Part shown: piece by piece, positions 1-64,000 of the stretch | How positions within the stretch are numbered: the first letter of the stretch is position 1 | Layout: each line of letters opens with the position of its first letter | Assembly (NCBI GenBank): GCA_004362315.1 | Contig: SNWL01000004.1 | Coordinates: forward strand, 620,001-684,000 | Length of the DNA: 64,000 nucleotides | Reading direction: 5' to 3' | From: Mycobacterium sp. BK086 | GTDB taxonomy: Bacteria > Actinomycetota > Actinomycetes > Mycobacteriales > Mycobacteriaceae | Notes under the pieces: generated by a model | Seen by the model: only the letters and a program-made list of their open reading frames with translations | Databases searched by the model: none | What the model was told of the DNA's origin: nothing | Position numbers and translations under genes: made by a program

Positions 1-742
1 CATTCAACGTCGCCACCACCTGGTCGTAGTCGCCGCGGGCTTCACCGTAGCGCAGGAACTTCACCCGCTCGACCAGGATCTGGTGCGCGTCGGGCTGGCT
101 TTCCAGCAATCCGACGACTTCGTCGACGAATTCCTGCAGCGGCATGGCGAATTCGCTGCTTTCCTGCCCGGGCAGCAGTCCGGTGCGTACCGCGGGCGGC
201 ACCAGTTCGACGATCTTGACACTGGTATCGGACAGTTGCAGTCGCACCGACTCGCTGAGCATGTGGATCGCCGCCTTCGAGGCGTTGTAGCTCGGCGTCA
301 CCCGCAGCGGCGCGAACGCCAACCCGGAAGACACCGTGACGATCGTCGAATCCGGTTGGCTTTGCAGATGTTCGACGAACGCAGCGATCAGCCGGATCGG
401 TCCGAGCACGTTGGTGGTGACGATGGCCTCAGCGGACTCGAGGAAGGAGGCCGGATGATGCCAGTCCTCGATCGTCATGATGCCGGCCATCGCGATCACC
501 ACGTTGAGGTCGGGGTAATCGGCCAGCACCTGATCAGCGGCCTGCCCGATACTGGCCGGATCGCTGATGTCGATGCGCACCGCACCCAATCCGGGGTGTT
601 CGGCGGTGATGGCCTCGAGTTGATCGGCGCGACGGCCGCCCACGATGACGGTATTGCCTTTGGCCTGCAGCGCGAGCGCAAGCGCCAGCCCGATACCGCT
701 GGTGGATCCGGGGATGAGGATGGTGTTGCCCGAGATTTGCAT
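1..742 (-). CDS. SDR family oxidoreductase, DltE-like (partial, 3' end outside window)
   Basis: The start is an ATG at 742 preceded on the minus strand by a GGAG-type ribosome site; the frame stays open to base 1, so the C-terminus is missing. The 247 visible residues begin MQISGNTILIPGSTSGIGLA, a Rossmann fold with the TGxxxGxG-type glycine motif. An NAG-like AGIM motif follows, then a serine (VTVSSG) and YNASK, the Tyr-x-x-x-Lys catalytic pair of short-chain dehydrogenases. The spacing suits a DltE/YdfG-type short SDR acting in the cytosol on NAD(P)H. The substrate cannot be told. It is divergent from the response regulator at 867, with a 124-base shared promoter region. Confidence 0.85.
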   Translation of the reverse strand, partial: MQISGNTILIPGSTSGIGLALALALQAKGNTVIVGGRRADQLEAITAEHPGLGAVRIDISDPASIGQAADQVLADYPDLNVVIAMAGIMTIEDWHHPASFLESAEAIVTTNVLGPIRLIAAFVEHLQSQPDSTIVTVSSGLAFAPLRVTPSYNASKAAIHMLSESVRLQLSDTSVKIVELVPPAVRTGLLPGQESSEFAMPLQEFVDEVVGLLESQPDAHQILVERVKFLRYGEARGDYDQVVATLN

Positions 743-834
743 TGCCGATCTCCTTCGCTGAACGAAAACCCATGCCTAGAGTTACCTTTGCGGAACGACA
801 TGGCAATGTCGTCATCGCTGACCGCCATGTCCAC

Positions 835-850
835 TACCGGCTAGCGGTAA
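835..850. promoter_or_regulatory. Candidate response-regulator site (TACCG-GCTAG-CGGTA) upstream of the LuxR-type regulator
   Basis: TACCG at 835-839 and CGGTA at 845-849 form an inverted repeat around GCTAG, just upstream of the ribosome site of the regulator gene at 867. The 11-mer GCTAGCGGTAA at 840-850 recurs exactly at 1952-1962 in front of the histidine kinase, and its core GCTAGCG recurs at 3042-3048 in front of the oxalate operon. The repetition is seen in the sequence; the role as a binding site is inference. Confidence 0.4.
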
Positions 851-866
851 TACCGCAGGAGGACGG

Positions 867-1520
867 ATGTCTGGCACGCGCGTGGTCGTGGCCGATGATG
901 ATGTGCTGCTGAGGGAGGGGCTGGCCAGCCTGCTCAGCAGATCGGGCCTCGAGGTCGTCGGGCAGGCCGGTGACGGCACCGAGCTGCTGGAGCTGGTGCG
1001 CCGGGAGCGCCCTGAGCTTGTGATCACCGATATCCGGATGCCGCCCACGCACAGCACCGAAGGCCTCGACGCGGCCCGGCTCATCAAGGACGAGGCGCCC
1101 GGCACCGCGATCCTGGTGCTGTCGGCTCACGTCGACGTCGACCATGCGCTGGAGTTGTTGTCCGGCGGGCACGCGATCGGCTATCTGTTGAAAAGCCGGG
1201 TCACCGACGTCAACGACTTTCTCGACACACTGGCCCGCATCGTCAACGGCGCGTCGGTGATCGACCCGGCATTGGTGACCGAACTGGTGTCGGCCAGCAG
1301 GCGCAACGACCCGCTTGCCGCGCTGAGCAGTCGGGAACGAGAAGTGCTGGCGCTGATGGCCGAAGGGCTGTCCAACGGCGGAATCGGCAGACGGATCTTC
1401 GTCACCGAGGGCACGGTGGAAAAGCACGTCCGCAGCATCTTGACCAAACTGGACCTGCCGGAGACCAACGACGACCATCGCCGGGTGCGCGCGGTGATCG
1501 TCTATCTCGAATCACTCTGA
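867..1520 (+). CDS. NarL/LuxR-family DNA-binding response regulator
   Basis: This 217-residue protein has an N-terminal receiver domain with acidic residues D10-D12, phospho-acceptor D55 in ITDIRMP, and the conserved K109. A LuxR-type helix-turn-helix occupies about residues 145-210 (LSSREREVLALMAEGLSNGG, then TEGTVEKHVRSI). A very strong ribosome site, AGGAGG, sits at 858-863 and fixes the ATG. It lies next to a lone receiver and a HisKA_3 kinase and is the likely output of that kinase. It is a cytoplasmic transcription factor. Target genes are unknown; the adjacent oxalate operon is the nearest candidate. Confidence 0.93.
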   Translation: MSGTRVVVADDDVLLREGLASLLSRSGLEVVGQAGDGTELLELVRRERPELVITDIRMPPTHSTEGLDAARLIKDEAPGTAILVLSAHVDVDHALELLSGGHAIGYLLKSRVTDVNDFLDTLARIVNGASVIDPALVTELVSASRRNDPLAALSSREREVLALMAEGLSNGGIGRRIFVTEGTVEKHVRSILTKLDLPETNDDHRRVRAVIVYLESL

Positions 1521-1531
1521 GCCCCAACCAG

Positions 1532-1888
1532 TTAGGGGCGTCCGACCAACTCCCGGACCGCCTGGGTGGAGAAGGCGAATTTCGGCAGGAAGCCGGATAC
1601 CGGGCTCACGGCGATCAAGTCGGTGAGATCGGCTTCGGCATGCGTGGAGATCAGGATCATGGCGGACGCCGGCGCCCCCACATCGTGCAGCGCCTTCACG
1701 ACGTCGAATCCGCTTTCGGCTCCCAGATCGACGTCGACGAGCGTCACATCCGGCCGAAGTTCCTGATAGCTGCGCAGGGCGTCAGCGGTGTTCGAGGCCA
1801 TGCCGACCACGGCGATGCCGCCGCGCTGCAGGATCGTGCTGGCGGTGGTGCGGAACTGAGCGCTGTCATCGACGATCAAACAGCGCAT
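1532..1888 (-). CDS. Stand-alone receiver-domain protein
   Basis: At 118 residues this is only a receiver domain: MRCLIVDDS with D7/D8, likely phospho-acceptor D52 in TLVDVDL, a Thr-like switch residue in ILIST, and the Lys in FLPKF. There is no DNA-binding or enzymatic output domain. It is convergent with the response regulator at 867 (11-base gap) and divergent from the kinase at 2018. It could act as a phosphate sink, or compete with the LuxR-type regulator for the same kinase. Function is inferred from domain content only. Confidence 0.88.
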   Translation of the reverse strand: MRCLIVDDSAQFRTTASTILQRGGIAVVGMASNTADALRSYQELRPDVTLVDVDLGAESGFDVVKALHDVGAPASAMILISTHAEADLTDLIAVSPVSGFLPKFAFSTQAVRELVGRP

Positions 1889-1951
1889 GCGAACCTCCCA
1901 AGCCGAACATGTGTTTCAGGATGGCAGAACCGGTCGGGGCTTGGCATTGCT

Positions 1952-1962
1952 GCTAGCGGTAA
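1952..1962. promoter_or_regulatory. Second copy of the GCTAGCGGTAA motif, between receiver and kinase genes
   Basis: This exact 11-base match to 840-850 lies in the 129-base divergent region between the lone receiver (start 1888) and the histidine kinase (start 2018). It could serve either gene. It fits a self-regulated two-component locus but has not been shown to bind anything. Confidence 0.4.
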
Positions 1963-2017
1963 AGCTCGCTTTGCAGGTACCCGATCGGCGGATGCCCCTT
2001 ACCATCGATCCCAAACC

Positions 2018-3022
2018 ATGACACCCACACGTGATCGCCTGCTGGCGTTGCTGATCCGCCCGACCCCGCCGCCGCTGGTGTGGGGCGTGCTCACCGCCAT
2101 CGCGTTCATCGCCGCGGAGACCGCGATCGTGCATCTCCTGAAAAGGGTGGCCCCCGACAACGCCTTCGGGGCGATCTTCCTGCTGGGGGTCCTGGTGGTC
2201 TCGGCGGGGTGGGGCTTCGGACTGGCGGTGGCCACCTCGGTGGCCAGCGCGATGGCCTACGTGTGGTTCCACGTCAACGAGGGCACGGGCAGCCTGATCC
2301 CGGCGGTGGTGGTGTTCCTGACCCTGGCGGTGCTGACGAACGTGCTTGTCGGCCAGGCCCGGCTCCGCGCGGCCGAGGCCATGCGCATCAGCGCCGAGCT
2401 GCAGGCCTCCCGGGCGCGCATCGTCTCGGCCGCCGACCAGGCCCGTCGCGGATTCGAACGCGACCTGCACGACGGCGCACAGCAGCGCATCGTGTCGCTC
2501 GGGCTGGAGCTGCGGGCGCTGGAGGCCTCGGTCCCCGAGGAACTGCCCGAGCTGCGCGCACAGCTCGGCGCGATCATCGAGGGCCTGGCCCAGCTGCATA
2601 CCGACCTGCAGGAGCTCTCGCGGGGCATTCACCCCGCGATCCTGTCCAGGGGTGGTCTCGGACCGGCGATCAAGACCCTGGCCCGGCGCTCGGCGGTCCC
2701 GGTCGCCCTCGACCTCGATGTCGACCGGCGGCTGCCCGAATCCGTCGAGGTCGCCGCCTACTACGTGGTCGCCGAGGCCCTCACCAACGCCGCCAAACAC
2801 GCGCAGGCCGACGAGGTGACCGTGTGGGCACGGGTGACCGACACCGAGCTGGCGCTGCGGATCGCCGACGACGGCATCGGGGGCGCCGGCCATGGCGGTG
2901 GGTCCGGCTTGATCGGGCTCAAGGACCGCGTCGAGGCATTGTCCGGACGCCTCGGCATCGTCAGTGCCACCGGCGCCGGAACGACGATCAGCGTGAACAT
3001 CCCGCTGCCCTCTGGGGGCTAG
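2018..3022 (+). CDS. Sensor histidine kinase, DUF4118 membrane sensor plus HisKA_3
   Basis: Translation from the ATG at 2018 gives 334 residues. Residues about 20-115 form three or four membrane segments resembling the KdpD-like DUF4118 region. A short coiled linker leads to the HisKA_3 dimerisation helix with phospho-accepting H151 in FERDLHDGAQQ. The ATPase domain shows an N box (EALTNAAKHA), a DDG-type G1 box (IADDGIGG) and GLIGLKDRVEALSG. This subfamily pairs with NarL/LuxR-type regulators, which fits the neighbour at 867. No extracytoplasmic sensor domain is present, so the signal may be membrane- or ligand-derived. No strong ribosome site precedes the start. Confidence 0.9.
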   Translation: MTPTRDRLLALLIRPTPPPLVWGVLTAIAFIAAETAIVHLLKRVAPDNAFGAIFLLGVLVVSAGWGFGLAVATSVASAMAYVWFHVNEGTGSLIPAVVVFLTLAVLTNVLVGQARLRAAEAMRISAELQASRARIVSAADQARRGFERDLHDGAQQRIVSLGLELRALEASVPEELPELRAQLGAIIEGLAQLHTDLQELSRGIHPAILSRGGLGPAIKTLARRSAVPVALDLDVDRRLPESVEVAAYYVVAEALTNAAKHAQADEVTVWARVTDTELALRIADDGIGGAGHGGGSGLIGLKDRVEALSGRLGIVSATGAGTTISVNIPLPSGG

Positions 3023-3041
3023 CCCTACCCGCGAATGTGCA

Positions 3042-3048
3042 GCTAGCG
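3042..3048. promoter_or_regulatory. GCTAGCG core motif upstream of the oxalate operon
   Basis: The heptamer shared by the two upstream motif copies occurs 39 bases before the ATG of the oxalyl-CoA decarboxylase gene. It supports, weakly, control of the oxalate genes by the adjacent two-component system. A heptamer can occur by chance. Confidence 0.25.
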
Positions 3049-3086
3049 CTCTAGCCCAGGCGAGTGCGGGCGAGCACACTTCAACC

Positions 3087-4799
3087 ATGACTTCGCCTGA
3101 CGTGCAAGACGGTCCACTGACCGACGGGTTCCACCTCGTGGTCGACGCGCTCAAGCTCAACGATGTCGCGACCATCTATGGCGTGGTCGGCATTCCGATC
3201 ACCGATCTCGCCCGGCTGGCTCAAGCCGAGGGCATCCGCTACATCGGCTTCCGTCATGAATCCGATGCCGGCCACGCTGCTGCCGCCGCGGGCTTCCTGA
3301 CCGGCAAACCCGGTGTGTGCCTGACGGTTTCGGGACCCGGCTTTCTCAATGGCATGGTCGCCCTGGCCAACGCGACCGTGAATTGCTTCCCGATGGTCCA
3401 CATCGCCGGGTCCAGCACCCGGGCCATCGTCGATCTGCAGCGCGGTGACTACGAAGAGCTCGACCAGATGGCGATCGCGAAACCCCTTGCCAAGGCCAGC
3501 TTTCGCGTCGATCGGGTCGAGGACATCGGGCGCGGCATCGCGCGGGCGTTCCGCACCGCGGTGTCCGGTCGCCCGGGCGGGGTGTACCTCGACATCCCCG
3601 GCGACGTTCTCGCTCAGACGATCGGCGCAGCGGCCGGCGCCGCGACGTTGTGGAAGATCACCGATCCGGCGCCCGCCCAATCCCCTTCCCCCGAGGCTGT
3701 TTTGCGGGCATTGGAGTTGCTGGCCGGCGCGCAGCGGCCGTTGATCGTGCTGGGCAAGGGCGCCGCCTACGCACAGGCCGACCAGCAGATCCGGTCGTTC
3801 GTCGAAACCACCGGTATCCCGTTCCTGCCGATGTCGATGGCCAAGGGTCTGATCCCCGACGACCATGAACTCTCAGCCGCCGCCGCACGCTCACTGGCGA
3901 TGTCACGCGCCGATGTGGTCTTGCTCGTCGGCGCACGGCTGAACTGGCTGCTGCAGCATGGCGAATCGCCGCACTGGGCCGGTGGCACCACGTTCATCCA
4001 GATCGACATCGACCCGACCGAATTCGACAGCAACCAGGCGACCGTCCCGCTGGCCGGCGACATCACCTCGGTCATCGGTGCACTCGATGCCGGCCTGCAG
4101 CGGCAGCCGGTCACGTGTCCCTCCGCATGGCCGGCCGAGCTGGCGCAGAAGCGTGAGCACAACACTGCGAGCATGGCCCGCCGGCTGGCCGAGGACCCGC
4201 AGCCGATGCGCTTCTACAACGCGCTGCGACCGATCCGGGACTTCATCCGCGATCACCCCGAGGTGTATCTGGTCAACGAAGGCGCGAACGCCCTGGACAT
4301 GACGCGCAACATCGTCGACATGCGGGTGCCGCGACACCGCCTGGACTGCGGCACCTGGGGTGTGATGGGCATCGGTATGGGCTACGCGATCGCCGCGGCA
4401 GTCGAGAGCGGCCAGCCGGTCATCGCGGTCGAAGGCGACAGCGCGTTCGGGTTCAGCGGGATGGAGATCGAAACCATCTGCCGCTATGGCCTTCCCATCA
4501 CTGTCGTGATCCTCAACAACGGCGGGGTGTACCGCGGCGACGGCGTCGACCCCTACGGCACCGACCCCGAGCCAACTGTGCTGGCACCGCGCGCCCACCA
4601 CGAACGGCTCATCGAAGCCTTCGGCGGCACCGGCTACCACGTGGACACCCCGGACGCACTGGCCAGTGCGCTGGCCGCCGCCGTGGCCTCGCGCCGACCC
4701 GCACTCATCGACTGCCAACTGGATCCGTCCGCAGGCACCGAAAGCGGCCACCTGACCAACCTCAACCCCCGCAGCGCGCTGCAGCCGACCCAGGCCTGA
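3087..4799 (+). CDS. oxc: Oxalyl-CoA decarboxylase
   Basis: This 570-residue thiamine-diphosphate enzyme converts oxalyl-CoA to formyl-CoA and CO2 in the cytosol. The N-terminal PYR domain has the catalytic glutamate near residue 58 ([16 protein letters not shown]), followed by [17 protein letters not shown]. The central domain spans about 190-350. The PP domain carries the thiamine/Mg motif beginning [14 protein letters not shown] near residue 449 and ending at VVILNNGG. Length and motifs match oxalyl-CoA decarboxylases (OxcA, Rv0118c in M. tuberculosis). It heads a three-gene operon with the CoA-transferase 11 bases downstream and the CoA ligase after that. Confidence 0.95.
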
Positions 4800-4810
4800 A
4801 AGGAAGACCA

Positions 4811-6073
4811 ATGAACACGCAAGCCCCACAACCGCTTTCCGGTATCAAGGTGATCGACTTCACCGGTGTCCAGGCCGGTCCGGCCTGCACGCAGATGATG
4901 GCCTGGTTCGGCGCAGACGTGCTGAAGGTCGAGCGCCTCGACGGCGGTGACGTGACCCGCCACCAGCTGCGCGACATCCCCAACCACGACGCCCTGTACT
5001 TCACGATGCTCAACAGCAACAAGCGCTCACTGGCGATCAACACCAAGACCCCGCAGGGCCTGGAGGTGATGGAGAAGCTGATCCGCGAAGCCGACGTGCT
5101 GGTGGAGAACTTCGCCCCTGGCGCTCTCGATCGAATGGGCTTGTCCTGGGAGCACATCCACGAATTGAACCCACGACTGATCTTCGGCTCGGTGAAGGGC
5201 TTCAACGACGAGTCGCCGTGGAAGGACCTCAAGGTCTACGAGAACGTCGCGCAGGCCGCCGGCGGCGCCCTGTCGACCACCGGGTTCTGGGACGGCCCGC
5301 CGACTGTGAGCTCGGCTGCGCTCGGTGACAGCAACACCGGTATGCACCTGTTGATCGGCATCCTCACCGCCCTGCTGGCGCGGGAGAAGACCGGTGTGGG
5401 ACAGAAGGTTTCGGTGTCCATGCAGGACGCGGTGCTGAACCTGTGCCGGGTGAAGCTGCGCGACCAGGAACGTCTGGAGGCGGTCGGCTACCTCGAGGAG
5501 TACCCGCAGTACCCCAACACCCCGTTCGGCGATTCGGTGCCGCGGGGCGGAAATGCCGGCGGCGGTGGACAACCGGGTTGGGTGCTCAAATGCAAAGGTT
5601 GGGAGGACGATCCCAATGCCTACATCTACTTCACCATCCAGGAGCAGAACTGGGCGAGGACGTGCGAGGCGGTCGGCAGGCCGGAGTGGGCGGACGACCC
5701 CGCCTACAGCACCGCCGAGGCCCGCCAGCCGCACATCTTCGACATCTTCGCCGATATCGAGAAGTGGCTGGCCGACAAGACGAAGTACGAGGCCGTCGAC
5801 ATCCTGCGCAAGTACGACGTGCCGTGCGCACCGGTGCTGAGCATGAAGGAGATCGCCTACGACCCAGCGCTTCGGGCCAGCGGCACGGTCGTCGAGGTCG
5901 AGCAGGAGGAGCGTGGAAAGTATCTGACCGTGGGCAGCCCGGTGAAGTTCTCCGATTTCACCCCGACAATCACCGGCGCACCACTGCTGGGAGAGCACAC
6001 AATCGATGTGCTCAGCGACCTCGGCTACAGCACAGACCAGATCGAGGGCCTGAAGACCGCACACGTCATCTGA
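4811..6073 (+). CDS. frc: Formyl-CoA:oxalate CoA-transferase (family III)
   Basis: At 420 residues this is the usual size for Frc. It moves CoA from formyl-CoA to oxalate, regenerating oxalyl-CoA. The N-terminal [20 protein letters not shown] and the catalytic aspartate D173 in [13 protein letters not shown] are typical of CaiB/Frc enzymes. A glycine-rich loop ([12 protein letters not shown], about 246-257) matches the flexible tetraglycine loop known in Frc. AAAGGA supplies the ribosome site at about 4799-4804. Pairing with oxalyl-CoA decarboxylase immediately upstream makes formyl-CoA:oxalate transfer far more likely than another family III activity. Confidence 0.94.
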
Positions 6074-6086
6074 CCGGAGGCCGATT

Positions 6087-7544
6087 ATGTTGTTGGGCGA
6101 CCTGGTTGCGCATACCGCCGCGACCACCCCGGCGGCGATTGCGCTGGTCGTCACCGCCGAGAACCGTTCCGTCAGTTACTCGGTGCTGGCCGATCTGATC
6201 GAGCAGGCTGCCACTGCGCTGCGAGGCACCGGGTTGGCTGCCGGGGATGTGGTCGGGCTGCGGGCACCCAACACCGTCGACTACGTCGTCGGTCTGCTCG
6301 GTGCCGCACGGGCCGGGCTCGTGGTGGCGCCACTGGATCCGGCCCTGCCTGTGGCCGAACAACAGGACCGGATGCAACGGCTGGGTGCTCGGGCGGTGCT
6401 GACGAACGCTCCTGCCGAGGTGCTGGACGGTGCCCCGGAAATCAGGCTTGGCGTCGACGGATCGCACTGCACCGTGAGCGGCGCCCCGACCGAGGGCAGG
6501 GATCCGTCGGCGATCGGCATCACTCCCGATGACGCGATGGTGATGTTCACGTCGGGAACGACCGGCAAGCCGAAGATGGTGCCGTGGACCCATGATGCGT
6601 TGGCCGCGGCGATGAACAACGTGGTGTCCGCCTACGGGTTACGTGCCGACGATGCCACCGTCGCGGTGATGCCGATGTTCCACGGGCATGGTCTGGTGGC
6701 CGGCCTGTTGGCGACGCTGGCCAGCGGCGGCACGCTGGGCTTGCCTGAGAAGGCGCGCTTTTCACCGCACACGTTCTTCGGCGAGCTGTCCGCGACGGGA
6801 GCCACGTGGGTGACTGCGGTGCCGACGATCTACCAGGTGTTGTTGGACGTCGGGCCGGAGGGTGCCGCAGCGGCCGCGCGATTGCGTTTTCTGCGCAGCT
6901 GCAGCGCCCCGCTGCCGCCCGCGGTGGCTCAGCGGCTGGAAGACGCGTTCGGCGCGCCGGTGCTGCCGGCGTACGGGATGACCGAGGCGACGCATCAAGC
7001 CTGCGCGGTGAGTGCCGGCGCCGACAGCGAGACGCGGCTGGAGACGGTCGGGGCGCCGGTCGGCGCCGAACTGCGCATCGCCGATACCGGTGAGGTGTGG
7101 TTGCGCGGACCGGCCGTGGCGCGTGGTTACCTCAACGACCCGGCGGCCACTGCGTCGACATTCGGCGACGGCTGGTTGCGTACCGGCGACCTCGGCTCGG
7201 TGAATGATGCTGGGGTGCTGACGCTTCGGGGCCGCATCAAGAACATCATCAACCGGGGCGGGGAGAAGATCTCCCCGGAGCGAGTCGAGGACGTGCTGCT
7301 CGCCCATCCCGATGTGGTGCAGGCGGCGGTGTTCCCGGTTCCGGACGACAAGTACGGCGAGCAGGTGGCCGCGGTGGTCGTCTTGCGATCCGGAGCCGCG
7401 TTCGACAGCGCGGCGCTGCAGGCGTTCTGCGCGTCCCGGCTCGCCAAGTTCGAAGTCCCGGAGCGTATTTCACCGGTGGACGAGCTACCGGTGACCGCGA
7501 AAGGCTCAGTGGACCGGAATCGGTTGGCGCAGCTGTTCGGCTAG
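6087..7544 (+). CDS. fadD7: Oxalate--CoA ligase (AMP-forming, FadD7/AAE3-like)
   Basis: This 485-residue ANL-superfamily ligase carries the P-loop FTSGTTGKPKMVPWTH, the PMFHGHGLVAGLLATLASGG stretch characteristic of plant and yeast oxalyl-CoA synthetases (AAE3/Pcs60), and AYGMTEA. It also shows WLRTGDLG, the hinge GRIKNIINRGGEKISP, and the C-terminal catalytic lysine in PVTAKGSVDR. In M. tuberculosis the fadD7 gene lies beside oxcA. Here it is the third gene of the oxalate operon, 13 bases after frc, and would activate oxalate with ATP to prime the cycle. Its stop overlaps the convergent P450 gene by 4 bases. The specific substrate is inferred from context and motif similarity. Confidence 0.87.
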   Translation: MLLGDLVAHTAATTPAAIALVVTAENRSVSYSVLADLIEQAATALRGTGLAAGDVVGLRAPNTVDYVVGLLGAARAGLVVAPLDPALPVAEQQDRMQRLGARAVLTNAPAEVLDGAPEIRLGVDGSHCTVSGAPTEGRDPSAIGITPDDAMVMFTSGTTGKPKMVPWTHDALAAAMNNVVSAYGLRADDATVAVMPMFHGHGLVAGLLATLASGGTLGLPEKARFSPHTFFGELSATGATWVTAVPTIYQVLLDVGPEGAAAAARLRFLRSCSAPLPPAVAQRLEDAFGAPVLPAYGMTEATHQACAVSAGADSETRLETVGAPVGAELRIADTGEVWLRGPAVARGYLNDPAATASTFGDGWLRTGDLGSVNDAGVLTLRGRIKNIINRGGEKISPERVEDVLLAHPDVVQAAVFPVPDDKYGEQVAAVVVLRSGAAFDSAALQAFCASRLAKFEVPERISPVDELPVTAKGSVDRNRLAQLFG

Positions 7545-8764
7545 CTCACGGCGACGTCGAGGCGGGCCATGCCCCGCAGCGTGACATGCGGCTTGTAAGT
7601 CGGTTCCTCCGCCAGCCGCGCATCCGGGAAGCGCTTGGTCACGGCAGAAAGAGCGACCGCGGCTTCCATCCGCGCGAGCGGGGCGCCGAGGCAGAAGTGC
7701 GGGCCGTGCCCGAACGCCAGGTGGCGGACCGTACCGCGGGTGGGGTCGAATTCGTCGGGCCGCTCGGTGACGGCGGGATCGCGGTGCGCCGCGGCCAGCA
7801 GGATCATCATGATGTCGCCCTTGGGAATTGAGCTGGTGCCGATCGTCATGTCGGCGCCCGCGACCCGGCTGGCCAGCTGCACCGGTGGGTCGTAACGCAA
7901 CGTCTCCTCGATGATGGCCGGAGCTCGGCCCGGATCGGCACTCAGCGCGGTCCAGTTCTCGTGGTTGCGCAGCATCGCCAGGATGCCGTTAGCGATCAGG
8001 TTCACCGTCGTCTCGTGGCCCGCGATCAGCAACAGGTTGCAGGTCGCGACGATCTCCTCTTCGGTGAGCTGGTCACCGGATTCCTCGACGGAGATCAGCG
8101 CCGACATCAGGTCATCGGCCGGCTTCGAGCGCCGCTGCTCGAGCAGCTCGCGCAGGTAGCCCCGCAGCCACAGTCCGGCCTGCATCCGCTCCTCGAGACC
8201 CTGCGTCTCGCCCGAGAACGTGACAAACGGATCCAGACCTTGCGCCAGAATTGTTGACGCCGAACTGAATTGAGGCTCGTCTTCCATCGGCACGCCCAGC
8301 AGCCGACAGATCACCGCAACCGGAAGCGGGTGCGCCAGGGCCTCGATGACATCGAACTGACCGGTGTCGTCGACCTTGTCCAACAGCCCGTCGACCAAGC
8401 CGGTGATGTCCGACTCCAAACCCTTGACCACTTTGGGCGAGAACGCCTTGCTGACCAGCTTGCGTAGCCGGGTGTGATCCGGCGGGTCGAGGAACAGGAA
8501 TCCGGGCGGGCCGAAGGGGCGAACCTGTTCCCCGGCGGCGACGGCCTGCTGCGCCGCGGTCGATTTCATTCGGTCACTGCACGAATCGGGGTGGCGCAGC
8601 ACCTCGTCGCAATCGGCGAAGCTGGACAACACGTGCAGGGTGGACTCCGGCATGTGCATCGGGCCGCCGTCGAGGATCTGCCGGTAGACCGGGTACGGGT
8701 TGGCTCGGATGCCGGGGTCGAGCAGTTTCAGCAGCAGTGCCTGCGGCTCGGCGGGAGCAGTCAT
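7541..8764 (-). CDS. Cytochrome P450
   Basis: A 407-residue soluble bacterial P450. Visible features are the I-helix oxygen-binding motif AGHETT (248-253), the K-helix ExxR (E287-R290), and the heme-binding loop FGHGPHFCLG with proximal Cys358. The protein would need ferredoxin partners, which are not encoded nearby. It follows tgt with a 4-base gap and is probably cotranscribed with tgt and the dehalogenase. Its location suggests it could be the CYP164-type P450 found in this part of some mycobacterial genomes, but I recall that only loosely and leave the family open. Substrate unknown. Confidence 0.92.
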   Translation of the reverse strand: MTAPAEPQALLLKLLDPGIRANPYPVYRQILDGGPMHMPESTLHVLSSFADCDEVLRHPDSCSDRMKSTAAQQAVAAGEQVRPFGPPGFLFLDPPDHTRLRKLVSKAFSPKVVKGLESDITGLVDGLLDKVDDTGQFDVIEALAHPLPVAVICRLLGVPMEDEPQFSSASTILAQGLDPFVTFSGETQGLEERMQAGLWLRGYLRELLEQRRSKPADDLMSALISVEESGDQLTEEEIVATCNLLLIAGHETTVNLIANGILAMLRNHENWTALSADPGRAPAIIEETLRYDPPVQLASRVAGADMTIGTSSIPKGDIMMILLAAAHRDPAVTERPDEFDPTRGTVRHLAFGHGPHFCLGAPLARMEAAVALSAVTKRFPDARLAEEPTYKPHVTLRGMARLDVAVS

Positions 8765-8768
8765 CTAC

Positions 8769-10924
<2,156 letters not shown>

Positions 10925-11109
10925 AACGGTCAAGATACCGACTTTCCCTGTGCCGTCCGCGATTTGCCCGATACCGGGGGTCAATTTCCAACAGCTGGCC
11001 GTCAGGCAAATATTTCGTCCATTCCTGCCACCAGCGGGATTTCGCGCACCATACTTTCCCTCGATGATCCGTCAATGGCGACGGATCACGCCTACATAAG
11101 GAGACATCG

Positions 11110-11622
11110 GTGAAGCGTGGATTGGTGGTGACCGTCGCCGGCGCCGCAGTCTTGGTGGCGGGGCTGTCCGGTTGTTCCAAGGACGAGAAGAAAACTGAGT
11201 CGACGACGAGCGCCAAGGCGACGACGTCGGCAGCGGCAACAACGAGCGCGGCGGCAGGGTCCCCCAGCGCGACCGCCGGTGCCGGCACCGCAAAGGTGAC
11301 GATCGACGGACAGGCTCAGAACGTCCAGGGCCAGGTCGTCTGCGCGACCGCGGGCGGCAACGTCAACATCGCGATCGGCGAGGCGATGACCGGTATCGCG
11401 GCGGTGCTGTCCGCCGACGGTTCGACGGTGCAGTCCGTCGGCCTGGGCAACGTCAACGGTGTGACGCTGGGCTACACGCAGGGCGTGCCCGGCGGCGCGA
11501 GCGCCACCGCCAAGAAGGATGGCAACTCCTACACGATCAGCGGAACTGCGACGGGTGTGGACATGGCCAACCCGATGCAGCCCGTGACCAAGCCGTTCGA
11601 AATCCAGGTCACCTGCCCGTAG
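11110..11622 (+). CDS. lpqH: 19-kDa lipoprotein LpqH family
   Basis: The start is GTG at 11110 with ribosome site AAGGAGA just upstream. The 170-residue product has a signal peptide and lipobox LSGC with lipidated Cys22, a Thr/Ser/Ala-rich stretch (about 29-58) of the kind glycosylated in LpqH, and a compact C-terminal domain (about 60-170) with a likely disulfide pair (the cysteines in VVCATAG and QVTCP). It is anchored to the outer leaflet of the plasma membrane or cell wall. M. tuberculosis LpqH (Rv3763) is a TLR2 agonist. The gene is monocistronic and ends in a strong hairpin. Confidence 0.92.
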
Positions 11623-11637
11623 TCGGGGGCCAAACGG

Positions 11638-11680
11638 AGCGGCGGCGCCCTGAGGGGTCGCCGCCGCTTCTTTGTGTTGT
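11638..11680 (+). terminator. Rho-independent-type terminator of lpqH
   Basis: A perfect 10-bp stem (AGCGGCGGCG at 11638-11647, CGCCGCCGCT at 11659-11668) encloses an 11-base loop and is followed by the T-rich TCTTTGTGTTGT. It lies 16 bases after the lpqH stop and just before the stop of the convergent WS/DGAT gene, so it may serve both directions. Confidence 0.8.
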
Positions 11681-13038
11681 CAGACCCCGACCGCCTTCTC
11701 GAGCGCGGCCAGCGAGTCTTCGAGCTGTCCCAGCAGCCGCTGCAGGTGCGGGATGCTGCGCCGGCAGCCGACCAGCCCGAAGTCGAGGTTGTCGGCATTG
11801 TTGGACAGCGTGATGTTGAGGGCCTGACCGTCGAGCGCGATCGACAGCGGATAGTTGCCGTCCAGGCGCGCGCCGCGCCAGTACAGCGGTTCGCGGGCGC
11901 CCGGCACGTTGGAGATCACGATGTTGAAGGGCGGCGACGCGGCGGCCGCGAGCGCGGGGATCAGTGTCAGGGCCAGCGGCGCGACATTGAACGCCGACAG
12001 GGCCAGCTGCTGCAGCCTGGGGAGCTGTTGGAACACTTCCTTGTTGCCGGTGATCGAGTCGTGGATGATCTCGAGGCGCTGGGCGGGATCACTGACATCG
12101 GTGGCCAGACTGCACAGGATGCTGCCGACCTGATTGCCGCTGGAGTGGTCGTCCTCGGAGCGCAGGTTGACCGGGACCATGGCGATCAGCGGCCGGTCGG
12201 GCAACGCATCCTGCTCGATCAAGTAGGCGCGCAGGGCGCCCGCGCACATCGCCAGGACGACGTCGTTGAGGGTGACGCCGGCGGCGTCCTTGATCGCGAC
12301 GAAGCGTTTGATCGGCCAGGATTGCGCCGCGACGCGGCGGGCACCGCCGATGGCGACGTTGAACATCGTCTTGGGCGCCCCGAACGGCAATGTCAGCTGC
12401 TGTTCCAGCAGCGCGGCACGGGTCACCGTCAACGCCGAGGGGGCCAAGCCGGCGACGGTTCCGGCCGCTTGCCTGAGTTGGCTCACCGGCGACAGACTGC
12501 GCCTTTCTTTCGTGCGCTGGCGTGGGCCGAGGCTGTACGGCGCCCGCACCTCGGTGTCTTGCGGATCCAGCGACAGCGATCGGCGCATCAGCTTCATCGC
12601 CGAGACGCCGTCGAGCAGGGCGTGGTGGACCTTGGTGTAGACCGCGACCCGGCCGTCGTTGAGGCCTTCGACCAGGTGGGTTTCCCACAGCGGCCGGTGC
12701 CGGTCGAGCAGGGTGCCGTGCAACCGCGACGTCAGCTCGAGCAGTTCGCGCACCCGCCCCGGCGAGGGCAGGGCCGAGCGGCGCAGGTGGTACTCGAGGT
12801 CGATGTCGTTGTCGAAGGACCAGGCAAGGTTGGCGATGCCGCCGAGCAGCTCACCGGGATGCTTGCGGAACGTCGGCTGCACATCGCCATAGGTGAGCAT
12901 CTCGGCATAGATCTCGGCCAGGAATTCCGGGCCGGCACCTTCGGGCAGCTCGAACAGTTGCAGGCCGCCGACGTGCATGGGATGTTCGCGCGACTCGGCG
13001 AGCAAGAACATCGAGTCGGTGGGCGAAATCAGCTCCAT
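11680..13038 (-). CDS. Wax ester synthase / diacylglycerol acyltransferase (WS/DGAT)
   Basis: A 452-residue acyltransferase making triacylglycerol or wax esters from acyl-CoA. The catalytic HHxxxDG motif is H138-H139-A-L-L-D143-G144. The conserved start LISPTDSMFLLAESREHPMHVG and the C-terminal PFNIVISNVPGAREPLYWRGA both fit the WS/DGAT family (about 450-470 residues). The ATG has a GAGG-type ribosome site (CGAGGACC region on the minus strand). Mycobacteria carry many paralogues (tgs genes); which one this corresponds to cannot be said. It is convergent with lpqH. Confidence 0.93.
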   Translation of the reverse strand: MELISPTDSMFLLAESREHPMHVGGLQLFELPEGAGPEFLAEIYAEMLTYGDVQPTFRKHPGELLGGIANLAWSFDNDIDLEYHLRRSALPSPGRVRELLELTSRLHGTLLDRHRPLWETHLVEGLNDGRVAVYTKVHHALLDGVSAMKLMRRSLSLDPQDTEVRAPYSLGPRQRTKERRSLSPVSQLRQAAGTVAGLAPSALTVTRAALLEQQLTLPFGAPKTMFNVAIGGARRVAAQSWPIKRFVAIKDAAGVTLNDVVLAMCAGALRAYLIEQDALPDRPLIAMVPVNLRSEDDHSSGNQVGSILCSLATDVSDPAQRLEIIHDSITGNKEVFQQLPRLQQLALSAFNVAPLALTLIPALAAAASPPFNIVISNVPGAREPLYWRGARLDGNYPLSIALDGQALNITLSNNADNLDFGLVGCRRSIPHLQRLLGQLEDSLAALEKAVGV

Positions 13039-13115
13039 CGAGGACCTCCGCGTCGGTTTTACCCCGTGTGCCCATTACACCCGGTTGTCACACGACGCGA
13101 CGCGTCCTCGCCGGA

Positions 13116-13397
13116 TCAGCGGTGGCCGCCGCCTCCGCCGCCCCCGCTGCTGTGGGTGCCGCCGCCGTTGAAGCCCGGCTCGGCCACCTCGGCCTCGGTG
13201 AGCTGATCGCTGGTGTCGGGGATGACGGTCGGGGCGCAGTTCATCGAGAAGCTGTCCTCGGTGTCGCTGTCCTGGCACTGCGCACTCACCCGGGGCGCGG
13301 GGGTGGCGCCGAACGCCGCAGCCGCCGGGGCCGCCGCGATCACCAATCCGATTGCGGCATAGAGCATCCGGCGTCGACCGGTCGAAGCGGTTGTCAT
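13116..13397 (-). CDS. Small secreted protein with glycine-rich tail
   Basis: Read from ATG 13397 the protein is 93 residues; the GTG six bases upstream sits too close to the GGGGG ribosome site. It has an Arg-rich N-region, a hydrophobic helix (MLYAAIGLVIAAAPAAAAF) and an Ala-rich cleavage region. The short mature part has two cysteines (QCQDSD, NCAP) and ends in a run of glycines and HR. Small proteins of this shape are common in mycobacteria, but no function is known to me. The 42 bases upstream of its start region hold no other gene. Confidence 0.7.
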   Translation of the reverse strand: MTTASTGRRRMLYAAIGLVIAAAPAAAAFGATPAPRVSAQCQDSDTEDSFSMNCAPTVIPDTSDQLTEAEVAEPGFNGGGTHSSGGGGGGGHR

Positions 13398-13515
13398 GAT
13401 CACGTACCCCCTGGTCTACGGCGCTGCGTCTCCAAAGCGCCAGGGTAGGTGAGGTTCCTGGGAATCGCGGCGCGCCGCCGCCGATTCACAGCAGTCACGC
13501 AGGACGGCAGCCCGT

Positions 13516-14292
13516 CTACCGCGTGCGAGCGCGCCGATGGCCGGTCGATTGATGAGGAGCCGCCGAGCTATCGGACTTGGTGCTTACCGCGCCGGTGCGT
13601 ACTCGTCGTTCGACCGATCGGCCACTTGCCGCGGCAGGACGGCCGCCGTTGGTGTTGTTGATGCCGCCGTCGGCGACTTTGTTGTTTCCCAACGCCGCGG
13701 AGAACTGGAGGATGGTGGGAGCGTATCCGGCGTACGAGTTGCTGCCATTGCCTACCGTGATCGCCAGGTTGACTCCCAGCGGCTCCGAGTTGAATGGGTA
13801 GCCATTGCCGGCGAATGCGATGTTGCCTGCGCCGAAGGAGTACGCCGCGTTGAGGATTCCATCGGCTTCAGCAACGGTGTCCCAGGTACCCGCTACGAGG
13901 CCATAGGTGGGCGCGCCCAAGTTGTAGCCGGGGATGCCGGCCGCGACCGCGGTGTTGAAGTAGCCCTGGGCCGTCGCACCGGTCTCCACGCCAATACTCG
14001 TGGCGACGTTTCCAACCCCGACCGCGTAGGCGATCAGTTCACTTGCGGACCTGCCGCTACCGACGGCTATCGCGACGTTCAAACCGCCGCTCGCGGTAGC
14101 CGACACGTATGAACCCAGGCCAATGGCCAGGTCGCCGAATTGGGTTGTGGTGCACCCTTTCCCAAGACTGAACAGGCCGCTGAACGACACGCAGTCCGCG
14201 CGCGCGTCCCCGGCGGCACCCACGCCCACCGAGGCCAGCGAGATGGACATCAATCCTGCGAACAGACTGCGACTCATGACATGTGCATTCAT
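13516..14292 (-). CDS. Secreted repeat protein with YadA-head-like GxxAxAxG pattern
   Basis: This 258-residue protein has a signal peptide (SLFAGLMSISLASVGVGAAGDARA) followed by CVSFSGLFSLGKGC. Residues about 50-215 repeat short units such as GDLAIGLGSYVS, NVAIAVGSG, AYAVGVGNVATSIG and NTAVAAGIPG. Units of about 14-16 residues with Gly-x-x-Ala-x-Ala-x-Gly spacing recall the left-handed beta-roll of trimeric adhesin heads. From about residue 218 the sequence changes abruptly to an Arg-rich, non-repetitive tail, which could be a frameshifted 3' end. An internal ATG at 14277 is an alternative start. Function unknown; surface exposure is inferred. Confidence 0.72.
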   Translation of the reverse strand: MNAHVMSRSLFAGLMSISLASVGVGAAGDARADCVSFSGLFSLGKGCTTTQFGDLAIGLGSYVSATASGGLNVAIAVGSGRSASELIAYAVGVGNVATSIGVETGATAQGYFNTAVAAGIPGYNLGAPTYGLVAGTWDTVAEADGILNAAYSFGAGNIAFAGNGYPFNSEPLGVNLAITVGNGSNSYAGYAPTILQFSAALGNNKVADGGINNTNGGRPAAASGRSVERRVRTGAVSTKSDSSAAPHQSTGHRRARTR

Positions 14293-14360
14293 GTCACGAA
14301 CGTATGCAGCGGTAGTCCGGCCACCATGAGTAATCGACTACTGCACTTTGGTCGGAGAGG

Positions 14361-15794
14361 CTAGGCGACCGGCGTCACCGTCGCGGTCGACACGACGACG
14401 ATGCTGTTCCCGCTGCTCACGTACAGCCGGGACCCGTCGGGGCTGAGTGTCATCGTCCGCACGTTGACAGCATCGATCGTTCCGATGATCGTGTTGGTGG
14501 CGGTGTCCATGACCGCGATTCCGGGACTATTGGCGAACCCTATGTAGACCCGCGTTCCATCCGGGCTGAAGACGACGCCCGTAGGTATGTGCTTCACGTT
14601 GATGTTTTGAATGACTTTGTTTGTCGCGGTGTCGACGACACGGATCATTCCCCACGTCTTGGTGCGAAACGGGGGGTCCATCTCGGATTCGGATTCTCTG
14701 TCACCGACGTAGAGGCGAGTGCCGTCAGGGTTGAGTGTCAGGCTCAACTTGTCCCCCTGTAGTACGACGGTGCCCGGGTACGGGATGACGTCGAGGGTGA
14801 CGAGTTGGACGTTGTATGTGCCGTTGACGTAGGCGTGGAAGCCGTCATTGGTGACGGTAATCAGGTTTCTGTCGAAGGTGGACCCGGTGGTGAACGACTT
14901 GACCCGTGTGTTGGTGCCGAGGTCCCAGAGAGTGACGCCTTGTTCCTCGAATGGACGACTGACCCAGAGGAAATTGCCGTCTGGGCTGATGTCGATGGCC
15001 TGCGCACCAGCTTTCAGCTCGGCGGTGACGGTGCCCGTCGTGGTGTCCACCACCGCGACCCGGCCCCCATTCTTGAGAACATAGAGGCGCTTGCCATCGG
15101 GGCTGATTGCCAGCTGCGCGTCATGCAGCACGTCGCCGATGTTGGAATCTCGGGGAATCTTGATGGTTTTCGTGATCGTGTTGGTAGCGGTGTCGATCAC
15201 CGCGACGTACCCGTCCTTGAGGTAGTGCGTGCCGGGGGTGGTGGTGGTGTAGGCGGTCTTGCCGTCGGGACTCAGCACCACATCACCCGGCTTGTAGACC
15301 ACGACGGTGCCGATGACGGCCGGTGGGGTGGACGGCGTCCCACCAGTACCGGTTCTCGGCGAGCCGCCCTGCGGATCAGGGCCATCGTTGGCGGCCAGCG
15401 TCTGCCCCAATCGACGCAGCGCAGTCACGAACCCGTCGAGCAGAGCGCGGACCTGAGGGGGCGGCGCGGGAAGAGTGATGCGGGCCGAACTCACCTCTGC
15501 CACAGGGATTTTGACGGTCCGAGCGCTGACGGTTTGGACCGTTGCGGCCGCCGGCACCTTGGCGACGGCATTGCGCGGCCCCGCGACCGCTGATCGCGGC
15601 TTCGCCGTCGCCTTCGCAGGCCCCGCTGATGCGGAGGTCTTGGACCCGGCCGAGGAGTCGGCGCTCGGTTCCGCGTGCGCGACTGCCTGCCCGGTCACGA
15701 GCGCGGTACCGAACCCGACCGTGAAGGCGACCCCCACCCAGAACGGCATCTGTCGCAAGCGTGCGCGATCGACTGTAGGCACGAACTCGGCCAT
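14361..15794 (-). CDS. Secreted YVTN/40-residue-repeat beta-propeller protein
   Basis: The protein has 477 residues: a signal sequence (about 15-42), an Ala/Ser/Thr/Lys/Pro-rich linker (about 43-105), and a short amphipathic helix (VRALLDGFVTALRRLGQTLA, about 113-132). From about 160 to the end it forms a beta-propeller with repeated LSPDGKTAYT..VAVIDTATNTI units of the YVTN type. At least six blades can be traced through the recurring SPDG and D-T-A-T-N motifs. Such propellers bind partners outside the cell and rarely have enzymatic activity. No neighbour suggests a role. The linker and helix recur in the unrelated phosphoesterase at 35671. Confidence 0.85.
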   Translation of the reverse strand: MAEFVPTVDRARLRQMPFWVGVAFTVGFGTALVTGQAVAHAEPSADSSAGSKTSASAGPAKATAKPRSAVAGPRNAVAKVPAAATVQTVSARTVKIPVAEVSSARITLPAPPPQVRALLDGFVTALRRLGQTLAANDGPDPQGGSPRTGTGGTPSTPPAVIGTVVVYKPGDVVLSPDGKTAYTTTTPGTHYLKDGYVAVIDTATNTITKTIKIPRDSNIGDVLHDAQLAISPDGKRLYVLKNGGRVAVVDTTTGTVTAELKAGAQAIDISPDGNFLWVSRPFEEQGVTLWDLGTNTRVKSFTTGSTFDRNLITVTNDGFHAYVNGTYNVQLVTLDVIPYPGTVVLQGDKLSLTLNPDGTRLYVGDRESESEMDPPFRTKTWGMIRVVDTATNKVIQNINVKHIPTGVVFSPDGTRVYIGFANSPGIAVMDTATNTIIGTIDAVNVRTMTLSPDGSRLYVSSGNSIVVVSTATVTPVA

Positions 15795-16109
15795 CGTGGG
15801 TCCTCACCACTCATTGAGCAATCTGACGTAGCAAACATCTGTTTCTACCAGACCGATGTCCAGAATGTCAGGTGAAATCTTCGTTTCATATGGTGAAGGC
15901 CGTTCGGCGGGTCGCTCTAGAGCTCCCCACACCCCCATTGCAGCGCTCCGAGCTATCTAGCGACGCGCCAAGCTACGTACTCACCGCACGAGAGAACAAA
16001 CGGTCACCACCGGGCTCAACATGTCTACGTACTGATGACGCTCGATGATTTCGCGGGTGGTGAAGCCTCGATTTGCCGTTGGCTTCCGAGTAGTCCACGC
16101 GGATGGCGC
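15795..16109. other. Gene-free stretch with an imperfect inverted repeat
   Basis: These 315 bases contain no convincing coding frame. The only structure seen is an imperfect 14-base inverted repeat: 15912-15925 pairs mostly with 15950-15963 around a 24-base spacer. It lies downstream of the membrane protein gene at 16110 and upstream of the propeller gene, so it could be a weak terminator or a promoter element. Confidence 0.4.
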
Positions 16110-16382
16110 TCATGTCACAAACACAATGAGCATGTACAAGCTGACGAGAATTGGTAGTACAGGTGCGAGCCAGAACGCCATCGCCTTGGCAGGCTGCTTG
16201 TTTTGCACGGCCGAGACAAATGAGGCCGCGGTCAGGACAGCCAAGAGGATGGCGACCGAAATCGCCCAGTACCGAACGGGTGTCGTCGCGAGAACGATCG
16301 CGGTTCCACCAAGCCAGACCAGGTAACCGAGTGCAAGCCCGACGACCGCGGAGAGCGCAGTGCGTAGCGGATTGGTTGGCAT
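16110..16382 (-). CDS. Small three-helix membrane protein, unknown function
   Basis: The 90-residue product has three hydrophobic segments at about 8-32, 38-61 and 68-89, separated by short charged loops (TTPVRYW, QNKQPAK). The hydrophobic pattern is coherent, and the opposite strand gives only a charged, low-complexity reading, so this strand is preferred. No family is recognised. It sits between the propeller gene and a Cys-rich secreted protein in a patch of poorly characterised genes next to tRNA-Ser. Confidence 0.6.
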   Translation of the reverse strand: MPTNPLRTALSAVVGLALGYLVWLGGTAIVLATTPVRYWAISVAILLAVLTAASFVSAVQNKQPAKAMAFWLAPVLPILVSLYMLIVFVT

Positions 16383-16458
16383 CAGACGTAATTCGTGTCC
16401 AGCGAACCCACGACTACGAGTCTAGGTACAGCCCTCCGACGGACAAGTCACCCAGACA

Positions 16459-16899
16459 TCAGCCGACTGTCGCGACACCCTTGGTCGAGATCATGAAGCC
16501 GCGGCCGCCCGCGGCAGTGCAGGTGACGCCGCTCTCTTCAGACAGACACTTGAACGGTCCCAGCGCCATCGTCTGACCGTAGGCAAGATCGGGAATGCCC
16601 AGCGGCGGATCGCCAAGACACGTTGGGCCCGCACATGTCTGGAATGCGCCCTTGTTGTCCATCTGCACCGATTGGGCCGGGTCGCCGGTCTTGCAGTACA
16701 CCCCATCCTGCCCAACTCGGCCGCCGGTATTGATCTCGCAATCGATGTTGTGCGTCGGCGAATAGAACCCGCAATATTGGCCCACCGTCGTGCATACCGA
16801 ATCATCGGCCGCGGCCTGCGGCACTCCGGTGATCCATCCGGTAAGACCAATTCCCCACGCCGCTGCAATTACCAGAGTCCGGTTATTTTTCCCCACCAT
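16459..16899 (-). CDS. Cysteine-rich secreted protein (DUF6636-like)
   Basis: From the ATG at 16899 the product is 146 residues; a TTG at 16926 in the same frame is less likely. A signal peptide (about 1-32, ending PQAAADD) precedes a domain with eight cysteines in an alternating pattern (VCTTVGQYCGF, IDCEI, VYCKTG, QTCAGPTCLGD, FKCLSEE, VTCTAAG), probably disulfide-bonded outside the cell. The SPTHNIDCEI and GVTCTAAGGRGF stretches resemble the mycobacterial DUF6636 family, where the name gives no function. No operon partner is evident. Confidence 0.75.
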   Translation of the reverse strand: MVGKNNRTLVIAAAWGIGLTGWITGVPQAAADDSVCTTVGQYCGFYSPTHNIDCEINTGGRVGQDGVYCKTGDPAQSVQMDNKGAFQTCAGPTCLGDPPLGIPDLAYGQTMALGPFKCLSEESGVTCTAAGGRGFMISTKGVATVG

Positions 16900-16948
16900 G
16901 CCTACAACTCTCACCGAGAGAGCCAAAATGCGCGCGTGATTCGGCGAA

Positions 16949-17167
16949 CTACGAGCCGCCGGCCCGCCACGTCACCTCAATGTCGTCGCCGCCGAGGGTG
17001 ACCAACGCCTGTGTGACACCATCGGCATCGGCGAATTCCACCTCGTACGCCGAGGGAAGACCCGCATCGCGATACACCATCACCACCGTGCCCTGGGCAC
17101 CCACAGGAAGGTCGTGTTCCGGCAGCGGTCGGAGCAGCCGGACGCCGTCGTACTCCTGAGGCCTCAC
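16949..17167 (-). CDS. DUF4926 domain protein
   Basis: The 72-residue reading from GTG 17167 (ribosome site GGGAGA, about 9 bases upstream) matches the compact DUF4926 fold: EYDGVRLLRPLPEHDLPVG, then GTVVMVYRD, then YEVEFADADG and ALVTL. This small SH3-like barrel is found in many bacteria, sometimes near toxin-antitoxin or tRNA genes; its role is unknown. The coding start lies just beyond the presumed terminator of the tRNA-Ser gene, so it may be read through from that promoter. Confidence 0.75.
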   Translation of the reverse strand: MRPQEYDGVRLLRPLPEHDLPVGAQGTVVMVYRDAGLPSAYEVEFADADGVTQALVTLGGDDIEVTWRAGGS

Positions 17168-17185
17168 CGGTCGGACTCTCCCACG

Positions 17186-17220
17186 AAAAAGCCCTGAACC
17201 CAATTCAGGTCCAGGGGCTT
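17186..17220 (-). terminator. Hairpin terminator after tRNA-Ser(CGA)
   Basis: On the minus strand CCTGAA and TTCAGG (17204-17209 and 17193-17198) pair around a five-base loop and are followed by GCTTTTT. Flanking AAGCCC and GGGCTT can extend the pairing with a bulge. It begins five bases after the tRNA-Ser 3' end, the usual place for its terminator. Confidence 0.65.
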
Positions 17221-17224
17221 ATGG

Positions 17225-17312
17225 CGGTGGCGGAGGGATTTGAACCCTCGGACGGGGGTTACCCGTCACACGCTTTCGAGGCGTGCTCCTTAGGCCGCTC
17301 GGACACGCCACC
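17225..17312 (-). tRNA. serT: tRNA-Ser (anticodon CGA)
   Basis: The 88-base class II tRNA begins GGTGGCGTG and its acceptor stem closes with CGCCACC plus discriminator G. The anticodon loop CTCGAAA gives CGA. A long variable arm and the T-arm GGTTCAAATCC are visible. CCA is not encoded. Gene symbol is tentative. Confidence 0.93.
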
Positions 17313-17340
17313 GTCGAAGAGCTTACGGGTCGCAGCCGGG

Positions 17341-17805
17341 CTAACCCAAATCGCGCTGACGGGCGAAAAACCCCTCCAGCAGCGCGGCGCACTCGTCGGC
17401 CAGCACTCCCCCGCGCACCTCGGGCCGATGCGTCAGCCGCCGGTCACGCACCACGTCCCACAGTGAGCCTGCCGCACCGGTTTTGGGCTCCCACGCCCCG
17501 AACACCACCCGCGCCACCCGCGCCATCACCAAGGCACCCGCGCACATCGTGCACGGCTCGACGGTCACCGCCAGCGTCGTCCCCTCCAGCCGCCACCCGT
17601 CGCCGTACACCTGGGCCGCCGCCCGCAGGGCCAGGATCTCGGCGTGCGCGGTCGGGTCACCCAGCTGTTCGCGGGCATTGGCCGCTCGGGCCAGCTCAGT
17701 GCCATCGGGACCGAACACCACCGCACCGATCGGCACGTCCTCGTCGCCAGCCAGTCCGGCAGCAGAAATCGCCGCGCGAATCAGCTCAGAATCAGAGGAG
17801 CTCAC
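17341..17805 (-). CDS. tadA: tRNA-specific adenosine deaminase
   Basis: The 154-residue cytidine-deaminase-fold enzyme converts A34 to inosine in tRNA-Arg(ACG), which this window also encodes at 55372. Zinc and catalytic motifs are complete: HAE (THAEILAL, about 53-55) and PCTMCAGAL (about 84-92). The start is GTG at 17805, overlapping the stop of the upstream partner gene as GTGA, so translation is coupled. Corresponds to Rv3752c by order. Confidence 0.94.
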   Translation of the reverse strand: MSSSDSELIRAAISAAGLAGDEDVPIGAVVFGPDGTELARAANAREQLGDPTAHAEILALRAAAQVYGDGWRLEGTTLAVTVEPCTMCAGALVMARVARVVFGAWEPKTGAAGSLWDVVRDRRLTHRPEVRGGVLADECAALLEGFFARQRDLG

Positions 17806-18320
17806 CGATCGAGGCGGTCGAGCACTGCTGCCAGTTCGTCGGCAAAACCCATCTCCCGGGCGATCCGGCCGAGCTGTTCATCGGCATACAGATCGGTCTC
17901 GTCGAGAATCACGCTGAGCACCGGCTCGGGCAGTCCGATATCGGCCAGCACGCCCAGATCACCCTCTTCAAAGGGGTCGGCATCCTCGAGGTCTTCGGGG
18001 GAAATGTCGGCGTCCAACGTCTCCAGCGCCTCGGCCGCGATGTCGTAATCGAGCGCCGCCGTCGCGTCCGACAGCAGCAGCCGGGTACCTGCCGGAGCGG
18101 GCCGAACGATCAGGAAGAACTCGTCGTCGATGTCCAAGAGCCCGAATACCGCACCGGCGCTGCGCAGTTCTCGCAACTCCGTCTCGGCAGCGCTCAGGCT
18201 GGTCAGCACCTTCGTACTCATGGCCGAGCAACGCCACTTGCCGTCCTCGCGAACCACGGCCACGGCGAAGCCGTCCGGGGTGTCCGACCCCGGGCTGTTC
18301 TGCGCCCGCTGTGCTTCCAT
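17802..18320 (-). CDS. tRNA adenosine deaminase-associated protein (TIGR03941-like)
   Basis: From the ATG at 18320 the protein is 172 residues; longer readings add an unlike N-terminus. It is acidic, with DGFAVAVVREDGKW, TKVLTSLSAAETELRELRSAG, an FGLLDIDDEFFLIVRPAPAG core and an Asp/Glu-rich segment (SPEDLEDADPFEEGD). This family is found next to tadA in actinobacteria and overlaps it here by four bases. The contribution to tRNA editing is not known to me. Confidence 0.85.
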   Translation of the reverse strand: MEAQRAQNSPGSDTPDGFAVAVVREDGKWRCSAMSTKVLTSLSAAETELRELRSAGAVFGLLDIDDEFFLIVRPAPAGTRLLLSDATAALDYDIAAEALETLDADISPEDLEDADPFEEGDLGVLADIGLPEPVLSVILDETDLYADEQLGRIAREMGFADELAAVLDRLDR

Positions 18321-18383
18321 GGGCGCATACGCTAGTCGCTGATCAGGCCTTTTGACCAGGTACCCATCGGTTGTGCCGCGGAG

Positions 18384-19358
18384 ATGTGCCAACCTGGACA
18401 GGTGACGAAGACACCCGTGTGCGTCCTCGGGCTTGGGCTGATCGGCGGGTCGCTGTTGCGCGCGGCGGTCGCCGCCGGCCGCGAAGCGTTCGGCTACAAC
18501 CGGTCCGTCGAGGGCGCCCAGGGTGCCCGATTCGACGGCTTCGCCGCCACCACCGACCTCACCGAAGCCCTGCAGTGGGCCGCCGACCGTGACGCGCTGA
18601 TCGTGCTCGCCGTCCCCATGCCCGCGGTCTCCCTCCTACTCGGCCACATCAAGGACGTCGCTGCCGACTGTCCGCTGACCGACGTCATCAGCGTCAAGGG
18701 CGCTGTCCTGGACGAAGTCCGCAAGGCCGGCCTGCTCGACCGCTACGTCGGCGGCCACCCGATGGCCGGCACCGCACACTCGGGCTGGTCCGCGGGCGAC
18801 GCGGGACTGTTCACCGGCGCAGCGTGGGTCCTCGGGGTCGACGAACACGTCGACGCGAAGGTGTGGGCGCAGGCCATGGATCTGGCCCTGGATTGCCATG
18901 CCGTCGTGGTCCCCGCCAAGTCCGACGAGCATGACGCCGCCGCGGCGAGCATCTCGCATCTGCCGCATCTGCTGGCCGAAGCGCTGGCCGTGACGGCCGC
19001 CGAGGTGCCGCTGTCGTTCGCGCTGGCCGCCGGCTCGTTCCGCGACGGCACCCGGGTCGCGGCCACCGCCCCCGACCTGGTTCGGGCGATGTGCGAGGCC
19101 AACGCCGACCAACTGCTGCCGGCTCTGGACCGTGCGATGGAGCTGCTGACCAAGGCCCGTGATTCGTTGGCGCAGAAGGGTTCGGTGGCCGAACTGGTCG
19201 AGGGCGGCCACGCTGCGCGCACCCGCTACGACAGCTTCTCGCGCCCGCAGATCGTGACCATCGCCATCGGCGAGGAGAACTGGCGTGAAGAACTGGCCGC
19301 CGCCGGTCGCGCCGGCGGGGTGATCAGATCCGCGCTGCCAATCCTGGGTAGTCGGTGA
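18384..19358 (+). CDS. tyrA: Prephenate dehydrogenase
   Basis: This 324-residue enzyme oxidises prephenate to 4-hydroxyphenylpyruvate with NAD+ in tyrosine synthesis. The Rossmann motif [10 protein letters not shown] lies at about 14-23, VISVKGAV and [12 protein letters not shown] form the prephenate site, and [11 protein letters not shown] with [14 protein letters not shown] follow in the helical domain. A GTG at 18402 is a possible later start. It is divergent from the tadA pair. Its 3' end overlaps the convergent DUF1089 gene by 35 bases. Confidence 0.93.
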
Positions 19359-19926
19359 TGAATCCGTCGGCGTCGACAGTGATCGTGGTCTGGGCGACCG
19401 GCGAGTGCAGCTTGATGCCGTCGCGGCCGTCGGGGCCGACGCTGCTGTAGCTGATCGTCGCCTGGCTCACGGTCAGGTCGGGCAAACTCACGTAGACAAC
19501 CGGCAGGCTCACCGAGTCGGCCCGCCGGTACAGCCCGGTCCGCCGAATCGGCAGCGCGTTGAAGAACGGGCTGAAGACGACATCGACATCGAGCGCGCCC
19601 TCATACGAGGCCCGCGTCTGCCCCTGATGATCGGTGATCAGCCACATGTTCTCCTCGTCTCGGGCGATCGACAGCTGCCGATCCCGTTCGGCGAGAGTCA
19701 CGCTCATGGACAGCCGCTTGGTGGCGCCGGTTTCGTCGGTCACCAGGTCATAGGAGGCGCTGAAGGCGGGGTTCGTCGCGGCAGCCGAGGCGACGATGCG
19801 GCCGTAGGCCTTGATCCGGTTGCCCGATAGCTGGACCCGGGCCGATTCCATCCGCGAATCATCATGTGCGCGCCAGGTCAGGATTGCCGGCCAGGCGCTT
19901 TCTGTCGCGTCGTTGGCTGCACTCAC
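19324..19926 (-). CDS. Glycolipid-binding-fold protein (DUF1089)
   Basis: Read from GTG 19926, the 200-residue protein shows the DUF1089/glycolipid-binding pattern: [19 protein letters not shown], then [21 protein letters not shown], then [20 protein letters not shown] and [18 protein letters not shown]. The GTG overlaps the stop of the permease gene proZ (GTGA), making it the last gene of the osmoprotectant transporter operon. This link is kept in M. tuberculosis order (Rv3755c). No enzymatic residues are obvious. A ligand-binding role is only suggested by the fold name. Confidence 0.85.
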
Positions 19927-20711
19927 CCGTCTACCGTATGCGACGGACCACCCCGTTCGTAACCAGGTGGCGAACTGCGGCCCTTCCGTGATGTGGGTGC
20001 CTGCGCATCGAAACTCACCTCGTCGTCGAGCAGGGGTTGCGGCATCCGCCGGAAACGCCCACTGCCCGGCACCGAGGCCCACACCGCCATCGCCAGCAGG
20101 CCGTCGAGCACCAAGGCCAGCACCGTCACCAACAGAGCACCCACTAGGGCCAGATAGAACTGACGGACCTTGATGCCGTCGATCAGATAGCGCCCAAGCC
20201 CGCCGAGGCTGGCGTAGGCGGCCACCGTCGCGGTCGCCACCACCTGCAGCGTGGCGGTGCGCAGCCCACCCAGGATCAGCGGCAGGGCATTGGGTACCTC
20301 GACCCGCAGCAAAACCCGGGTCTCCGTCATGCCCATCGAGCGAGCGGCGTCCTTCACCGCGGGGTCGACGTTGGCGATCCCGGCGTAGGTGCCGGCCAGC
20401 AGGGGTGGGATGCCGAGCAACATCAGCGCGACGGTGGGTGGCAGCAACCCCAGCCCCCACAGCAGCACGCCGAGCAGCAGCACGCCCAGAGTGGGCAGCG
20501 CACGCAGCGCGTTCACCCCGGTGACGACCAGGAAGGTGCCGCGACCGGTATGCCCGATCAGCATTCCGATCGGGATCGCGATCAGCGCCGAGAAGACGAC
20601 GGCCACCGCGGTGTACTGCAGGTGCTCGAGGATCCGCACCCCCAGACCGGCCTTCCCCTCCCAGTTCGCGGCGGTGAAGATGTAGGCGAGCGCCTGATGC
20701 AGGAAGTTCAT
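19923..20711 (-). CDS. proZ: Osmoprotectant ABC transporter permease ProZ
   Basis: The start is the ATG at 20711, which overlaps the proW stop as ATGA; the eight residues before it belong to readthrough. About 262 residues with five or six membrane segments and the permease EAA-loop region (ARSMGMTETRVLLRVEVPNALPLILGG). With ProW it would form the membrane channel for glycine betaine, choline or related solutes. The C-terminal 45 residues are a polar, probably cytosolic tail not typical of the family. Translationally coupled to both neighbours. Confidence 0.9.
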   Translation of the reverse strand: MNFLHQALAYIFTAANWEGKAGLGVRILEHLQYTAVAVVFSALIAIPIGMLIGHTGRGTFLVVTGVNALRALPTLGVLLLGVLLWGLGLLPPTVALMLLGIPPLLAGTYAGIANVDPAVKDAARSMGMTETRVLLRVEVPNALPLILGGLRTATLQVVATATVAAYASLGGLGRYLIDGIKVRQFYLALVGALLVTVLALVLDGLLAMAVWASVPGSGRFRRMPQPLLDDEVSFDAQAPTSRKGRSSPPGYERGGPSHTVDG

Positions 20712-21352
20712 CGGCTCACCTTCACCCTCGCCCACGGGGTGATGAGCCGGCCGGCCAACAGGATCAGCACGTCGACGACGATCGCCAGCAGAAAGATCGC
20801 GATGATGCCCGCGACGATCTGGTCGCTTTTGTCAGCCTGGTAACCCTCGGTGAACCAGGTTCCCAGGCCGCCGATCCCGATGACCGAACCCACCGACACC
20901 ATCGAGATGTTGGTCACCGCGACGACGCGCAGGCCCGCGATGAGCACCGGAATCGACAGCGGCAGTTCGACTTTGAGCATCCTGGACACCCTGGTGTAGC
21001 CGACGGCGGTGGCGGCGTCACGCACCTGGGCGGGCACCGCATCCAGCGCCTCGGGCACGGCCCGCACCAGCAGCGCGGTGGTGTACAGGGTGAGCGCGAC
21101 GATCACGTTGGTCTCGTCGAGGATGCGGGTCGGGATGATCAGCGGCAGCACCACGAACAGCGCCAGCGAAGGAATCGTGAAGATGATGCTCGCCGTCACG
21201 GTGGTCAGCCTGCGCAGTGCGGTGGTGCGCCACACATACGCGCCCAACGGAACCGCGATCGCCAGACCGATCACCACCGGAACCAGCGAGAGCCGAAGGT
21301 GGATAACCGTCAGCGCCCACGCCTTGTCGAGATGGGTCAGCAGATAATTCAT
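20708..21352 (-). CDS. proW: Osmoprotectant ABC transporter permease ProW
   Basis: This 214-residue permease has five or six membrane segments. The EAA loop region is AATAVGYTRVSRMLKVELPLSIPVLIAGLR, with GSVIGIGGLGTWFTEGY near the end, typical of the OpuCB/OpuCD group. Start and stop each overlap the neighbouring genes by four bases, so the channel subunits are probably made in balanced amounts. Confidence 0.92.
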   Translation of the reverse strand: MNYLLTHLDKAWALTVIHLRLSLVPVVIGLAIAVPLGAYVWRTTALRRLTTVTASIIFTIPSLALFVVLPLIIPTRILDETNVIVALTLYTTALLVRAVPEALDAVPAQVRDAATAVGYTRVSRMLKVELPLSIPVLIAGLRVVAVTNISMVSVGSVIGIGGLGTWFTEGYQADKSDQIVAGIIAIFLLAIVVDVLILLAGRLITPWARVKVSR

Positions 21353-22446
21353 GACTTACGCTGGGCCTCAAGCGCTTCCAGAACGTCATCGGCCTTGACC
21401 CCGCCGATCACCTGCCCGTCGTCGTCGACGGCAACCCCGAGTCCGGCCGGCGAGGACAGCGCCGCATCCAGGGCCAGCCGCAGCGTACCGTCCGGTCCGA
21501 ACAGCGATCCGCCCGCGATTGTGCTGTCGTACAACGAACTTCCGCCGCGGTGCAGCTCCACACCGTCGGCGTTGAGCCAGGCGTATGGCCGGCCGTCGTC
21601 TCTGGTCACCAGCCGCCACTCACCCGGCTGCAGCGACAGATCGTCGATCCCGCCCTCTTTGACCGTCTGAATGTCGTGCAGCGGCAACCCGGCCGCCTGC
21701 CGGAATTGCAGACCGCGGTAACCCCGGTCGGCCCCGATGAAACCGGAGACGAATTCGTTGGCCGGATTGGACAACAGGCGCGCCGGAGCATCGTATTGCT
21801 GCAATGTGCCACCCGGGCCGAACACGGCGACCCGGTCGCCGAGTTTGATCGCCTCGTCGATGTCATGCGTGACGAAGACGATGGTCTTCTGCAATTCGCC
21901 TTGCAGGCGCAGGATTTCGGCCTGCAACTCATCGCGTACCACCGGGTCGACCGCCGAGAACGGTTCGTCCATCAGCAGCACCGGCGGATCGGCCGCCAAG
22001 GCGCGTGCGACGCCGACGCGTTGCTGCTGTCCGCCGGACAACTGCGCCGGATAACGATCTCCCAGTTTGGGATCCAGGCCCACCCGCTCCAGCACCTCGT
22101 AGGCGGCCTTACGCGCCGTGCGTCGCGATTCGCCCTTGAGCACCGGCACCGTCGCGACGTTGTCGATGACCCGCTGGTGCGGCATCAGTCCGCCGCTCTG
22201 AATGACGTAGCCGATCCCGAGCCGCAGCTTCACCGGGTTGACGCCGGCGATATCGCGCCCGTCGACGGTGATCGTCCCCGAGCTGGGTTCGATCATCCGG
22301 TTGATCATTCGCATCGAGGTGGTCTTGCCGCAGCCCGACGGCCCGACGAAGACCGTCAGTGTGCCGGTGGGCACCTCCATGCTCAGGTCGTCGACGGCAA
22401 CGGTGCCATCCGGGTACGTCTTGGTGACCGCTTCGAAGGTGATCAT
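21349..22446 (-). CDS. proV: Osmoprotectant ABC transporter ATP-binding protein ProV
   Basis: This 365-residue ATPase has Walker A GPSGCGKTT (33-41), signature LSGGQQQRVGVARALA, and Walker B LLMDEPFSAVDP with the H-loop FVTHDIDEA. The C-terminal part (about 240-362) resembles a degenerate pair of CBS-type units ending GVAVDDDGQVIGGVKADDVLEAL, the kind that senses ionic strength in OpuA. It begins one base before the proX stop region and overlaps proW by four bases. Confidence 0.94.
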   Translation of the reverse strand: MITFEAVTKTYPDGTVAVDDLSMEVPTGTLTVFVGPSGCGKTTSMRMINRMIEPSSGTITVDGRDIAGVNPVKLRLGIGYVIQSGGLMPHQRVIDNVATVPVLKGESRRTARKAAYEVLERVGLDPKLGDRYPAQLSGGQQQRVGVARALAADPPVLLMDEPFSAVDPVVRDELQAEILRLQGELQKTIVFVTHDIDEAIKLGDRVAVFGPGGTLQQYDAPARLLSNPANEFVSGFIGADRGYRGLQFRQAAGLPLHDIQTVKEGGIDDLSLQPGEWRLVTRDDGRPYAWLNADGVELHRGGSSLYDSTIAGGSLFGPDGTLRLALDAALSSPAGLGVAVDDDGQVIGGVKADDVLEALEAQRKS

Positions 22447-23400
22447 CTATTTCCCGATCGGCTTGTCGAAACCGTTGTCGCGGATCCACTTTCGCGCCGC
22501 CTCGTCGGGGTCGACCCCGGAGTTCCCGGACACGGCGGTATTGAGTTCGATGAGGCCCTCGGTGCTCAGCTTGGCCGACACGGCGTCGAGCACCTTCTTG
22601 AGTTCATCGGATTTCTTCTGCGAACTGACCAGCGGCACAACGTTGGCCGCCAGGAAGTTGTTCTTCGGATCCTCCAGGACGACGAGCTTGTTCTGCGGGA
22701 TCGCCGGGGAGGTGCTGAAAATGTCGGCGGCGGTGACGGTGCCGTCGACCAGCGCACGCACCGTCGCGGGGCCACCCCCGTCGCTGATCGCGACGAAGTT
22801 GTCCGGCTTGATGTCCAGACCGTACTTGGCTTTCAGCCCGGGCAGACCCTCGGTGCGGTTCAGAAATTCCGAGGGGGCTCCGAACTTGACCTCCGGGGAG
22901 TGCGCGGCCAAATCGGCAATGGTCTTGAGATTCCACTTCTGTGCGGTGGATTCGGAGACCGCGACGGTGTCGGTGTCGTTGGCGGGCGAGGGCGTCAGAA
23001 TCGACAAGTCACCCGGCAGCGCCCGGACCAACGCCAGCTCCACTTGGTCGGGTGTGGTCACCGTGGTCTTGGGATCGAAGTACTGCAACAGGTTTCCGGT
23101 GTACTCGGGCACCAGGTCGATCGAATGGTCGCGCACCGCGGGAATGTAGGTCTCGCGGCTGCCGATGCCGAACTGCCGTCCGACCGTGAAACCGTTCGCC
23201 TCCAACGCCTGGGCGTAGATCTCGGCGATGATCTTCGATTCCGGGAAGTCCGCGGAGCCGACGACGAGGGTCTTCAAATCACCCGACGCCGAGCCGCCGC
23301 CAAGCGGATTGGCACTGCCACATCCCGCAACAACGGGCAGGACCAGCATGAACAGCGTTGCTACCAACCACAGTCGCTTTCCGCCCCGCGACGCGTTCAT
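22447..23400 (-). CDS. proX: Osmoprotectant-binding lipoprotein ProX
   Basis: The ATG at 23400 is chosen because AAAGGA lies about 6 bases upstream and because it starts a clean lipoprotein signal (WLVATLFMLVLPVVAGC, lipidated Cys27). The remainder of the 317 residues is an OpuAC-type binding protein: VVGSADFPESKIIAEIYAQALEANG, DLVPEYTGNLLQYF, then VISDGG-like and SSQKKSDELKKVLDAVSAKL segments. It delivers a quaternary amine or similar solute to ProVWZ. First gene of a five-gene operon. Confidence 0.92.
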   Translation of the reverse strand: MNASRGGKRLWLVATLFMLVLPVVAGCGSANPLGGGSASGDLKTLVVGSADFPESKIIAEIYAQALEANGFTVGRQFGIGSRETYIPAVRDHSIDLVPEYTGNLLQYFDPKTTVTTPDQVELALVRALPGDLSILTPSPANDTDTVAVSESTAQKWNLKTIADLAAHSPEVKFGAPSEFLNRTEGLPGLKAKYGLDIKPDNFVAISDGGGPATVRALVDGTVTAADIFSTSPAIPQNKLVVLEDPKNNFLAANVVPLVSSQKKSDELKKVLDAVSAKLSTEGLIELNTAVSGNSGVDPDEAARKWIRDNGFDKPIGK

Positions 23401-23513
23401 GTGCGTCCTTTCACCCCGGCCCGTTTCACCGACAGTAACGGCAGTGACCGCCACCCGCCCAGGTTTAAACCCCGGTTGTTTCCTTATGCGCCGAAACGGG
23501 CAAAGATGACGGA

Positions 23514-23882
23514 ATGAGCAGTGAGTTCCCGGGGCCGCCGAACGAGCCGACGTCGGTTCCGCCCGTACCGACTCCGCCGGAGCCGCCCGCGCCACGCACC
23601 GCCGCGAACGTGTCGGAGGTCAAGTTCACCCGCGCGGCCGCGCTGTGGTCGTCGGTGATCGCCGGGTTCCTGGTCCTCACAATCCTGCTGGTCTTCATTG
23701 CCCAGAACACCGAGTCGGCGTCGTTCGCGTTCTTCGGCTGGCGCTGGTCGCTGCCGTTGGGCGTCGCGATCCTCATGGCGGCGGTGGCCGGCGGCCTGGT
23801 GACCGTCTTGGCCGGCGCGGCGCGGATCTTCCAGCTACGCCGCGCGGCCAAGAAGAATCTCAAAGCCGCGCGGAACGGCTAA
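23514..23882 (+). CDS. LapA-domain (DUF1049) small membrane protein
   Basis: The 122-residue protein has a proline-rich cytosolic N-terminus (about 6-28) and two membrane helices (44-65 and 79-105). The sequence LVLTILLVFIAQNTESASFAFFGWRWSLPLGVAILMAAVAGG has the conserved N-T-x-x-x-x-F-x-F-x-x-W pattern of LapA domains. The tail is basic (LRRAAKKNLKAARNG). It is divergent from proX and corresponds by position to Rv3760. Function in mycobacteria is unknown. Overlaps the convergent kinase gene by four bases. Confidence 0.87.
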   Translation: MSSEFPGPPNEPTSVPPVPTPPEPPAPRTAANVSEVKFTRAAALWSSVIAGFLVLTILLVFIAQNTESASFAFFGWRWSLPLGVAILMAAVAGGLVTVLAGAARIFQLRRAAKKNLKAARNG

Positions 23883-24904
23883 GCCAGCGTCTCGAGGCCG
23901 CGAGCGATCAGGACGGCGACCGCTTGCCCTGCGCGATCGTCGTCGCTGGGGGTTCCCGCCGCCATCCGCCTGCGGAAGTCGATCCCGGCAGCGATGATCG
24001 CCAGCTTGAAGTACCCCAGCGCCATCTGAAAATCCCAGTGCGCCAGTGGGTTTCCAGACACCTCCGAATACCGGTGGGCCAGCTCGTCCGCCGACGGCAT
24101 CTGCGGGGCGGTCCAGGCCGTCTCCTCGTTGAGGATCAGATTCAGCGCAGGGTCCCGGTGCACGCACATCAGCGCGGCATCCGAAAGCGGATCGCCGAGC
24201 GTCGACATCTCCCAATCCAGCACGGCCCGAACAACAGTCGGGTTGTCGGCGTCCAGAATCGTGTTGTCGATGCGGTAGTCACCGTGCACGATCGAGGTTC
24301 GGCTCTGTTCGGGCACCGAGTCGGCCAGCTTGGCGTGCAGCCGCTCGACGTCGCCGTCGCGCGGGTCGTCGGCGAGCCGGACGTGCTCCCACTGCGACCC
24401 CCAGCGCCGGACCTGGCGTTCCAGATAGCCACTCGGCTTACCGAAGTCGCTCAATCCCACGGCGTCTGGATCGACCTCGTGCAGGTCGACCAGCACCCGG
24501 ATCAGACTGTCCACACACGCACTCACCACGGCGGGGCCGCCGAGAGCGTCGAGCTCGACGCGGCTGCGAACCACGTTGCCCGCAACGTATTCGACCATCT
24601 GGAACGGCGCACCCAGCACGGAGTCGTCGTCGCGCATCGTGACCGCCCGCGCCACCGGGACCGGGCTGTCGGCCAGCGCGGCCACCACCCGGTATTCGCG
24701 CCCCATGTCGTGGGCGGACGGGGTGAGGCCGTGCAGCGGCGGGCGGCGCAGCACCCACTTGGACGCGTCGTCGAACACCAGGAAGGTCAGATTGGAGCGT
24801 CCACCGGAGATGAACTGGCCCTGAAGCTCACCGGTGCGCGGGATACCTGCGGCGCGCAGATGCCGGTCCAGCGCTTCCAGGTCGAGGCCGTCGAGTGAAG
24901 TCAC
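23879..24904 (-). CDS. fadE36: APH-fold phosphotransferase, ACAD10/11-kinase-like (FadE36-type)
   Basis: The 341-residue protein kinase-like fold has SGGRSNLTFLV near 33-43, the catalytic loop HGDYRIDNTI (about 220-229) and the metal motif VLDWEMSTLGDP (about 240-251). Despite the historical name FadE36 it is not an acyl-CoA dehydrogenase: it matches the kinase domain fused to acyl-CoA dehydrogenase in human ACAD10/ACAD11. Those kinases are proposed to phosphorylate 4-hydroxyacyl-CoAs so the hydroxyl can be removed. This copy has no adjacent dehydrogenase; two other copies in the window do (29045, 47601). Confidence 0.88.
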   Translation of the reverse strand: MTSLDGLDLEALDRHLRAAGIPRTGELQGQFISGGRSNLTFLVFDDASKWVLRRPPLHGLTPSAHDMGREYRVVAALADSPVPVARAVTMRDDDSVLGAPFQMVEYVAGNVVRSRVELDALGGPAVVSACVDSLIRVLVDLHEVDPDAVGLSDFGKPSGYLERQVRRWGSQWEHVRLADDPRDGDVERLHAKLADSVPEQSRTSIVHGDYRIDNTILDADNPTVVRAVLDWEMSTLGDPLSDAALMCVHRDPALNLILNEETAWTAPQMPSADELAHRYSEVSGNPLAHWDFQMALGYFKLAIIAAGIDFRRRMAAGTPSDDDRAGQAVAVLIARGLETLA

Positions 24905-24917
24905 CAGCTATGTATAG

Positions 24918-25526
24918 CTAATAGCGCTGATTACGCGGCAAGAGGTCCCAGACGTGCTCGGTGCCGTTCACCGCGGCCACCGTGGCGAACCCGTTGCGGG
25001 CATAGAGCAGGCGGGTGATCGACACGTAGTCGATCGGAAAGGACAGCAACCGCTTGGTGCCCAACAGCTCATGCAGGATCACGTTGATCACCCCGCCGTG
25101 GCTGAAGACCGCGACCGTGTCATCGTGCCCGGCGGCGTCGACGATGTCGGCGAGAGCGGCGGCAATCCGGCCGCGGAACTCACCCTCGTCGACACTGCTG
25201 GGCAGCCGGCCTTCGGCCATCCGAGCCCACTCCTCGGGCTTCTCCTTGCGCACCTGTTCGATCGGCACGTAGTGGGACAAGCCGCGGTCGTACTCGGCAA
25301 GCCGCTCGTCGATGTCGAGGGCCAGGTCGAGGGCCTTCGCGACCGGCTCGCCCGTCTGGATCGCGCGGCGCTGCGGGCTGCTGACCAGCCGGGTGATCGG
25401 AAAGCGGGCCAGCCCTTCGGGCAGCCGTTCAGCCTGCCGCCACCCTTCCTCGGACAGTTCGGGATCGGCCCCTTCGCCTGCCTCGGTCCGGTTCGGCAAG
25501 GCATGCCTGACGAGCAACAACTGCAT
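24918..25526 (-). CDS. Histidine phosphatase superfamily protein
   Basis: From the ATG at 25526 the product is 202 residues beginning MQLLLVRHALPN, with the phospho-accepting His8 in the RHG-like motif. The second histidine is in VAVFSHGGVINVILHELL, and SSPQRRAIQTGEPVAKAL is the usual third motif. An AAAGGG ribosome site lies about 11 bases upstream. The family includes phosphoglycerate mutases and broad phosphatases; the substrate is not evident. It follows the phosphotransferase gene's direction (downstream is that gene, 13 bases away), so the two are probably cotranscribed. Confidence 0.9.
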   Translation of the reverse strand: MQLLLVRHALPNRTEAGEGADPELSEEGWRQAERLPEGLARFPITRLVSSPQRRAIQTGEPVAKALDLALDIDERLAEYDRGLSHYVPIEQVRKEKPEEWARMAEGRLPSSVDEGEFRGRIAAALADIVDAAGHDDTVAVFSHGGVINVILHELLGTKRLLSFPIDYVSITRLLYARNGFATVAAVNGTEHVWDLLPRNQRY

Positions 25527-25575
25527 GATCGAGATGGCCCTTTCTCCTACTGACGCCCGTGCAACGATAAAGCCC

Positions 25576-26649
25576 ATGCGGGCCTTCGTCTGTCCGGTGT
25601 GCCACAACTTCGTTCCCTTCGAGCGCAGCCGGTGCCCGTCGTGCGACAGTCCGGTGGGCCTGCACCTACCGAGCAAGTCGATGGTGGCGCTGGGTGACGG
25701 CACGGCTGAGATCGACGGCGCCGAGTGGACCCGCTGCACCCAGACCGAGACGCTGGCGTGCAACTGGCTGGCCGCGGAGTCCACCGACGCCGACGCGCGG
25801 GGGCGTTGCCTGGCGCATTCGCTGATCCGGCGCGAGCCTGACGCCGACGACACCATCGCCAGGGAGAAGCTGCCGTCGGCCACGCTCGCGTTGCGTCGTC
25901 TCGTCTACCAGCTTCACGACCTCGGCCTGCCGGTCGACCCGTATTGGCGCCGCGACGGCGGCCTGGCCTTCGACCTGCTGTCCAGTTTCAGCGGCGAGCG
26001 GATCACGATCGGTCACGCCAACGGGGTGATCACCATCGATCTGGTGGAATCCCTTGACGCATACCGAGAATCGCTGCGGGTACGGCTCGGCGAGCCGTAC
26101 CGCACGATGCTGGGCCACTTCCGCCACGAGGCCGGGCACTACTACCAGAACGTTCTCGTCGAAACCGATTCGGGCGCAGAGCGTTACCTTGCGCACTGCC
26201 GGGAGCTGTTCGGCGACGAGCGGGCGAGTTACACCGACGCCCTGACCCGCCATTACGAGCATGGCGCACCGGCGGATTGGCAGTCGTCGTTCATTTCCGA
26301 ATACGCCACCATGCATCCGTGGGAGGACTTCGCCGAGTGCTTCGCCCACTATCTGCACATCACCGACACCATCGACACCGGCAGGGAGGCGGGCATGGTG
26401 CTGCTCGCCGACCGGGTGCGCTTCGCCGCGCCCCGCGACGTGATCCCGCTGGAGTCCTATGCCGGCGTGCCGATCGACCAGTTGCTCGACGACTGGAAGT
26501 GGATTTCGCTGTTCTTCAATCGGGTCAACACCGCGATGGGTAGGGGCCCGCTGTACCCGTTCGACATCAGTGCGCCGGTGGCCGACAAACTCGGCTTCGT
26601 CCACACGGTGGTCCGGGAGTCCGCTCAGCGTTTGGCCGGCGGCGCGTAG
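25576..26649 (+). CDS. Zinc-ribbon putative metallopeptidase
   Basis: The 357-residue product starts at ATG 25576. An N-terminal zinc ribbon has two CxxC knuckles (C6-x-x-C9 and C20-x-x-C23). The main domain has HFRHEAGHYYQ, an HExxH motif with H184, E185 and H188, and the later PWEDFAECFAHYLH stretch probably supplies a third zinc ligand and an active-site helix. This combination matches the zincin family Peptidase_Mx (PF15887) joined to zinc-ribbon_6. No signal peptide is seen, so it is cytosolic. The substrate is unknown. Its 3' end overlaps the convergent acyl-CoA dehydrogenase by 25 bases. Confidence 0.88.
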   Translation: MRAFVCPVCHNFVPFERSRCPSCDSPVGLHLPSKSMVALGDGTAEIDGAEWTRCTQTETLACNWLAAESTDADARGRCLAHSLIRREPDADDTIAREKLPSATLALRRLVYQLHDLGLPVDPYWRRDGGLAFDLLSSFSGERITIGHANGVITIDLVESLDAYRESLRVRLGEPYRTMLGHFRHEAGHYYQNVLVETDSGAERYLAHCRELFGDERASYTDALTRHYEHGAPADWQSSFISEYATMHPWEDFAECFAHYLHITDTIDTGREAGMVLLADRVRFAAPRDVIPLESYAGVPIDQLLDDWKWISLFFNRVNTAMGRGPLYPFDISAPVADKLGFVHTVVRESAQRLAGGA

Positions 26650-27785
26650 GCCGGACGGCCGAGGCCGAGGATCTGCTGGGCGATCATGTTGCGGAAAATC
26701 TCCAGCGTTCCGCCGTAAATACCGACAGGAGAAGCCAATCGGAAGATGTACTCCGCTCCCCCGTCGTCGGCCGCACCCTTGGTGGTGACCGGCAGGGTGG
26801 CCGCGGTACCGAGGATGTCCATCAGATCGGGTGAGATGTCGCGCATGGTCTGGGCGATCAGCACCCGGCCCGACATCGCCGGTGCGCTCAACGCGGCCTC
26901 CAGGCGAGCGGCTGCCCGTCCGAGTCGGTAGGCCACCGAATCGTCGTCGACGGGCGCGACCGCGGCCACCCGGTCGACGGCCTCGGCCGTCAGCAGGATG
27001 TGCTCGGTCATCGTTGCGAGCTTGTCCAGCCCCTCGGTATTGCGCTCGACGGTGCCGTGTTCGGAGTTGAGAGCATCGCGCAGGACCGTCCAGCCGCCGT
27101 TGACCTCACCGATGCGGTACTTGTCGTCGACGCGGACATCGCTGTAGTACGTGATATTGGTGCGGTCCCCGTCGACAGTGCGGATGCCCTGCACTTCGAC
27201 GCCGGCGGCGTCCATCGGCACCAGGAACATCGTCAGGTTCTTGTGCTTGGGCCCATCGGGGTCACTGTTAGTGATCAGGAACACGTACTGGGCGTTGTGG
27301 GCGTTCGACGTGAACATCTTGGCCCCGTTGATGATCCAGCCGTCGCCGTCCCGCACGGACTTGGTCTTGACGGTCGCGACGTCCGATCCGCCCTCGGGCT
27401 CGGTGTAGCCAAGGCACAGTCGAGTGCGACCGGCGAGCACCGACGGCATGATCTCGGCCAGCAGACCCGGGTCGGCGAACTTGAGCAGTGTGCGCGCCAC
27501 CATCATGGTCGTCGGCCAGTGGAACCACGGGGCGTGCGCACGCCCGATCTCGAGTTCGAAGATCCTGCGCTGCACCGCGCTGAAACCGCCCTCGGCCTCG
27601 GTGTTGAAATCCCGCGCCAGGTAGCCCAGCTCGGCCAGTGCGAGGTGCAGACCTTCGTGGAAGTTCTCGCCGGTCTCCCGGTCGTGGGCGTGGACGTCCT
27701 CAGTCACCAGGCGACTCAGATCCGCCTGAAGCTGACGCTGGAACGCCTCGTCCTCAGCCGACAGCTCGACCCGGGAGAAATCCAT
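26625..27785 (-). CDS. Acyl-CoA dehydrogenase
   Basis: A 386-residue flavoprotein of the acyl-CoA dehydrogenase superfamily. Visible elements are LCLGYTEPEGGSDVATVKT (FAD/substrate contacts), DGWIINGAKMFTSNAHNAQY, and a C-terminal VGIYGGTLEIFRNMIAQQILGLGRP stretch typical of the family's FAD-binding end. The usual catalytic glutamate position in that stretch is occupied by G-T-L-E, as in many mycobacterial FadE proteins. It lies 14 bases after the CoA-transferase gene at 27800, with which it probably forms a two-gene operon for a branched or aromatic acyl-CoA. Confidence 0.9.
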   Translation of the reverse strand: MDFSRVELSAEDEAFQRQLQADLSRLVTEDVHAHDRETGENFHEGLHLALAELGYLARDFNTEAEGGFSAVQRRIFELEIGRAHAPWFHWPTTMMVARTLLKFADPGLLAEIMPSVLAGRTRLCLGYTEPEGGSDVATVKTKSVRDGDGWIINGAKMFTSNAHNAQYVFLITNSDPDGPKHKNLTMFLVPMDAAGVEVQGIRTVDGDRTNITYYSDVRVDDKYRIGEVNGGWTVLRDALNSEHGTVERNTEGLDKLATMTEHILLTAEAVDRVAAVAPVDDDSVAYRLGRAAARLEAALSAPAMSGRVLIAQTMRDISPDLMDILGTAATLPVTTKGAADDGGAEYIFRLASPVGIYGGTLEIFRNMIAQQILGLGRPAYAPPAKR

Positions 27786-27799
27786 GGCCGTTACATTAC

Positions 27800-28960
27800 T
27801 CAGCCTTGTTGTAACTCCGCCAGGATCTCCTCGGTGTGCTCACCGAGCTTCGGCGCCACCGAGCGGGGCGCCCACGGGGTGCCGTGGAAATCCGCGGGTG
27901 TGGCGACCATCGGCAGCGAGCCGCCGTCGTCGGGAACGTCGACCAGCCCGCCCGCGGCGTGGAACTGCTCGTCGCCGAGGACGTCTTCCATCGAATTCAC
28001 CGGCGACCAGAACAGCTCGGGCTCGGTGTCGAAGGCCGCCGCCCACTCGTCGAAAGTCTTGGTCGCGAAGATCTCGTCGAGCGTCGCGATGAGCTCACGG
28101 GAGTTGATCGCCCGGTCGCGCGCGGTGGTGAACCTGTTGTCGCTCAACCATTCCGGATGACCCACCGCCCGGCACAGCGACGGCCAGTGCCGATCGGCTT
28201 CCAGCCCGACGATCCAGAACCGCTTGCCGTCGGCCGCCAGGTAGTTGTTCATGCAGGGGTTGAACATCGTCTCGCGCTGCCCGATCGCGATGGGCCGCCC
28301 GCTCAGCAAGAACGTGTTGAGGTCGAAGCTCACGGTATAGGTGCCCTGGCGATACAGCGAGGTGGTGACCAGCTGCCCCTCACCGGTGCGGGCGCGGGCG
28401 ACCAGCGCGGCGTTGACGGCGCCGGCCAGCGTCATCCCCGTCATGTGGTCGCCCATCCCGCCGCGCTGGAACGGCGGGCTGTCACCGGGCCGGGTGAGCA
28501 GATCGGCCACCCCGGAGCGGGCCCAGAACGCCGCGACGTCGTAGGCCGGGCGGTTGGCTTCAGGCCCCTTCTCGCCGTATCCGGTGATCAAGCCGTACAC
28601 CAGCCCCGGGTTGAGCGCGGCCACCTTCGGATAGTCGAGGTCGAGTCGGGCGAGTGCGTCGGGCCGCACGTTCGTGATGAAAACATCTGCGCTTGCCAGC
28701 AATTGGCGGGCCGTCGCCAGACCGCCATCGGTGGTCAGGTCGAGCACGATGCTGCGCTTGGAGCGGTTGTCCATCTCGAACGGCGGGTTGCCGCCGTCGT
28801 CGAGGCCGAGCATCCGGCCGAACATCCGGGCGGGGTCGCCAGTCGGCGGTTCGATTTTGACGACGTCGGCGCCCCAATCCGCCAGGATTCCCCCGGCAGC
28901 CGGCCCGGCGACCCAGACGCCGAGCTCGACAACCTTGATGCCCTCCAGCGGTCCCGCCAT
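27800..28960 (-). CDS. Family III CoA-transferase (CaiB/BaiF)
   Basis: The 386-residue enzyme begins PLEGIKVVELGVWVAGPAAGGIL and has the catalytic Asp171 in FQRGGMGDHMTG. The family moves CoA between carboxylic acids. It is the first gene of the pair with the acyl-CoA dehydrogenase and would activate that enzyme's substrate. Its start is only 84 bases from the divergent kinase operon, with palindromic operators in between, so both units may answer to the same TetR-type repressor. Confidence 0.92.
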   Translation of the reverse strand: MAGPLEGIKVVELGVWVAGPAAGGILADWGADVVKIEPPTGDPARMFGRMLGLDDGGNPPFEMDNRSKRSIVLDLTTDGGLATARQLLASADVFITNVRPDALARLDLDYPKVAALNPGLVYGLITGYGEKGPEANRPAYDVAAFWARSGVADLLTRPGDSPPFQRGGMGDHMTGMTLAGAVNAALVARARTGEGQLVTTSLYRQGTYTVSFDLNTFLLSGRPIAIGQRETMFNPCMNNYLAADGKRFWIVGLEADRHWPSLCRAVGHPEWLSDNRFTTARDRAINSRELIATLDEIFATKTFDEWAAAFDTEPELFWSPVNSMEDVLGDEQFHAAGGLVDVPDDGGSLPMVATPADFHGTPWAPRSVAPKLGEHTEEILAELQQG

Positions 28961-29006
28961 CGGTGCCCCTTTCGCTCTGCGCCCAAAGGCTAGTGGTTCC
29001 GCGCGC

Positions 29007-29034
29007 GGAGAATGCTATTCTCCTCTAGGAGATT
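29007..29034. promoter_or_regulatory. Overlapping palindromic operators between divergent acyl-metabolism operons
   Basis: GGAGAATGCTATTCTCC at 29007-29023 is a perfect inverted repeat (7-bp arms, 3-base centre). It shares its right arm with a second one at 29017-29034, ATTCTCCTCTAGGAGATT, which has one mismatch. The ribosome site AAGGAG of the next gene follows at 29035-29040. Size and tandem overlap suit a TetR-family dimer pair; the TetR gene at 32160 in the same operon is the obvious candidate, by inference. Confidence 0.6.
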
Positions 29035-29044
29035 AAGGAGTTCC

Positions 29045-30085
29045 ATGAAGAGAACGGAAAATCCCACAGACCTGGACACCGCGACCCTCGGCCGGTGGCT
29101 CGATACCCAGGACGCCCCCGGCGCCGGTGAGGAACCCGCCGTCGAGGTCCTCAAGGGCGGATCGCAGAACATGCTCTACCGGGTCAACCGCGGTGGTCAG
29201 GGCATGGTCCTGCGAATGCCCGGCCCCCGCGCCGACGAGCGCCGCCTGAACGAACTACTCCGCGAGATCCGCCTGGAACGCGCGCTCAAGGGCACCGACG
29301 TGCCGCACGCCGAGCTGATCGCCGCCGACGAGAGCGGCGAGGTGCTGGGCAAGCCGTTCTACCTGATGAAAGAGGTGGACGGCTGGAGCCCGATGGAGGG
29401 TGGCTGGGAGACCCCGTTCGACACCGACCTCGACGCCCGCCGCGATCTCGCCTTCCAGTTGATCGAAGGCGCGGCCAAGCTCGGCCGGGTGGATTGGAAG
29501 GCCCAGGGCCTGGAGGGCTTCGGAAAACCGGACGGCTTCCATGACCGCCAGGTCGACCGGTGGCTGGCGTTCCTCGCCGCATTCCAGGTGCGCGAACTGC
29601 CCGGCCTGGACGTCGCGTCGCAGTGGTTGCGCGACAACCGGCCCGCGCACTACACCCCCGGGATCATGCACGGCGACTACCAGTTCGCCAATGTCATGTT
29701 CGCCCACGGGGCGCCGGGCCGGCTGGCCGCGATCGTGGACTGGGAGATGACGACGATCGGCGACCCGCTACTCGACGTCGCGTGGGCGCTGCTCGGCTAC
29801 GACGGCGAGAACCCCAAGGACGACGGCTTCTACCTGCCGATGGAGGGTATGCCTTCGCGCAGCGAGTTGCTGGCGCACTACGAGAAGGTCAGCGGACTGT
29901 CGACCGAGAACATCCACTACTACCTGGTGCTGGCCAACTGGAAGCTGGGCATCGTGCTGGAGAAGACCTACGCCAGCGCGGTCAACGGTGGCAAGGCCGA
30001 CCCGAAAGTGGTCGAGGCTTTCGGCGCGATGGTGCCCGGCCTGATCGCCACCGCCGCCGACCTGGCCCAGGCCGGGGAGGCCTAA
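29045..30085 (+). CDS. APH-fold phosphotransferase, ACAD10/11-kinase-like
   Basis: The start is the ATG at 29045 with AAGGAG five bases upstream; 346 residues. The kinase fold shows LKGGSQNMLYRV, the catalytic loop GIMHGDYQFANVMF and the metal motif IVDWEMTTIGDPLLDVAW. It resembles the kinase half of ACAD10/11 and is followed immediately by an SDR (no gap) and an acyl-CoA dehydrogenase. The set fits conversion of a hydroxyacyl-CoA through a phosphorylated intermediate; this is inference from the eukaryotic fusion. First gene of a five-gene operon. Confidence 0.9.
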   Translation: MKRTENPTDLDTATLGRWLDTQDAPGAGEEPAVEVLKGGSQNMLYRVNRGGQGMVLRMPGPRADERRLNELLREIRLERALKGTDVPHAELIAADESGEVLGKPFYLMKEVDGWSPMEGGWETPFDTDLDARRDLAFQLIEGAAKLGRVDWKAQGLEGFGKPDGFHDRQVDRWLAFLAAFQVRELPGLDVASQWLRDNRPAHYTPGIMHGDYQFANVMFAHGAPGRLAAIVDWEMTTIGDPLLDVAWALLGYDGENPKDDGFYLPMEGMPSRSELLAHYEKVSGLSTENIHYYLVLANWKLGIVLEKTYASAVNGGKADPKVVEAFGAMVPGLIATAADLAQAGEA

Positions 30086-30844
30086 ATGGGTTACGCAGAC
30101 GACCTTTTCGACCTGACCGGCAAGGTGGTGCTGGTCACCGGAGGTAGCCGGGGTCTTGGACGCGAGATGGCGATGGCGGCCGCGCGCTGCGGCGCCGACG
30201 TGATCATCGCCAGTCGCAAGTTCGACGCATGTGAGGCGACGGCCAAGGAGATCGAGGACGAAACCGGCCGAACCGCAATGCCGTACGGCGTTCACGTCGG
30301 GCACTGGGACGAGTTGGACGGACTGGTGGCTGCGGTCTATGACCGGTTCGGCAAGCTCGACGTGCTGGTGAACAACGCGGGCATGTCGCCGACCTATGAC
30401 AAGCTGTCCAATGTCAGCGAGAAGCTGTTCGACGCGGTGATGAATCTCAATCTCAAAGGGCCATTTCGGCTTTCGGCACTTGTCGGCGAGCGGATGGTCG
30501 ACGGCGGCGGCGGGGTGATCATCAACGTCAGCACCCACGGATCGCTGCGGCCGCATCCGTCGTTCATCCCGTACGCGGCATCCAAGGCCGGCTTGAACGC
30601 GATGACCGAAGGCCTGGCCGCGGCGTTCGGGCCGACCGTGCGGGTCAACACGCTGATGCCCGGGCCGTTCCTCACCGACATCAGCAAGGCGTGGGACTTC
30701 GGATCGGAGAATCCGTTCGGCCGACACGCGTTGCAGCGCGCCGGCGAACCCCACGAAATCATCGGCGCCGCACTGTTCTTGATGTCGGACGCATCCAGCT
30801 TCACCACCGGCTCGATCCTTCGGGCCGACGGCGGAATCCCCTAA
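30086..30844 (+). CDS. SDR family oxidoreductase
   Basis: The 252-residue short-chain dehydrogenase has TGGSRGLG (about 18-25), NNAG, the catalytic Ser in INVSTHGS and YAASK, giving a complete Ser-Tyr-Lys set. The ATG directly abuts the stop of the kinase gene, so translation is coupled. It probably oxidises or reduces a hydroxy/ketoacyl-CoA intermediate in the pathway of the neighbouring kinase and dehydrogenase. Confidence 0.92.
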   Translation: MGYADDLFDLTGKVVLVTGGSRGLGREMAMAAARCGADVIIASRKFDACEATAKEIEDETGRTAMPYGVHVGHWDELDGLVAAVYDRFGKLDVLVNNAGMSPTYDKLSNVSEKLFDAVMNLNLKGPFRLSALVGERMVDGGGGVIINVSTHGSLRPHPSFIPYAASKAGLNAMTEGLAAAFGPTVRVNTLMPGPFLTDISKAWDFGSENPFGRHALQRAGEPHEIIGAALFLMSDASSFTTGSILRADGGIP

Positions 30845-30855
30845 GGAGTCAACAC

Positions 30856-32163
30856 ATGGCATGGGACTTTTCCACCGAGCCGGAGTTCGAGGAGAAGCTC
30901 GAGTGGATCCGGAACTTCGTCCGCGACGAGGTCGAACCGCTCGAAGTGATCTTTCCGAGCTGCGAGTTCCTCCCGCTGAACGAGGAACGCCGCCGGATCA
31001 TCGACCCGCTCAAGCAGAAGGTCCGCGACCAGGGCCTGTGGGCCCCGCACCTCGGGCCCGAGCTCGGCGGGCAGGGCTTCGGCGCGGTCAAGCTCACGCT
31101 GATCAACGAAATCCTCGGTCGCGCAACATGGTCGTCGATCATCTTTGGCACCCAGGCGCCGGATACCGGCAACGCCGAGATCCTGGCCCGGTTCGGCACG
31201 CAGGAACAGAAGGATCGCTACCTGACCGGGCTGCTGTCCGGGGAAATCTTCTCCACGTTCTCGATGACCGAACCCCAAGGCGGCTCGGATCCCCGAGTGT
31301 TCACCACCCGCGCGGTGCGCGACGGCGACGAGTGGGTGATCAACGGCCGCAAGTACTGGTCGTCCAATGCCTCGGTGGCCTCGTTCTTCATCGTCGTGGC
31401 GATCACCGATCCCGATGTGCCCGTACACAAGGGCGCCTCGACCTTCCTGATCCCTGCCGACACTCCCGGGGTGAACATCGAGGCGACGCATCACTTGGTC
31501 GGCTCCTATTCGCATGACCCCGGCCATTCACTGGTGCACTACGACAACGTCCGGGTGCCGGCCTCGGCGATGCTGGGTGAGGAAGGCGGCGGCTTCCACG
31601 TCGCGCAGTCCCGCCTCGCCGGTGGCCGCCTGCACCACGCGATGCGCTCCATCGGGGTGGCCCAGCGCGCCATCGACGCGATGGCCCGGCGCGCGAAAAG
31701 CCGCTTCACTCAAGGCAGTCTGCTGGCCGACAAGCAACTCATCCAGGAGATGGTCGCCGACTCTTTCGTGGAGCTGACCCAGTTCCGGCTGATGGTGCTG
31801 CACGCCGCGTGGCTGGTCGACACCGGTGGTGAGCGCGCGGCCCGCGAGGCGATCGCGGCGTGCAAGATCGCGACCGCGAACGTGCTGAAGTCGATCGGCC
31901 TGCGTGCGATCCAGGTACACGGCGGGCTGGGCCTGACCGACCAGATGCCACTGACCAGTGTGCTGATGGGTGGGATCACGCTAGGACTGGCGGACGGGCC
32001 CACCGAAGCGCACAAGGTGAACCTGGCCCGCCAGATCCTCAAAGGGTACGAAGCCGAGGACCCGGTGTGGCCCAGCGAGTTCCTTCCCAATCGCATCGAG
32101 CGGGCCCGCGCGAAGTACGGGCACCTGATCGATCGCATTCCCGCGCTTCCCGTTTCGCCATGA
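30856..32163 (+). CDS. Acyl-CoA dehydrogenase (ACAD10/11-like)
   Basis: The ATG at 30856 has AAGGAG seven bases upstream; 435 residues. FSTFSMTEPQGGSDPRVFTT, WVINGRKYWSSNAS and IQVHGGLGLTDQMPLT mark the acyl-CoA dehydrogenase fold. The slightly long C-terminal end (EDPVWPSEFLPNRIERARAKYG) is shared with ACAD10/11-type enzymes. With the kinase two genes upstream it reconstitutes the two activities fused in the human proteins. Its stop overlaps the TetR start as ATGA. Confidence 0.93.
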   Translation: MAWDFSTEPEFEEKLEWIRNFVRDEVEPLEVIFPSCEFLPLNEERRRIIDPLKQKVRDQGLWAPHLGPELGGQGFGAVKLTLINEILGRATWSSIIFGTQAPDTGNAEILARFGTQEQKDRYLTGLLSGEIFSTFSMTEPQGGSDPRVFTTRAVRDGDEWVINGRKYWSSNASVASFFIVVAITDPDVPVHKGASTFLIPADTPGVNIEATHHLVGSYSHDPGHSLVHYDNVRVPASAMLGEEGGGFHVAQSRLAGGRLHHAMRSIGVAQRAIDAMARRAKSRFTQGSLLADKQLIQEMVADSFVELTQFRLMVLHAAWLVDTGGERAAREAIAACKIATANVLKSIGLRAIQVHGGLGLTDQMPLTSVLMGGITLGLADGPTEAHKVNLARQILKGYEAEDPVWPSEFLPNRIERARAKYGHLIDRIPALPVSP

Positions 32164-32783
32164 CCGACCGGGCCGCGGCCGCCGTGGTGCGGGCGCTGGA
32201 CGACCGGCAGCGGGAAGCCACCGAAGAGGTGGAACGCATCCTGTCCGCCGCGATCACGGTGATGCAGCGGGTCTCCCCCGACGCGCCGCGGGTCAGTGAC
32301 ATCGTCGCCGCGGCCGGCGTGTCGAACAAGGCGTTCTACCGGTATTTCGCCGGCAAGGACGACCTGATGCTGGCCGTCATGGAACGCGGTGTGGGCCTTG
32401 TGGTCTCGTATCTCGAGCACCAGATGGCCAAGGAAAGCACGCCCGTCGGCAAGATCACCCGGTGGATCAGCGGATCGCTGGCGCAGGTCGCCGATCCGGA
32501 ACTGATCGGCATGAGCCGGGCGCTGGTCGGGCAGATGTCGGCCTCGGATAAGCGGCGGATGGGTGAGGAAGAGACCATGGCCGCGATGCGCGACCTGCTG
32601 GTCGGTCCGATCCGGGATCTGGGCAGTGCCGATCCCCAGCGTGATGCCGATGCGGTGTTCGTGTGTACCGTCGGCACGATGCGCCGCTACGTTGATTCCA
32701 CCGACCAACCGGGTCGCAAGGACATCAGCCACCTCGTCGGGTTCTGCCTGCGCGGGCTCGGCGTCGGAGAAGGAGAACGCTGA
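32160..32783 (+). CDS. TetR-family transcriptional regulator
   Basis: The 207-residue protein has an N-terminal helix-turn-helix (RVSDIVAAAGVSNKAFYRYFAGKDDLMLAV, about 41-70) and a helical ligand domain. Its start overlaps the dehydrogenase stop (ATGA) and its stop shares a base with the next start (TGATG), so it is embedded in the operon it probably controls. The palindromes at 29007-29034 are its likely operators and an acyl-CoA its likely ligand; both points are inferred. Confidence 0.92.
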   Translation: MTDRAAAAVVRALDDRQREATEEVERILSAAITVMQRVSPDAPRVSDIVAAAGVSNKAFYRYFAGKDDLMLAVMERGVGLVVSYLEHQMAKESTPVGKITRWISGSLAQVADPELIGMSRALVGQMSASDKRRMGEEETMAAMRDLLVGPIRDLGSADPQRDADAVFVCTVGTMRRYVDSTDQPGRKDISHLVGFCLRGLGVGEGER

Positions 32784-33757
32784 TGCGCGCCGTCGTCTGC
32801 CGCGAGTACGGCACCCCCGAAGACCTCGTCGTCGACGAACTGCCCGACCCCACACCGGGTCCCGGGCAGGCGGTGGTCCGGGTCCGCGCGGCCGCCGTCA
32901 ACTACCCCGACGTGCTGATGATCGCCGGGAAATACCAGATCAAGGTGCCACCGCCGTTCAGCCCCGGCAGCGAGATGGCCGGTGAGGTACTGGCCGTCGG
33001 TGAGGGCGTCGACTACCAGCCCGGCGACCGGGTGTCGGCCACCACGTTCGTCGGCTCCTTCGCCGAGCAGGCGCTGGTCGACGCCCGCGGCCTCACGCGC
33101 ATCCCCGACGGCGTCGACTATGCCGATGCCGCCGCGTTCGGCGTCACCAACCGGACCGCCTACTACACGCTGCGCACCGTCGCACCGGTGCAGCCCGGCG
33201 ACTGGGTCGTCATACTCGGCGCGGGCGGCGGAGTGGGCCTGGCCGCGGTGGACATCGCAGTTCTGATGGGCGCCAGGGTGATTGCCGCGGCGTCAGGTCC
33301 CGAGAAGCTCGAGGTGTGCCGCCAGCGCGGGGCAGAAGCCGTCATCGACTACGAGGCCGAGGACCTCAAGGCCCGGCTCAAGGAGATCACCGGAGAGCGC
33401 GGCGCCCAGGTGGTGCTCGACCCCGTCGGTGGCCGATACTCCGAACCGGCGCTACGCGGCCTGGGGCGCGGCGGAAAGTTCGTCACGCTCGGCTACGCGG
33501 CAGGCGAGATCCCCAAGATCCCGCTGAACCTGGTGCTACTCAAGGGAATCACCGTGCAGGGCATGGAAATCCGGACCTTTATGACCGACTACCCGAACGA
33601 GATCGCCCGCGACGACGCCGAGCTGGCGCAGCTGTTCGCCGACGGCAAGCTGCGCCCCTACCTGGGCGCCCGGTTCCCGCTGGAGCAGGCGGCGACCGCG
33701 CTGCGCTACGTCGCCGACCGCAAGGCAATCGGCAAGGTCGTCATCGACGTCGCCTAG
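32783..33757 (+). CDS. NADPH:quinone oxidoreductase-like MDR protein
   Basis: The 324-residue medium-chain reductase lacks zinc ligands. It has AAAVNYPDVLMIAGKYQ, the nucleotide motif VILGAGGGVGLAAVDIAVLMGA and VVLDPVGG, typical of QOR/crotonyl-CoA-reductase relatives. It ends the kinase-SDR-dehydrogenase-TetR operon and could reduce an enoyl product or a quinone. A small CCTAGG-containing inverted repeat at about 33753-33769 lies between it and the convergent sulfatase gene. Confidence 0.92.
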   Translation: MRAVVCREYGTPEDLVVDELPDPTPGPGQAVVRVRAAAVNYPDVLMIAGKYQIKVPPPFSPGSEMAGEVLAVGEGVDYQPGDRVSATTFVGSFAEQALVDARGLTRIPDGVDYADAAAFGVTNRTAYYTLRTVAPVQPGDWVVILGAGGGVGLAAVDIAVLMGARVIAAASGPEKLEVCRQRGAEAVIDYEAEDLKARLKEITGERGAQVVLDPVGGRYSEPALRGLGRGGKFVTLGYAAGEIPKIPLNLVLLKGITVQGMEIRTFMTDYPNEIARDDAELAQLFADGKLRPYLGARFPLEQAATALRYVADRKAIGKVVIDVA

Positions 33758-33763
33758 GCAGGC

Positions 33764-35650
33764 CTAGGGCGTGATGATGTTGAAGCTCGGATCGGGCTGA
33801 TCCAGCGCGCCGAGCAGCGACTGCAACGCTTGCGGATCACCGCTGGTCTCCAGGCCGGGTGAGGTGAAATCGCCTGCCGCGGCGGCTAATAGCCGCAACT
33901 TGGTGACCAGCCCGATGGTGGCGGTCGCGGTTGACTCATCGGCCGGGCACTGCCGGTAGACCAGCACCCCGTTGCGCAGTGTGAGCCGGTAATTTGTGCC
34001 GAGATCGGCGAACGTCACGTCGAGTGCGATATCGAGATCCCATGCGCGCGGCCCGTTTACGCTGATCGCCAGCACGTCGAACATCTGCTCCGGCGTGAGC
34101 TGAGCCAGCAGCGTGGTCGGCGACACCTGCGTCGGTGTGCCGAAGTTCCCGTCCCGCAGCTCGGTGGACCCGGACAGGAAGAAATTGCGCCACGTCGCGC
34201 ACTCGGCGCCGTACGCCATCTGCTCGAGGGTGTCCGCGTAGAGCTCCCTGGCACCGGCATGATTCTCGTCGGTGAAGATCGCGTGATCGAGAAGAGTTAC
34301 CGCCCAACGGTAGTCACCTGACTCGGTGGCAGTCCGGGCCAGTTCGACCACCCGGTCGATACCGCCCATGGCCTCGACGTAGCGGGGCCCGATCGCCTCT
34401 GGTGGATGCGCCCACAACCGGGCGGGGTTGCCGTCGAACCAGCCCATGTAGCGCTGGTACACGGCTTTGACGTTGTGGCTGACCGATCCATAATAGCCGT
34501 GGGCGTGCCACGCCTTGTGCAACGCGGGCGGCATTTGGAAGCCCTCGGCGATCTCGATGCCGGTGAAACCCTGGTTGAGCTGGCGCAGCGTCTGGTCGTG
34601 CAGATAGGCGTACAGATCACGTTGCAGGGAAAGGAATTGGACGATGTTGTCCTGTCCCCAGGTCGGCCAGTGATGCGAGGCGAACACCACGTCGGCGCGG
34701 TCGGCGAACGTGTCGATGGCCTCGGTGAGATAGCCTGCCCACCCGTGCGGGTCGCGGACCAGGGCACCGCGCAGCGTCAGCAGATTGTGCAGGTTGTGCG
34801 TCGCGTTCTCGGCCATGCACAGGGCCCGGAACTTCGGGAAGTAGAAATGCATTTCGGCGGGCGCCTCGGTGCCCGGGGCCATCTGGAACTCGATCTCGAT
34901 ACCGTCGATGGTGTGCTTCTCACCGGTGGTGGTGATATCGATCGTCGGCACGATGATCGCGACCTCGCCGGTCGACGGCGTCTGCCCCAACCCGCAGCCG
35001 ACCTGGCCCTGCGGCCCCCGCTCGAGGACCGCCCCGTACATGTAGCCGGCCCGGCGGGCCATCGCGGTACCGGCGTAGACGTTCTCCTGGACCGCGTGCT
35101 CGGTGAACCCCTCCGGCGCCAGAATCGCGACCTTGCCCGCGTCCACGTCGGCCTGGGTGGTCACCCCGAGGACACCGCCGAAGTGGTCGACGTGGGAGTG
35201 GGTGTAGATGACAGCGACCACGGGCCGATCACCGCGGTGCGCGCGGTAGAGCGCCAGCGCGGCGGCGGCGGTTTCGGTGGACACCAGCGGATCGATGACG
35301 ATGATGCCGGTGTCGCCCTCGATGAAGCTGATGTTGGACAGGTCCAGCCCGCGCACCTGGTAGATGCCTTCGACAACCTCGTAGAGACCCTGTTTGGCAG
35401 CCAGTGTGCTCTGTCGCCACAGACTCGGATGCACCGACGTCGGAGCGTCACCGGCGAGGAATCCGTAGGCGTCGTTGTCCCACACCACCCGACCGTCGGC
35501 GGCTTTGACCACACACGGGGTCAGCGCACCGATGAAGCCGCGGTCGGCATCGGCGAAATCAGCGGTGTCCTCGAACGGCAGGGACGTCAGGTGCTCGGCG
35601 TGAGCGGCTTCGATGACGGCGGACGGCGGCTTCGGTTTCATACCTGCCAT
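33764..35650 (-). CDS. Alkyl sulfatase, metallo-beta-lactamase fold (SdsA1/BDS1-like)
   Basis: The 628-residue enzyme hydrolyses linear primary alkyl sulfates such as SDS to alcohols and sulfate. The zinc motif is THSHVDHFGG (H151, H153, D155, H156). Further ligands are in the AENATHNLHNL region, and FASHHWPTWG follows. A helical dimerisation domain and a C-terminal SCP2-like domain (about 500-628) complete the family's domain order. No signal peptide is visible, unlike secreted SdsA1. M. tuberculosis Rv3762c is the likely counterpart. Starts at 35650 or at the ATG four codons later. Confidence 0.93.
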   Translation of the reverse strand: MAGMKPKPPSAVIEAAHAEHLTSLPFEDTADFADADRGFIGALTPCVVKAADGRVVWDNDAYGFLAGDAPTSVHPSLWRQSTLAAKQGLYEVVEGIYQVRGLDLSNISFIEGDTGIIVIDPLVSTETAAAALALYRAHRGDRPVVAVIYTHSHVDHFGGVLGVTTQADVDAGKVAILAPEGFTEHAVQENVYAGTAMARRAGYMYGAVLERGPQGQVGCGLGQTPSTGEVAIIVPTIDITTTGEKHTIDGIEIEFQMAPGTEAPAEMHFYFPKFRALCMAENATHNLHNLLTLRGALVRDPHGWAGYLTEAIDTFADRADVVFASHHWPTWGQDNIVQFLSLQRDLYAYLHDQTLRQLNQGFTGIEIAEGFQMPPALHKAWHAHGYYGSVSHNVKAVYQRYMGWFDGNPARLWAHPPEAIGPRYVEAMGGIDRVVELARTATESGDYRWAVTLLDHAIFTDENHAGARELYADTLEQMAYGAECATWRNFFLSGSTELRDGNFGTPTQVSPTTLLAQLTPEQMFDVLAISVNGPRAWDLDIALDVTFADLGTNYRLTLRNGVLVYRQCPADESTATATIGLVTKLRLLAAAAGDFTSPGLETSGDPQALQSLLGALDQPDPSFNIITP

Positions 35651-35670
35651 CCTTGCCTAGAGCGCGGGGG

Positions 35671-37635
35671 TCAGGTCCAGAATCCGTTGAGCGGTTCGGC
35701 GTACTTGTCGTTGTTGGTCATCGTCGGCACACCGAGCGCATCCTCGATCGTGCGCAGCGTGCTGTAGTGGTCGTAGTGATCGGTGACGACGAACGCACCG
35801 CCCTTCATGCCACCAGCGCTGACCGCCAGCGGCGATGGGATCACGACGGTGACGACGTGGTTGCCCTCGTTACCGAAGCCAAGCGTGATGTTGTTGTTGT
35901 CCTCGTCGAACGTGATGATCAGCACCGACTTCGTGGTCTTCCAGACGTCAGAATTCATGATCGTCGGCACGTTTTCCGCGAGGAACTGGTCGAGCGCTGG
36001 GACGTTGTACTGGTGGCGCGGATCGATCTGCGAGAACGCGAAGTGCGCCACGCCCGCCAGGGTGTCGACGGGGCCTTCACCGTTGGAGTCCTCGTCAGCG
36101 GCGAACCACACGAAATTCGGTGTGGTGGCGTCCGATTGGAGATCGGTGGCCATCTGCGTCAACGGGAACACGTGCGCGGCGGCGTAGGCCTGGTTGTCGC
36201 CGATTCCGGCGAACGCCGGCCACGGGGTTTGGTCCGTCGAATAGTTCGCCGTCGACTGCAGCGGCTGGCCTGGCGTCATGCCCTGCGCGTAGGCCGCCCA
36301 CGTCACCCCGGCGTTGTCCATGGTGAAGGCCAGGTTGTTCGGGTCGTTGATGCACACCGAATCGCAGTTGTAGGTCTTGCCGTAGACCTGGCCGCCGGCG
36401 ATCGCGTAATAGTTCGGCAGGCTGGGATGGGTCACGGCGTAGTAGTTGTTGGCGAGCCCGTAGCCGTTGATCAAGCTGTTCAGGAACGGCGCGTTGGGGC
36501 TTCCGACGATATCGCTGTAGCCCTTGTTCTCCATGTAGACCAGGAACACGTGATCGAGCGGCTGAACATCCGACACCGGCGGTGACGGGTCTGGCGGGGC
36601 GGCCTGAGCGGTCCCGATGCTGAAGGACAGGTTATCGGCGTAGGCGTTGTTGAATCTGGCGGTGAAACCGATCACGACCGGATTCAGGTCGTGCATGGTG
36701 AGCGTGACGACTGCGCTACGCGTGCCCACCGGGACCGTGCCGGTCGTGGTGCGCTGGCGGAATCCGGTCTGTCCCAACCGATCCAGGTTCGACACCGGAC
36801 CGATGGTCGAACTACCGAGGTAAAGCTGGTTCTGGTCGAGGAAGGTCACTTTCACCGTAGCGAAGGACGGGTCGAGCAGGTAGCCGCCAAGGTATCCGTT
36901 GAGATTGAATGGCACTGTGCCGCTGTCGATGTCAGCACTGGAAGCGCTGAGGTCCACCGTCTGGGTGAGCGCGGACGTGGCTACGTCGCCGCCACTGAAG
37001 AATTGGTTACCACCACCGGGCGGCGCAGCGTTGACACCTGGGAACGACACGATCGCAGGAAGATTCGGCCATGCGAAGCTCAAACCCACCGGCCACGCGT
37101 TGCGGAGCTCACCATACTTGACCACCGTCGGGGTACCGGTCGCCGTCCACCCGGGCACGCTGACCGCGCTGTTTCCGTAGCCGGCGGTATCGCCGAGTTC
37201 AGCGCCCGCATTCGTCAGCAGGTTGGGACCTGTGACGGGGAGCGCGGCGGTCGTGACCGCGCCCGCCTTCGCGATACCCGTGATGCGGCGCAACTCGTTG
37301 CCCGCATAGGCCAGCATCGACGAGATGGTCGCCGGCGTAGGCGGCGTGCCATCGCCGAGGAGCGCACGCAGGTGAACGCTGGGAAGTCGCTGTGAAGCCG
37401 AAAGTTGCTGAGGCTTGCCTAATTTCGCGGCCGACGGCCCTGCCGCCAAACTGGGTGTCGCTCGGTGCGACTTGCCCACTGCCACCGGTTTTGGCTTAGT
37501 CGCCGTGCTCTCCGAAGCGGCCGACGAGTTCGACGGCTGGGCATCCGCGACGCACGGCGTGCTCGCCAACCAGGAACCGATTCCGAGGGCTACCGCGAGT
37601 GCCCCGACCCTGCCGATGTGTGCTGCATTGCCCAT
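35671..37635 (-). CDS. Secreted phosphoesterase (PF04185-type) with N-terminal linker module
   Basis: From ATG 37635 (GGGAG about 8 bases upstream) the product is 654 residues. Order: signal peptide (about 10-30), Ser/Thr/Lys/Ala-rich linker, a helix (SSMLAYAGNELRRITG), a beta-sandwich domain (about 140-345) that begins NLLTNAGAELGD and resembles carbohydrate-binding modules, then a phosphoesterase domain. The latter has DHVFLVYMENKGYSDI, HPSLPNYYAIAGG, ITFDEDN and TDHYDHYSTLRTIEDALGVP, the metal-binding and catalytic elements of acid phosphatase/phospholipase C-like enzymes. It would act at or beyond the cell wall on phosphate esters or phospholipids. Confidence 0.88.
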   Translation of the reverse strand: MGNAAHIGRVGALAVALGIGSWLASTPCVADAQPSNSSAASESTATKPKPVAVGKSHRATPSLAAGPSAAKLGKPQQLSASQRLPSVHLRALLGDGTPPTPATISSMLAYAGNELRRITGIAKAGAVTTAALPVTGPNLLTNAGAELGDTAGYGNSAVSVPGWTATGTPTVVKYGELRNAWPVGLSFAWPNLPAIVSFPGVNAAPPGGGNQFFSGGDVATSALTQTVDLSASSADIDSGTVPFNLNGYLGGYLLDPSFATVKVTFLDQNQLYLGSSTIGPVSNLDRLGQTGFRQRTTTGTVPVGTRSAVVTLTMHDLNPVVIGFTARFNNAYADNLSFSIGTAQAAPPDPSPPVSDVQPLDHVFLVYMENKGYSDIVGSPNAPFLNSLINGYGLANNYYAVTHPSLPNYYAIAGGQVYGKTYNCDSVCINDPNNLAFTMDNAGVTWAAYAQGMTPGQPLQSTANYSTDQTPWPAFAGIGDNQAYAAAHVFPLTQMATDLQSDATTPNFVWFAADEDSNGEGPVDTLAGVAHFAFSQIDPRHQYNVPALDQFLAENVPTIMNSDVWKTTKSVLIITFDEDNNNITLGFGNEGNHVVTVVIPSPLAVSAGGMKGGAFVVTDHYDHYSTLRTIEDALGVPTMTNNDKYAEPLNGFWT

Positions 37636-37707
37636 GACCCGTACTCCCGCCACCCGATCCATCAGATGGTACGAAGTACGGGCCCTGCGCGGACCGTTAT
37701 TGACGGC

Positions 37708-39606
37708 TCAGTTCGGCGCGCTCAGGTCGTAGACCTCGGTGCCGCCGATGTCCTGGGCGCTGAAGTGCTGCTGCACCCACTGCGTGATCTGGCTGCCGGA
37801 GCCGGAGTCACCGCCCGGTCCGCCACCGTGTCCGCCGCCGGGACCGCTGCCCGCGATGAAGTAGCGGACCTGTCCACTGGCGACATAAGCCTGGAACTGA
37901 TCCAGTGTCGGCGAGTTGTCGCCGCCGCTGAATCCACCGATCGACATGATCGACGTGCCGGTGCGCAGCTCCAGGCTGCCCGCGACGTGTGACCCGACAG
38001 TTGCTGCGGCCCAACGATTATCAGCCTTTGTGAGCATGCCTTTCAACTCGGTGTTGTCGGATGCCTGCTGCCCGCCCGGGCCGCCGGGACCACCGAATCC
38101 GAAGCCCCCGCCCGCGCGGGCCGGACCGGACGTCGGGATACCGCCGCCGTGGTTACCGGCGATCGTCTCCACGGTGTAGGCCGCGGTGGCGCCCAGACCG
38201 AACAGCAAGCCCGCCGCGGCGAGCGCGACCGTCCACCGGCCGAGACGATGTGCCCCCGCCAGCAGCACCGCGGTCACCAGGATCGACCCGATCAACACCA
38301 CCCAGCGCAACCACGGCAGCCAGTCGGGGGTGCGGTCGAGGAGGATGAAGTTCCACACCCCGGTCACCACGAGCATGACGCCCAGCACCACCCGAGACGT
38401 CACAAACTGCTTGCCACGCCACAGTTCTCGCACACTGATGCCGAGTACCGCGCCGATCGCCGGCGCCAGGGCAATCGTGTAGTAGGGGTGCATGATCCCC
38501 TTCATGAAGCTGAACACCACGACAGTGACCACCAGCCAGCCGCCCCACAGCAGCAGCGAGGCGCGAGTCCGGTCGGTGCGCGGTGCACGTCGGGTGAACC
38601 ACAGCCCGGCGATCAAACCGATCAGCGCGGCGGGCAGCAGCCAGGAGATCTCGGTGCCCATCGACTCGCCGAACATCCGGGTGATCCCAGTGGATCCGCC
38701 GAACATCGGTGAGCCACCCATGCCACCGGGTCCGCCTCCGGAATCCGAGCTGCCGCCGGGATTCCCGTCACCCCCGAACACTCGACCCAAGCCGTTGTAG
38801 CCCAGGGCGAGCTGCAGCAGGCTGTTGTTGGTCGAGCCGCCGATATAGGGCCGAGAATCGCTGGGCCACACGCTGACCAGGGCCAGATACCAGCCGGCCG
38901 ACACCACGATCGCCACCAGACCGACCGCCAGATCGCGCAGCCGCAGCCACACACTGCCCGGCACCGCGACCAGCACGACCAGAGCCAGCGCCGGCGTAAC
39001 CAGCAGGGCCTGCAGGAGTTTGGCCAGGAACGCGAACCCGATGGCGACACCGGCCAGGGCGATCCAGCGGGTGGATCTGCCGTCCAGCGCGCGGATCAGG
39101 CAATAGCCGGCGATCACCATCAGCAGCACCAGCAGTGCGTCGGGGTTGTTGAAGCGGAACATCAACGCGGCCACCGGCGTCAGCGCCAGCACCGCACCGG
39201 CCAGCAGGCCGGCTCCGTACCCGCTGACCCGGCGGACCGCGCCGTAGATCAGTGCGACGGAGCCGACCCCCATCAGGGCTTGGGGCACCAGCATCGACAA
39301 CGTGCCGAAGCCGAAGATCCGCCCGGACAGCGCCATCACCCACAGGGCGGCGGGCGGCTTGTCCACGGTGATCGCGTTGCCGGCGTCGATTGACCCGAAC
39401 AGCAAGGCTTTCCAGCTCTGCGTGCCGGCCTGCACGGCCGCCGCGTAGTACTCGTTGGCCCAGCCAGCGGCATCGAGACCCCACAGGTAGAGCGCGGCGG
39501 TCACCGCCAGTAGCGCGAACAGCGCGGGACGCGCCCACCGCGGCCGCACTACGGGCGCCGGCTCCGCCGGAGTAACCAATGTCGGCCTTTCCTGCAAGGT
39601 GGTCAT
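37708..39606 (-). CDS. ArnT-like membrane glycosyltransferase (GT-C), second copy
   Basis: The ATG at 39606 overlaps the stop of the GT2-GtrA gene (ATGA); 632 residues. About eleven membrane helices follow a short cytosolic N-terminus. The first outer loop (LDAAGWANEYYAAAVQAGTQSW) and AITVDKPPAALWVMAL match PMT_2/ArnT-type transferases that use polyprenyl-phosphate sugars. A Gly-rich insert (about 283-305) precedes the later helices, and a soluble extracytoplasmic domain (about 510-632) ends the protein. It is clearly a paralogue of the protein at 40892. It probably glycosylates an envelope component. Confidence 0.9.
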   Translation of the reverse strand: MTTLQERPTLVTPAEPAPVVRPRWARPALFALLAVTAALYLWGLDAAGWANEYYAAAVQAGTQSWKALLFGSIDAGNAITVDKPPAALWVMALSGRIFGFGTLSMLVPQALMGVGSVALIYGAVRRVSGYGAGLLAGAVLALTPVAALMFRFNNPDALLVLLMVIAGYCLIRALDGRSTRWIALAGVAIGFAFLAKLLQALLVTPALALVVLVAVPGSVWLRLRDLAVGLVAIVVSAGWYLALVSVWPSDSRPYIGGSTNNSLLQLALGYNGLGRVFGGDGNPGGSSDSGGGPGGMGGSPMFGGSTGITRMFGESMGTEISWLLPAALIGLIAGLWFTRRAPRTDRTRASLLLWGGWLVVTVVVFSFMKGIMHPYYTIALAPAIGAVLGISVRELWRGKQFVTSRVVLGVMLVVTGVWNFILLDRTPDWLPWLRWVVLIGSILVTAVLLAGAHRLGRWTVALAAAGLLFGLGATAAYTVETIAGNHGGGIPTSGPARAGGGFGFGGPGGPGGQQASDNTELKGMLTKADNRWAAATVGSHVAGSLELRTGTSIMSIGGFSGGDNSPTLDQFQAYVASGQVRYFIAGSGPGGGHGGGPGGDSGSGSQITQWVQQHFSAQDIGGTEVYDLSAPN

Positions 39607-40847
39607 TCTGCGTCTCCCACAGTCTGGCCGGTGCGACGGGGGTGGAACACCCAGCCACGCAGCAGCACGAAGCGGACCACGGTGGCCATCAGGTTGGCCG
39701 CGATCAACACCAGCAATTCGATGACTCGGGGCGGCTCCCCGAGGGTGTGCAGCAGTGCCAGCGCGCCGCTGGTCAACGCCAGTCCGATACCGAAGACGAA
39801 GAACCCTTCGAACTGCTGGCGCGCGACGCCGGTGCGGCCACGCACCCCGAAGGTGTACCTCCGGTTGGCCGCGGTGTTCGCGATCGCGGTCACCAGCAGG
39901 GCCACCAGGTTGGCGCCCTGTGCGCCGATCGGGCGCAGCAGCAGGAACAGCAACAGGTAGGCCAACGTGCACGCGATGCCGATGGCGGCGAACCGCACAC
40001 CCTGGTTCAGCAGAGACTTCGGCGCGCCGGCCTGGTTGCCGAACTGGGCGCCGATTGCCTGCACCGGAATCTGTCCGGACCCGAAACCCTTGAGCAAGCG
40101 CGCGATTCCCTTCAGATCGGCGACGGCGGTGGACACGATGTCGACCCGGCTGTCCGGATCGTCGATCCAGTCGACGGGGACCTCGTGGATGCGCAGGCCG
40201 CTGCGTTCGGCCAGCACCAGCAGTTCGGTGTCGAAGAACCAGCCGGTGTCCTCGACGTAAGGCAGCAGCTCGGCGGCGACGTCGGCGCGGATCGCCTTGA
40301 ACCCGCACTGCGCGTCGCTGAACTTCGCGGCCAGCGTCGAGCGCAGGATCAGGTTGTAGCAGCGCGAGATGATCTCCCGCTTGGCTCCGCGCACCACGCG
40401 GGAGCCTCGGCCCAGCCGGGTGCCGATGGCCAGATCGGAATGCCCGGACACCAGCGGGGCCACCAGCGGAGCGAGCGCGGCCAGGTCGGTCGACAGATCG
40501 ACGTCCATGTAGGCCAGCACGGGCGCGTCGGAGGTCGACCACACCGCGTGCAGTGCGCGGCCACGACCCTTCTGCTCCAGCCGCACGCTGCGCACCTCGG
40601 GCAGTTCGGCGGCCAGCTCGGCGGCAACCTCCGGAGTGGCGTCGACGCTGGCGTTGTCGGCGATCGTGATGCGGAACGAGAACGGGAAGTCCTCCCGCAG
40701 GTGGCGGTACAGCCGGTGAATCGAGTCGGCCAGCGCGGCCTGCTCGTTGTATACCGGTACGACGACGTCGAGCACGGGCACGCCGCGGTCGGAGGCGATC
40801 AGAGCTGCGTTACGTCGGCGTGCCACGCGGACGTCGGTGATGGTCAT
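39603..40847 (-). CDS. GT2 glycosyltransferase fused to GtrA membrane domain
   Basis: In this 414-residue protein, residues about 25-260 form a GT-A glycosyltransferase 2 domain (LDVVVPVYNEQAALADS, metal motif AYMDVDLSTDL, FSDAQCGFKAIR). About 285-400 form four membrane helices of the GtrA family (RFAAIGIACTLAYLLLFLLL, NTAANRRYTFGVRGR). Such fusions make polyprenyl-phosphate-linked sugars and help flip them. The product would feed the two flanking ArnT-like enzymes, which use such lipid-linked donors. Its stop overlaps the start of the downstream transferase. Confidence 0.92.
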   Translation of the reverse strand: MTITDVRVARRRNAALIASDRGVPVLDVVVPVYNEQAALADSIHRLYRHLREDFPFSFRITIADNASVDATPEVAAELAAELPEVRSVRLEQKGRGRALHAVWSTSDAPVLAYMDVDLSTDLAALAPLVAPLVSGHSDLAIGTRLGRGSRVVRGAKREIISRCYNLILRSTLAAKFSDAQCGFKAIRADVAAELLPYVEDTGWFFDTELLVLAERSGLRIHEVPVDWIDDPDSRVDIVSTAVADLKGIARLLKGFGSGQIPVQAIGAQFGNQAGAPKSLLNQGVRFAAIGIACTLAYLLLFLLLRPIGAQGANLVALLVTAIANTAANRRYTFGVRGRTGVARQQFEGFFVFGIGLALTSGALALLHTLGEPPRVIELLVLIAANLMATVVRFVLLRGWVFHPRRTGQTVGDAE

Positions 40848-40891
40848 AAATCGATCGTCACCTGTGCCGGTGAGGGCCGAATTGGTGCTTG

Positions 40892-42688
40892 CTATGTGGC
40901 AGCTATGAATCCCTGCGACAGGTCGTAGACGGTGACGCCGTCGACCTCGCGGGACGTGAAATTGGCCCTCACCCAGCTCTGAATCCGCTCGGCGGCATCG
41001 CTGCCCGACCGGTTGCCGAACATGAATCCGGGCATTTCACTGCGCACGAACCAGTGGACGCGCCGCTGCGCGACATAGGACTGGAACTGCTCGAGGGTCG
41101 GGGCGGGGTCGGTGCCATTGAAGCCGCCGACGGCCATCACCGGCAGTCCGGTGGCGAGCTGATATCCGGCGGCGTTACTCGAGCCGACAGCCGCTGCGAC
41201 CCAGGTGAATTGGTCGGCGTCTTGCTTCAGCGCCGTGGTCAGTTCGGCACCGGGCGTCGGTGCGTCGAACATCCCGCCCGGCGGCCCACCGCGGCCGTTC
41301 GCGGGCCCGACAGAAGGCATCGCGCCACTGTGCGGAGCGGCGACGGTCGCCAGCGTGAATGCCACGGGTCCACCCAGAGCGGCGATCAGGGCCGCAGTGC
41401 CCACCGCGACGCCGACGCGCCGGGGCAATCTGCCCACCACGAGCAGCAGGAGCGCACAGCCGATGGAAACCACCGCGATGGCGACCCGAAGCCAGGGCAA
41501 CCACTGCGAATCACGTTGCAGCAGAACATAGGCCAGCACCGCGGTGATCGCGATCATCCCCGACAATGTGGTTGCCGCCCGGATATCCGCGCGCCGTCGC
41601 CACAGCAGAGTCGTACCGATCGCGAGGCCGCCGCCGATCGCCGGGGCCAGCGCCACGGTGTAGTACGAATGCAGAATGCCGTTGGCGTAGGAGAACACCA
41701 CCGCAGTGACCACCAGCCAGCCACCCCACAGCAGCAGCGCCGCCCTCGTGACATCGGTACGCGGCGCGCGCCGAGTGATCACCAGGCCGGCTATCACCGC
41801 GATGATCGCGGCGGGCACCAGCCAGGCGATGTAGGTCCCCATCTCGCCGCCGAACAGCCGAGCCCAGCCGGCCTCCTGGTTGAGGTTGCCGAGCCCGCCC
41901 GTCTCGTCACCGGTGAGACGGCCTAAACCGTTGTAGCCCAGAGCCAATTCGACGATCGAATTGTGTTGCGAACCGCCGATGTAGGGCCGCGCACTGGCGG
42001 GCCACAGCGCAACCAGCGCCAGATACCAGCCTGCCGAGACCACCAAGGCCCCCACCGCCGCGAGCAGCCGCACGAGCCTGCTCCGCAGGGTCACATCAGC
42101 CGCGAGCAGGAAGACCCCCGCCAGCGCGGGCAGCACCAGAAAGGCCTGCAGCATCTTGGCCAGGAATCCCACCCCGACCGCGACTCCGGCCAACGGCAGC
42201 CACCACCATGCCGCGTCGCGGTCGAGTGATCGCTGAGTGAAATAGGCGGCAACGACCAGCGAAAGCACCAGCAGCGCATCGGGATTGTTGAATCGGAACA
42301 TCAGCGCCGCCGCCGGCGTCAACGCCAGAACCGCCCCGGCGAACAGTCCAGCCCACGGGCCACTGACCCGTCGCACCGCGACGTACAACACCGCCACCGC
42401 AGCCACCCCGGCCACCGCCTGCGGCAGCAGGATGCTCCACGAATTGACGCCGAACAGCCGGGCCGACAGACCCGTCACCCAGAGAGCCGCTGGCGTCTTG
42501 TCGACGGTGATCGCGTTGGCCGCGTCGCTGGAGCCGAACAGCCACGCCGTCCAGCTCTCCGAACCTGCTTGGGCGGCAGCCGAATAGAACGCATTGGCCC
42601 ACCCGCTGGCGCCCAGGTTCCAGATGTAGAGCACGGCCGTCGCGAGCAGGAGTACCGCCAGCCCGCCATAATGCCGGGCGCGGATCAT
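40892..42688 (-). CDS. ArnT-like membrane glycosyltransferase (GT-C), first copy
   Basis: The 598-residue paralogue of the protein at 37708 has the same opening loop (NLGASGWANAFYSAAAQAGS), AITVDKTPAALWVTGL, MFRFNNPDALLVL and SARPYIGGSQHNS motifs, about eleven helices, and the same soluble C-terminal domain (GGFNGTDPAPTLEQFQSYV). It lacks most of the Gly-rich central insert. Its ATG overlaps the stop of the histidine kinase gene by four bases, linking glycosylation genes directly to the two-component system. The sugar and acceptor are unknown. Confidence 0.9.
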   Translation of the reverse strand: MIRARHYGGLAVLLLATAVLYIWNLGASGWANAFYSAAAQAGSESWTAWLFGSSDAANAITVDKTPAALWVTGLSARLFGVNSWSILLPQAVAGVAAVAVLYVAVRRVSGPWAGLFAGAVLALTPAAALMFRFNNPDALLVLSLVVAAYFTQRSLDRDAAWWWLPLAGVAVGVGFLAKMLQAFLVLPALAGVFLLAADVTLRSRLVRLLAAVGALVVSAGWYLALVALWPASARPYIGGSQHNSIVELALGYNGLGRLTGDETGGLGNLNQEAGWARLFGGEMGTYIAWLVPAAIIAVIAGLVITRRAPRTDVTRAALLLWGGWLVVTAVVFSYANGILHSYYTVALAPAIGGGLAIGTTLLWRRRADIRAATTLSGMIAITAVLAYVLLQRDSQWLPWLRVAIAVVSIGCALLLLVVGRLPRRVGVAVGTAALIAALGGPVAFTLATVAAPHSGAMPSVGPANGRGGPPGGMFDAPTPGAELTTALKQDADQFTWVAAAVGSSNAAGYQLATGLPVMAVGGFNGTDPAPTLEQFQSYVAQRRVHWFVRSEMPGFMFGNRSGSDAAERIQSWVRANFTSREVDGVTVYDLSQGFIAAT

Positions 42689-44187
42689 GATTCGGCCGAG
42701 CGGGGTAACCGCACCGTGAACTCGGTCAAGCCGGGCTTGCTGCGCAGTTCGATGCTGCCGCCGTGCGCGCGGACCACGGCCGACGCGATGGCCAGGCCCA
42801 GTCCGGTCGACCCGGCCTTGCGGGACCGCGAGGTGTCACCGCGGGCGAAACGCTCGAACACCTCGGACTGCAGTTCGGCCGGAATACCCGGCCCGTCATC
42901 GGCCACCCGCAGCACCGCCACGTCTGGCTCGGCATGCAGCGACAACGTCACCGATGTCCCCGGCGGGGTGTGGGTGCGGACGTTGGCCAAAAGATTGGCC
43001 ACCACCTGGTGCAACCGGGCGTCGTCGCCGGTGACATAGACCGGGTCGGGGGGCACGTCGAGGTTCCACTGGTAGTCCGGTCCGGCGATGTGGGCGTCGC
43101 TGGCGACGTCGGCCGACAGTCGGGACAGGTCGACCGGTTCGCGTTCCAGCGGACGACCCGAATCCAGCCGCGCCAACAACAAGAGGTCCTCGACCAGATG
43201 CGTCATCCGTTCGGCCTCCGACTCGACCCGGCTCATCGCGTGCGCGACGTCAGCGGGCACCTGGTCCCGGTTCCGTTGCGCCAGTTCGGTATAGCCGCGG
43301 ATCGCGGCGAGCGGGGTGCGCAGCTCGTGGCTGGCGTCGGCGACGAATTGGCGCACCCGGCTCTCGCTGGCCTGCCGGGTCGACAGCGCGGTCGCGATGT
43401 GGTCGAGCATGCGGTTGAGCGCCAAGCCAAGTCGGCCCACCTCGGTGTGCGGATTGGCATCGGATTCGGAAACCCGTACGGGGAGCGCAACTTCGCCGCG
43501 ATCCAACGGAAGATTGGCCACCTCACCCGCGGTCGCCACCACCCGGGTCAGCGGCGCCAGCGCCCGACGGTTGATCAGGATGCCGACGGTGGTGGCCACC
43601 GCCAGTGCGATCACCGCCACCACGCCGAAGATCAGCGCCACCCGCAACAGCGTCGCTTCGACGTTGTCCATACTCAGCCCGATGACCAAGGTCTCGCCGG
43701 TCAGCCGGCTGCGAATCGCCGTCACCCGATAGGTGCCCAGGCCGTCGAGATCGCGCGTCACGATCTTTCGGGTACCGGTGATCTGTGCCAGCTGGCTCAC
43801 CGCACCGGGCGGCACCGCAGCGCGATCCCCACCCGGGCCGAGCAATCCCGCGTCACTGATGGTTCCGTTGGTGATGACGGCCGCGACCATCCCAATCGGC
43901 TGGCCCGGTGCATCGAGGAATTCCGGGCCGGGCCCGGGCCGCGGCCACGGTGGCCGGTTGCCCCGCATCGGCGGTGGCAACGGCGGAGGCGGCGGCTCGC
44001 CGTAGATGATGGCCGAGCGGCGCGCGGTCTCGTGCAGCTGATTGTCGACCTGACCGACCAGATAGTGGTGCAGCGCCAGGATCGTCACCGCGCCGATGCC
44101 GAGACAGACCACCAACAACAGGCAGAGCTGACCGATCAGCAGCCTGGCGCTCAGCGACCAGGTGCTAGCTCGCAGGCTTGAGAACAT
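42685..44187 (-). CDS. tcrY: Sensor histidine kinase, TcrY-like
   Basis: A 500-residue kinase with membrane helices at about 16-43 and 181-206, and an extracytoplasmic sensor between them that contains a marked proline-rich stretch (about 65-90). A HAMP linker follows, then the dimerisation helix with phospho-accepting H287 in FVADASHELRTPLAAIRGYT and an ATPase domain (LLANVRTHTPPG, VADDGPGIP, TGLGLAIASAVVRAHGG). The start lies inside the 3' end of the regulator gene (23-base overlap). The name rests on similarity to TcrY/TrcS-type kinases and on the gene neighbourhood; I recall M. tuberculosis TcrY (Rv3764c) as slightly shorter. Confidence 0.85.
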   Translation of the reverse strand: MFSSLRASTWSLSARLLIGQLCLLLVVCLGIGAVTILALHHYLVGQVDNQLHETARRSAIIYGEPPPPPLPPPMRGNRPPWPRPGPGPEFLDAPGQPIGMVAAVITNGTISDAGLLGPGGDRAAVPPGAVSQLAQITGTRKIVTRDLDGLGTYRVTAIRSRLTGETLVIGLSMDNVEATLLRVALIFGVVAVIALAVATTVGILINRRALAPLTRVVATAGEVANLPLDRGEVALPVRVSESDANPHTEVGRLGLALNRMLDHIATALSTRQASESRVRQFVADASHELRTPLAAIRGYTELAQRNRDQVPADVAHAMSRVESEAERMTHLVEDLLLLARLDSGRPLEREPVDLSRLSADVASDAHIAGPDYQWNLDVPPDPVYVTGDDARLHQVVANLLANVRTHTPPGTSVTLSLHAEPDVAVLRVADDGPGIPAELQSEVFERFARGDTSRSRKAGSTGLGLAIASAVVRAHGGSIELRSKPGLTEFTVRLPRSAES

Positions 44188-44899
44188 AGCCCGCGCCGCG
44201 CAGCGTGTGGATCATCGGATCGCGTCCACTGTCGATTTTCTTGCGCAGGTAGGAGATGTAGAGCTCGACGATGTTGGACCGACCGCCGAAGTCGTAGCTC
44301 CAAACCCGGTCCAGGATCTGGGCTTTCGACAACACTCGCTTGGGGTTGCGCATCAGGAACCGCAGCAGTTCGAATTCGGTCGAGGTGAGCGCGATGGGTT
44401 CGCCGCCGCGGGTGACCTCGTGACTGTCCTCGTCGAGCACCAGGTCACCGACCACGATCTGCGCGCCGCTGTCCTCTTCGGTGACACCGGTGCGGCGCAG
44501 CAGCGCCCGCAGCCGCAGCACGACCTCCTCGATCGAGAAGGGTTTGGTGACGTAGTCGTCGCCGCCCGCGGTCAGGCCGGCGATGCGGTCCTCCAACGCG
44601 TCCTTCGCGGTCAGCAGGAGGACGGGAAGCTGCGGGTTCTGCTCACGCAGTTTGCGCAGGACGTCCAGACCGCTCATATCGGGCAACATCACGTCGAGCA
44701 CCACCGCATCCGGTCGCGAGCCGCGTGCCGCCGTAATCGCCGACGCGCCATCGGCGGCGGTGGCGATGTTCCAGCCCTCGTAGCGCAGCGCCATCGACAC
44801 CATCTCGGCGAGCACGGTCTCGTCGTCGACGACAAGAACGGTGATCGGGTTTCCGTCGGCTCGTCGCATCACTACACGTTCGGCCGCTGAAGAGGTCAT
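44165..44899 (-). CDS. tcrX: OmpR-family response regulator, TcrX-like
   Basis: The protein has 244 residues from ATG 44899, or 234 from the ATG at 44869, the length I recall for TcrX (Rv3765c). Receiver residues are D25, D26, phospho-acceptor D69 (VVLDVMLP) and K119. The winged-helix DNA-binding domain covers about 150-242 (ALTSTEFELLRFLMRNPKRV, LDRVWSYDFGG, RKKIDSG, IHTLRGAGYVL). It heads the operon tcrX-tcrY-glycosyltransferases and is divergent from the DUF5666-like gene at 45030. Confidence 0.87.
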   Translation of the reverse strand: MTSSAAERVVMRRADGNPITVLVVDDETVLAEMVSMALRYEGWNIATAADGASAITAARGSRPDAVVLDVMLPDMSGLDVLRKLREQNPQLPVLLLTAKDALEDRIAGLTAGGDDYVTKPFSIEEVVLRLRALLRRTGVTEEDSGAQIVVGDLVLDEDSHEVTRGGEPIALTSTEFELLRFLMRNPKRVLSKAQILDRVWSYDFGGRSNIVELYISYLRKKIDSGRDPMIHTLRGAGYVLKPAS

Positions 44900-44925
44900 G
44901 TACTCCAGTATGCGAGCGCGAATTA

Positions 44926-44939
44926 GCCATCCCTATGGC
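44926..44939. promoter_or_regulatory. Inverted repeat in the tcrX / 45030 divergent promoter region
   Basis: GCCAT-CCCT-ATGGC is a perfect five-base-arm inverted repeat 27 bases upstream of the tcrX-like start. A regulator binding site for autoregulation is plausible for this position; nothing further supports it. Confidence 0.3.
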
Positions 44940-45029
44940 ATTGCTATGCGCCAGCTGTGAAACGTCGCGCACAGACCCCGCTGATCGCGCACACAGCGAA
45001 CACCCAGGTTCGGTGCCCACCGTGGTGGC

Positions 45030-45500
45030 ATGAGTGACCAACAGCAACCCGTGTGGGGTGCTCCCACAGACCACCCGAAGACGTGGTCAACCCGCACGAC
45101 GGTGGCGGCCGTCGGCATCGCCGCCGCGCTGGCCGCCGTCGGTGGCGTGGTGGTCTATGCCGCCACCGGCGGTAGCGAAGGGCAAGGGCACGCCGGCGGC
45201 CCGCCGGGCTGGGGCGGGCCCGGTGGTCCCGGCGGCTTCCAGCGGACGCTGCACGGCCAAAACGTTGTCTCCGACGGTGAGGGCGGCTTCAGCACCGAGC
45301 TGACCCAGACCGGCAACGTCACCGCCGCCTCCGACACCTCGGTCACCGTGCACAGTCAGGACGGTTTCAGCCAGACCTATGTACTCGACGCCGACACCCG
45401 AAAGCCCGCACAGCCCCTGCAATCCGGTGAGCAGGTGTCGGTGCGGGCGACCCAGCAGGGCGGCGTGGCAACAGCCACGACGGTGATGCCCGCCAGATAA
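45030..45500 (+). CDS. Membrane-anchored protein with DUF5666-like domain
   Basis: The 156-residue protein has a cytosolic N-terminus (about 1-22), one membrane helix (TTVAAVGIAAALAAVGGVVVYAA, about 23-45), and a Gly/Pro-rich stretch (GGPPGWGGPGGPGGF). The outer beta domain (about 75-154) carries GNVTAASDTSVTVHSQDGF and LQSGEQVSVRATQQGG, the pattern of DUF5666/OB-like small domains. It is divergent from tcrX and therefore a candidate target or accessory of that system. Function unknown. Confidence 0.8.
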   Translation: MSDQQQPVWGAPTDHPKTWSTRTTVAAVGIAAALAAVGGVVVYAATGGSEGQGHAGGPPGWGGPGGPGGFQRTLHGQNVVSDGEGGFSTELTQTGNVTAASDTSVTVHSQDGFSQTYVLDADTRKPAQPLQSGEQVSVRATQQGGVATATTVMPAR

Positions 45501-45507
45501 TTTTTCG

Positions 45508-45900
45508 ATGGGCTTCTACGAGGTCATCGAGACGGTCGGCAAGGGGATCGACGCCGCCGGCGTCGCCGTGATCGCGATCGGCGCGCTGATTTCGGCGGCC
45601 GGTGTGATCCCTCGACTCAAGACCGGGCAGGCCTACCTGGCGTTTCGCCAACAGCTCGGCCGCTCGATCCTGCTGGGTCTGGAGCTGCTGGTGGCCGCGG
45701 ACATCATTCGCACCGTGGCGGTGACGCCCGACGCCCGCAGTGTCGCCGTGCTGGCTGGCATCGTGCTGATCCGAACGTTCCTGAGCTTCTCGCTCGAATT
45801 GGAGATCACGGGTTACTGGCCGTGGCAGAAAAACCGCCAGAAGCCAGCCACGCCTGACCCCGTCGCGCCGACGCCCGGGACAGCCACGCATCCGCAATGA
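45508..45900 (+). CDS. DUF1622 membrane protein
   Basis: The 130-residue protein has three membrane helices (about 14-36, 50-70, 78-95) and the DUF1622 pattern: FYEVIETVGKGIDAAGVAVIAIG, FRQQLGRSILLGLELLVAADIIRTV and VLIRTFLSFSLELEITGYWPW. The C-terminal 24 residues are Pro/Thr-rich and outside the family, and this tail is encoded where the gene overlaps the convergent YjbR gene. It starts 7 bases after the preceding stop and is probably cotranscribed with it. Function unknown. Confidence 0.87.
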   Translation: MGFYEVIETVGKGIDAAGVAVIAIGALISAAGVIPRLKTGQAYLAFRQQLGRSILLGLELLVAADIIRTVAVTPDARSVAVLAGIVLIRTFLSFSLELEITGYWPWQKNRQKPATPDPVAPTPGTATHPQ

Positions 45901-46240
45901 GTTCGCGGAGTTCAGCCCGCCCGATCTCGCCGAGCCTGCTGGCGCGCACGAGCACCGACGGATGGCCGTTGAAATGCTCGGTGGTGAAGAACGGTGAATC
46001 GGGGTCCTGCACAAGACTCAGCTTGTCGGCCTCGGATTCCACCCATAGGATGATGATGTCGGTGTAGCGCTCGCCGGTTGCCGGGTCGGCCGCGTCGGGA
46101 CGCGGAGTGCGGAAGTACACGAACGACTTTGCGCCGACTTGATAGACCGGATTGCCCTTGGGTCCTTCGATCCGGCTGACGTGAGGCATCGATGCCGCGA
46201 ATTCGTGGACATCGCTGACCTTCGCCGGGCGGTCACCCAT
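45806..46240 (-). CDS. MmcQ/YjbR family protein
   Basis: This 144-residue protein has the CyaY-like fold: VHEFAASMPHVSRIEG, SFVYFRTPRPD, DIIILWVESEADKLSLVQDP, FTTEHFNGHPSVLVRASRLGEI and ELRELIADAWLSRA. The last 18 residues extend beyond the usual domain and lie in a 95-base overlap with the convergent DUF1622 gene. The family is thought to bind DNA or act as a stress protein; no firm function. Confidence 0.88.
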   Translation of the reverse strand: MGDRPAKVSDVHEFAASMPHVSRIEGPKGNPVYQVGAKSFVYFRTPRPDAADPATGERYTDIIILWVESEADKLSLVQDPDSPFFTTEHFNGHPSVLVRASRLGEIGRAELRELIADAWLSRASARRGQAWLASGGFSATASNP

Positions 46241-46273
46241 GACTCGACGCTACCGGTTCGCCATGATGGGGAC

Positions 46274-47590
46274 GTGGACGAAAAGCGACGGGCCCGGCGT
46301 GCACGAATCTTCGACGCGATCCGCAAGACGCCCCCGGAACCGCTGGGGCCGCCCGATTCCCACGACCAGGGCGAGGTCGCGGCGATGCTGCGGGAGATCG
46401 GCATCGCCCTGCTGGAAGTCGAACAGCCCACCCAGCTGGTATTCGGGCGGCTGCTGGAGATCGCCGCGCAGTACACCACTGCGCCGGTGCGCATCGTGGT
46501 GCTGCCGACTGTCCTGATGATCCAGGTGGGCACCGTCGGCTACGAGGTCGACACCTCGACGACGTATTCGGTGCAGCTGAACATGGCCGGCCGCATCGAT
46601 GACATCGCCAGCCTGGCCGCCGTCGGTGCGATCACGCCCGCCGATGCGATCGAGGCCACGCAGCGGGCTCGCACCCTGCGGCCGAGGTTCGGCCCCATCG
46701 CCACCACGATCGGATATGCCGTCACGACAGTGGGTTTCGGCATGATCATCAATCCCACGTGGGCTTCATTGCCCGGCTACGTATTCCTTGGCTTGGTGGT
46801 CGGTGCGATCGCCCTGCTGGGGCGGCCGTTCCCGTCGCTCAACCCGGTCCTGCCCACGCTGGCGGCGATGGTCGTGACGATCCTGGCGACCTGGTTCGTG
46901 GCCGACACCGCCAACGACGGCCTGCTCCGGGTGATCGCCCCGGCGTTGGTGGCGATGCTGCCCGGGATGTCGCTGACCATCGGCGCCATGGAGTTGGCCA
47001 GTAATCAGCTGATCGGCGGCACCAGCCGGCTGGTGTACGGCATCGCCCAACTGGCGTTGCTGGTGTTCGGCGTCGCATTGGGTGTGCACGTGGCCGGGGA
47101 GGTGCTGCCGCAGACACCGTCGACACAGATGGGGCCCTGGTCCTTGTACGTGGCGATCCTCGTGGTGGCGCTGGGGCTGTATGTCTACCTGTCCGCGCCG
47201 CGCGGCTCGTTCCTGTGGCTGGTGGCCGCGATCGCCGTCGCACTGGTGGGCCAGGCAATCGCCGGAAAGTTCGTCGCCGCAGCGTATTCCGGCTTCATCG
47301 GCGCATTCCTGACGGTGCCGTTCGCCATGCTGGCATCACGCATCAAGACCTCACCCCCGGCGATCGTGATGATGCTGGCCGCATTCTGGGCGCTGGTCCC
47401 CGGCGCACTGAGTTTCGAGTCGGTGAGCCAGGCCGCCACCGGCGGCAACATCGGGGTGGCCAGCCTCGGCGTCACCGCGGCGGCGATCCTGTCGATCGCG
47501 TTGGGCACGGTGATCGGCTGGAGCGTGTTCCGCACCATCGACAGCCGGTTGCCCTGGCCGAAGGGACTGGGTCAACCAACCGTACGGTAG
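46274..47590 (+). CDS. ThrE-family threonine/serine exporter-like membrane protein
   Basis: From GTG 46274 the product is 438 residues. An N-terminal soluble domain (about 30-140: MLREIGIALLEVEQPTQLV, VRIVVLPTVLMIQVG) resembles the PF06738 hydrolase-like part, and about ten membrane helices follow (about 145-430). This matches Corynebacterium ThrE and Rv3737. It would export threonine or serine. The start is uncertain because the ribosome site is poor, but no better start exists downstream before the conserved domain. Confidence 0.85.
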   Translation: MDEKRRARRARIFDAIRKTPPEPLGPPDSHDQGEVAAMLREIGIALLEVEQPTQLVFGRLLEIAAQYTTAPVRIVVLPTVLMIQVGTVGYEVDTSTTYSVQLNMAGRIDDIASLAAVGAITPADAIEATQRARTLRPRFGPIATTIGYAVTTVGFGMIINPTWASLPGYVFLGLVVGAIALLGRPFPSLNPVLPTLAAMVVTILATWFVADTANDGLLRVIAPALVAMLPGMSLTIGAMELASNQLIGGTSRLVYGIAQLALLVFGVALGVHVAGEVLPQTPSTQMGPWSLYVAILVVALGLYVYLSAPRGSFLWLVAAIAVALVGQAIAGKFVAAAYSGFIGAFLTVPFAMLASRIKTSPPAIVMMLAAFWALVPGALSFESVSQAATGGNIGVASLGVTAAAILSIALGTVIGWSVFRTIDSRLPWPKGLGQPTVR

Positions 47591-47600
47591 GTTCTCCGGG

Positions 47601-48629
47601 GTGGACGACCTGAGCGCAGTGAGCGCGTGGATGTCGGAGCAGGGCCTGGGTGACGGCCCGCTGGAAAACGTCTCCGAGATCACCGGCGGCACCCAGAACG
47701 TCATGCTCCGTTTCACCAGGTCAGGCCGTGAGTATGTGTTCCGGCGAGGACCGCTGCATCTGCGGCCGGTCAGCAACAAGGTGATCCTGCGCGAGACCCG
47801 GGTACTGCATGCGCTGGCCGGAACCGACGTCCCGCACCCGCGACTGATCGCGGTGTGCGAGGACACCGCCGTCCTCGGTGACGCGGTGTTCTATCTGATG
47901 GAACCCGTCGACGGCTTCAACGCCGGGTCGATGTTGCCGCCGCTGCATGCCGGTGACGCCGAGATCCGTCACGGGATGGGTCTGTCGATGGTCGACGCCG
48001 CGGCCAAGCTCGGTGCCGTCGACCATGTCGCGGTCGGCTTGGCCGACTTCGGCAAGGCGGACGGATTCCTGGAACGCCAAGTGCCACGGTGGCTTTCGGA
48101 GCTTGAGTCCTACAGCGGGTTCGACAACTACCCGGGGCCCGAGATCGGCGATGTCGACGCCGTCGCGACCTGGCTGCAGAAGAACCAACCCACCGAATGG
48201 CAGCCGGGCATCATGCACGGCGACTACCACGCCGCGAACGTGATGTTCTCGCCCACCGGTCCCGACGTGGTGGCCATCGTCGACTGGGAGATGTGCACCA
48301 TCGGCGATCCGCTGTTGGATCTCGCGTGGATGCTGGCCACCTGGTACGCGCCCGGCCGCGACTCGATGCTGGGCAATGCGCTTATGGGTGCCGGCGATCT
48401 GGCCACCCCGGACGAATTGATCGAGCGCTACGCCCAGAACACCACCCGCGACCTGTCCAATATCGACTGGTACACCGTGCTGGCCTGTTTCAAACTCGGC
48501 ATCATCCTGGAGGGATCCAATGCCCGCGCCGCTGCGGGGCTGGCGCCCAAGGAGATTGGTGACCACCTGCACACCGCGACGGTGCGCCTGTTCGAGCGAG
48601 CTTTGGCACTGATGGAGGGACAACGATGA
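47601..48629 (+). CDS. APH-fold phosphotransferase, ACAD10/11-kinase-like
   Basis: The GTG at 47601 begins a 342-residue kinase-fold protein with ITGGTQNVMLRFT, the catalytic loop GIMHGDYHAANVMF and metal motif VDWEMCTIGDPLLDLAW. It is the third ACAD10/11-kinase-like gene in the window and, like that at 29045, leads an operon with an acyl-CoA dehydrogenase and an SDR. Stop and next start overlap as ATGA. A hydroxyacyl-CoA kinase role is inferred. Confidence 0.9.
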   Translation: MDDLSAVSAWMSEQGLGDGPLENVSEITGGTQNVMLRFTRSGREYVFRRGPLHLRPVSNKVILRETRVLHALAGTDVPHPRLIAVCEDTAVLGDAVFYLMEPVDGFNAGSMLPPLHAGDAEIRHGMGLSMVDAAAKLGAVDHVAVGLADFGKADGFLERQVPRWLSELESYSGFDNYPGPEIGDVDAVATWLQKNQPTEWQPGIMHGDYHAANVMFSPTGPDVVAIVDWEMCTIGDPLLDLAWMLATWYAPGRDSMLGNALMGAGDLATPDELIERYAQNTTRDLSNIDWYTVLACFKLGIILEGSNARAAAGLAPKEIGDHLHTATVRLFERALALMEGQR

Positions 48630-49804
48630 TCGATTTCGAGATTCCCAGCGACCTGGCGGCGCTACGCGACGAGATACACGCGTTTGTCGTCGACAAAATC
48701 GTTCCCTACGAACGGGATCCGCGCATCACCCGGCACGGGCCCAACGAGGAGCTGCGCACCGAGCTCGTCGGCCTGGCCCGCGATGCCGGACTGCTCACCT
48801 TCCAGGCGCCGAACCGATTCGGCGGCCGCGAACCGTCCCACCGCGAACAGGCGGTGCTGTTCGAGGCCGCCGGTTGGTCCACACTCGGGCCGGTCGCGCT
48901 GAACTGTGCGGCACCCGACGAGGGCAACATGTTCGTGCTGTCCAAGATCGCCACCGAGGAGCAGGCCGAGAAGTTCCTGGTTCCGGTGATCGACGGCAGG
49001 CAGCGATCGGTGTTCGCGATGACCGAACCCGGCGGGGCCGGATCAGATCCGAATCAGCTTGCCACGGAAGCGGTTTTCGACGGCACCGACTACGTGATCA
49101 ACGGCCGGAAGTGGCTGATCACCGGAGCCAACAAGGCGCGGACCTGGATCATCATGGCCCGCGTCGCACCGAACTCCCATGGCGCGGACGGCCCGACGCT
49201 GTTCCTGTGCGACGGGCAGACCCCGGGCATCGAGCTCGAGCGCGTGATGGACACGATGGACCGCAACTACGTCGAGGGCCACGGCGTGATCCAGTTCAAC
49301 AACCTGCGGCTGCCCGCGTCGGCGGTGCTCGGCGAGGTCGGACAGGCGCTGCGCTACGCCCAATTGCGCTTGACTCCAGCACGATTGACGCACTGTATGC
49401 GCTGGCTGGGTGCCGCATCGCGGGCTCACTCGATCGCGATCGAACACGCCCGCACCCGCACCGGTTTCGGCAAGCCGCTCGGCGAGCATCAGGGCGTGGG
49501 CTTCATGTTGGCCGACAACGAGATCGCCTTGCAGCAGTGCCGACTGGCGATCTGGTGGGCGTGCTGGGCACTGGACACCGGCGCCAAGGGCCGCCACGAG
49601 AGTTCGATGGTGAAGGCCTACGTGTCCGAGGAGTTGTTCAAGGTCGCCGACCGCTGTGTGCAAATCCTCGGCGGCATGGGCATTTCCGATGAAACCCCGG
49701 TCGGTATGATCTTCTCGGACATGCGCGCGTTCCGCATCTACGACGGCCCGACCGAAGTGCACAAGTACGCGATCGCCCGCCAGATCCTGAGGAACCCGTC
49801 ATGA
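48626..49804 (+). CDS. Acyl-CoA dehydrogenase (ACAD10/11-like)
   Basis: A 392-residue enzyme with FAMTEPGGAGSDPNQLATEA, YVINGRKWLITGANKA, a helical C-terminal domain with CVQILGGMGISDETPV, and YDGPTEVHKYAIARQIL near the end. The paired overlaps of four bases with the kinase upstream and the SDR downstream show a coupled operon. Together the three genes parallel those at 29045-32163, in a different order. Confidence 0.93.
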   Translation: MIDFEIPSDLAALRDEIHAFVVDKIVPYERDPRITRHGPNEELRTELVGLARDAGLLTFQAPNRFGGREPSHREQAVLFEAAGWSTLGPVALNCAAPDEGNMFVLSKIATEEQAEKFLVPVIDGRQRSVFAMTEPGGAGSDPNQLATEAVFDGTDYVINGRKWLITGANKARTWIIMARVAPNSHGADGPTLFLCDGQTPGIELERVMDTMDRNYVEGHGVIQFNNLRLPASAVLGEVGQALRYAQLRLTPARLTHCMRWLGAASRAHSIAIEHARTRTGFGKPLGEHQGVGFMLADNEIALQQCRLAIWWACWALDTGAKGRHESSMVKAYVSEELFKVADRCVQILGGMGISDETPVGMIFSDMRAFRIYDGPTEVHKYAIARQILRNPS

Positions 49805-50562
49805 GCGTCCTTGATTCGTTTCGTCTCGACGACAAGGTCGTCATCGTCACCGGTGCATCCTCGGGGCTGGGCGTGTCATTCGCGCAAGCCTTCGCCGAAG
49901 CCGGCGCCGACCTGGTGCTCGGTGCCCGGCGGGTGGAGCAGATGGCAAGCACGGCGGCCCTTGTCGAAAAGGCCGGCCGCAACGTGCTCACCAAGAAGAC
50001 CGACGTCGCGGACCCCGACCAATGCCAGCAGCTGGTCGATGCGGCGATCGAGAAGTTCGGCCGGGTCGACGTGCTGGTCAACAACGCCGGCGTGGGCACC
50101 GCGGTACCGGCGACCCGCGAGACTCCCGACGAGTTCCGCAAGGTCATCGATGTCAACCTGAACGGCTCGTACTGGATGGCGCAGTCCTGCGGCCGGGTGA
50201 TGGCGGCCGGAAGCTCAATCATCAACATTTCCAGCATTCTTGGCATCACCACCGGCGGTCTTCCGCAAGCCGCGTACAGCGCATCGAAGGCCGGGGTGAT
50301 CGGACTGACCCGCGATCTGGCCCAACAGTGGGGATCCCGCAAGGGGATTCGCGTCAACGGGCTGGCGCCGGGCTTCTTCAAGAGCGAGATGACCGACGAA
50401 TACCAGCCGGGTTACCTCGAACAGCAGCTGCCACGGATCGTGATGGGCCGACTCGGCGATCCCGCCGAATTGGCCGCTACCGCAGTGTGGCTGGCGTCGC
50501 CGGCGGCGGGTTATGTTACGGGCCAGACAATTATCGTCGACGGCGGGCTCACGATCACGTAG
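49801..50562 (+). CDS. SDR family oxidoreductase
   Basis: A 253-residue short-chain dehydrogenase with TGASSGLG, NNAGVGT, Ser in IINISSILG and YSASKAGVIGLTRDLA. The C-terminal GYVTGQTIIVDGGLTIT is the classic SDR end. Overlaps the dehydrogenase stop as ATGA. It is the last gene of the second kinase module and presumably acts on the hydroxy or keto intermediate. Confidence 0.93.
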   Translation: MSVLDSFRLDDKVVIVTGASSGLGVSFAQAFAEAGADLVLGARRVEQMASTAALVEKAGRNVLTKKTDVADPDQCQQLVDAAIEKFGRVDVLVNNAGVGTAVPATRETPDEFRKVIDVNLNGSYWMAQSCGRVMAAGSSIINISSILGITTGGLPQAAYSASKAGVIGLTRDLAQQWGSRKGIRVNGLAPGFFKSEMTDEYQPGYLEQQLPRIVMGRLGDPAELAATAVWLASPAAGYVTGQTIIVDGGLTIT

Positions 50563-50652
50563 TGATAACGGTCACGCGTCGATTCGGGGCTTCTCAGGGC
50601 CTTCACAAGATGGCGACATCTGTCTCTAAGAAGGATCTGCGACTCTCGTGTG

Positions 50653-50907
50653 ATGTGGGTCGATCTGTACACGGTGGTGGCGGTGCTCGTCGCTGCCGCC
50701 ACCTGGCTCCTCAGCCCCCACTTCCAGTCCTATGACCCGCCCGGTGACATCGCCCGCGGCGTCTGGTCGGCCATCGCCGGTGCGCTGTGGCCCGTCGTTG
50801 CGGTCGGGGTCGCTCAGGTCTACGCGGTCCGCTATGTCGCACAGCGGATTCGGCCCGTTCACGCCGTGGCTCCCGATGTGGCTCCACTGGTCGCCATGCG
50901 CTCCTGA
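50653..50907 (+). CDS. Small membrane protein, unknown function
   Basis: The 84-residue reading from ATG 50653 has two hydrophobic segments (about 4-20 and 42-62) separated by a polar loop, and a short basic tail. A GTG immediately upstream is equally possible and the ribosome site is poor. No family is recognised. It stands alone between two unrelated units. Confidence 0.55.
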   Translation: MWVDLYTVVAVLVAAATWLLSPHFQSYDPPGDIARGVWSAIAGALWPVVAVGVAQVYAVRYVAQRIRPVHAVAPDVAPLVAMRS

Positions 50908-51008
50908 GCTTCACCCGCCGTTCACCTCCTCGCCAACTGCGGCAGAAATCCTGAGTCGTCAAGCGGAATCGGCAATGATTGACGGCCTGACGAAGAGGAG
51001 ATCCGTTC

Positions 51009-51308
51009 GTGAAGGTGCGCGCACAACTGGTATCGGCGGGCCTTGCCGCCCTGGCGATGACGGCGATCACGCTCTCGGCCGCCGCCACGGCCACGGCTGA
51101 CGACTCGGGCAGCGGCCTGCTGTGGCCGGATCCCACCGAGCCGTACTACTGGGACGCCAACGAGAACGCCGGCGGCACCGGCCCCGCGCCGCTTCCGACC
51201 GACGATCTGTATTGGAAAGAGGGCCAGGACGCCGGCGGCACGGGCAACGCTCCTCAGCCGAACCAGCCCGAGTACACCGATGAGGGCGAGAACGCCGGGG
51301 CGGTCTAG
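51009..51308 (+). CDS. Small secreted protein with three tandem NAGGTG-type repeats
   Basis: GTG 51009 has GAGGAG eight bases upstream. The 99-residue product has a signal peptide (about 1-31, ending ATADD) and an acidic mature part of three imperfect repeats: PYYWDANENAGGTGPAP, LYWKEGQDAGGTGNAP and EYTDEGENAGAV. It contains no cysteine. No function can be given. The repeats may be structural or ligand binding at the cell surface. Confidence 0.75.
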   Translation: MKVRAQLVSAGLAALAMTAITLSAAATATADDSGSGLLWPDPTEPYYWDANENAGGTGPAPLPTDDLYWKEGQDAGGTGNAPQPNQPEYTDEGENAGAV

Positions 51309-51318
51309 CCCCTTCGGG

Positions 51319-51555
51319 TCACGACGACCACACGAGCAGCCCGCTGGTGCGGGCCAGCTCCGCGCGGGCGCGGCGCTCCACCAGTAGCGGGATGAATTCG
51401 CGAACCGTGCTGTCGTGGAAATGATCGTGCGCCTCGGCAACCGTGCGAGCTACGTCATCACGAGGGTGGTCGGAGTAGGCCGCGGCCAAGCGGTCCACCA
51501 CCTGCTCGATCAACATAACTTCACTTACATTTCCCACGCTTCTACTCTGGGCCAT
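51319..51555 (-). CDS. Three-helix-bundle dimerisation-domain protein
   Basis: The conserved core (IEQVVDRLAAAYSDHPRDDVARTVAEAHDHFHDSTVREFIPLLVERRARAELA, read in segments) is the small three-helix domain found in many mycobacterial proteins. The start is uncertain: ATG 51555, GTG 51537 and ATG 51516 all precede the core and none has a good ribosome site. With the TetR gene upstream on the same strand it may be cotranscribed (29 bases away). Function unknown. Confidence 0.65.
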   Translation of the reverse strand: MAQSRSVGNVSEVMLIEQVVDRLAAAYSDHPRDDVARTVAEAHDHFHDSTVREFIPLLVERRARAELARTSGLLVWSS

Positions 51556-51583
51556 CCAGGCAGCCCGGTCAATTTGATGTCCG

Positions 51584-52141
51584 TCACGGTGCCGGATCGC
51601 CGAGGTAGTGCGCCAAGACCGGGCGCAACCATTCGGTGAGCGTTGCGTCATCCATGGTCACCAGCGGCGGAATCCCGAGCACGTAGCGGCCGACCGCGAG
51701 ACCGAGCATCTGGGTGCCGACCAAGGCCGCCCGCTGCGCGGGCTGATCGGGCACCACCGCGGCCAGCGCCGGGGCCACCTGGTCGACGAAGACACTCAGT
51801 AGCGCCTCGGCGGCCATGCGATTGGTCGACGCCGAACGCAACAGCGGCAGGAACGGACCGCTCGGCCCCCAGACCTCGACGAACAGCGGCAACACTTTGT
51901 CGACGACATTGTCGGGCGCCACCCCGGTGAGATCGGGGAACGTGATGGCCGCCCGAGAGGCCGCGGCAAACAGATCGGCCTTGTTGCCGAAGTAGTGCAT
52001 GACCAGCGCCGGGTCGACGCCGGCCGCCGACGCGATCGAGCGGATGGTCGTGCGCTCGAAACCGCGCTCGCCGAATTGAGATCGGGCCTCGGCCAGAATC
52101 CGGGCCCGCGTCGCCTCACCGTCGCGCGGTTTCGTTGCCAT
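51584..52141 (-). CDS. TetR-family transcriptional regulator
   Basis: From the ATG at 52141 the product is 185 residues (an ATG at 52150 is possible). The helix-turn-helix is TTIRSIASAAGVDPALVMHYFGNKADLFAAA (read in parts, about 30-60), and the rest forms a TetR C-terminal domain. Two identical 16-base palindromic operators lie just upstream, the first overlapping its own promoter region. It is divergent from the unknown gene and FAD monooxygenase it probably represses. Confidence 0.92.
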   Translation of the reverse strand: MATKPRDGEATRARILAEARSQFGERGFERTTIRSIASAAGVDPALVMHYFGNKADLFAAASRAAITFPDLTGVAPDNVVDKVLPLFVEVWGPSGPFLPLLRSASTNRMAAEALLSVFVDQVAPALAAVVPDQPAQRAALVGTQMLGLAVGRYVLGIPPLVTMDDATLTEWLRPVLAHYLGDPAP

Positions 52142-52153
52142 GGGGACCATTCT

Positions 52154-52169
52154 ATTCAACAACTGTTGA
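52154..52169. promoter_or_regulatory. TetR operator copy 1
   Basis: ATTCAACAACTGTTGA contains the inverted repeat TCAACA-AC-TGTTGA (52156-52169). It lies 13 bases upstream of the TetR start, where binding would block the regulator's own promoter. An identical copy is at 52198-52213. Assignment to the adjacent TetR is inference. Confidence 0.75.
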
Positions 52170-52197
52170 CATCACTAACACCCCGGCCTAGCGTCGA

Positions 52198-52213
52198 ATT
52201 CAACAACTGTTGA
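52198..52213. promoter_or_regulatory. TetR operator copy 2
   Basis: This exact repeat of the 16-base operator at 52154-52169, 44 bases away, ends 13 bases before the ATG of the unknown gene at 52227 and abuts its ribosome site. Repression here would silence the unknown gene and the monooxygenase together. Confidence 0.75.
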
Positions 52214-52226
52214 TGAGGTGCCCGCC

Positions 52227-52634
52227 ATGACTGTTACCGCCATTCAGATCGGCCTCGATCCCGACGTCATCGACTTCGCGTCGCCAGACTTCGCCCAGTT
52301 CCGCGGGCTGTCGAAAGACGCATTGCGGGCCGCCAACGACGAGAACGTCGCCTCGTTGCGGACCGCCGGCTACCAGGTCGACAACTGCCTGATCGAATTC
52401 GGCGAGGCCGGCGCCGAGAAAGCCCGGCGGTGGCTGGACGCGAAGCGCTACGACGCGGTGCTGATCGGCGCCGGGGTGCGTCTGGTCGCGAACAACACCC
52501 TGCTCTTCGAGTCGATCCTCAATGCCGCCCACGTCAGCCAGCCGGGATGCCGGTTCGTGTTCAACCAGGCGGCCAAGGCCACACCCGACGACATCCGGCG
52601 CTGGTACCCCGATCCCGAAGGAGAGGTCCGATGA
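52227..52634 (+). CDS. Conserved-looking protein of unknown function, coupled to an FAD monooxygenase
   Basis: ATG 52227 (GAGGTG six bases upstream) starts a 135-residue protein that I do not recognise. It has a predicted alternating alpha/beta pattern: IQIGLDPDVIDF, LRTAGYQVDNCLIEFGE, KRYDAVLIGAGVRL, then NNTLLFESILNAAHVSQPG and RFVFNQAAKATPDDIRRWYPDP. No signal or membrane segment. Its stop overlaps the monooxygenase start as ATGA. The IGAGVR element could bind a nucleotide or flavin, but the usual GxGxxG is absent. Confidence 0.82.
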   Translation: MTVTAIQIGLDPDVIDFASPDFAQFRGLSKDALRAANDENVASLRTAGYQVDNCLIEFGEAGAEKARRWLDAKRYDAVLIGAGVRLVANNTLLFESILNAAHVSQPGCRFVFNQAAKATPDDIRRWYPDPEGEVR

Positions 52635-54085
52635 CTGATCACGACGTCGACGTTCTGGTGGTCGGGGCCGGTCCGACCGGGCTGATCGCCGCCGGCGATT
52701 TGGCCCGAGCCGGCCGCTCGGTGACCGTGCTGGAGCGCTGGGCCACCACCAACCCGTCCAGCCGGGCGTTCGCGGTGATGGCCCGCACGTTGGAGGTGCT
52801 CGATGCCCGTGGGCTCGCAGACGACTTGCTGAGGAGGGGCCAGCAGGCGCCGCGGGTCTCGATCTTCGGCGGCGCCCGAATCGATCTGACCCACCTGGAT
52901 TCGCCCTACCGGTTCGTGCTGATCACGCCGCAGACCAATGTCGACGCGGAGTTGGCCAGCTATGCCGAAGCCCACGGCGCCGATATCCGTCGCGGGCTCG
53001 AGGTCGTGGATCTGGTGCAGGACGCAGACGGGGTGACCGTCGCCGCGCGGGCGCATGGCGGTGACGGCCTGGTCAGCAGCTGGCGAGCCAAGTACGTGAT
53101 CGGCGCCGACGGCTCGCGCAGCACGGTGCGCACACTCGTCGGTGCGGAGTTCGCAGGCAAGACGGTGCTGTCATCGTTGGTGTTGGCCGACGTGAAGCTG
53201 GCCAACGGGCCGGCCGGTGGGCTGAAGCTGGGCAGCACCAGGAAGGTGTTCGGGTTCCTGGCGCCCTACGGTCGCGGCGACGCCGACGGCTCGTGGTACC
53301 GCGCGATGGTGTGGGACCGCGACCATCAGGTGCCCGACAGCGAGCCGGTGGAATCCGCCGAGGTGACCGATGTCCTGAACCGCGCGATGCAGACGGACAT
53401 GGGTGTGCGCGAGATCAGCTGGAAGTCCCGATTCCATTGCGACGAAAGGCAAGTCGAGCAGTATCGGCACGGTCGGGTGTTCCTGGCCGGGGACGCCGCG
53501 CATGTGCATTCCCCGATGGGCGGGCAAGGCATGAACACCGGAATCCAGGACGCGGTCAACCTCGCCTGGAAGCTCGGTGCGGTCCTCGGGGGTGCCGACG
53601 ACAGTCTGCTCGACACGTACCAGCAGGAGCGGCACCCGATCGGCCGACGGGTGCTGAGACAGTCGGGTCTGATGGCGCGCGGGGTCACGCTGCATCCGCG
53701 GATCGCGCGAGCTCTGCGAAACCTGTTGGCGCCCAGACTACTTGGCGTTCCGTTCGTGCGCGACGCGGTGGCGGGCAGCTTCGCGGGCACCGGCCTGCGC
53801 TACGGGCGGCGCGGGCTCGTCGGCACCAGGGCCACTCAGATACCACTCACCGACGACCGGCTGACCGACTTGCAGCGCACCCCGTGGTTCGTGTTGATCC
53901 GCGAGCGCAAGGCCGCGCCCGTCGAGGTCTCGGGGGTGCTGCAGGCCGAGCGCACCGACGACGGCCCCGCGGTGCTGGTGCGCCCCGACGGCTACATCGC
54001 GTGGACGGGGTCCTCGACCGACGACGGCTGGCGCGACGTGCTGGCGCAGTGGTTACCGACTGCGGAGTCGCTGCATTCACACTGA
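52631..54085 (+). CDS. FAD-dependent aromatic monooxygenase (PheA/TfdB-type)
   Basis: The 484-residue class A flavoprotein has the FAD-binding VVGAGPTGLIAAGDLARAGRSV (read in parts, residues about 9-30), the GD-type motif YVIGADGSRSTVR and LAGDAAHVHSPMGGQGMNTG. These are typical of NADPH-dependent hydroxylases of phenols, polyketides or antibiotics such as rifamycin. The ATG overlaps the unknown gene's stop by four bases. A TetR with duplicated operators controls the pair, which suggests induction by an aromatic compound or drug. The substrate is not known. Confidence 0.92.
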   Translation: MTDHDVDVLVVGAGPTGLIAAGDLARAGRSVTVLERWATTNPSSRAFAVMARTLEVLDARGLADDLLRRGQQAPRVSIFGGARIDLTHLDSPYRFVLITPQTNVDAELASYAEAHGADIRRGLEVVDLVQDADGVTVAARAHGGDGLVSSWRAKYVIGADGSRSTVRTLVGAEFAGKTVLSSLVLADVKLANGPAGGLKLGSTRKVFGFLAPYGRGDADGSWYRAMVWDRDHQVPDSEPVESAEVTDVLNRAMQTDMGVREISWKSRFHCDERQVEQYRHGRVFLAGDAAHVHSPMGGQGMNTGIQDAVNLAWKLGAVLGGADDSLLDTYQQERHPIGRRVLRQSGLMARGVTLHPRIARALRNLLAPRLLGVPFVRDAVAGSFAGTGLRYGRRGLVGTRATQIPLTDDRLTDLQRTPWFVLIRERKAAPVEVSGVLQAERTDDGPAVLVRPDGYIAWTGSSTDDGWRDVLAQWLPTAESLHSH

Positions 54086-55198
54086 ATGCGCGATGTGGAC
54101 CGTTGCGTTGCCGCCGTTACGTTTTGCATCGAACATCGCTTGGTCGGCACGCTCCACGATCGAATCGAGCAACGCGATGGGGTCGACTCCCTCGGCGGCG
54201 AAGCTGACAATGGCAACACTGGTGACACCGACGCTCGCGGTAATCGGGTGATCGGCCGGCGCCGCGATCGCATGCCTGATGCCGTCCGCGCGCTGCCGCG
54301 CGTGGCCGGCTCCTGCGAGATCGACGACGACGAATTCCTCACCGCCGATCCGGGCTACCAAGGCACCGTTACGAACTGCCGAAGTTATCCGACGAGCGCA
54401 GCGGATCAAGACCTCGTCGCCGGTGGGATGGCCGAAGGTGTCGTTGATCGCTTTGAAGCGGTCCAGGTCGACGACCGTCGCGGCCACTTCGCTATCCATC
54501 GGTGTGGCCTCGCGCAACAGCTCGCCGATGTGCAGGTGTAGGCCGCGCCGGTTCAACAAGCCCGTCAGTGGATCGGTGACCGATTCGTTGGCATCGTTAC
54601 GCAGAGCCCAGATTCCGAGCTGAATCCCCAGCGGAGTCGCGACCACCGGCGTCACCAGCGCGAGCGCCTTTGCGGTGACGCCCAGCGCATCCACATTCGC
54701 CGCAACACTCACTTGAGCGGCAAACGATGCCGTTACGAGCAATATCCAGACGATATGCCCAGTAAGGACTTTCGGGCCGTCGAAAAACATCAGCAGCACC
54801 GAGAGCATCGCGAAGGCGTTGAACGCGAACAAGCCCAACAACCAATTGGTGTCCAGCACCGCCACGGCGGCGATCGCGATGTCGGCCGAGATTACGAACG
54901 CAAGCGATACCTGCCGCGACGGCCAGGGCCGATAACACCACACCCAGCCCCAGAAGAGCTGCAGCAAGGCAAACACCGCAACAGCCATCTGCGACGCCGG
55001 GGTGCGCGCTGACGGCAGCAAAATCAGTAGCGACAGCACGCCGTTGAAGCCGGTGCCCATCCCGATCAGCACCTGGATCGGTCCCGATTTCGCCCGCTTG
55101 GTGAAGTACTGCACCTGCGCGGCGTAGTCGACCGGCTCACTCCACCAGTCGCGCAGATGACTGCTGAACCCGGCGAAACTACTCAGGGATGCCTGCAA
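54077..55198 (-). CDS. Membrane GGDEF protein (probable diguanylate cyclase)
   Basis: Read from TTG 55198 the product is 373 residues. Five or six membrane helices occupy about 40-195, then a GGDEF domain runs from DPLTGLLNRRG (about 209) to the end. The active site reads GGEEF and NDTFGHPTGDEVL is intact, so cyclase activity is expected. The inhibitory RxxD site reads RNGA, so product inhibition is probably absent. No PAS or EAL domain is present. The start is weak (no ATG upstream of the membrane part). It overlaps the convergent monooxygenase by nine bases. Confidence 0.88.
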   Translation of the reverse strand: MQASLSSFAGFSSHLRDWWSEPVDYAAQVQYFTKRAKSGPIQVLIGMGTGFNGVLSLLILLPSARTPASQMAVAVFALLQLFWGWVWCYRPWPSRQVSLAFVISADIAIAAVAVLDTNWLLGLFAFNAFAMLSVLLMFFDGPKVLTGHIVWILLVTASFAAQVSVAANVDALGVTAKALALVTPVVATPLGIQLGIWALRNDANESVTDPLTGLLNRRGLHLHIGELLREATPMDSEVAATVVDLDRFKAINDTFGHPTGDEVLIRCARRITSAVRNGALVARIGGEEFVVVDLAGAGHARQRADGIRHAIAAPADHPITASVGVTSVAIVSFAAEGVDPIALLDSIVERADQAMFDAKRNGGNATVHIAHSV

Positions 55199-55371
55199 GG
55201 TGTTGCTCTCAAGTCAAACGGCGCAGTGATGTATTTGAATTGACAATAACGCCTTCGGCTTAGCCAGCGATACCTCTCGGCGGGATTTTCACACGCAGAT
55301 GGCGGATCTTGCCGAGAACGCACGGTTGCTGCCGACTGATCCTCCTGGCGGAGGTGGCTATGAGATATGAG
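55199..55371. other. Gene-free stretch between GGDEF gene and tRNA-Arg
   Basis: 173 bases with no convincing coding frame or RNA fold. It must hold the promoter of the GGDEF gene and the 3' flank of the tRNA-Arg gene; no clear terminator hairpin was seen. Confidence 0.5.
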
Positions 55372-55444
55372 TGCGCCCGAAGGGATTCGAACCCCTAACC
55401 TTCTGATCCGTAGTCAGATGCTCTATCCGTTGAGCTACGGGCGC
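55372..55444 (-). tRNA. argV: tRNA-Arg (anticodon ACG)
   Basis: The 73-base tRNA begins GCGCCCGTAGCTCAACGG and its acceptor stem closes with CGGGCGC plus discriminator A. The anticodon loop CTACGGA reads ACG, the substrate of TadA, which is also encoded here. T-arm GGTTCGAATCC is present. CCA is not encoded. Gene symbol tentative. Confidence 0.94.
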
Positions 55445-55465
55445 CGTCTGTATTCAGTTGTTCGT

Positions 55466-55481
55466 GGCTGACGAATCAGCC
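55466..55481 (-). other. Six-base-pair UUCG-tetraloop hairpin between two tRNA genes
   Basis: On the minus strand GGCTGA-TTCG-TCAGCC folds into a perfect hairpin with a stable UUCG loop, placed five bases after the tRNA-Ser(GCT) 3' end. No U-run follows, so it may be a processing or end-protecting hairpin, or a partial terminator. Confidence 0.5.
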
Positions 55482-55485
55482 GCGG

Positions 55486-55574
55486 CGGAGGCGAGAGGAT
55501 TTGAACCTCCGGTCCCCTGTAAGGGGGACAACTCATTAGCAGTGAGTCCCATTCGGCCGCTCTGGCACGCCTCC
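55486..55574 (-). tRNA. serU: tRNA-Ser (anticodon GCT)
   Basis: The 89-base class II tRNA begins GGAGGCGTGCCAGAG and its acceptor stem closes with CGCCTCC plus discriminator G. The anticodon loop CTGCTAA reads GCT. A long variable arm and the T-arm GGTTCAAATCC are present. CCA is not encoded. It lies directly upstream of tRNA-Arg on the same strand. Gene symbol tentative. Confidence 0.94.
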
Positions 55575-55691
55575 TGAACTACCTGAGCGTACCGGAGCGT
55601 GGTGCAAGCCCCGGGACCGCCGATGGATGAGAGTACACAGCGGCGACGGCTCGTGGCAAAGCGATACCCGTGGCCCCCTAGACTTGGGCGA

Positions 55692-56750
55692 ATGACCGCC
55701 CGTCTGCGCCCCGAGCTGGCCGATCTCCCGGCCTATACCCCGGGTAAGACGGTGCCGGGCGCCATCAAGCTCGCCAGCAACGAGACCGTGCACGGGCCGC
55801 TGCCCAGCGTCCGCGCGGCCATCGCCGCCTCGGCCGAGACCATCAACCGCTACCCCGACAACGGTTACGTGGAGCTCAAGGAGCACCTGGCCAAGCACGT
55901 CGATTTTGCCCCCGAGCACATCGCGGTGGGCTGCGGGTCGGTGAGCCTGTGCCAGCAACTCATCCAGATCACCTCGTCGGTCGGCGACGAGGTGATCTTC
56001 GGCTGGCGCAGCTTCGAGATCTACCCGCTGCAGGTGCGCGTCGCCGGTGCCACCGCCGTCCAGGTGCCACTGCGTGACTACACCTTCGACCTGGACGCCA
56101 TGCTGGCCGCGATCACCGACCGCACCCGGCTGATCTTCGTCTGCAACCCGAACAACCCCACCTCCACGGTCGTCGACCCCGACGAGCTGGCTCGCTTCGT
56201 CGCCGCCGTACCGTCCGACATCCTCATCGCCATCGACGAGGCCTACGTCGAGTACATCCGCGACGGCATGCTCCCCGACAGTCTCGGACTGGCCCGCAGC
56301 CATCCCAATGTCGTTGTGCTGCGCACTTTTTCGAAGGCCTACGGGCTGGCCGGCCTGCGTATCGGCTATGCCGTCGGCGACCCCGACATCATCACCGCAC
56401 TGGGCAAGGTCTACGTACCCTTCACCGCCACCACCGTCTCGCAGGCCGCCGCGATCGCCTCGGTCAACGCCGCCGACGAGCTACTGGCCCGCACCGACGC
56501 CGTTGTCGACGAGCGCCGCCGGGTCTGCGCCGCGCTGAGCGAACTGGGCTACAGCTTCCCGCCGTCGCAGGCCAACTTCGTCTGGCTGCCGCTGTCCCCC
56601 GAACAGACGCCCGACTTCGTCGAGCAGGCCGCCGACGCCCGGGTACTGGTGCGGCCCTACGGCACCGACGGTGTCCGGGTGACGATCGGCGCTCCCGAGG
56701 AGAACGACACGTTCCTGGCATTCGCGAGGGCGTGGATCGCTAACCGCTGA
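55692..56750 (+). CDS. hisC2: Histidinol-phosphate/aromatic aminotransferase HisC2
   Basis: From ATG 55692 the product is 352 residues, the size of mycobacterial HisC2. The fold-type I PLP enzyme has KLASNETVHGP, the cofactor contacts FVCNPNNPT and IDEAYVEYI, and the Schiff-base lysine K215 in LRTFSKAYGLAGLRIGY. It transaminates histidinol phosphate or, as shown for related actinobacterial enzymes, phenylalanine and other aromatics. It corresponds to Rv3772. Overlaps the convergent gene by 11 bases. Confidence 0.93.
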   Translation: MTARLRPELADLPAYTPGKTVPGAIKLASNETVHGPLPSVRAAIAASAETINRYPDNGYVELKEHLAKHVDFAPEHIAVGCGSVSLCQQLIQITSSVGDEVIFGWRSFEIYPLQVRVAGATAVQVPLRDYTFDLDAMLAAITDRTRLIFVCNPNNPTSTVVDPDELARFVAAVPSDILIAIDEAYVEYIRDGMLPDSLGLARSHPNVVVLRTFSKAYGLAGLRIGYAVGDPDIITALGKVYVPFTATTVSQAAAIASVNAADELLARTDAVVDERRRVCAALSELGYSFPPSQANFVWLPLSPEQTPDFVEQAADARVLVRPYGTDGVRVTIGAPEENDTFLAFARAWIANR

Positions 56751-57327
56751 CGGGCACCCGGCCGGTGAATGCCACAAGCCGGTCCAGCTTGGAAGCATGC
56801 GCGGCGACGTCGACCGGATCGTCGAAGCCGGCCCTGACCCTGCCCTCCGGGGTGATGATCCGCTGGGCCAGTTCCGTCACATAATCGGTCAGAGCGTCCG
56901 GTGCGTCGACCTGCCGGCCGATTGCCGACGCGTAATCCCACGCATGAACCAGGAATTCAAGCGACAGGATGGCGGCCATGAATTGCGCGGGCGCCTCATT
57001 CGCGCCGAACGGCACCGTACCGTCCAGCCCGCGCCGGTGCCAGGCATCCAGCGCGGGCCGGGCGGCGGCGACAATCTGCCGTTCCACGGAGTCGTCGGGG
57101 TTGCGCTCGGGAAGCTGTGCGCCGGCGGCACCACCCAGCAGGGTGATCGAGTTCAGCAGATGATCGGTGAGCCCTGCGACGTCGAACTCACGGCACGGCG
57201 TCTGTCTTTTCAAATCATCGGAAGCAATACCGTGGACGACGTGTTGAAGAACCTGAAGCGTCGCCTCGGCACTGGCTAGTTCGTCGGCAGGCGGAGCGTC
57301 CGGTCCCGGGGTGAGTTCGTCAGCCAT
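56740..57327 (-). CDS. Mycothiol-dependent maleylpyruvate-isomerase-fold protein (TIGR03086)
   Basis: From ATG 57327 the product is 195 residues. The DinB-like four-helix fold is marked by [22 protein letters not shown], with the first metal histidine in TDHLL, and by [16 protein letters not shown] with a second histidine. The family carries out mycothiol-dependent reactions in actinobacteria. The specific substrate is unknown. It is divergent from cysK, whose product supplies the cysteine needed for mycothiol. Confidence 0.85.
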
Positions 57328-57396
57328 GCCCCAACCGTACGACTGGGCGCCGACAGAATAGTGTTCGTTGGAGTACACCGAGAAGGGACGCGCAGC

Positions 57397-58332
57397 ATGG
57401 GCAAGATCTATGACAACGTCACCGAGCTGATCGGCCGTACGCCGCTGGTCCGACTCAACCGATTGACCGAGGGCCTCGACGCCCAGGTCGCGGTCAAGCT
57501 CGAGTTCTACAACCCGGCCAACAGCGTCAAGGACCGGATCGGTGTTGCGATCATCGACGCGGCCGAGGCCTCAGGGGAACTGAAGCCAGGCGGCACCATC
57601 GTCGAGGCCACCAGCGGCAACACCGGTATCGCGCTGGCGATGGTCGGCGCGGCGCGCGGCTACAAGGTGATCCTGACCATGCCGGAGACGATGTCCACCG
57701 AGCGTCGGGTCATGCTGCGCGCGTACGGCGCCGAGATCGTCCTCACCCCCGGTTCGGAGGGCATGGCCGGCGCGGTGGAACGGGCCAAGCAGATCATCGC
57801 CGAGACCGACAACGCGGTCTCGGCGAACCAGTTCGCGAACCCGGCCAACCCGGCGATCCACGAGAAGACCACGGCCGAAGAGGTGTGGGCCGACACCGAC
57901 GGCGAGATCGACATCTTCGTGGCCGGTATCGGCACCGGCGGCACGCTCACCGGGGTGGGCCACGTCCTGCGGGAGCGCAAGCCTAGCGTTCAGATCGTCG
58001 GGGTCGAGCCGAAGGACTCCCCGCTGCTGACCGAGGGCGTCGCCGGACCGCACAAGATCCAGGGCATGGGTGCCAACTTCATTCCCGAGGTACTCGATCG
58101 TGAGGTCTACGACGAGATCATCGACGTCGAACTCGACGCCGCTGTTCAGGTGGCCAGGGATCTGGGCACCCAGGAAGGCATCCTCGGCGGCATCTCGTCG
58201 GGCGCGATCGTCTGGGCGGCACTGGAACTCGCCAAGCGTCCGGAGAACGCGGGCAAGCTCATCGTCGCGGTGGTCTGCGACTTCGGCGAGCGCTACATCT
58301 CCACCGTGCTCTACGAACACATCAGGGACTGA
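57397..58332 (+). CDS. cysK: Cysteine synthase (O-acetylserine sulfhydrylase)
   Basis: The 311-residue PLP enzyme forms cysteine from O-acetylserine and sulfide. [11 protein letters not shown] holds the PLP lysine K45, TSGNTGIA binds substrate, and [13 protein letters not shown] binds the phosphate. The GAAGGGA ribosome site lies just upstream. The cysE gene follows after four bases, so enzyme and acetyl-donor supplier are made together. The C-terminus lacks the extra domain of cystathionine beta-synthase. Confidence 0.95.
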
Positions 58333-58336
58333 ATTC

Positions 58337-58921
58337 ATGGGGCTGCTGTCGACAGTTCGCGAAGACCTGACCAACGCGCGCGGCCATGACCCGGCCGCGC
58401 GCGGCGATCTGGAGAACGCCCTGGTCTACTCCGGCCTGCACGCGATCTGGTCGTACCGCCTTGCGCACCGACTGTGGGCCACGCCCGCGCTGCGCGGGCC
58501 CGCGCGAGTGCTGTCGCAGGTGACCCGCTTTCTCACCGGCATCGAAATCCATCCCGGCGCCACCATCGGCCGCCGCTTCTTCATCGACCACGGGATGGGC
58601 GTGGTGATCGGCGAGACCACCGAGATCGGCGACGACGTGATGCTCTACCACGGTGTGACCCTTGGCGGACGCTCGCTGGAGCACGGCAAGCGCCATCCCA
58701 CACTCGGCAACCGGGTGGTCGTCGGCGCTGGCGCAAAAGTTTTGGGCCCCTTGGTCATTGGCGACGACAGTGCCATCGGCGCCAACGCCGTCGTCACCCA
58801 CGACGTGCCAGCGGACTCGATCGCCACCGGCATTCCCGCCGTGGTGCGCCACCGCACCGAGAAGCAGCGGGAGCAGTTGGTGGATCCGACGACTTACGTC
58901 GATCCCGCGATGTACATCTGA
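58337..58921 (+). CDS. cysE: Serine O-acetyltransferase
   Basis: From ATG 58337 the 194-residue enzyme has an N-terminal helical part and a left-handed beta-helix of hexapeptide repeats ([31 protein letters not shown], read in parts). The catalytic His is in FIDHGMG and the conserved [14 protein letters not shown] loop is present. It makes O-acetylserine for CysK. The short N-terminus is the normal actinobacterial form. The C-terminal end (DPAMYI) finishes in Ile, as CysK-binding tails usually do. Confidence 0.94.
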
Positions 58922-59010
58922 CGCTCCATCGAATCCAGCTGATCCGAACTGTCTGCTCCGGCCCTGGCCGGGATTAGCGTCTGCAGGCGCAATCCCAGCG
59001 AAAGGGCATC

Positions 59011-60468
59011 ATGTCGAACCAAATCGAGCAATCCGGCAGCGCTCCGGCTGCAGTGGCCACGGCCGACGATCGGCCGCACCGCAAGCTCCGGGGCACGCTT
59101 GGTGTCTGGGGCATCGTCTTCGTCGTCGTGGCCGCCGCCTCACCACTGGGTGTCATCGGCGGTCCGGTGCCACTGGGGATCGGAATCGGCAACGGCACCG
59201 GCTTTCCGGCGATCTTCGTCGTCAGCACGGTGATCATCCTGCTGTTCGCGGTCGGGTTCACCGCACTGACGCCCTACGTCCCGGATGCGGGCGCGTTCTA
59301 CTCCTACATCGGCAAGGGGCTGGGCCGGGTAACGGGATTCGGCTTCGCCTTCGTGGCGCTGATCTCCTACCTGACCCTGGAAATCGCCGTCTACGGCCTG
59401 ATCGGCCAGGGCGCCCAGGCGCTGTTCAGCTCCTACGGCCTGCCGGATATCCATTGGGGCATATGGGCATTCATCGCGTTCCTGATCGTCACCGCGCTGG
59501 GCCATTTCAATATCGACTTGTCCCGCAACGTTCTTGGGGTTCTGCTGATCGGTGAAGTGGCGATCGTGCTGGCCCTCGACGCCGCCGTCATCTTCTCCGG
59601 TGGCCATGAAGGGCTGTCGACGGGCATCGTGACGCCGTCCGAAATCGTCTCGGGTGCACCGGGTCTCGCACTGCTGTTCGCAATCCTGAGCTTCATCGGA
59701 TTCGAGGCGACCGCGGTCTTCCGCGACGAGGCTCGCGACCCGCTGCGCACCATCCCCAAGGCGACCTATCTGGCCGTCATCCTCATCGGTATCTTCTACA
59801 CCGTGTCGACGTGGGCGCTGATCAGCGCGGTCGGCGACAGCAAGGCCGTCGAGCAGGCTCAGGCCGACCCCTCCGGCCTGTTGCCCGGTGCCACCGAGCA
59901 ATACCTCGGCGCGGTCGGGCTGCACATCGTCCAGGTGCTGTTCGTCACCAGCCTGTTCGCCTGCATCCTGTCGTTCCACAACATCGTCGCCCGCTACGTG
60001 TTCACGCTGTCGACCCGCAAGGTGTTCCCGGCCCAGCTCGGTGACGCCCACGAGCGGCACGGCTCCCCCCACCTGGCCTCCGGTATCGACGCGGTGGTGG
60101 TCGCCGTCGCGCTCCTGATCGGCGTCCTGTTCAAGCTCGACCCGGTGACGCAGTTCTATACCTGGCTGGCGGGCATCTCCACGGTCGGCATCACCACGCT
60201 GCTGATCGCGACGTCGATCGCGGTGCTGGCCTTCTTCGCCCGCCGCAAGCGGGCCGGTCAGCTCGAGGTGTCGACCTGGCGCGCGTTCGTCGCACCCGGT
60301 ATCGGCCTGGTCGGCCTGCTGATCTCCATCGGACTGATCCTGCAGAACCTGCCGACCCTGGTCGGTGGCTCGACACCCATCGCCATCGGCGTGGTCGCGC
60401 TGCTGGTCGCGTTCTTCGCACTGGGCGCCGGCATCGCGGCCCGGCGATCGGACGTGACCCTCGAGTGA
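59011..60468 (+). CDS. APC-family amino acid permease
   Basis: A 485-residue transporter with about twelve membrane helices. The first helix carries the broken motif VVAAASPLGVIGGPVPLGIG, and FIGFEATAVFRDEARDPLRTIPKA is the helix-6 signature of the APC superfamily. A GAAAGGG ribosome site lies six bases upstream. It probably imports an amino acid or polyamine; the ligand is not evident. It follows cysE by 89 bases, a region with a CCGGCC/GGCCGG palindrome at 58958-58971. Confidence 0.92.
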   Translation: MSNQIEQSGSAPAAVATADDRPHRKLRGTLGVWGIVFVVVAAASPLGVIGGPVPLGIGIGNGTGFPAIFVVSTVIILLFAVGFTALTPYVPDAGAFYSYIGKGLGRVTGFGFAFVALISYLTLEIAVYGLIGQGAQALFSSYGLPDIHWGIWAFIAFLIVTALGHFNIDLSRNVLGVLLIGEVAIVLALDAAVIFSGGHEGLSTGIVTPSEIVSGAPGLALLFAILSFIGFEATAVFRDEARDPLRTIPKATYLAVILIGIFYTVSTWALISAVGDSKAVEQAQADPSGLLPGATEQYLGAVGLHIVQVLFVTSLFACILSFHNIVARYVFTLSTRKVFPAQLGDAHERHGSPHLASGIDAVVVAVALLIGVLFKLDPVTQFYTWLAGISTVGITTLLIATSIAVLAFFARRKRAGQLEVSTWRAFVAPGIGLVGLLISIGLILQNLPTLVGGSTPIAIGVVALLVAFFALGAGIAARRSDVTLE

Positions 60469-60501
60469 CGCCCGCGGTCTCGCGCCGTAGCCTTCATGGT
60501 C

Positions 60502-61326
60502 ATGAGCGAGCCGTATGAATCCGTCACCGTCGACGTCAAGGACCACGTCGCCCAGGTCACGCTGATCGGGCCGGGCAAGGGCAATGCGATGGGCCCGCAG
60601 TTCTGGGCCGAAATGCCGGTGGTCTTCGCCGACCTCGACGCCGATCCGGATGTGCGGGCGATCGTGCTGACCGGGTCGGGCCGCAACTTCAGCTACGGCC
60701 TGGACCTGGTCGCCATGGGCGACACCATCGGCGGAGCGATGTCCACGGAGGTCTCGGCCCGCCCGCGCAAGGACTTCCACACCAAGCTCAAGGGAATGCA
60801 GCAGTCGATCACCGCGGTGGCCGATTGCCGCACCCCGACCATTGCCGCGGTCCACGGCTGGTGCATCGGTGGTGGCGTCGACCTGATCAGCGCAGTCGAC
60901 ATCCGCTACGCCAGTGCCGACGCGAAGTTCTCGGTGCGCGAGGTCAAACTGTCGATCGTCGCCGACGTCGGCAGCCTTGCCCGGCTGCCCTACATCCTGT
61001 CCGACGGGCATTTGCGCGAATTGGCCTTGACCGGCAAGGACATTGACGCCGCTCGGGCCGAGAAGATCGGCCTGGTCAATGACGTCTACCCCGACGCCGA
61101 GGCCACACTGGCCGCCGCACACGAGACAGCTGCCGAGATCGCCGCGAATTCACCTCTGGTGACGGGCGGCATCAAGGATGTTCTCGACGAGCAGCGCACT
61201 GCAGACGTGGCGGCCAGTCTGCGCTACGTTGCCGCGTGGAACTCGGCGTTCCTGCCGTCCAAGGACCTGTCCGAGGGCATCTCGGCGATGTTCGGCAAGC
61301 GCAAGCCGGAATTCACCGGCGAATAG
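60502..61326 (+). CDS. echA21: Crotonase-fold dienoyl-CoA isomerase, EchA21-like
   Basis: The ATG at 60502 gives 274 residues, the length I recall for EchA21 (Rv3774); an ATG two codons earlier is possible. Three acidic residues placed as in rat delta3,5-delta2,4-dienoyl-CoA isomerase (ECH1) are present: Asp in IGGGVDLIS, Glu in SVREVKLS and Asp in IVADVGSL. Around them DIRYASADAKF and the late region (SLRYVAAWNSAFLPSKDL) also follow ECH1. It should therefore isomerise dienoyl-CoAs in unsaturated fatty acid oxidation. Hydration is less likely. Confidence 0.88.
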   Translation: MSEPYESVTVDVKDHVAQVTLIGPGKGNAMGPQFWAEMPVVFADLDADPDVRAIVLTGSGRNFSYGLDLVAMGDTIGGAMSTEVSARPRKDFHTKLKGMQQSITAVADCRTPTIAAVHGWCIGGGVDLISAVDIRYASADAKFSVREVKLSIVADVGSLARLPYILSDGHLRELALTGKDIDAARAEKIGLVNDVYPDAEATLAAAHETAAEIAANSPLVTGGIKDVLDEQRTADVAASLRYVAAWNSAFLPSKDLSEGISAMFGKRKPEFTGE

Positions 61327-61329
61327 CCG

Positions 61330-61620
61330 CTACTTTCCGGCTTTGATCGCCGGTACAGCTTTCGTGACGGCCAGGGCTGTGGGCTCGTCAGCGGGCTGAG
61401 TGGTCGTCGTCGCGCCCATGTTCATGCCGGCGACGGCGGGCGAGGAGTAGGCCGGGAATTTCGTCTCGTCGCCCGAGTCCGCGGTGTGGGTTAGCGACGC
61501 CGGAGCCGGATGGGTCAGCCCGAACAGGCCGAGTACGGCGATCGCGCCGCCACCCACAACGGTACCCAGCAACCTTTTATCCAAAGCCAAGCTTTTCCGA
61601 AGCTTCTTGGGGGAGGACAT
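61330..61620 (-). CDS. Small single-pass membrane or secreted protein
   Basis: From ATG 61620 the product is 96 residues: a basic N-terminus (SSPKKLRKSLALDKRLL), one hydrophobic helix (GTVVGGGAIAVLGLFGLTHPAPA, about 21-43), and a Thr/Ala-rich outer tail without cysteine. AAAGG lies about 11 bases upstream. It is convergent with echA21 (three-base gap). No family recognised. Confidence 0.65.
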   Translation of the reverse strand: MSSPKKLRKSLALDKRLLGTVVGGGAIAVLGLFGLTHPAPASLTHTADSGDETKFPAYSSPAVAGMNMGATTTTQPADEPTALAVTKAVPAIKAGK

Positions 61621-61790
61621 GTTGACCAGCACCTTTCAGGATCTTTTCGCGTAACGACACCCACCTGGACCACTAATCGCACATGGTCCAGGCAACTATT
61701 CGAACGCCTTCAATCCTTTGTATGCCCGAAGCACACCGAAAAGCACGTGTCCCAAGGTGATCCACAGAAGTCCTGATCCCGGTCCACAGC

Positions 61791-62576
61791 TCATAGACAG
61801 ATGCGCTGGGTCACCGAGGCGATGGTCGCCCGCAGTGTTCCCCCGTCCGAAGCGGCCATGCGGACCGCCCATCCCGCCCCATTGGGCAGGTCGCTCACCG
61901 CGAGGTGGACACGGCTGTCACCGGTGAGCACATTCAGCGATTCAAGATCTCGCGGCAGTGCCGCCGTCACAGTGTCGAACTCGCCGGCAAGATAGACGGT
62001 GCCGAAAGCCGTTGGGGCATTGCGGACCCGGGGCATCGTCTCGAGCATCTGAGCGTCGTTGGTGAGAAGAGTTCCGTCCGGCGCAGTGACGGCGACGGTC
62101 GACTCGTAGCAGCCGAATGACTCGTCGGTGAGGTCGGGATGGAGCACGACGGCGTCGACGACCAGCGCCCGACCACCCGGCGCGACACTGATCTCCGTGC
62201 GCTGCCGGTACCGCGCGTGCGCAGTGAGGATCCGCGGTGACGGGTCGAACAGCAGCCGGCTGCTCGCGTCGACCACCAGGCGGGTGTCCTCGACCGCCGG
62301 CTCACCGCCGGGAACGCCGCTGACAACTGTCGCGCCCTGGCCTCGCACCACCGCGTACCCGTTGTCGACCACCTCGATCCGCTGTTTGACGACATCGCCG
62401 GGAATGATCGTGCCCGCGCAGTTCTGCACCGTCACCGACCCCACGCCGGTGCGCGTCGGGTCGGCGAAGACACGCCCGATCATCAGCGGCCACCGGTAGC
62501 GGCGCCGGATCAGGTTGGTGCCCGCACCGACGTTGGCGAACCTGAGGTCCAGGGCATGACCGCACCCGCTGCTCAC
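61791..62576 (-). CDS. ureD: Urease accessory protein UreD
   Basis: The GTG at 62576 overlaps the ureG stop as GTGA; 261 residues. The scaffold pattern of UreD/UreH is present: [70 protein letters not shown] and CYESTVAV. It helps load nickel into urease. It is the last gene of the urease operon; 170 bases beyond it precede the next gene. Confidence 0.88.
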
Positions 62577-63178
62577 ACAAACAACACTTCGTGTTCGAGC
62601 ATCTCGATCAGCGCTTCGATTCCCTCGCCGCTGCGCGCATTGGTGGTGAGAACCGGTCGACCGCCGCGGACCTCGCTGGCCTCCTCGAGCATCATCGGCA
62701 GATCGACGCATACATGGGGAGCGAGATCAATCTTGTTGACCACCAATAGATCACACCGCAGGACGCCGGGTCCTCGCTTGCGCGGTATGTCGTCCCCGCC
62801 CGCGACGTCGATCACGAACATCCAGTAGTCGACCAAGTCCCGGGAGAACGTCGACGCGAGGTTGTCACCACCGGACTCGAGCAGCATCAGCTCGGTGTCG
62901 GGGAAGGCCGCTTCCAGGTCGTCTGCGGCGGCGATGTTCAACGACGGGTCCTCGCGGATGACGGTGTGCGGGCAGCCGCCCGCCTCGACAGCCCGCACTC
63001 GCAGCGGGTCGATCAGCCCGGAGCGGCGGATCCGCTCGGCGTCCTCGGCCGTGACCAGATCGTTGGTGATCACCGAGATCGAACGCCCGCGCCGTGCGAA
63101 TCCCACGAGCAAGGCCTCGATGATGGCGGTCTTGCCCGATCCGACCGGCCCGCCGATACCGATCCGCGCGGCTTTCAT
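62573..63178 (-). CDS. ureG: Urease accessory GTPase UreG
   Basis: This 201-residue SIMIBI GTPase delivers nickel to the urease maturation complex. P-loop [16 protein letters not shown] (9-24), the metal motif CPHT ([11 protein letters not shown]), [16 protein letters not shown] and the guanine-specificity NKIDL are all present. The start overlaps the ureC stop by four bases (ATGA), with no ureF between them. The stop overlaps the ureD start. Confidence 0.95.
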
Positions 63179-64000
63179 CGCAACATGTACTTTCGCGAAA
63201 AGGCCACGGTGGCAGCCGGTTCGGCGGTGAGTAGTGCGCCGTCGGCGCGGACTTCGAACGTGCGGGGATCGACCTCGACATGTGGAAGGGTGTCATTGCG
63301 CACCATGTCCTTCTTACGCAACCCACGTACCGATGCGATCGGCAGCACGTTCTTCCGCAGAGCGAGCTTGTCGGGTACCCCCGCGTCGATCGCGAGCGAG
63401 GACATGAACACGAACCCGAGTTCGGCGGCGGCGCTGCCAAGCGCTCCCCAGTTGGGACGGGCGATGATCGGCTCCGACGACGAGATGGACCCCGCGGCGT
63501 CACCGAGTGCCGCCCAGGCGATCAGCCCGTTCTTCAGTACCGCTTTGGGTTTGACACCGAAGAACGCGGGCTGCCAGATCACCAGGTCGGCGACCTTGCC
63601 CACCTCGACAGAACCGATATGGGCGGCGGCGCCGATCGAAATCGCCGGATTGATGGTGAGTTTCGCGATATAGCGCTTGACCCGTTCGTTGTCCGCGGCA
63701 ACCGTCGTCTCCTCCGGCAACCGGCCGACGCGCTGCTTCATCACGTCGGCGAGCTGCCAGCAGTTGGTGATGTTTTCGGCAAGGCGGCCCATCCCCTGGG
63801 TATCGCTGCCGAAGATCGAGATGGCTCCCATATCGTGCAGGAAGTCCTCGGCCACCATGGTCTGCGGCCGGATCCGGGCTTCGGCGAACGCAATATCCTC
63901 TGGCGCTTCCCAATTCATCAAATGCGCGATCATCGTCATCGGCACGCCTTCGTCCAGCCCGGCGACGGTGTAGGGATTCGTCGGGTTGGTCGTGCCGGGG
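63175..64000 (-). CDS. ureC: Urease alpha subunit UreC (partial, 5' end outside window), divergent flap
   Basis: About 275 C-terminal residues of the nickel metallohydrolase are visible. SDTQGMGR holds the catalytic aspartate, [34 protein letters not shown] and [13 protein letters not shown] are UreC hallmarks, and the end SRKYMLR matches the usual RYFLF-type terminus. In the mobile flap the canonical MVCHHL reads MIAHLM: the catalytic histidine is kept, the flap cysteine is alanine and the following histidine is leucine. That suggests a divergent urease type, still probably active. It belongs to the ureC-ureG-ureD operon. Confidence 0.9.

What the first reader, a model, noticed from the sequence alone, without database searches (positions are those of the whole stretch)
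37708..45500. A two-component system fused by translation to an ArnT-like envelope glycosylation operon
The tcrX-like and tcrY-like genes, two paralogous GT-C transferases and a GT2-GtrA enzyme lie in one direction. Start/stop overlaps are 23, 4 and 4 bases, and the only gap is 44 bases, so sensing and sugar transfer are made together. GT2-GtrA fusions make polyprenyl-phosphate sugars and ArnT-type enzymes use them, which forms a complete donor-to-acceptor pathway. The divergent gene at 45030 encodes a membrane-anchored DUF5666-like protein that could be the acceptor or a modulator. The tcrXY pair of M. tuberculosis is not known to me to be linked to glycosyltransferases, so this may be an undescribed stress-controlled envelope modification.
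Basis: partly seen in the sequence, partly recalled or inferred. Interest (0 to 1): 0.7.

Follow-up and report, generated by a model that had tools for sequence, protein, structure and literature searches.

The report
Stress-sensor operon with sugar-transfer enzymes
In this mycobacterium a sensor-regulator gene pair of the TcrXY type and three genes for predicted sugar-transfer enzymes form one tight run that likely lets the cell decorate its surface with sugars under stress, while many relatives keep the sensor pair and its predicted control site without the enzymes beside it.

Summary
Confirmed: RR, HK, YkcB-type GT-C, GT2-GtrA and a second YkcB-type GT-C lie head to tail (overlaps 23, 4, 4; gap 44). 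The link is conserved: GT2-GtrA occurs at 76 places in 55 of 118 genus genomes, and 63 of 76 have an RR-HK pair just upstream on the same strand. The TcrX-type regulator is in 109 of 118 genomes; of 105 readable loci 51 have the enzymes, 49 do not, 5 end early. Of 57 enzyme-free loci, 41 keep the alkylsulfatase neighbour and 36 have an LpqH-type gene behind the kinase, as 0 of 51 enzyme-bearing loci do; loss is likelier than gain. A predicted operator, three CAYAG boxes at 11-base steps, precedes the regulator in 50 of 50 enzyme-bearing and 43 of 48 enzyme-free loci. A related site faces the DUF5666-like gene, and one-mismatch sites lie 34-35 bases before small proline-rich membrane proteins, whose likely M. 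tuberculosis counterparts are published, hexosylated TcrX targets. The enzymes are of the known multi-component transmembrane glycosylation kind. Cotranscription, binding, signal, sugar and acceptor are untested.

The parts
44165..44899 (-). OmpR/PhoB-type response regulator, TcrX-like (244 aa)
   Evidence: 81-100% identical in 109 of 118 genus genomes
42685..44187 (-). membrane histidine kinase, TcrY-like (500 aa), proline-rich extracytoplasmic loop; overlaps RR by 23
   Evidence: M. simulans counterpart named TcrY (P0176)
40892..42688 (-). GT-C2, YkcB-type membrane glycosyltransferase (PMT_2 + YkcB_C); overlaps HK by 4
39603..40847 (-). GT2 fused to GtrA/DPMS membrane domain, predicted polyprenyl-phosphate-sugar synthase with flippase-like part
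   Evidence: dolichol monophosphate mannose synthase 5mlz E 9.7e-11
37708..39606 (-). GT-C1, second YkcB-type membrane glycosyltransferase; overlaps GT2 by 4
44933..44959 (-). predicted RR operator: three CAYAG boxes at 11-base steps (CACAGC-CATAGC-CATAG)
44903..44912 (-). CATACTGGAG, promoter -10-like element shared by close relatives, 20 bases after the boxes
   Evidence: function inferred
44970..44997 (+). predicted divergent operator facing the DUF5666-like gene (CACAGA-CTGATC-CACAGC, 11-base steps)
45030..45500 (+). divergent DUF5666-like protein (hydrophobic helix, Gly/Pro linker, beta domain), predicted membrane-anchored
35671..37662 (-). PLC-like phosphoesterase, possible sixth gene of the run (gap 45); in 9 of 69 enzyme-bearing rows
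33764..35650 (-). alkylsulfatase (MBL + Alkyl_sulf_dimr + Alkyl_sulf_C), possible seventh gene (gap 20); also follows tcrXY in 41 of 57 enzyme-free loci

Best explanation
Five contiguous genes encode a TcrXY-type sensor-regulator pair and a set of predicted membrane glycosylation enzymes that are likely transcribed together and would decorate an envelope acceptor with sugar under stress. Proposed steps: (1) the kinase senses an envelope signal, likely acid as published for M. tuberculosis TcrXY; (2) the phosphorylated regulator binds three 11-base-spaced boxes between its own gene and the divergent DUF5666-like gene and switches on both sides (the operator is shown as conserved sequence, binding is inferred); (3) the GT2-GtrA enzyme makes a polyprenyl-phosphate sugar and its GtrA part turns it to the outer face (inferred from family and fold); (4) the two YkcB-type GT-Cs pass the sugar to extracytoplasmic acceptors (inferred), best guess the co-regulated small membrane-anchored Gly/Pro/Ser/Thr-rich proteins; (5) in many relatives the enzymes were likely lost while regulator and operator stayed.
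Against: No transcript, activity or glycan data. 8 of 76 GT2-GtrA places count as without RR/HK. Overlaps are not general. 5 of 48 enzyme-free loci lack the operator. One-mismatch operator sites are partly chance: in the own genome 6 sites (2 exact) against 1 for the reversed pattern, in 21 genomes 27 against 12. The three relatives with a site before a proline-rich gene may be close kin. DUF5666 is not found upstream in 23 of 66 GT+ rows, and independent pairs give p 0.06-0.25. In M. tuberculosis the authors attribute secreted hexosylated proteins to Pmt (PMC7287972), so such proteins do not need YkcB there. No M. tuberculosis sequence was held beyond printed peptides; orthology rests on gene order and on the M. 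simulans name. 16 of 57 enzyme-free loci show no alkylsulfatase (5 have under 4 kb downstream), so shared place is not shown for all.
Confidence: 0.62

Rival explanations
1. Same regulated operon, but the acceptor is a cell-wall polymer or lipid (arabinogalactan, lipoarabinomannan, glycolipid), and the co-regulated small proteins are modulators only.
For: The members with a stated target in the passages of PMC8035078 that I saw modify polymers (WTA, LTA, rhamnan, pellicle); the authors speculate that the YkcB target in B. subtilis is a cell-wall component (PMC7961091).
Against: Nothing direct; likely counterparts of the co-regulated proteins are hexosylated, and fold neighbours include protein glycosyltransferases, but fold does not tell acceptor.
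Confidence: 0.35
2. The enzymes are housekeeping passengers: an old operon without stress control of sugar transfer, the transferases being expressed mainly from internal promoters.
For: HK/GT-C2 and GT-C2/GT2 gaps reach 128 and 124 bases in some loci, room for promoters; some places have GT2-GtrA without a TCS (8 of 76).
Against: In the window the spacings are -4, 44 and -4; the sigma-70 scan shows no minus-strand promoter-like site between HK and the GT-C1 start (it covers mycobacterial promoters poorly).
Confidence: 0.12
3. The enzymes were inserted behind tcrXY several times rather than lost.
For: Counts of changes do not tell gain from loss; the tree is a quick one with a long outgroup.
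Against: The same genes in the same order and direction in both main clades and in Antrihabitans; parallel divergence with the TCS.
Confidence: 0.08

Closest known systems
Multi-component transmembrane glycosylation systems (GT-A + GtrA flippase + GT-C; CsbB-GtcA-YfhO, YkcC/YkcB of B. subtilis)
   Same: GT2 enzyme, GtrA-type membrane part and GT-C enzyme; the GT-Cs match YkcB_C (PF24878) over cut-off; ykcBC of B. subtilis is also under a two-component regulator, YclJ (PMC7961091)
   Different: GT2 and GtrA are one protein here; two GT-Cs; the regulator genes are in the same run; no teichoic acids in mycobacteria (recalled)
TcrXY of M. tuberculosis (Rv3765c/Rv3764c)
   Same: Same RR-HK arrangement; M. 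gastri and M. simulans loci read YjbR, RR, HK, LpqH-type gene, alkylsulfatase, M. gordonae and M. asiaticum have the same frame; published autoregulation and proline-rich targets fit the operator sites
   Different: No transferases behind the kinase in those relatives; the M. tuberculosis sequence itself was not compared
ArnT (lipid A aminoarabinose transferase)
   Different: YkcB_C C-terminal domain, no ArnT model among the NCBIfam hits, no lipid A in mycobacteria (recalled)
Pmt protein O-mannosyltransferase
   Same: GT-C fold; weak NF058602 match of GT-C1
   Different: 33 bits against a cut-off of 800

Membership tests
Multi-component transmembrane glycosylation system | GT2 enzyme of the polyprenyl-phosphate-sugar synthase type | tested here: met
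   PF00535 78 bits; 5mlz dolichol monophosphate mannose synthase E 9.7e-11 and ArnC-type entries; family level only, activity not tested
Multi-component transmembrane glycosylation system | GtrA-type membrane partner | tested here: met
   PF04138 54.7 bits at 285-401 of the same protein
Multi-component transmembrane glycosylation system | GT-C enzyme | tested here: met
Multi-component transmembrane glycosylation system | transfer of the sugar to an extracytoplasmic acceptor | not testable with these tools
   needs biochemistry
TcrXY | closest RR/HK with shared gene neighbourhood | tested here: met
   RR 81-100% in 109 of 118 genus genomes; alkylsulfatase downstream in 41 of 57 enzyme-free and 15 of 51 enzyme-bearing loci; M. 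simulans HK of L297 named TcrY. Not compared with M. tuberculosis itself
TcrXY | autoregulatory site before tcrX | tested here: met
   three-box site in 93 of 98 distinct-genome upstreams; binding not tested; identity with the published M. tuberculosis site not compared
TcrXY | acid response | not testable with these tools
   published for M. tuberculosis (PMC10883919)
ArnT | NCBIfam match at family level | tested here: not met
   no ArnT model among hits at E 0.001
Pmt protein O-mannosyltransferase | NF058602 over cut-off | tested here: not met
   33 of 800 bits, GT-C1 only
DUF5666 (PF18914) | Pfam gathering score | tested here: not met
   21.8 bits against 27

The most novel reading that the evidence does not exclude
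TcrXY began as the switch of a self-contained surface-protein glycosylation programme: one three-box operator turns on the sensor pair, the lipid-sugar maker, two YkcB transferases and their own acceptors (DUF5666-like and small proline-rich membrane proteins). Slow-growing mycobacteria, M. tuberculosis among them, later lost the transferases and kept the switch and the acceptors.
Probability: 0.22. Interest if true: 0.82.

Novelty: new variant of a known kind. Interest (0 to 1): 0.6.

Why it matters
It gives a studied but poorly explained two-component system (TcrXY) a likely ancestral output, envelope glycosylation, in environmental relatives where it can be tested. It offers a concrete operator model, three 11-base-spaced boxes ending about 32-35 bases before start codons, where the published screen reported no motif consensus for downstream targets (PMC10883919). 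It adds a further case of YkcB-type transferases under two-component control, next to YclJ and ykcBC in Bacillus, and so helps the search for the unknown acceptor of this large enzyme family.

Tried and rejected
Rejected: ArnT and Pmt membership; translational overlap as a general trait; DUF5666 absence as independent proof of a tie to the enzymes (3-5 informative pairs in each of 200 pairings, p 0.06-0.25). The DUF5666 model is confident only at about 73-156; its hydrophobic helix lies in a stretch under pLDDT 50, and no PDB match is under E 0.001, the best being CusF at 1.9e-3. The genes between HK and GT2 in 14 loci of the looser kind gave no acceptor candidate; some are HIT-like, a name from recall. 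Promoter and terminator scans were 3 against a shuffle mean of 1.1, and 6 against 5.3. Literature: ten searches; among the titles and abstracts listed (at most 20 a search; searches had more hits than listed) I saw none that links tcrXY or an actinobacterial TCS to YkcB/GtrA enzymes; only open-licence PMC text is held. In the 179-row operator count some genomes appear twice (unnamed and named copy), and L262, with rearranged enzymes close by, is labelled GT-; one search recounts distinct genomes only. The counts use the doubled rows. Eight further upstreams were dropped because a motif used as anchor was missing.
Full report
What is there. Searches confirm a minus-strand run of five genes: RR 44165-44899, HK 42685-44187, GT-C2 40892-42688, GT2-GtrA 39603-40847, GT-C1 37708-39606, with overlaps of 23, 4 and 4 bases and one gap of 44. 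Pfam gives PF00072+PF00486, HisKA+HATPase_c, PMT_2+YkcB_C, Glycos_transf_2+GtrA_DPMS_TM and PMT_2+YkcB_C. The divergent gene at 45030 matches DUF5666 below the cut-off. A phosphoesterase and an alkylsulfatase follow on the same strand at gaps of 45 and 20 bases. The own genome holds 6 YkcB_C places and 2 strong GT2-GtrA places.

Is the link real? In 118 genomes of the genus, GT2-GtrA (E 1e-60 or better) is found at 76 places in 55 genomes. With up to 8.5 kb fetched on each side, 63 of 76 have RR and HK homologues upstream within about 4 kb on the same strand, 2 have a divergent pair, 2 have one of the two, 1 is at a contig edge and 8 count as none (the listing shows a divergent pair also at L066, which the script counts as none). 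At 70% identity or more the figure is 50 of 59; of the 17 below, 13 belong with a paralogous cassette whose RR is about 57% and HK about 44% identical, and the own genome has one (L002). A YkcB-type GT-C stands within 3.5 kb in 69 of 76. Protein distances of RR, HK, GT2, GT-C1 and GT-C2 run in parallel (r 0.81-0.89; permutations made for all but GT-C2). Outside the genus, 121 genomes of the family group (own genus included) gave matches in 78, and 20 loci from other genera were read: 14 have RR and HK upstream on the same strand, but mostly with 0.6-2.8 kb between HK and GT2; the tight form is one Antrihabitans-type locus, one more locus has the same parts rearranged, and 5 show no pair close by. 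At class level 59 of 148 genomes match, and of 27 loci with 1.5 kb flanks 13 have an HK homologue directly before GT2.

The same regulator without the enzymes. The RR is found at 81% identity or more in 109 of 118 genomes. For the 57 of these without a GT2-GtrA match I read the flanks. Of 105 distinct-genome loci in which the upstream could be anchored, 51 have the enzymes, 49 do not and 5 end too early. Of the 57 enzyme-free loci 41 have the alkylsulfatase downstream, 25 YjbR upstream, and 36 an LpqH-type gene within 1.5 kb after HK, 35 of them convergent; of 51 enzyme-bearing loci 15 have the alkylsulfatase and none the LpqH-type gene there (Pfam PF05481 was checked for L189 only). Of 80 named loci, 60 have no transferase beside tcrXY and 59 of these have the alkylsulfatase; M. 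gastri, gordonae, asiaticum, colombiense and simulans are of this kind, and the M. simulans kinase is named TcrY by NCBI (P0176). M. kyorinense and M. fragae show HK, GT2, GT-C1, alkylsulfatase, an intermediate form; Antrihabitans stalagmiti has the full five-gene set with the DUF5666-like gene. In a quick tree of 104 RR+HK rows, thinned for near-copies, enzyme presence needs 12 changes; 37 enzyme-free rows lie in a clade with 17 enzyme-bearing ones, 8 in a clade with 34, and Skermania and Antrihabitans (enzyme-bearing) outside both. I infer repeated loss; the tree has SH-aLRT support only and a long outgroup. M. tuberculosis itself was not in hand. Its locus numbers in two papers (Rv3763 LpqH, Rv3764c TcrY, Rv3765c TcrX) fit the same order.

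The operator. Close relatives share CACAGC-N5-CATAGS-N5-CATAGG or variants before the RR. Scored as three CAYAG boxes at 11-base steps, 50 of 50 GT+ and 43 of 48 GT- distinct-genome upstreams reach 14 or 15 of 15; block shuffles reach 13 once in 960 and not 14. Below 14 are L148, L150, L175, L176 and L187. On the other strand a second site, CACAGA-CTGATC-CACAGC, faces the DUF5666-like gene; two boxes 22 bases apart score 9 or 10 of 10 in 20 of 40 DUF5666-bearing rows, 6 of 29 other GT+ rows and 0 of 103 GT- rows, against 6 of 200 shuffles for the first group. In the window the sites end 33 (27-base site) and 32 (28-base string) bases before the start codons. The own genome has two exact sites and four with one mismatch, against one for the reversed pattern. 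One of the four lies 34 bases before a proline-rich protein with a hydrophobic stretch (P0241, L356), and in three relatives a one-mismatch site lies 34-35 bases before homologues (L359-L361), for whose nearest matches UniRef gives 'Proline rich protein'. The other own-genome sites lie 81 and 67 bases before L354 and L355 proteins, or were not followed (L357, L358). The C-terminus of the L361 protein shares GGPGQVPSSV with the Rv3706c peptide printed in PMC7287972. This matters because PMC10883919 (abstract, passages and section 9 read) shows TcrX binding to the Rv3706c and Rv3705A promoters but reports no motif there. The three relatives may be close kin, and one-mismatch sites are frequent by chance (27 against 12 for the control in 21 genomes).

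The DUF5666-like protein. The model has a low-confidence helix at 22-34, a disordered Gly/Pro linker and a beta domain at about 73-156 (pLDDT about 77-92) with only weak matches, best CusF. With a profile it is found upstream in 43 of 66 GT+ and 0 of 99 GT- rows with 700 bases or more of upstream sequence (in L037 and L338 it lies further off and counts as absent), but the independent-pair test is not significant.

Verdict. A conserved, likely stress-controlled envelope glycosylation operon of known enzyme kind in a new arrangement, whose regulator survives without the enzymes in many relatives. Shown: gene order, families, fold model, conservation, operator sequence. Inferred: cotranscription, RR binding, acid signal, sugar, acceptor, direction of evolution.

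Noticed in passing
L356 (own genome C2:550403-550429) and L359-L361: One-mismatch TcrX-type operator 34-35 bases before small proline-rich proteins with a hydrophobic stretch; likely counterparts Rv3706c/Rv3705A are published TcrX targets and listed with hexoses. Could be the motif that the published screen did not find.
   Followed up: partly
33764-37662: PLC-like phosphoesterase and alkylsulfatase follow the transferases on the same strand with gaps of 45 and 20 bases; the run may be a seven-gene operon. The phosphoesterase occurs in 9 of 69 GT+ rows.
   Followed up: partly
L002 (own genome C2:260500-271500): A second, paralogous TCS + GT2-GtrA + YkcB-type locus (GT2 60%, RR 57%, HK 44% identical).
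   Followed up: partly
L354 (own genome C4:157760-157786): The only other exact three-box site of the own genome, 81 bases before a 443-aa protein without Pfam match.
   Followed up: no
L148, L150, L175, L176: In these loci (L148, L150 and L176 group with Mycolicibacter in the tree) the three boxes before the regulator are gone although the CATACTGGA element stays, so autoregulation may be lost there.
   Followed up: no
L262: In one other-genus genome GT2 lies directly before RR-HK while GT-C1 and GT-C2 are divergent, beyond the DUF5666-like gene: same parts, shuffled order.
   Followed up: no
45508-45900: DUF1622 membrane protein directly behind the DUF5666-like gene, followed by a ThrE-type exporter; seen beside tcrX in the window's wider clade, also in some loci without DUF5666.
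   Followed up: no
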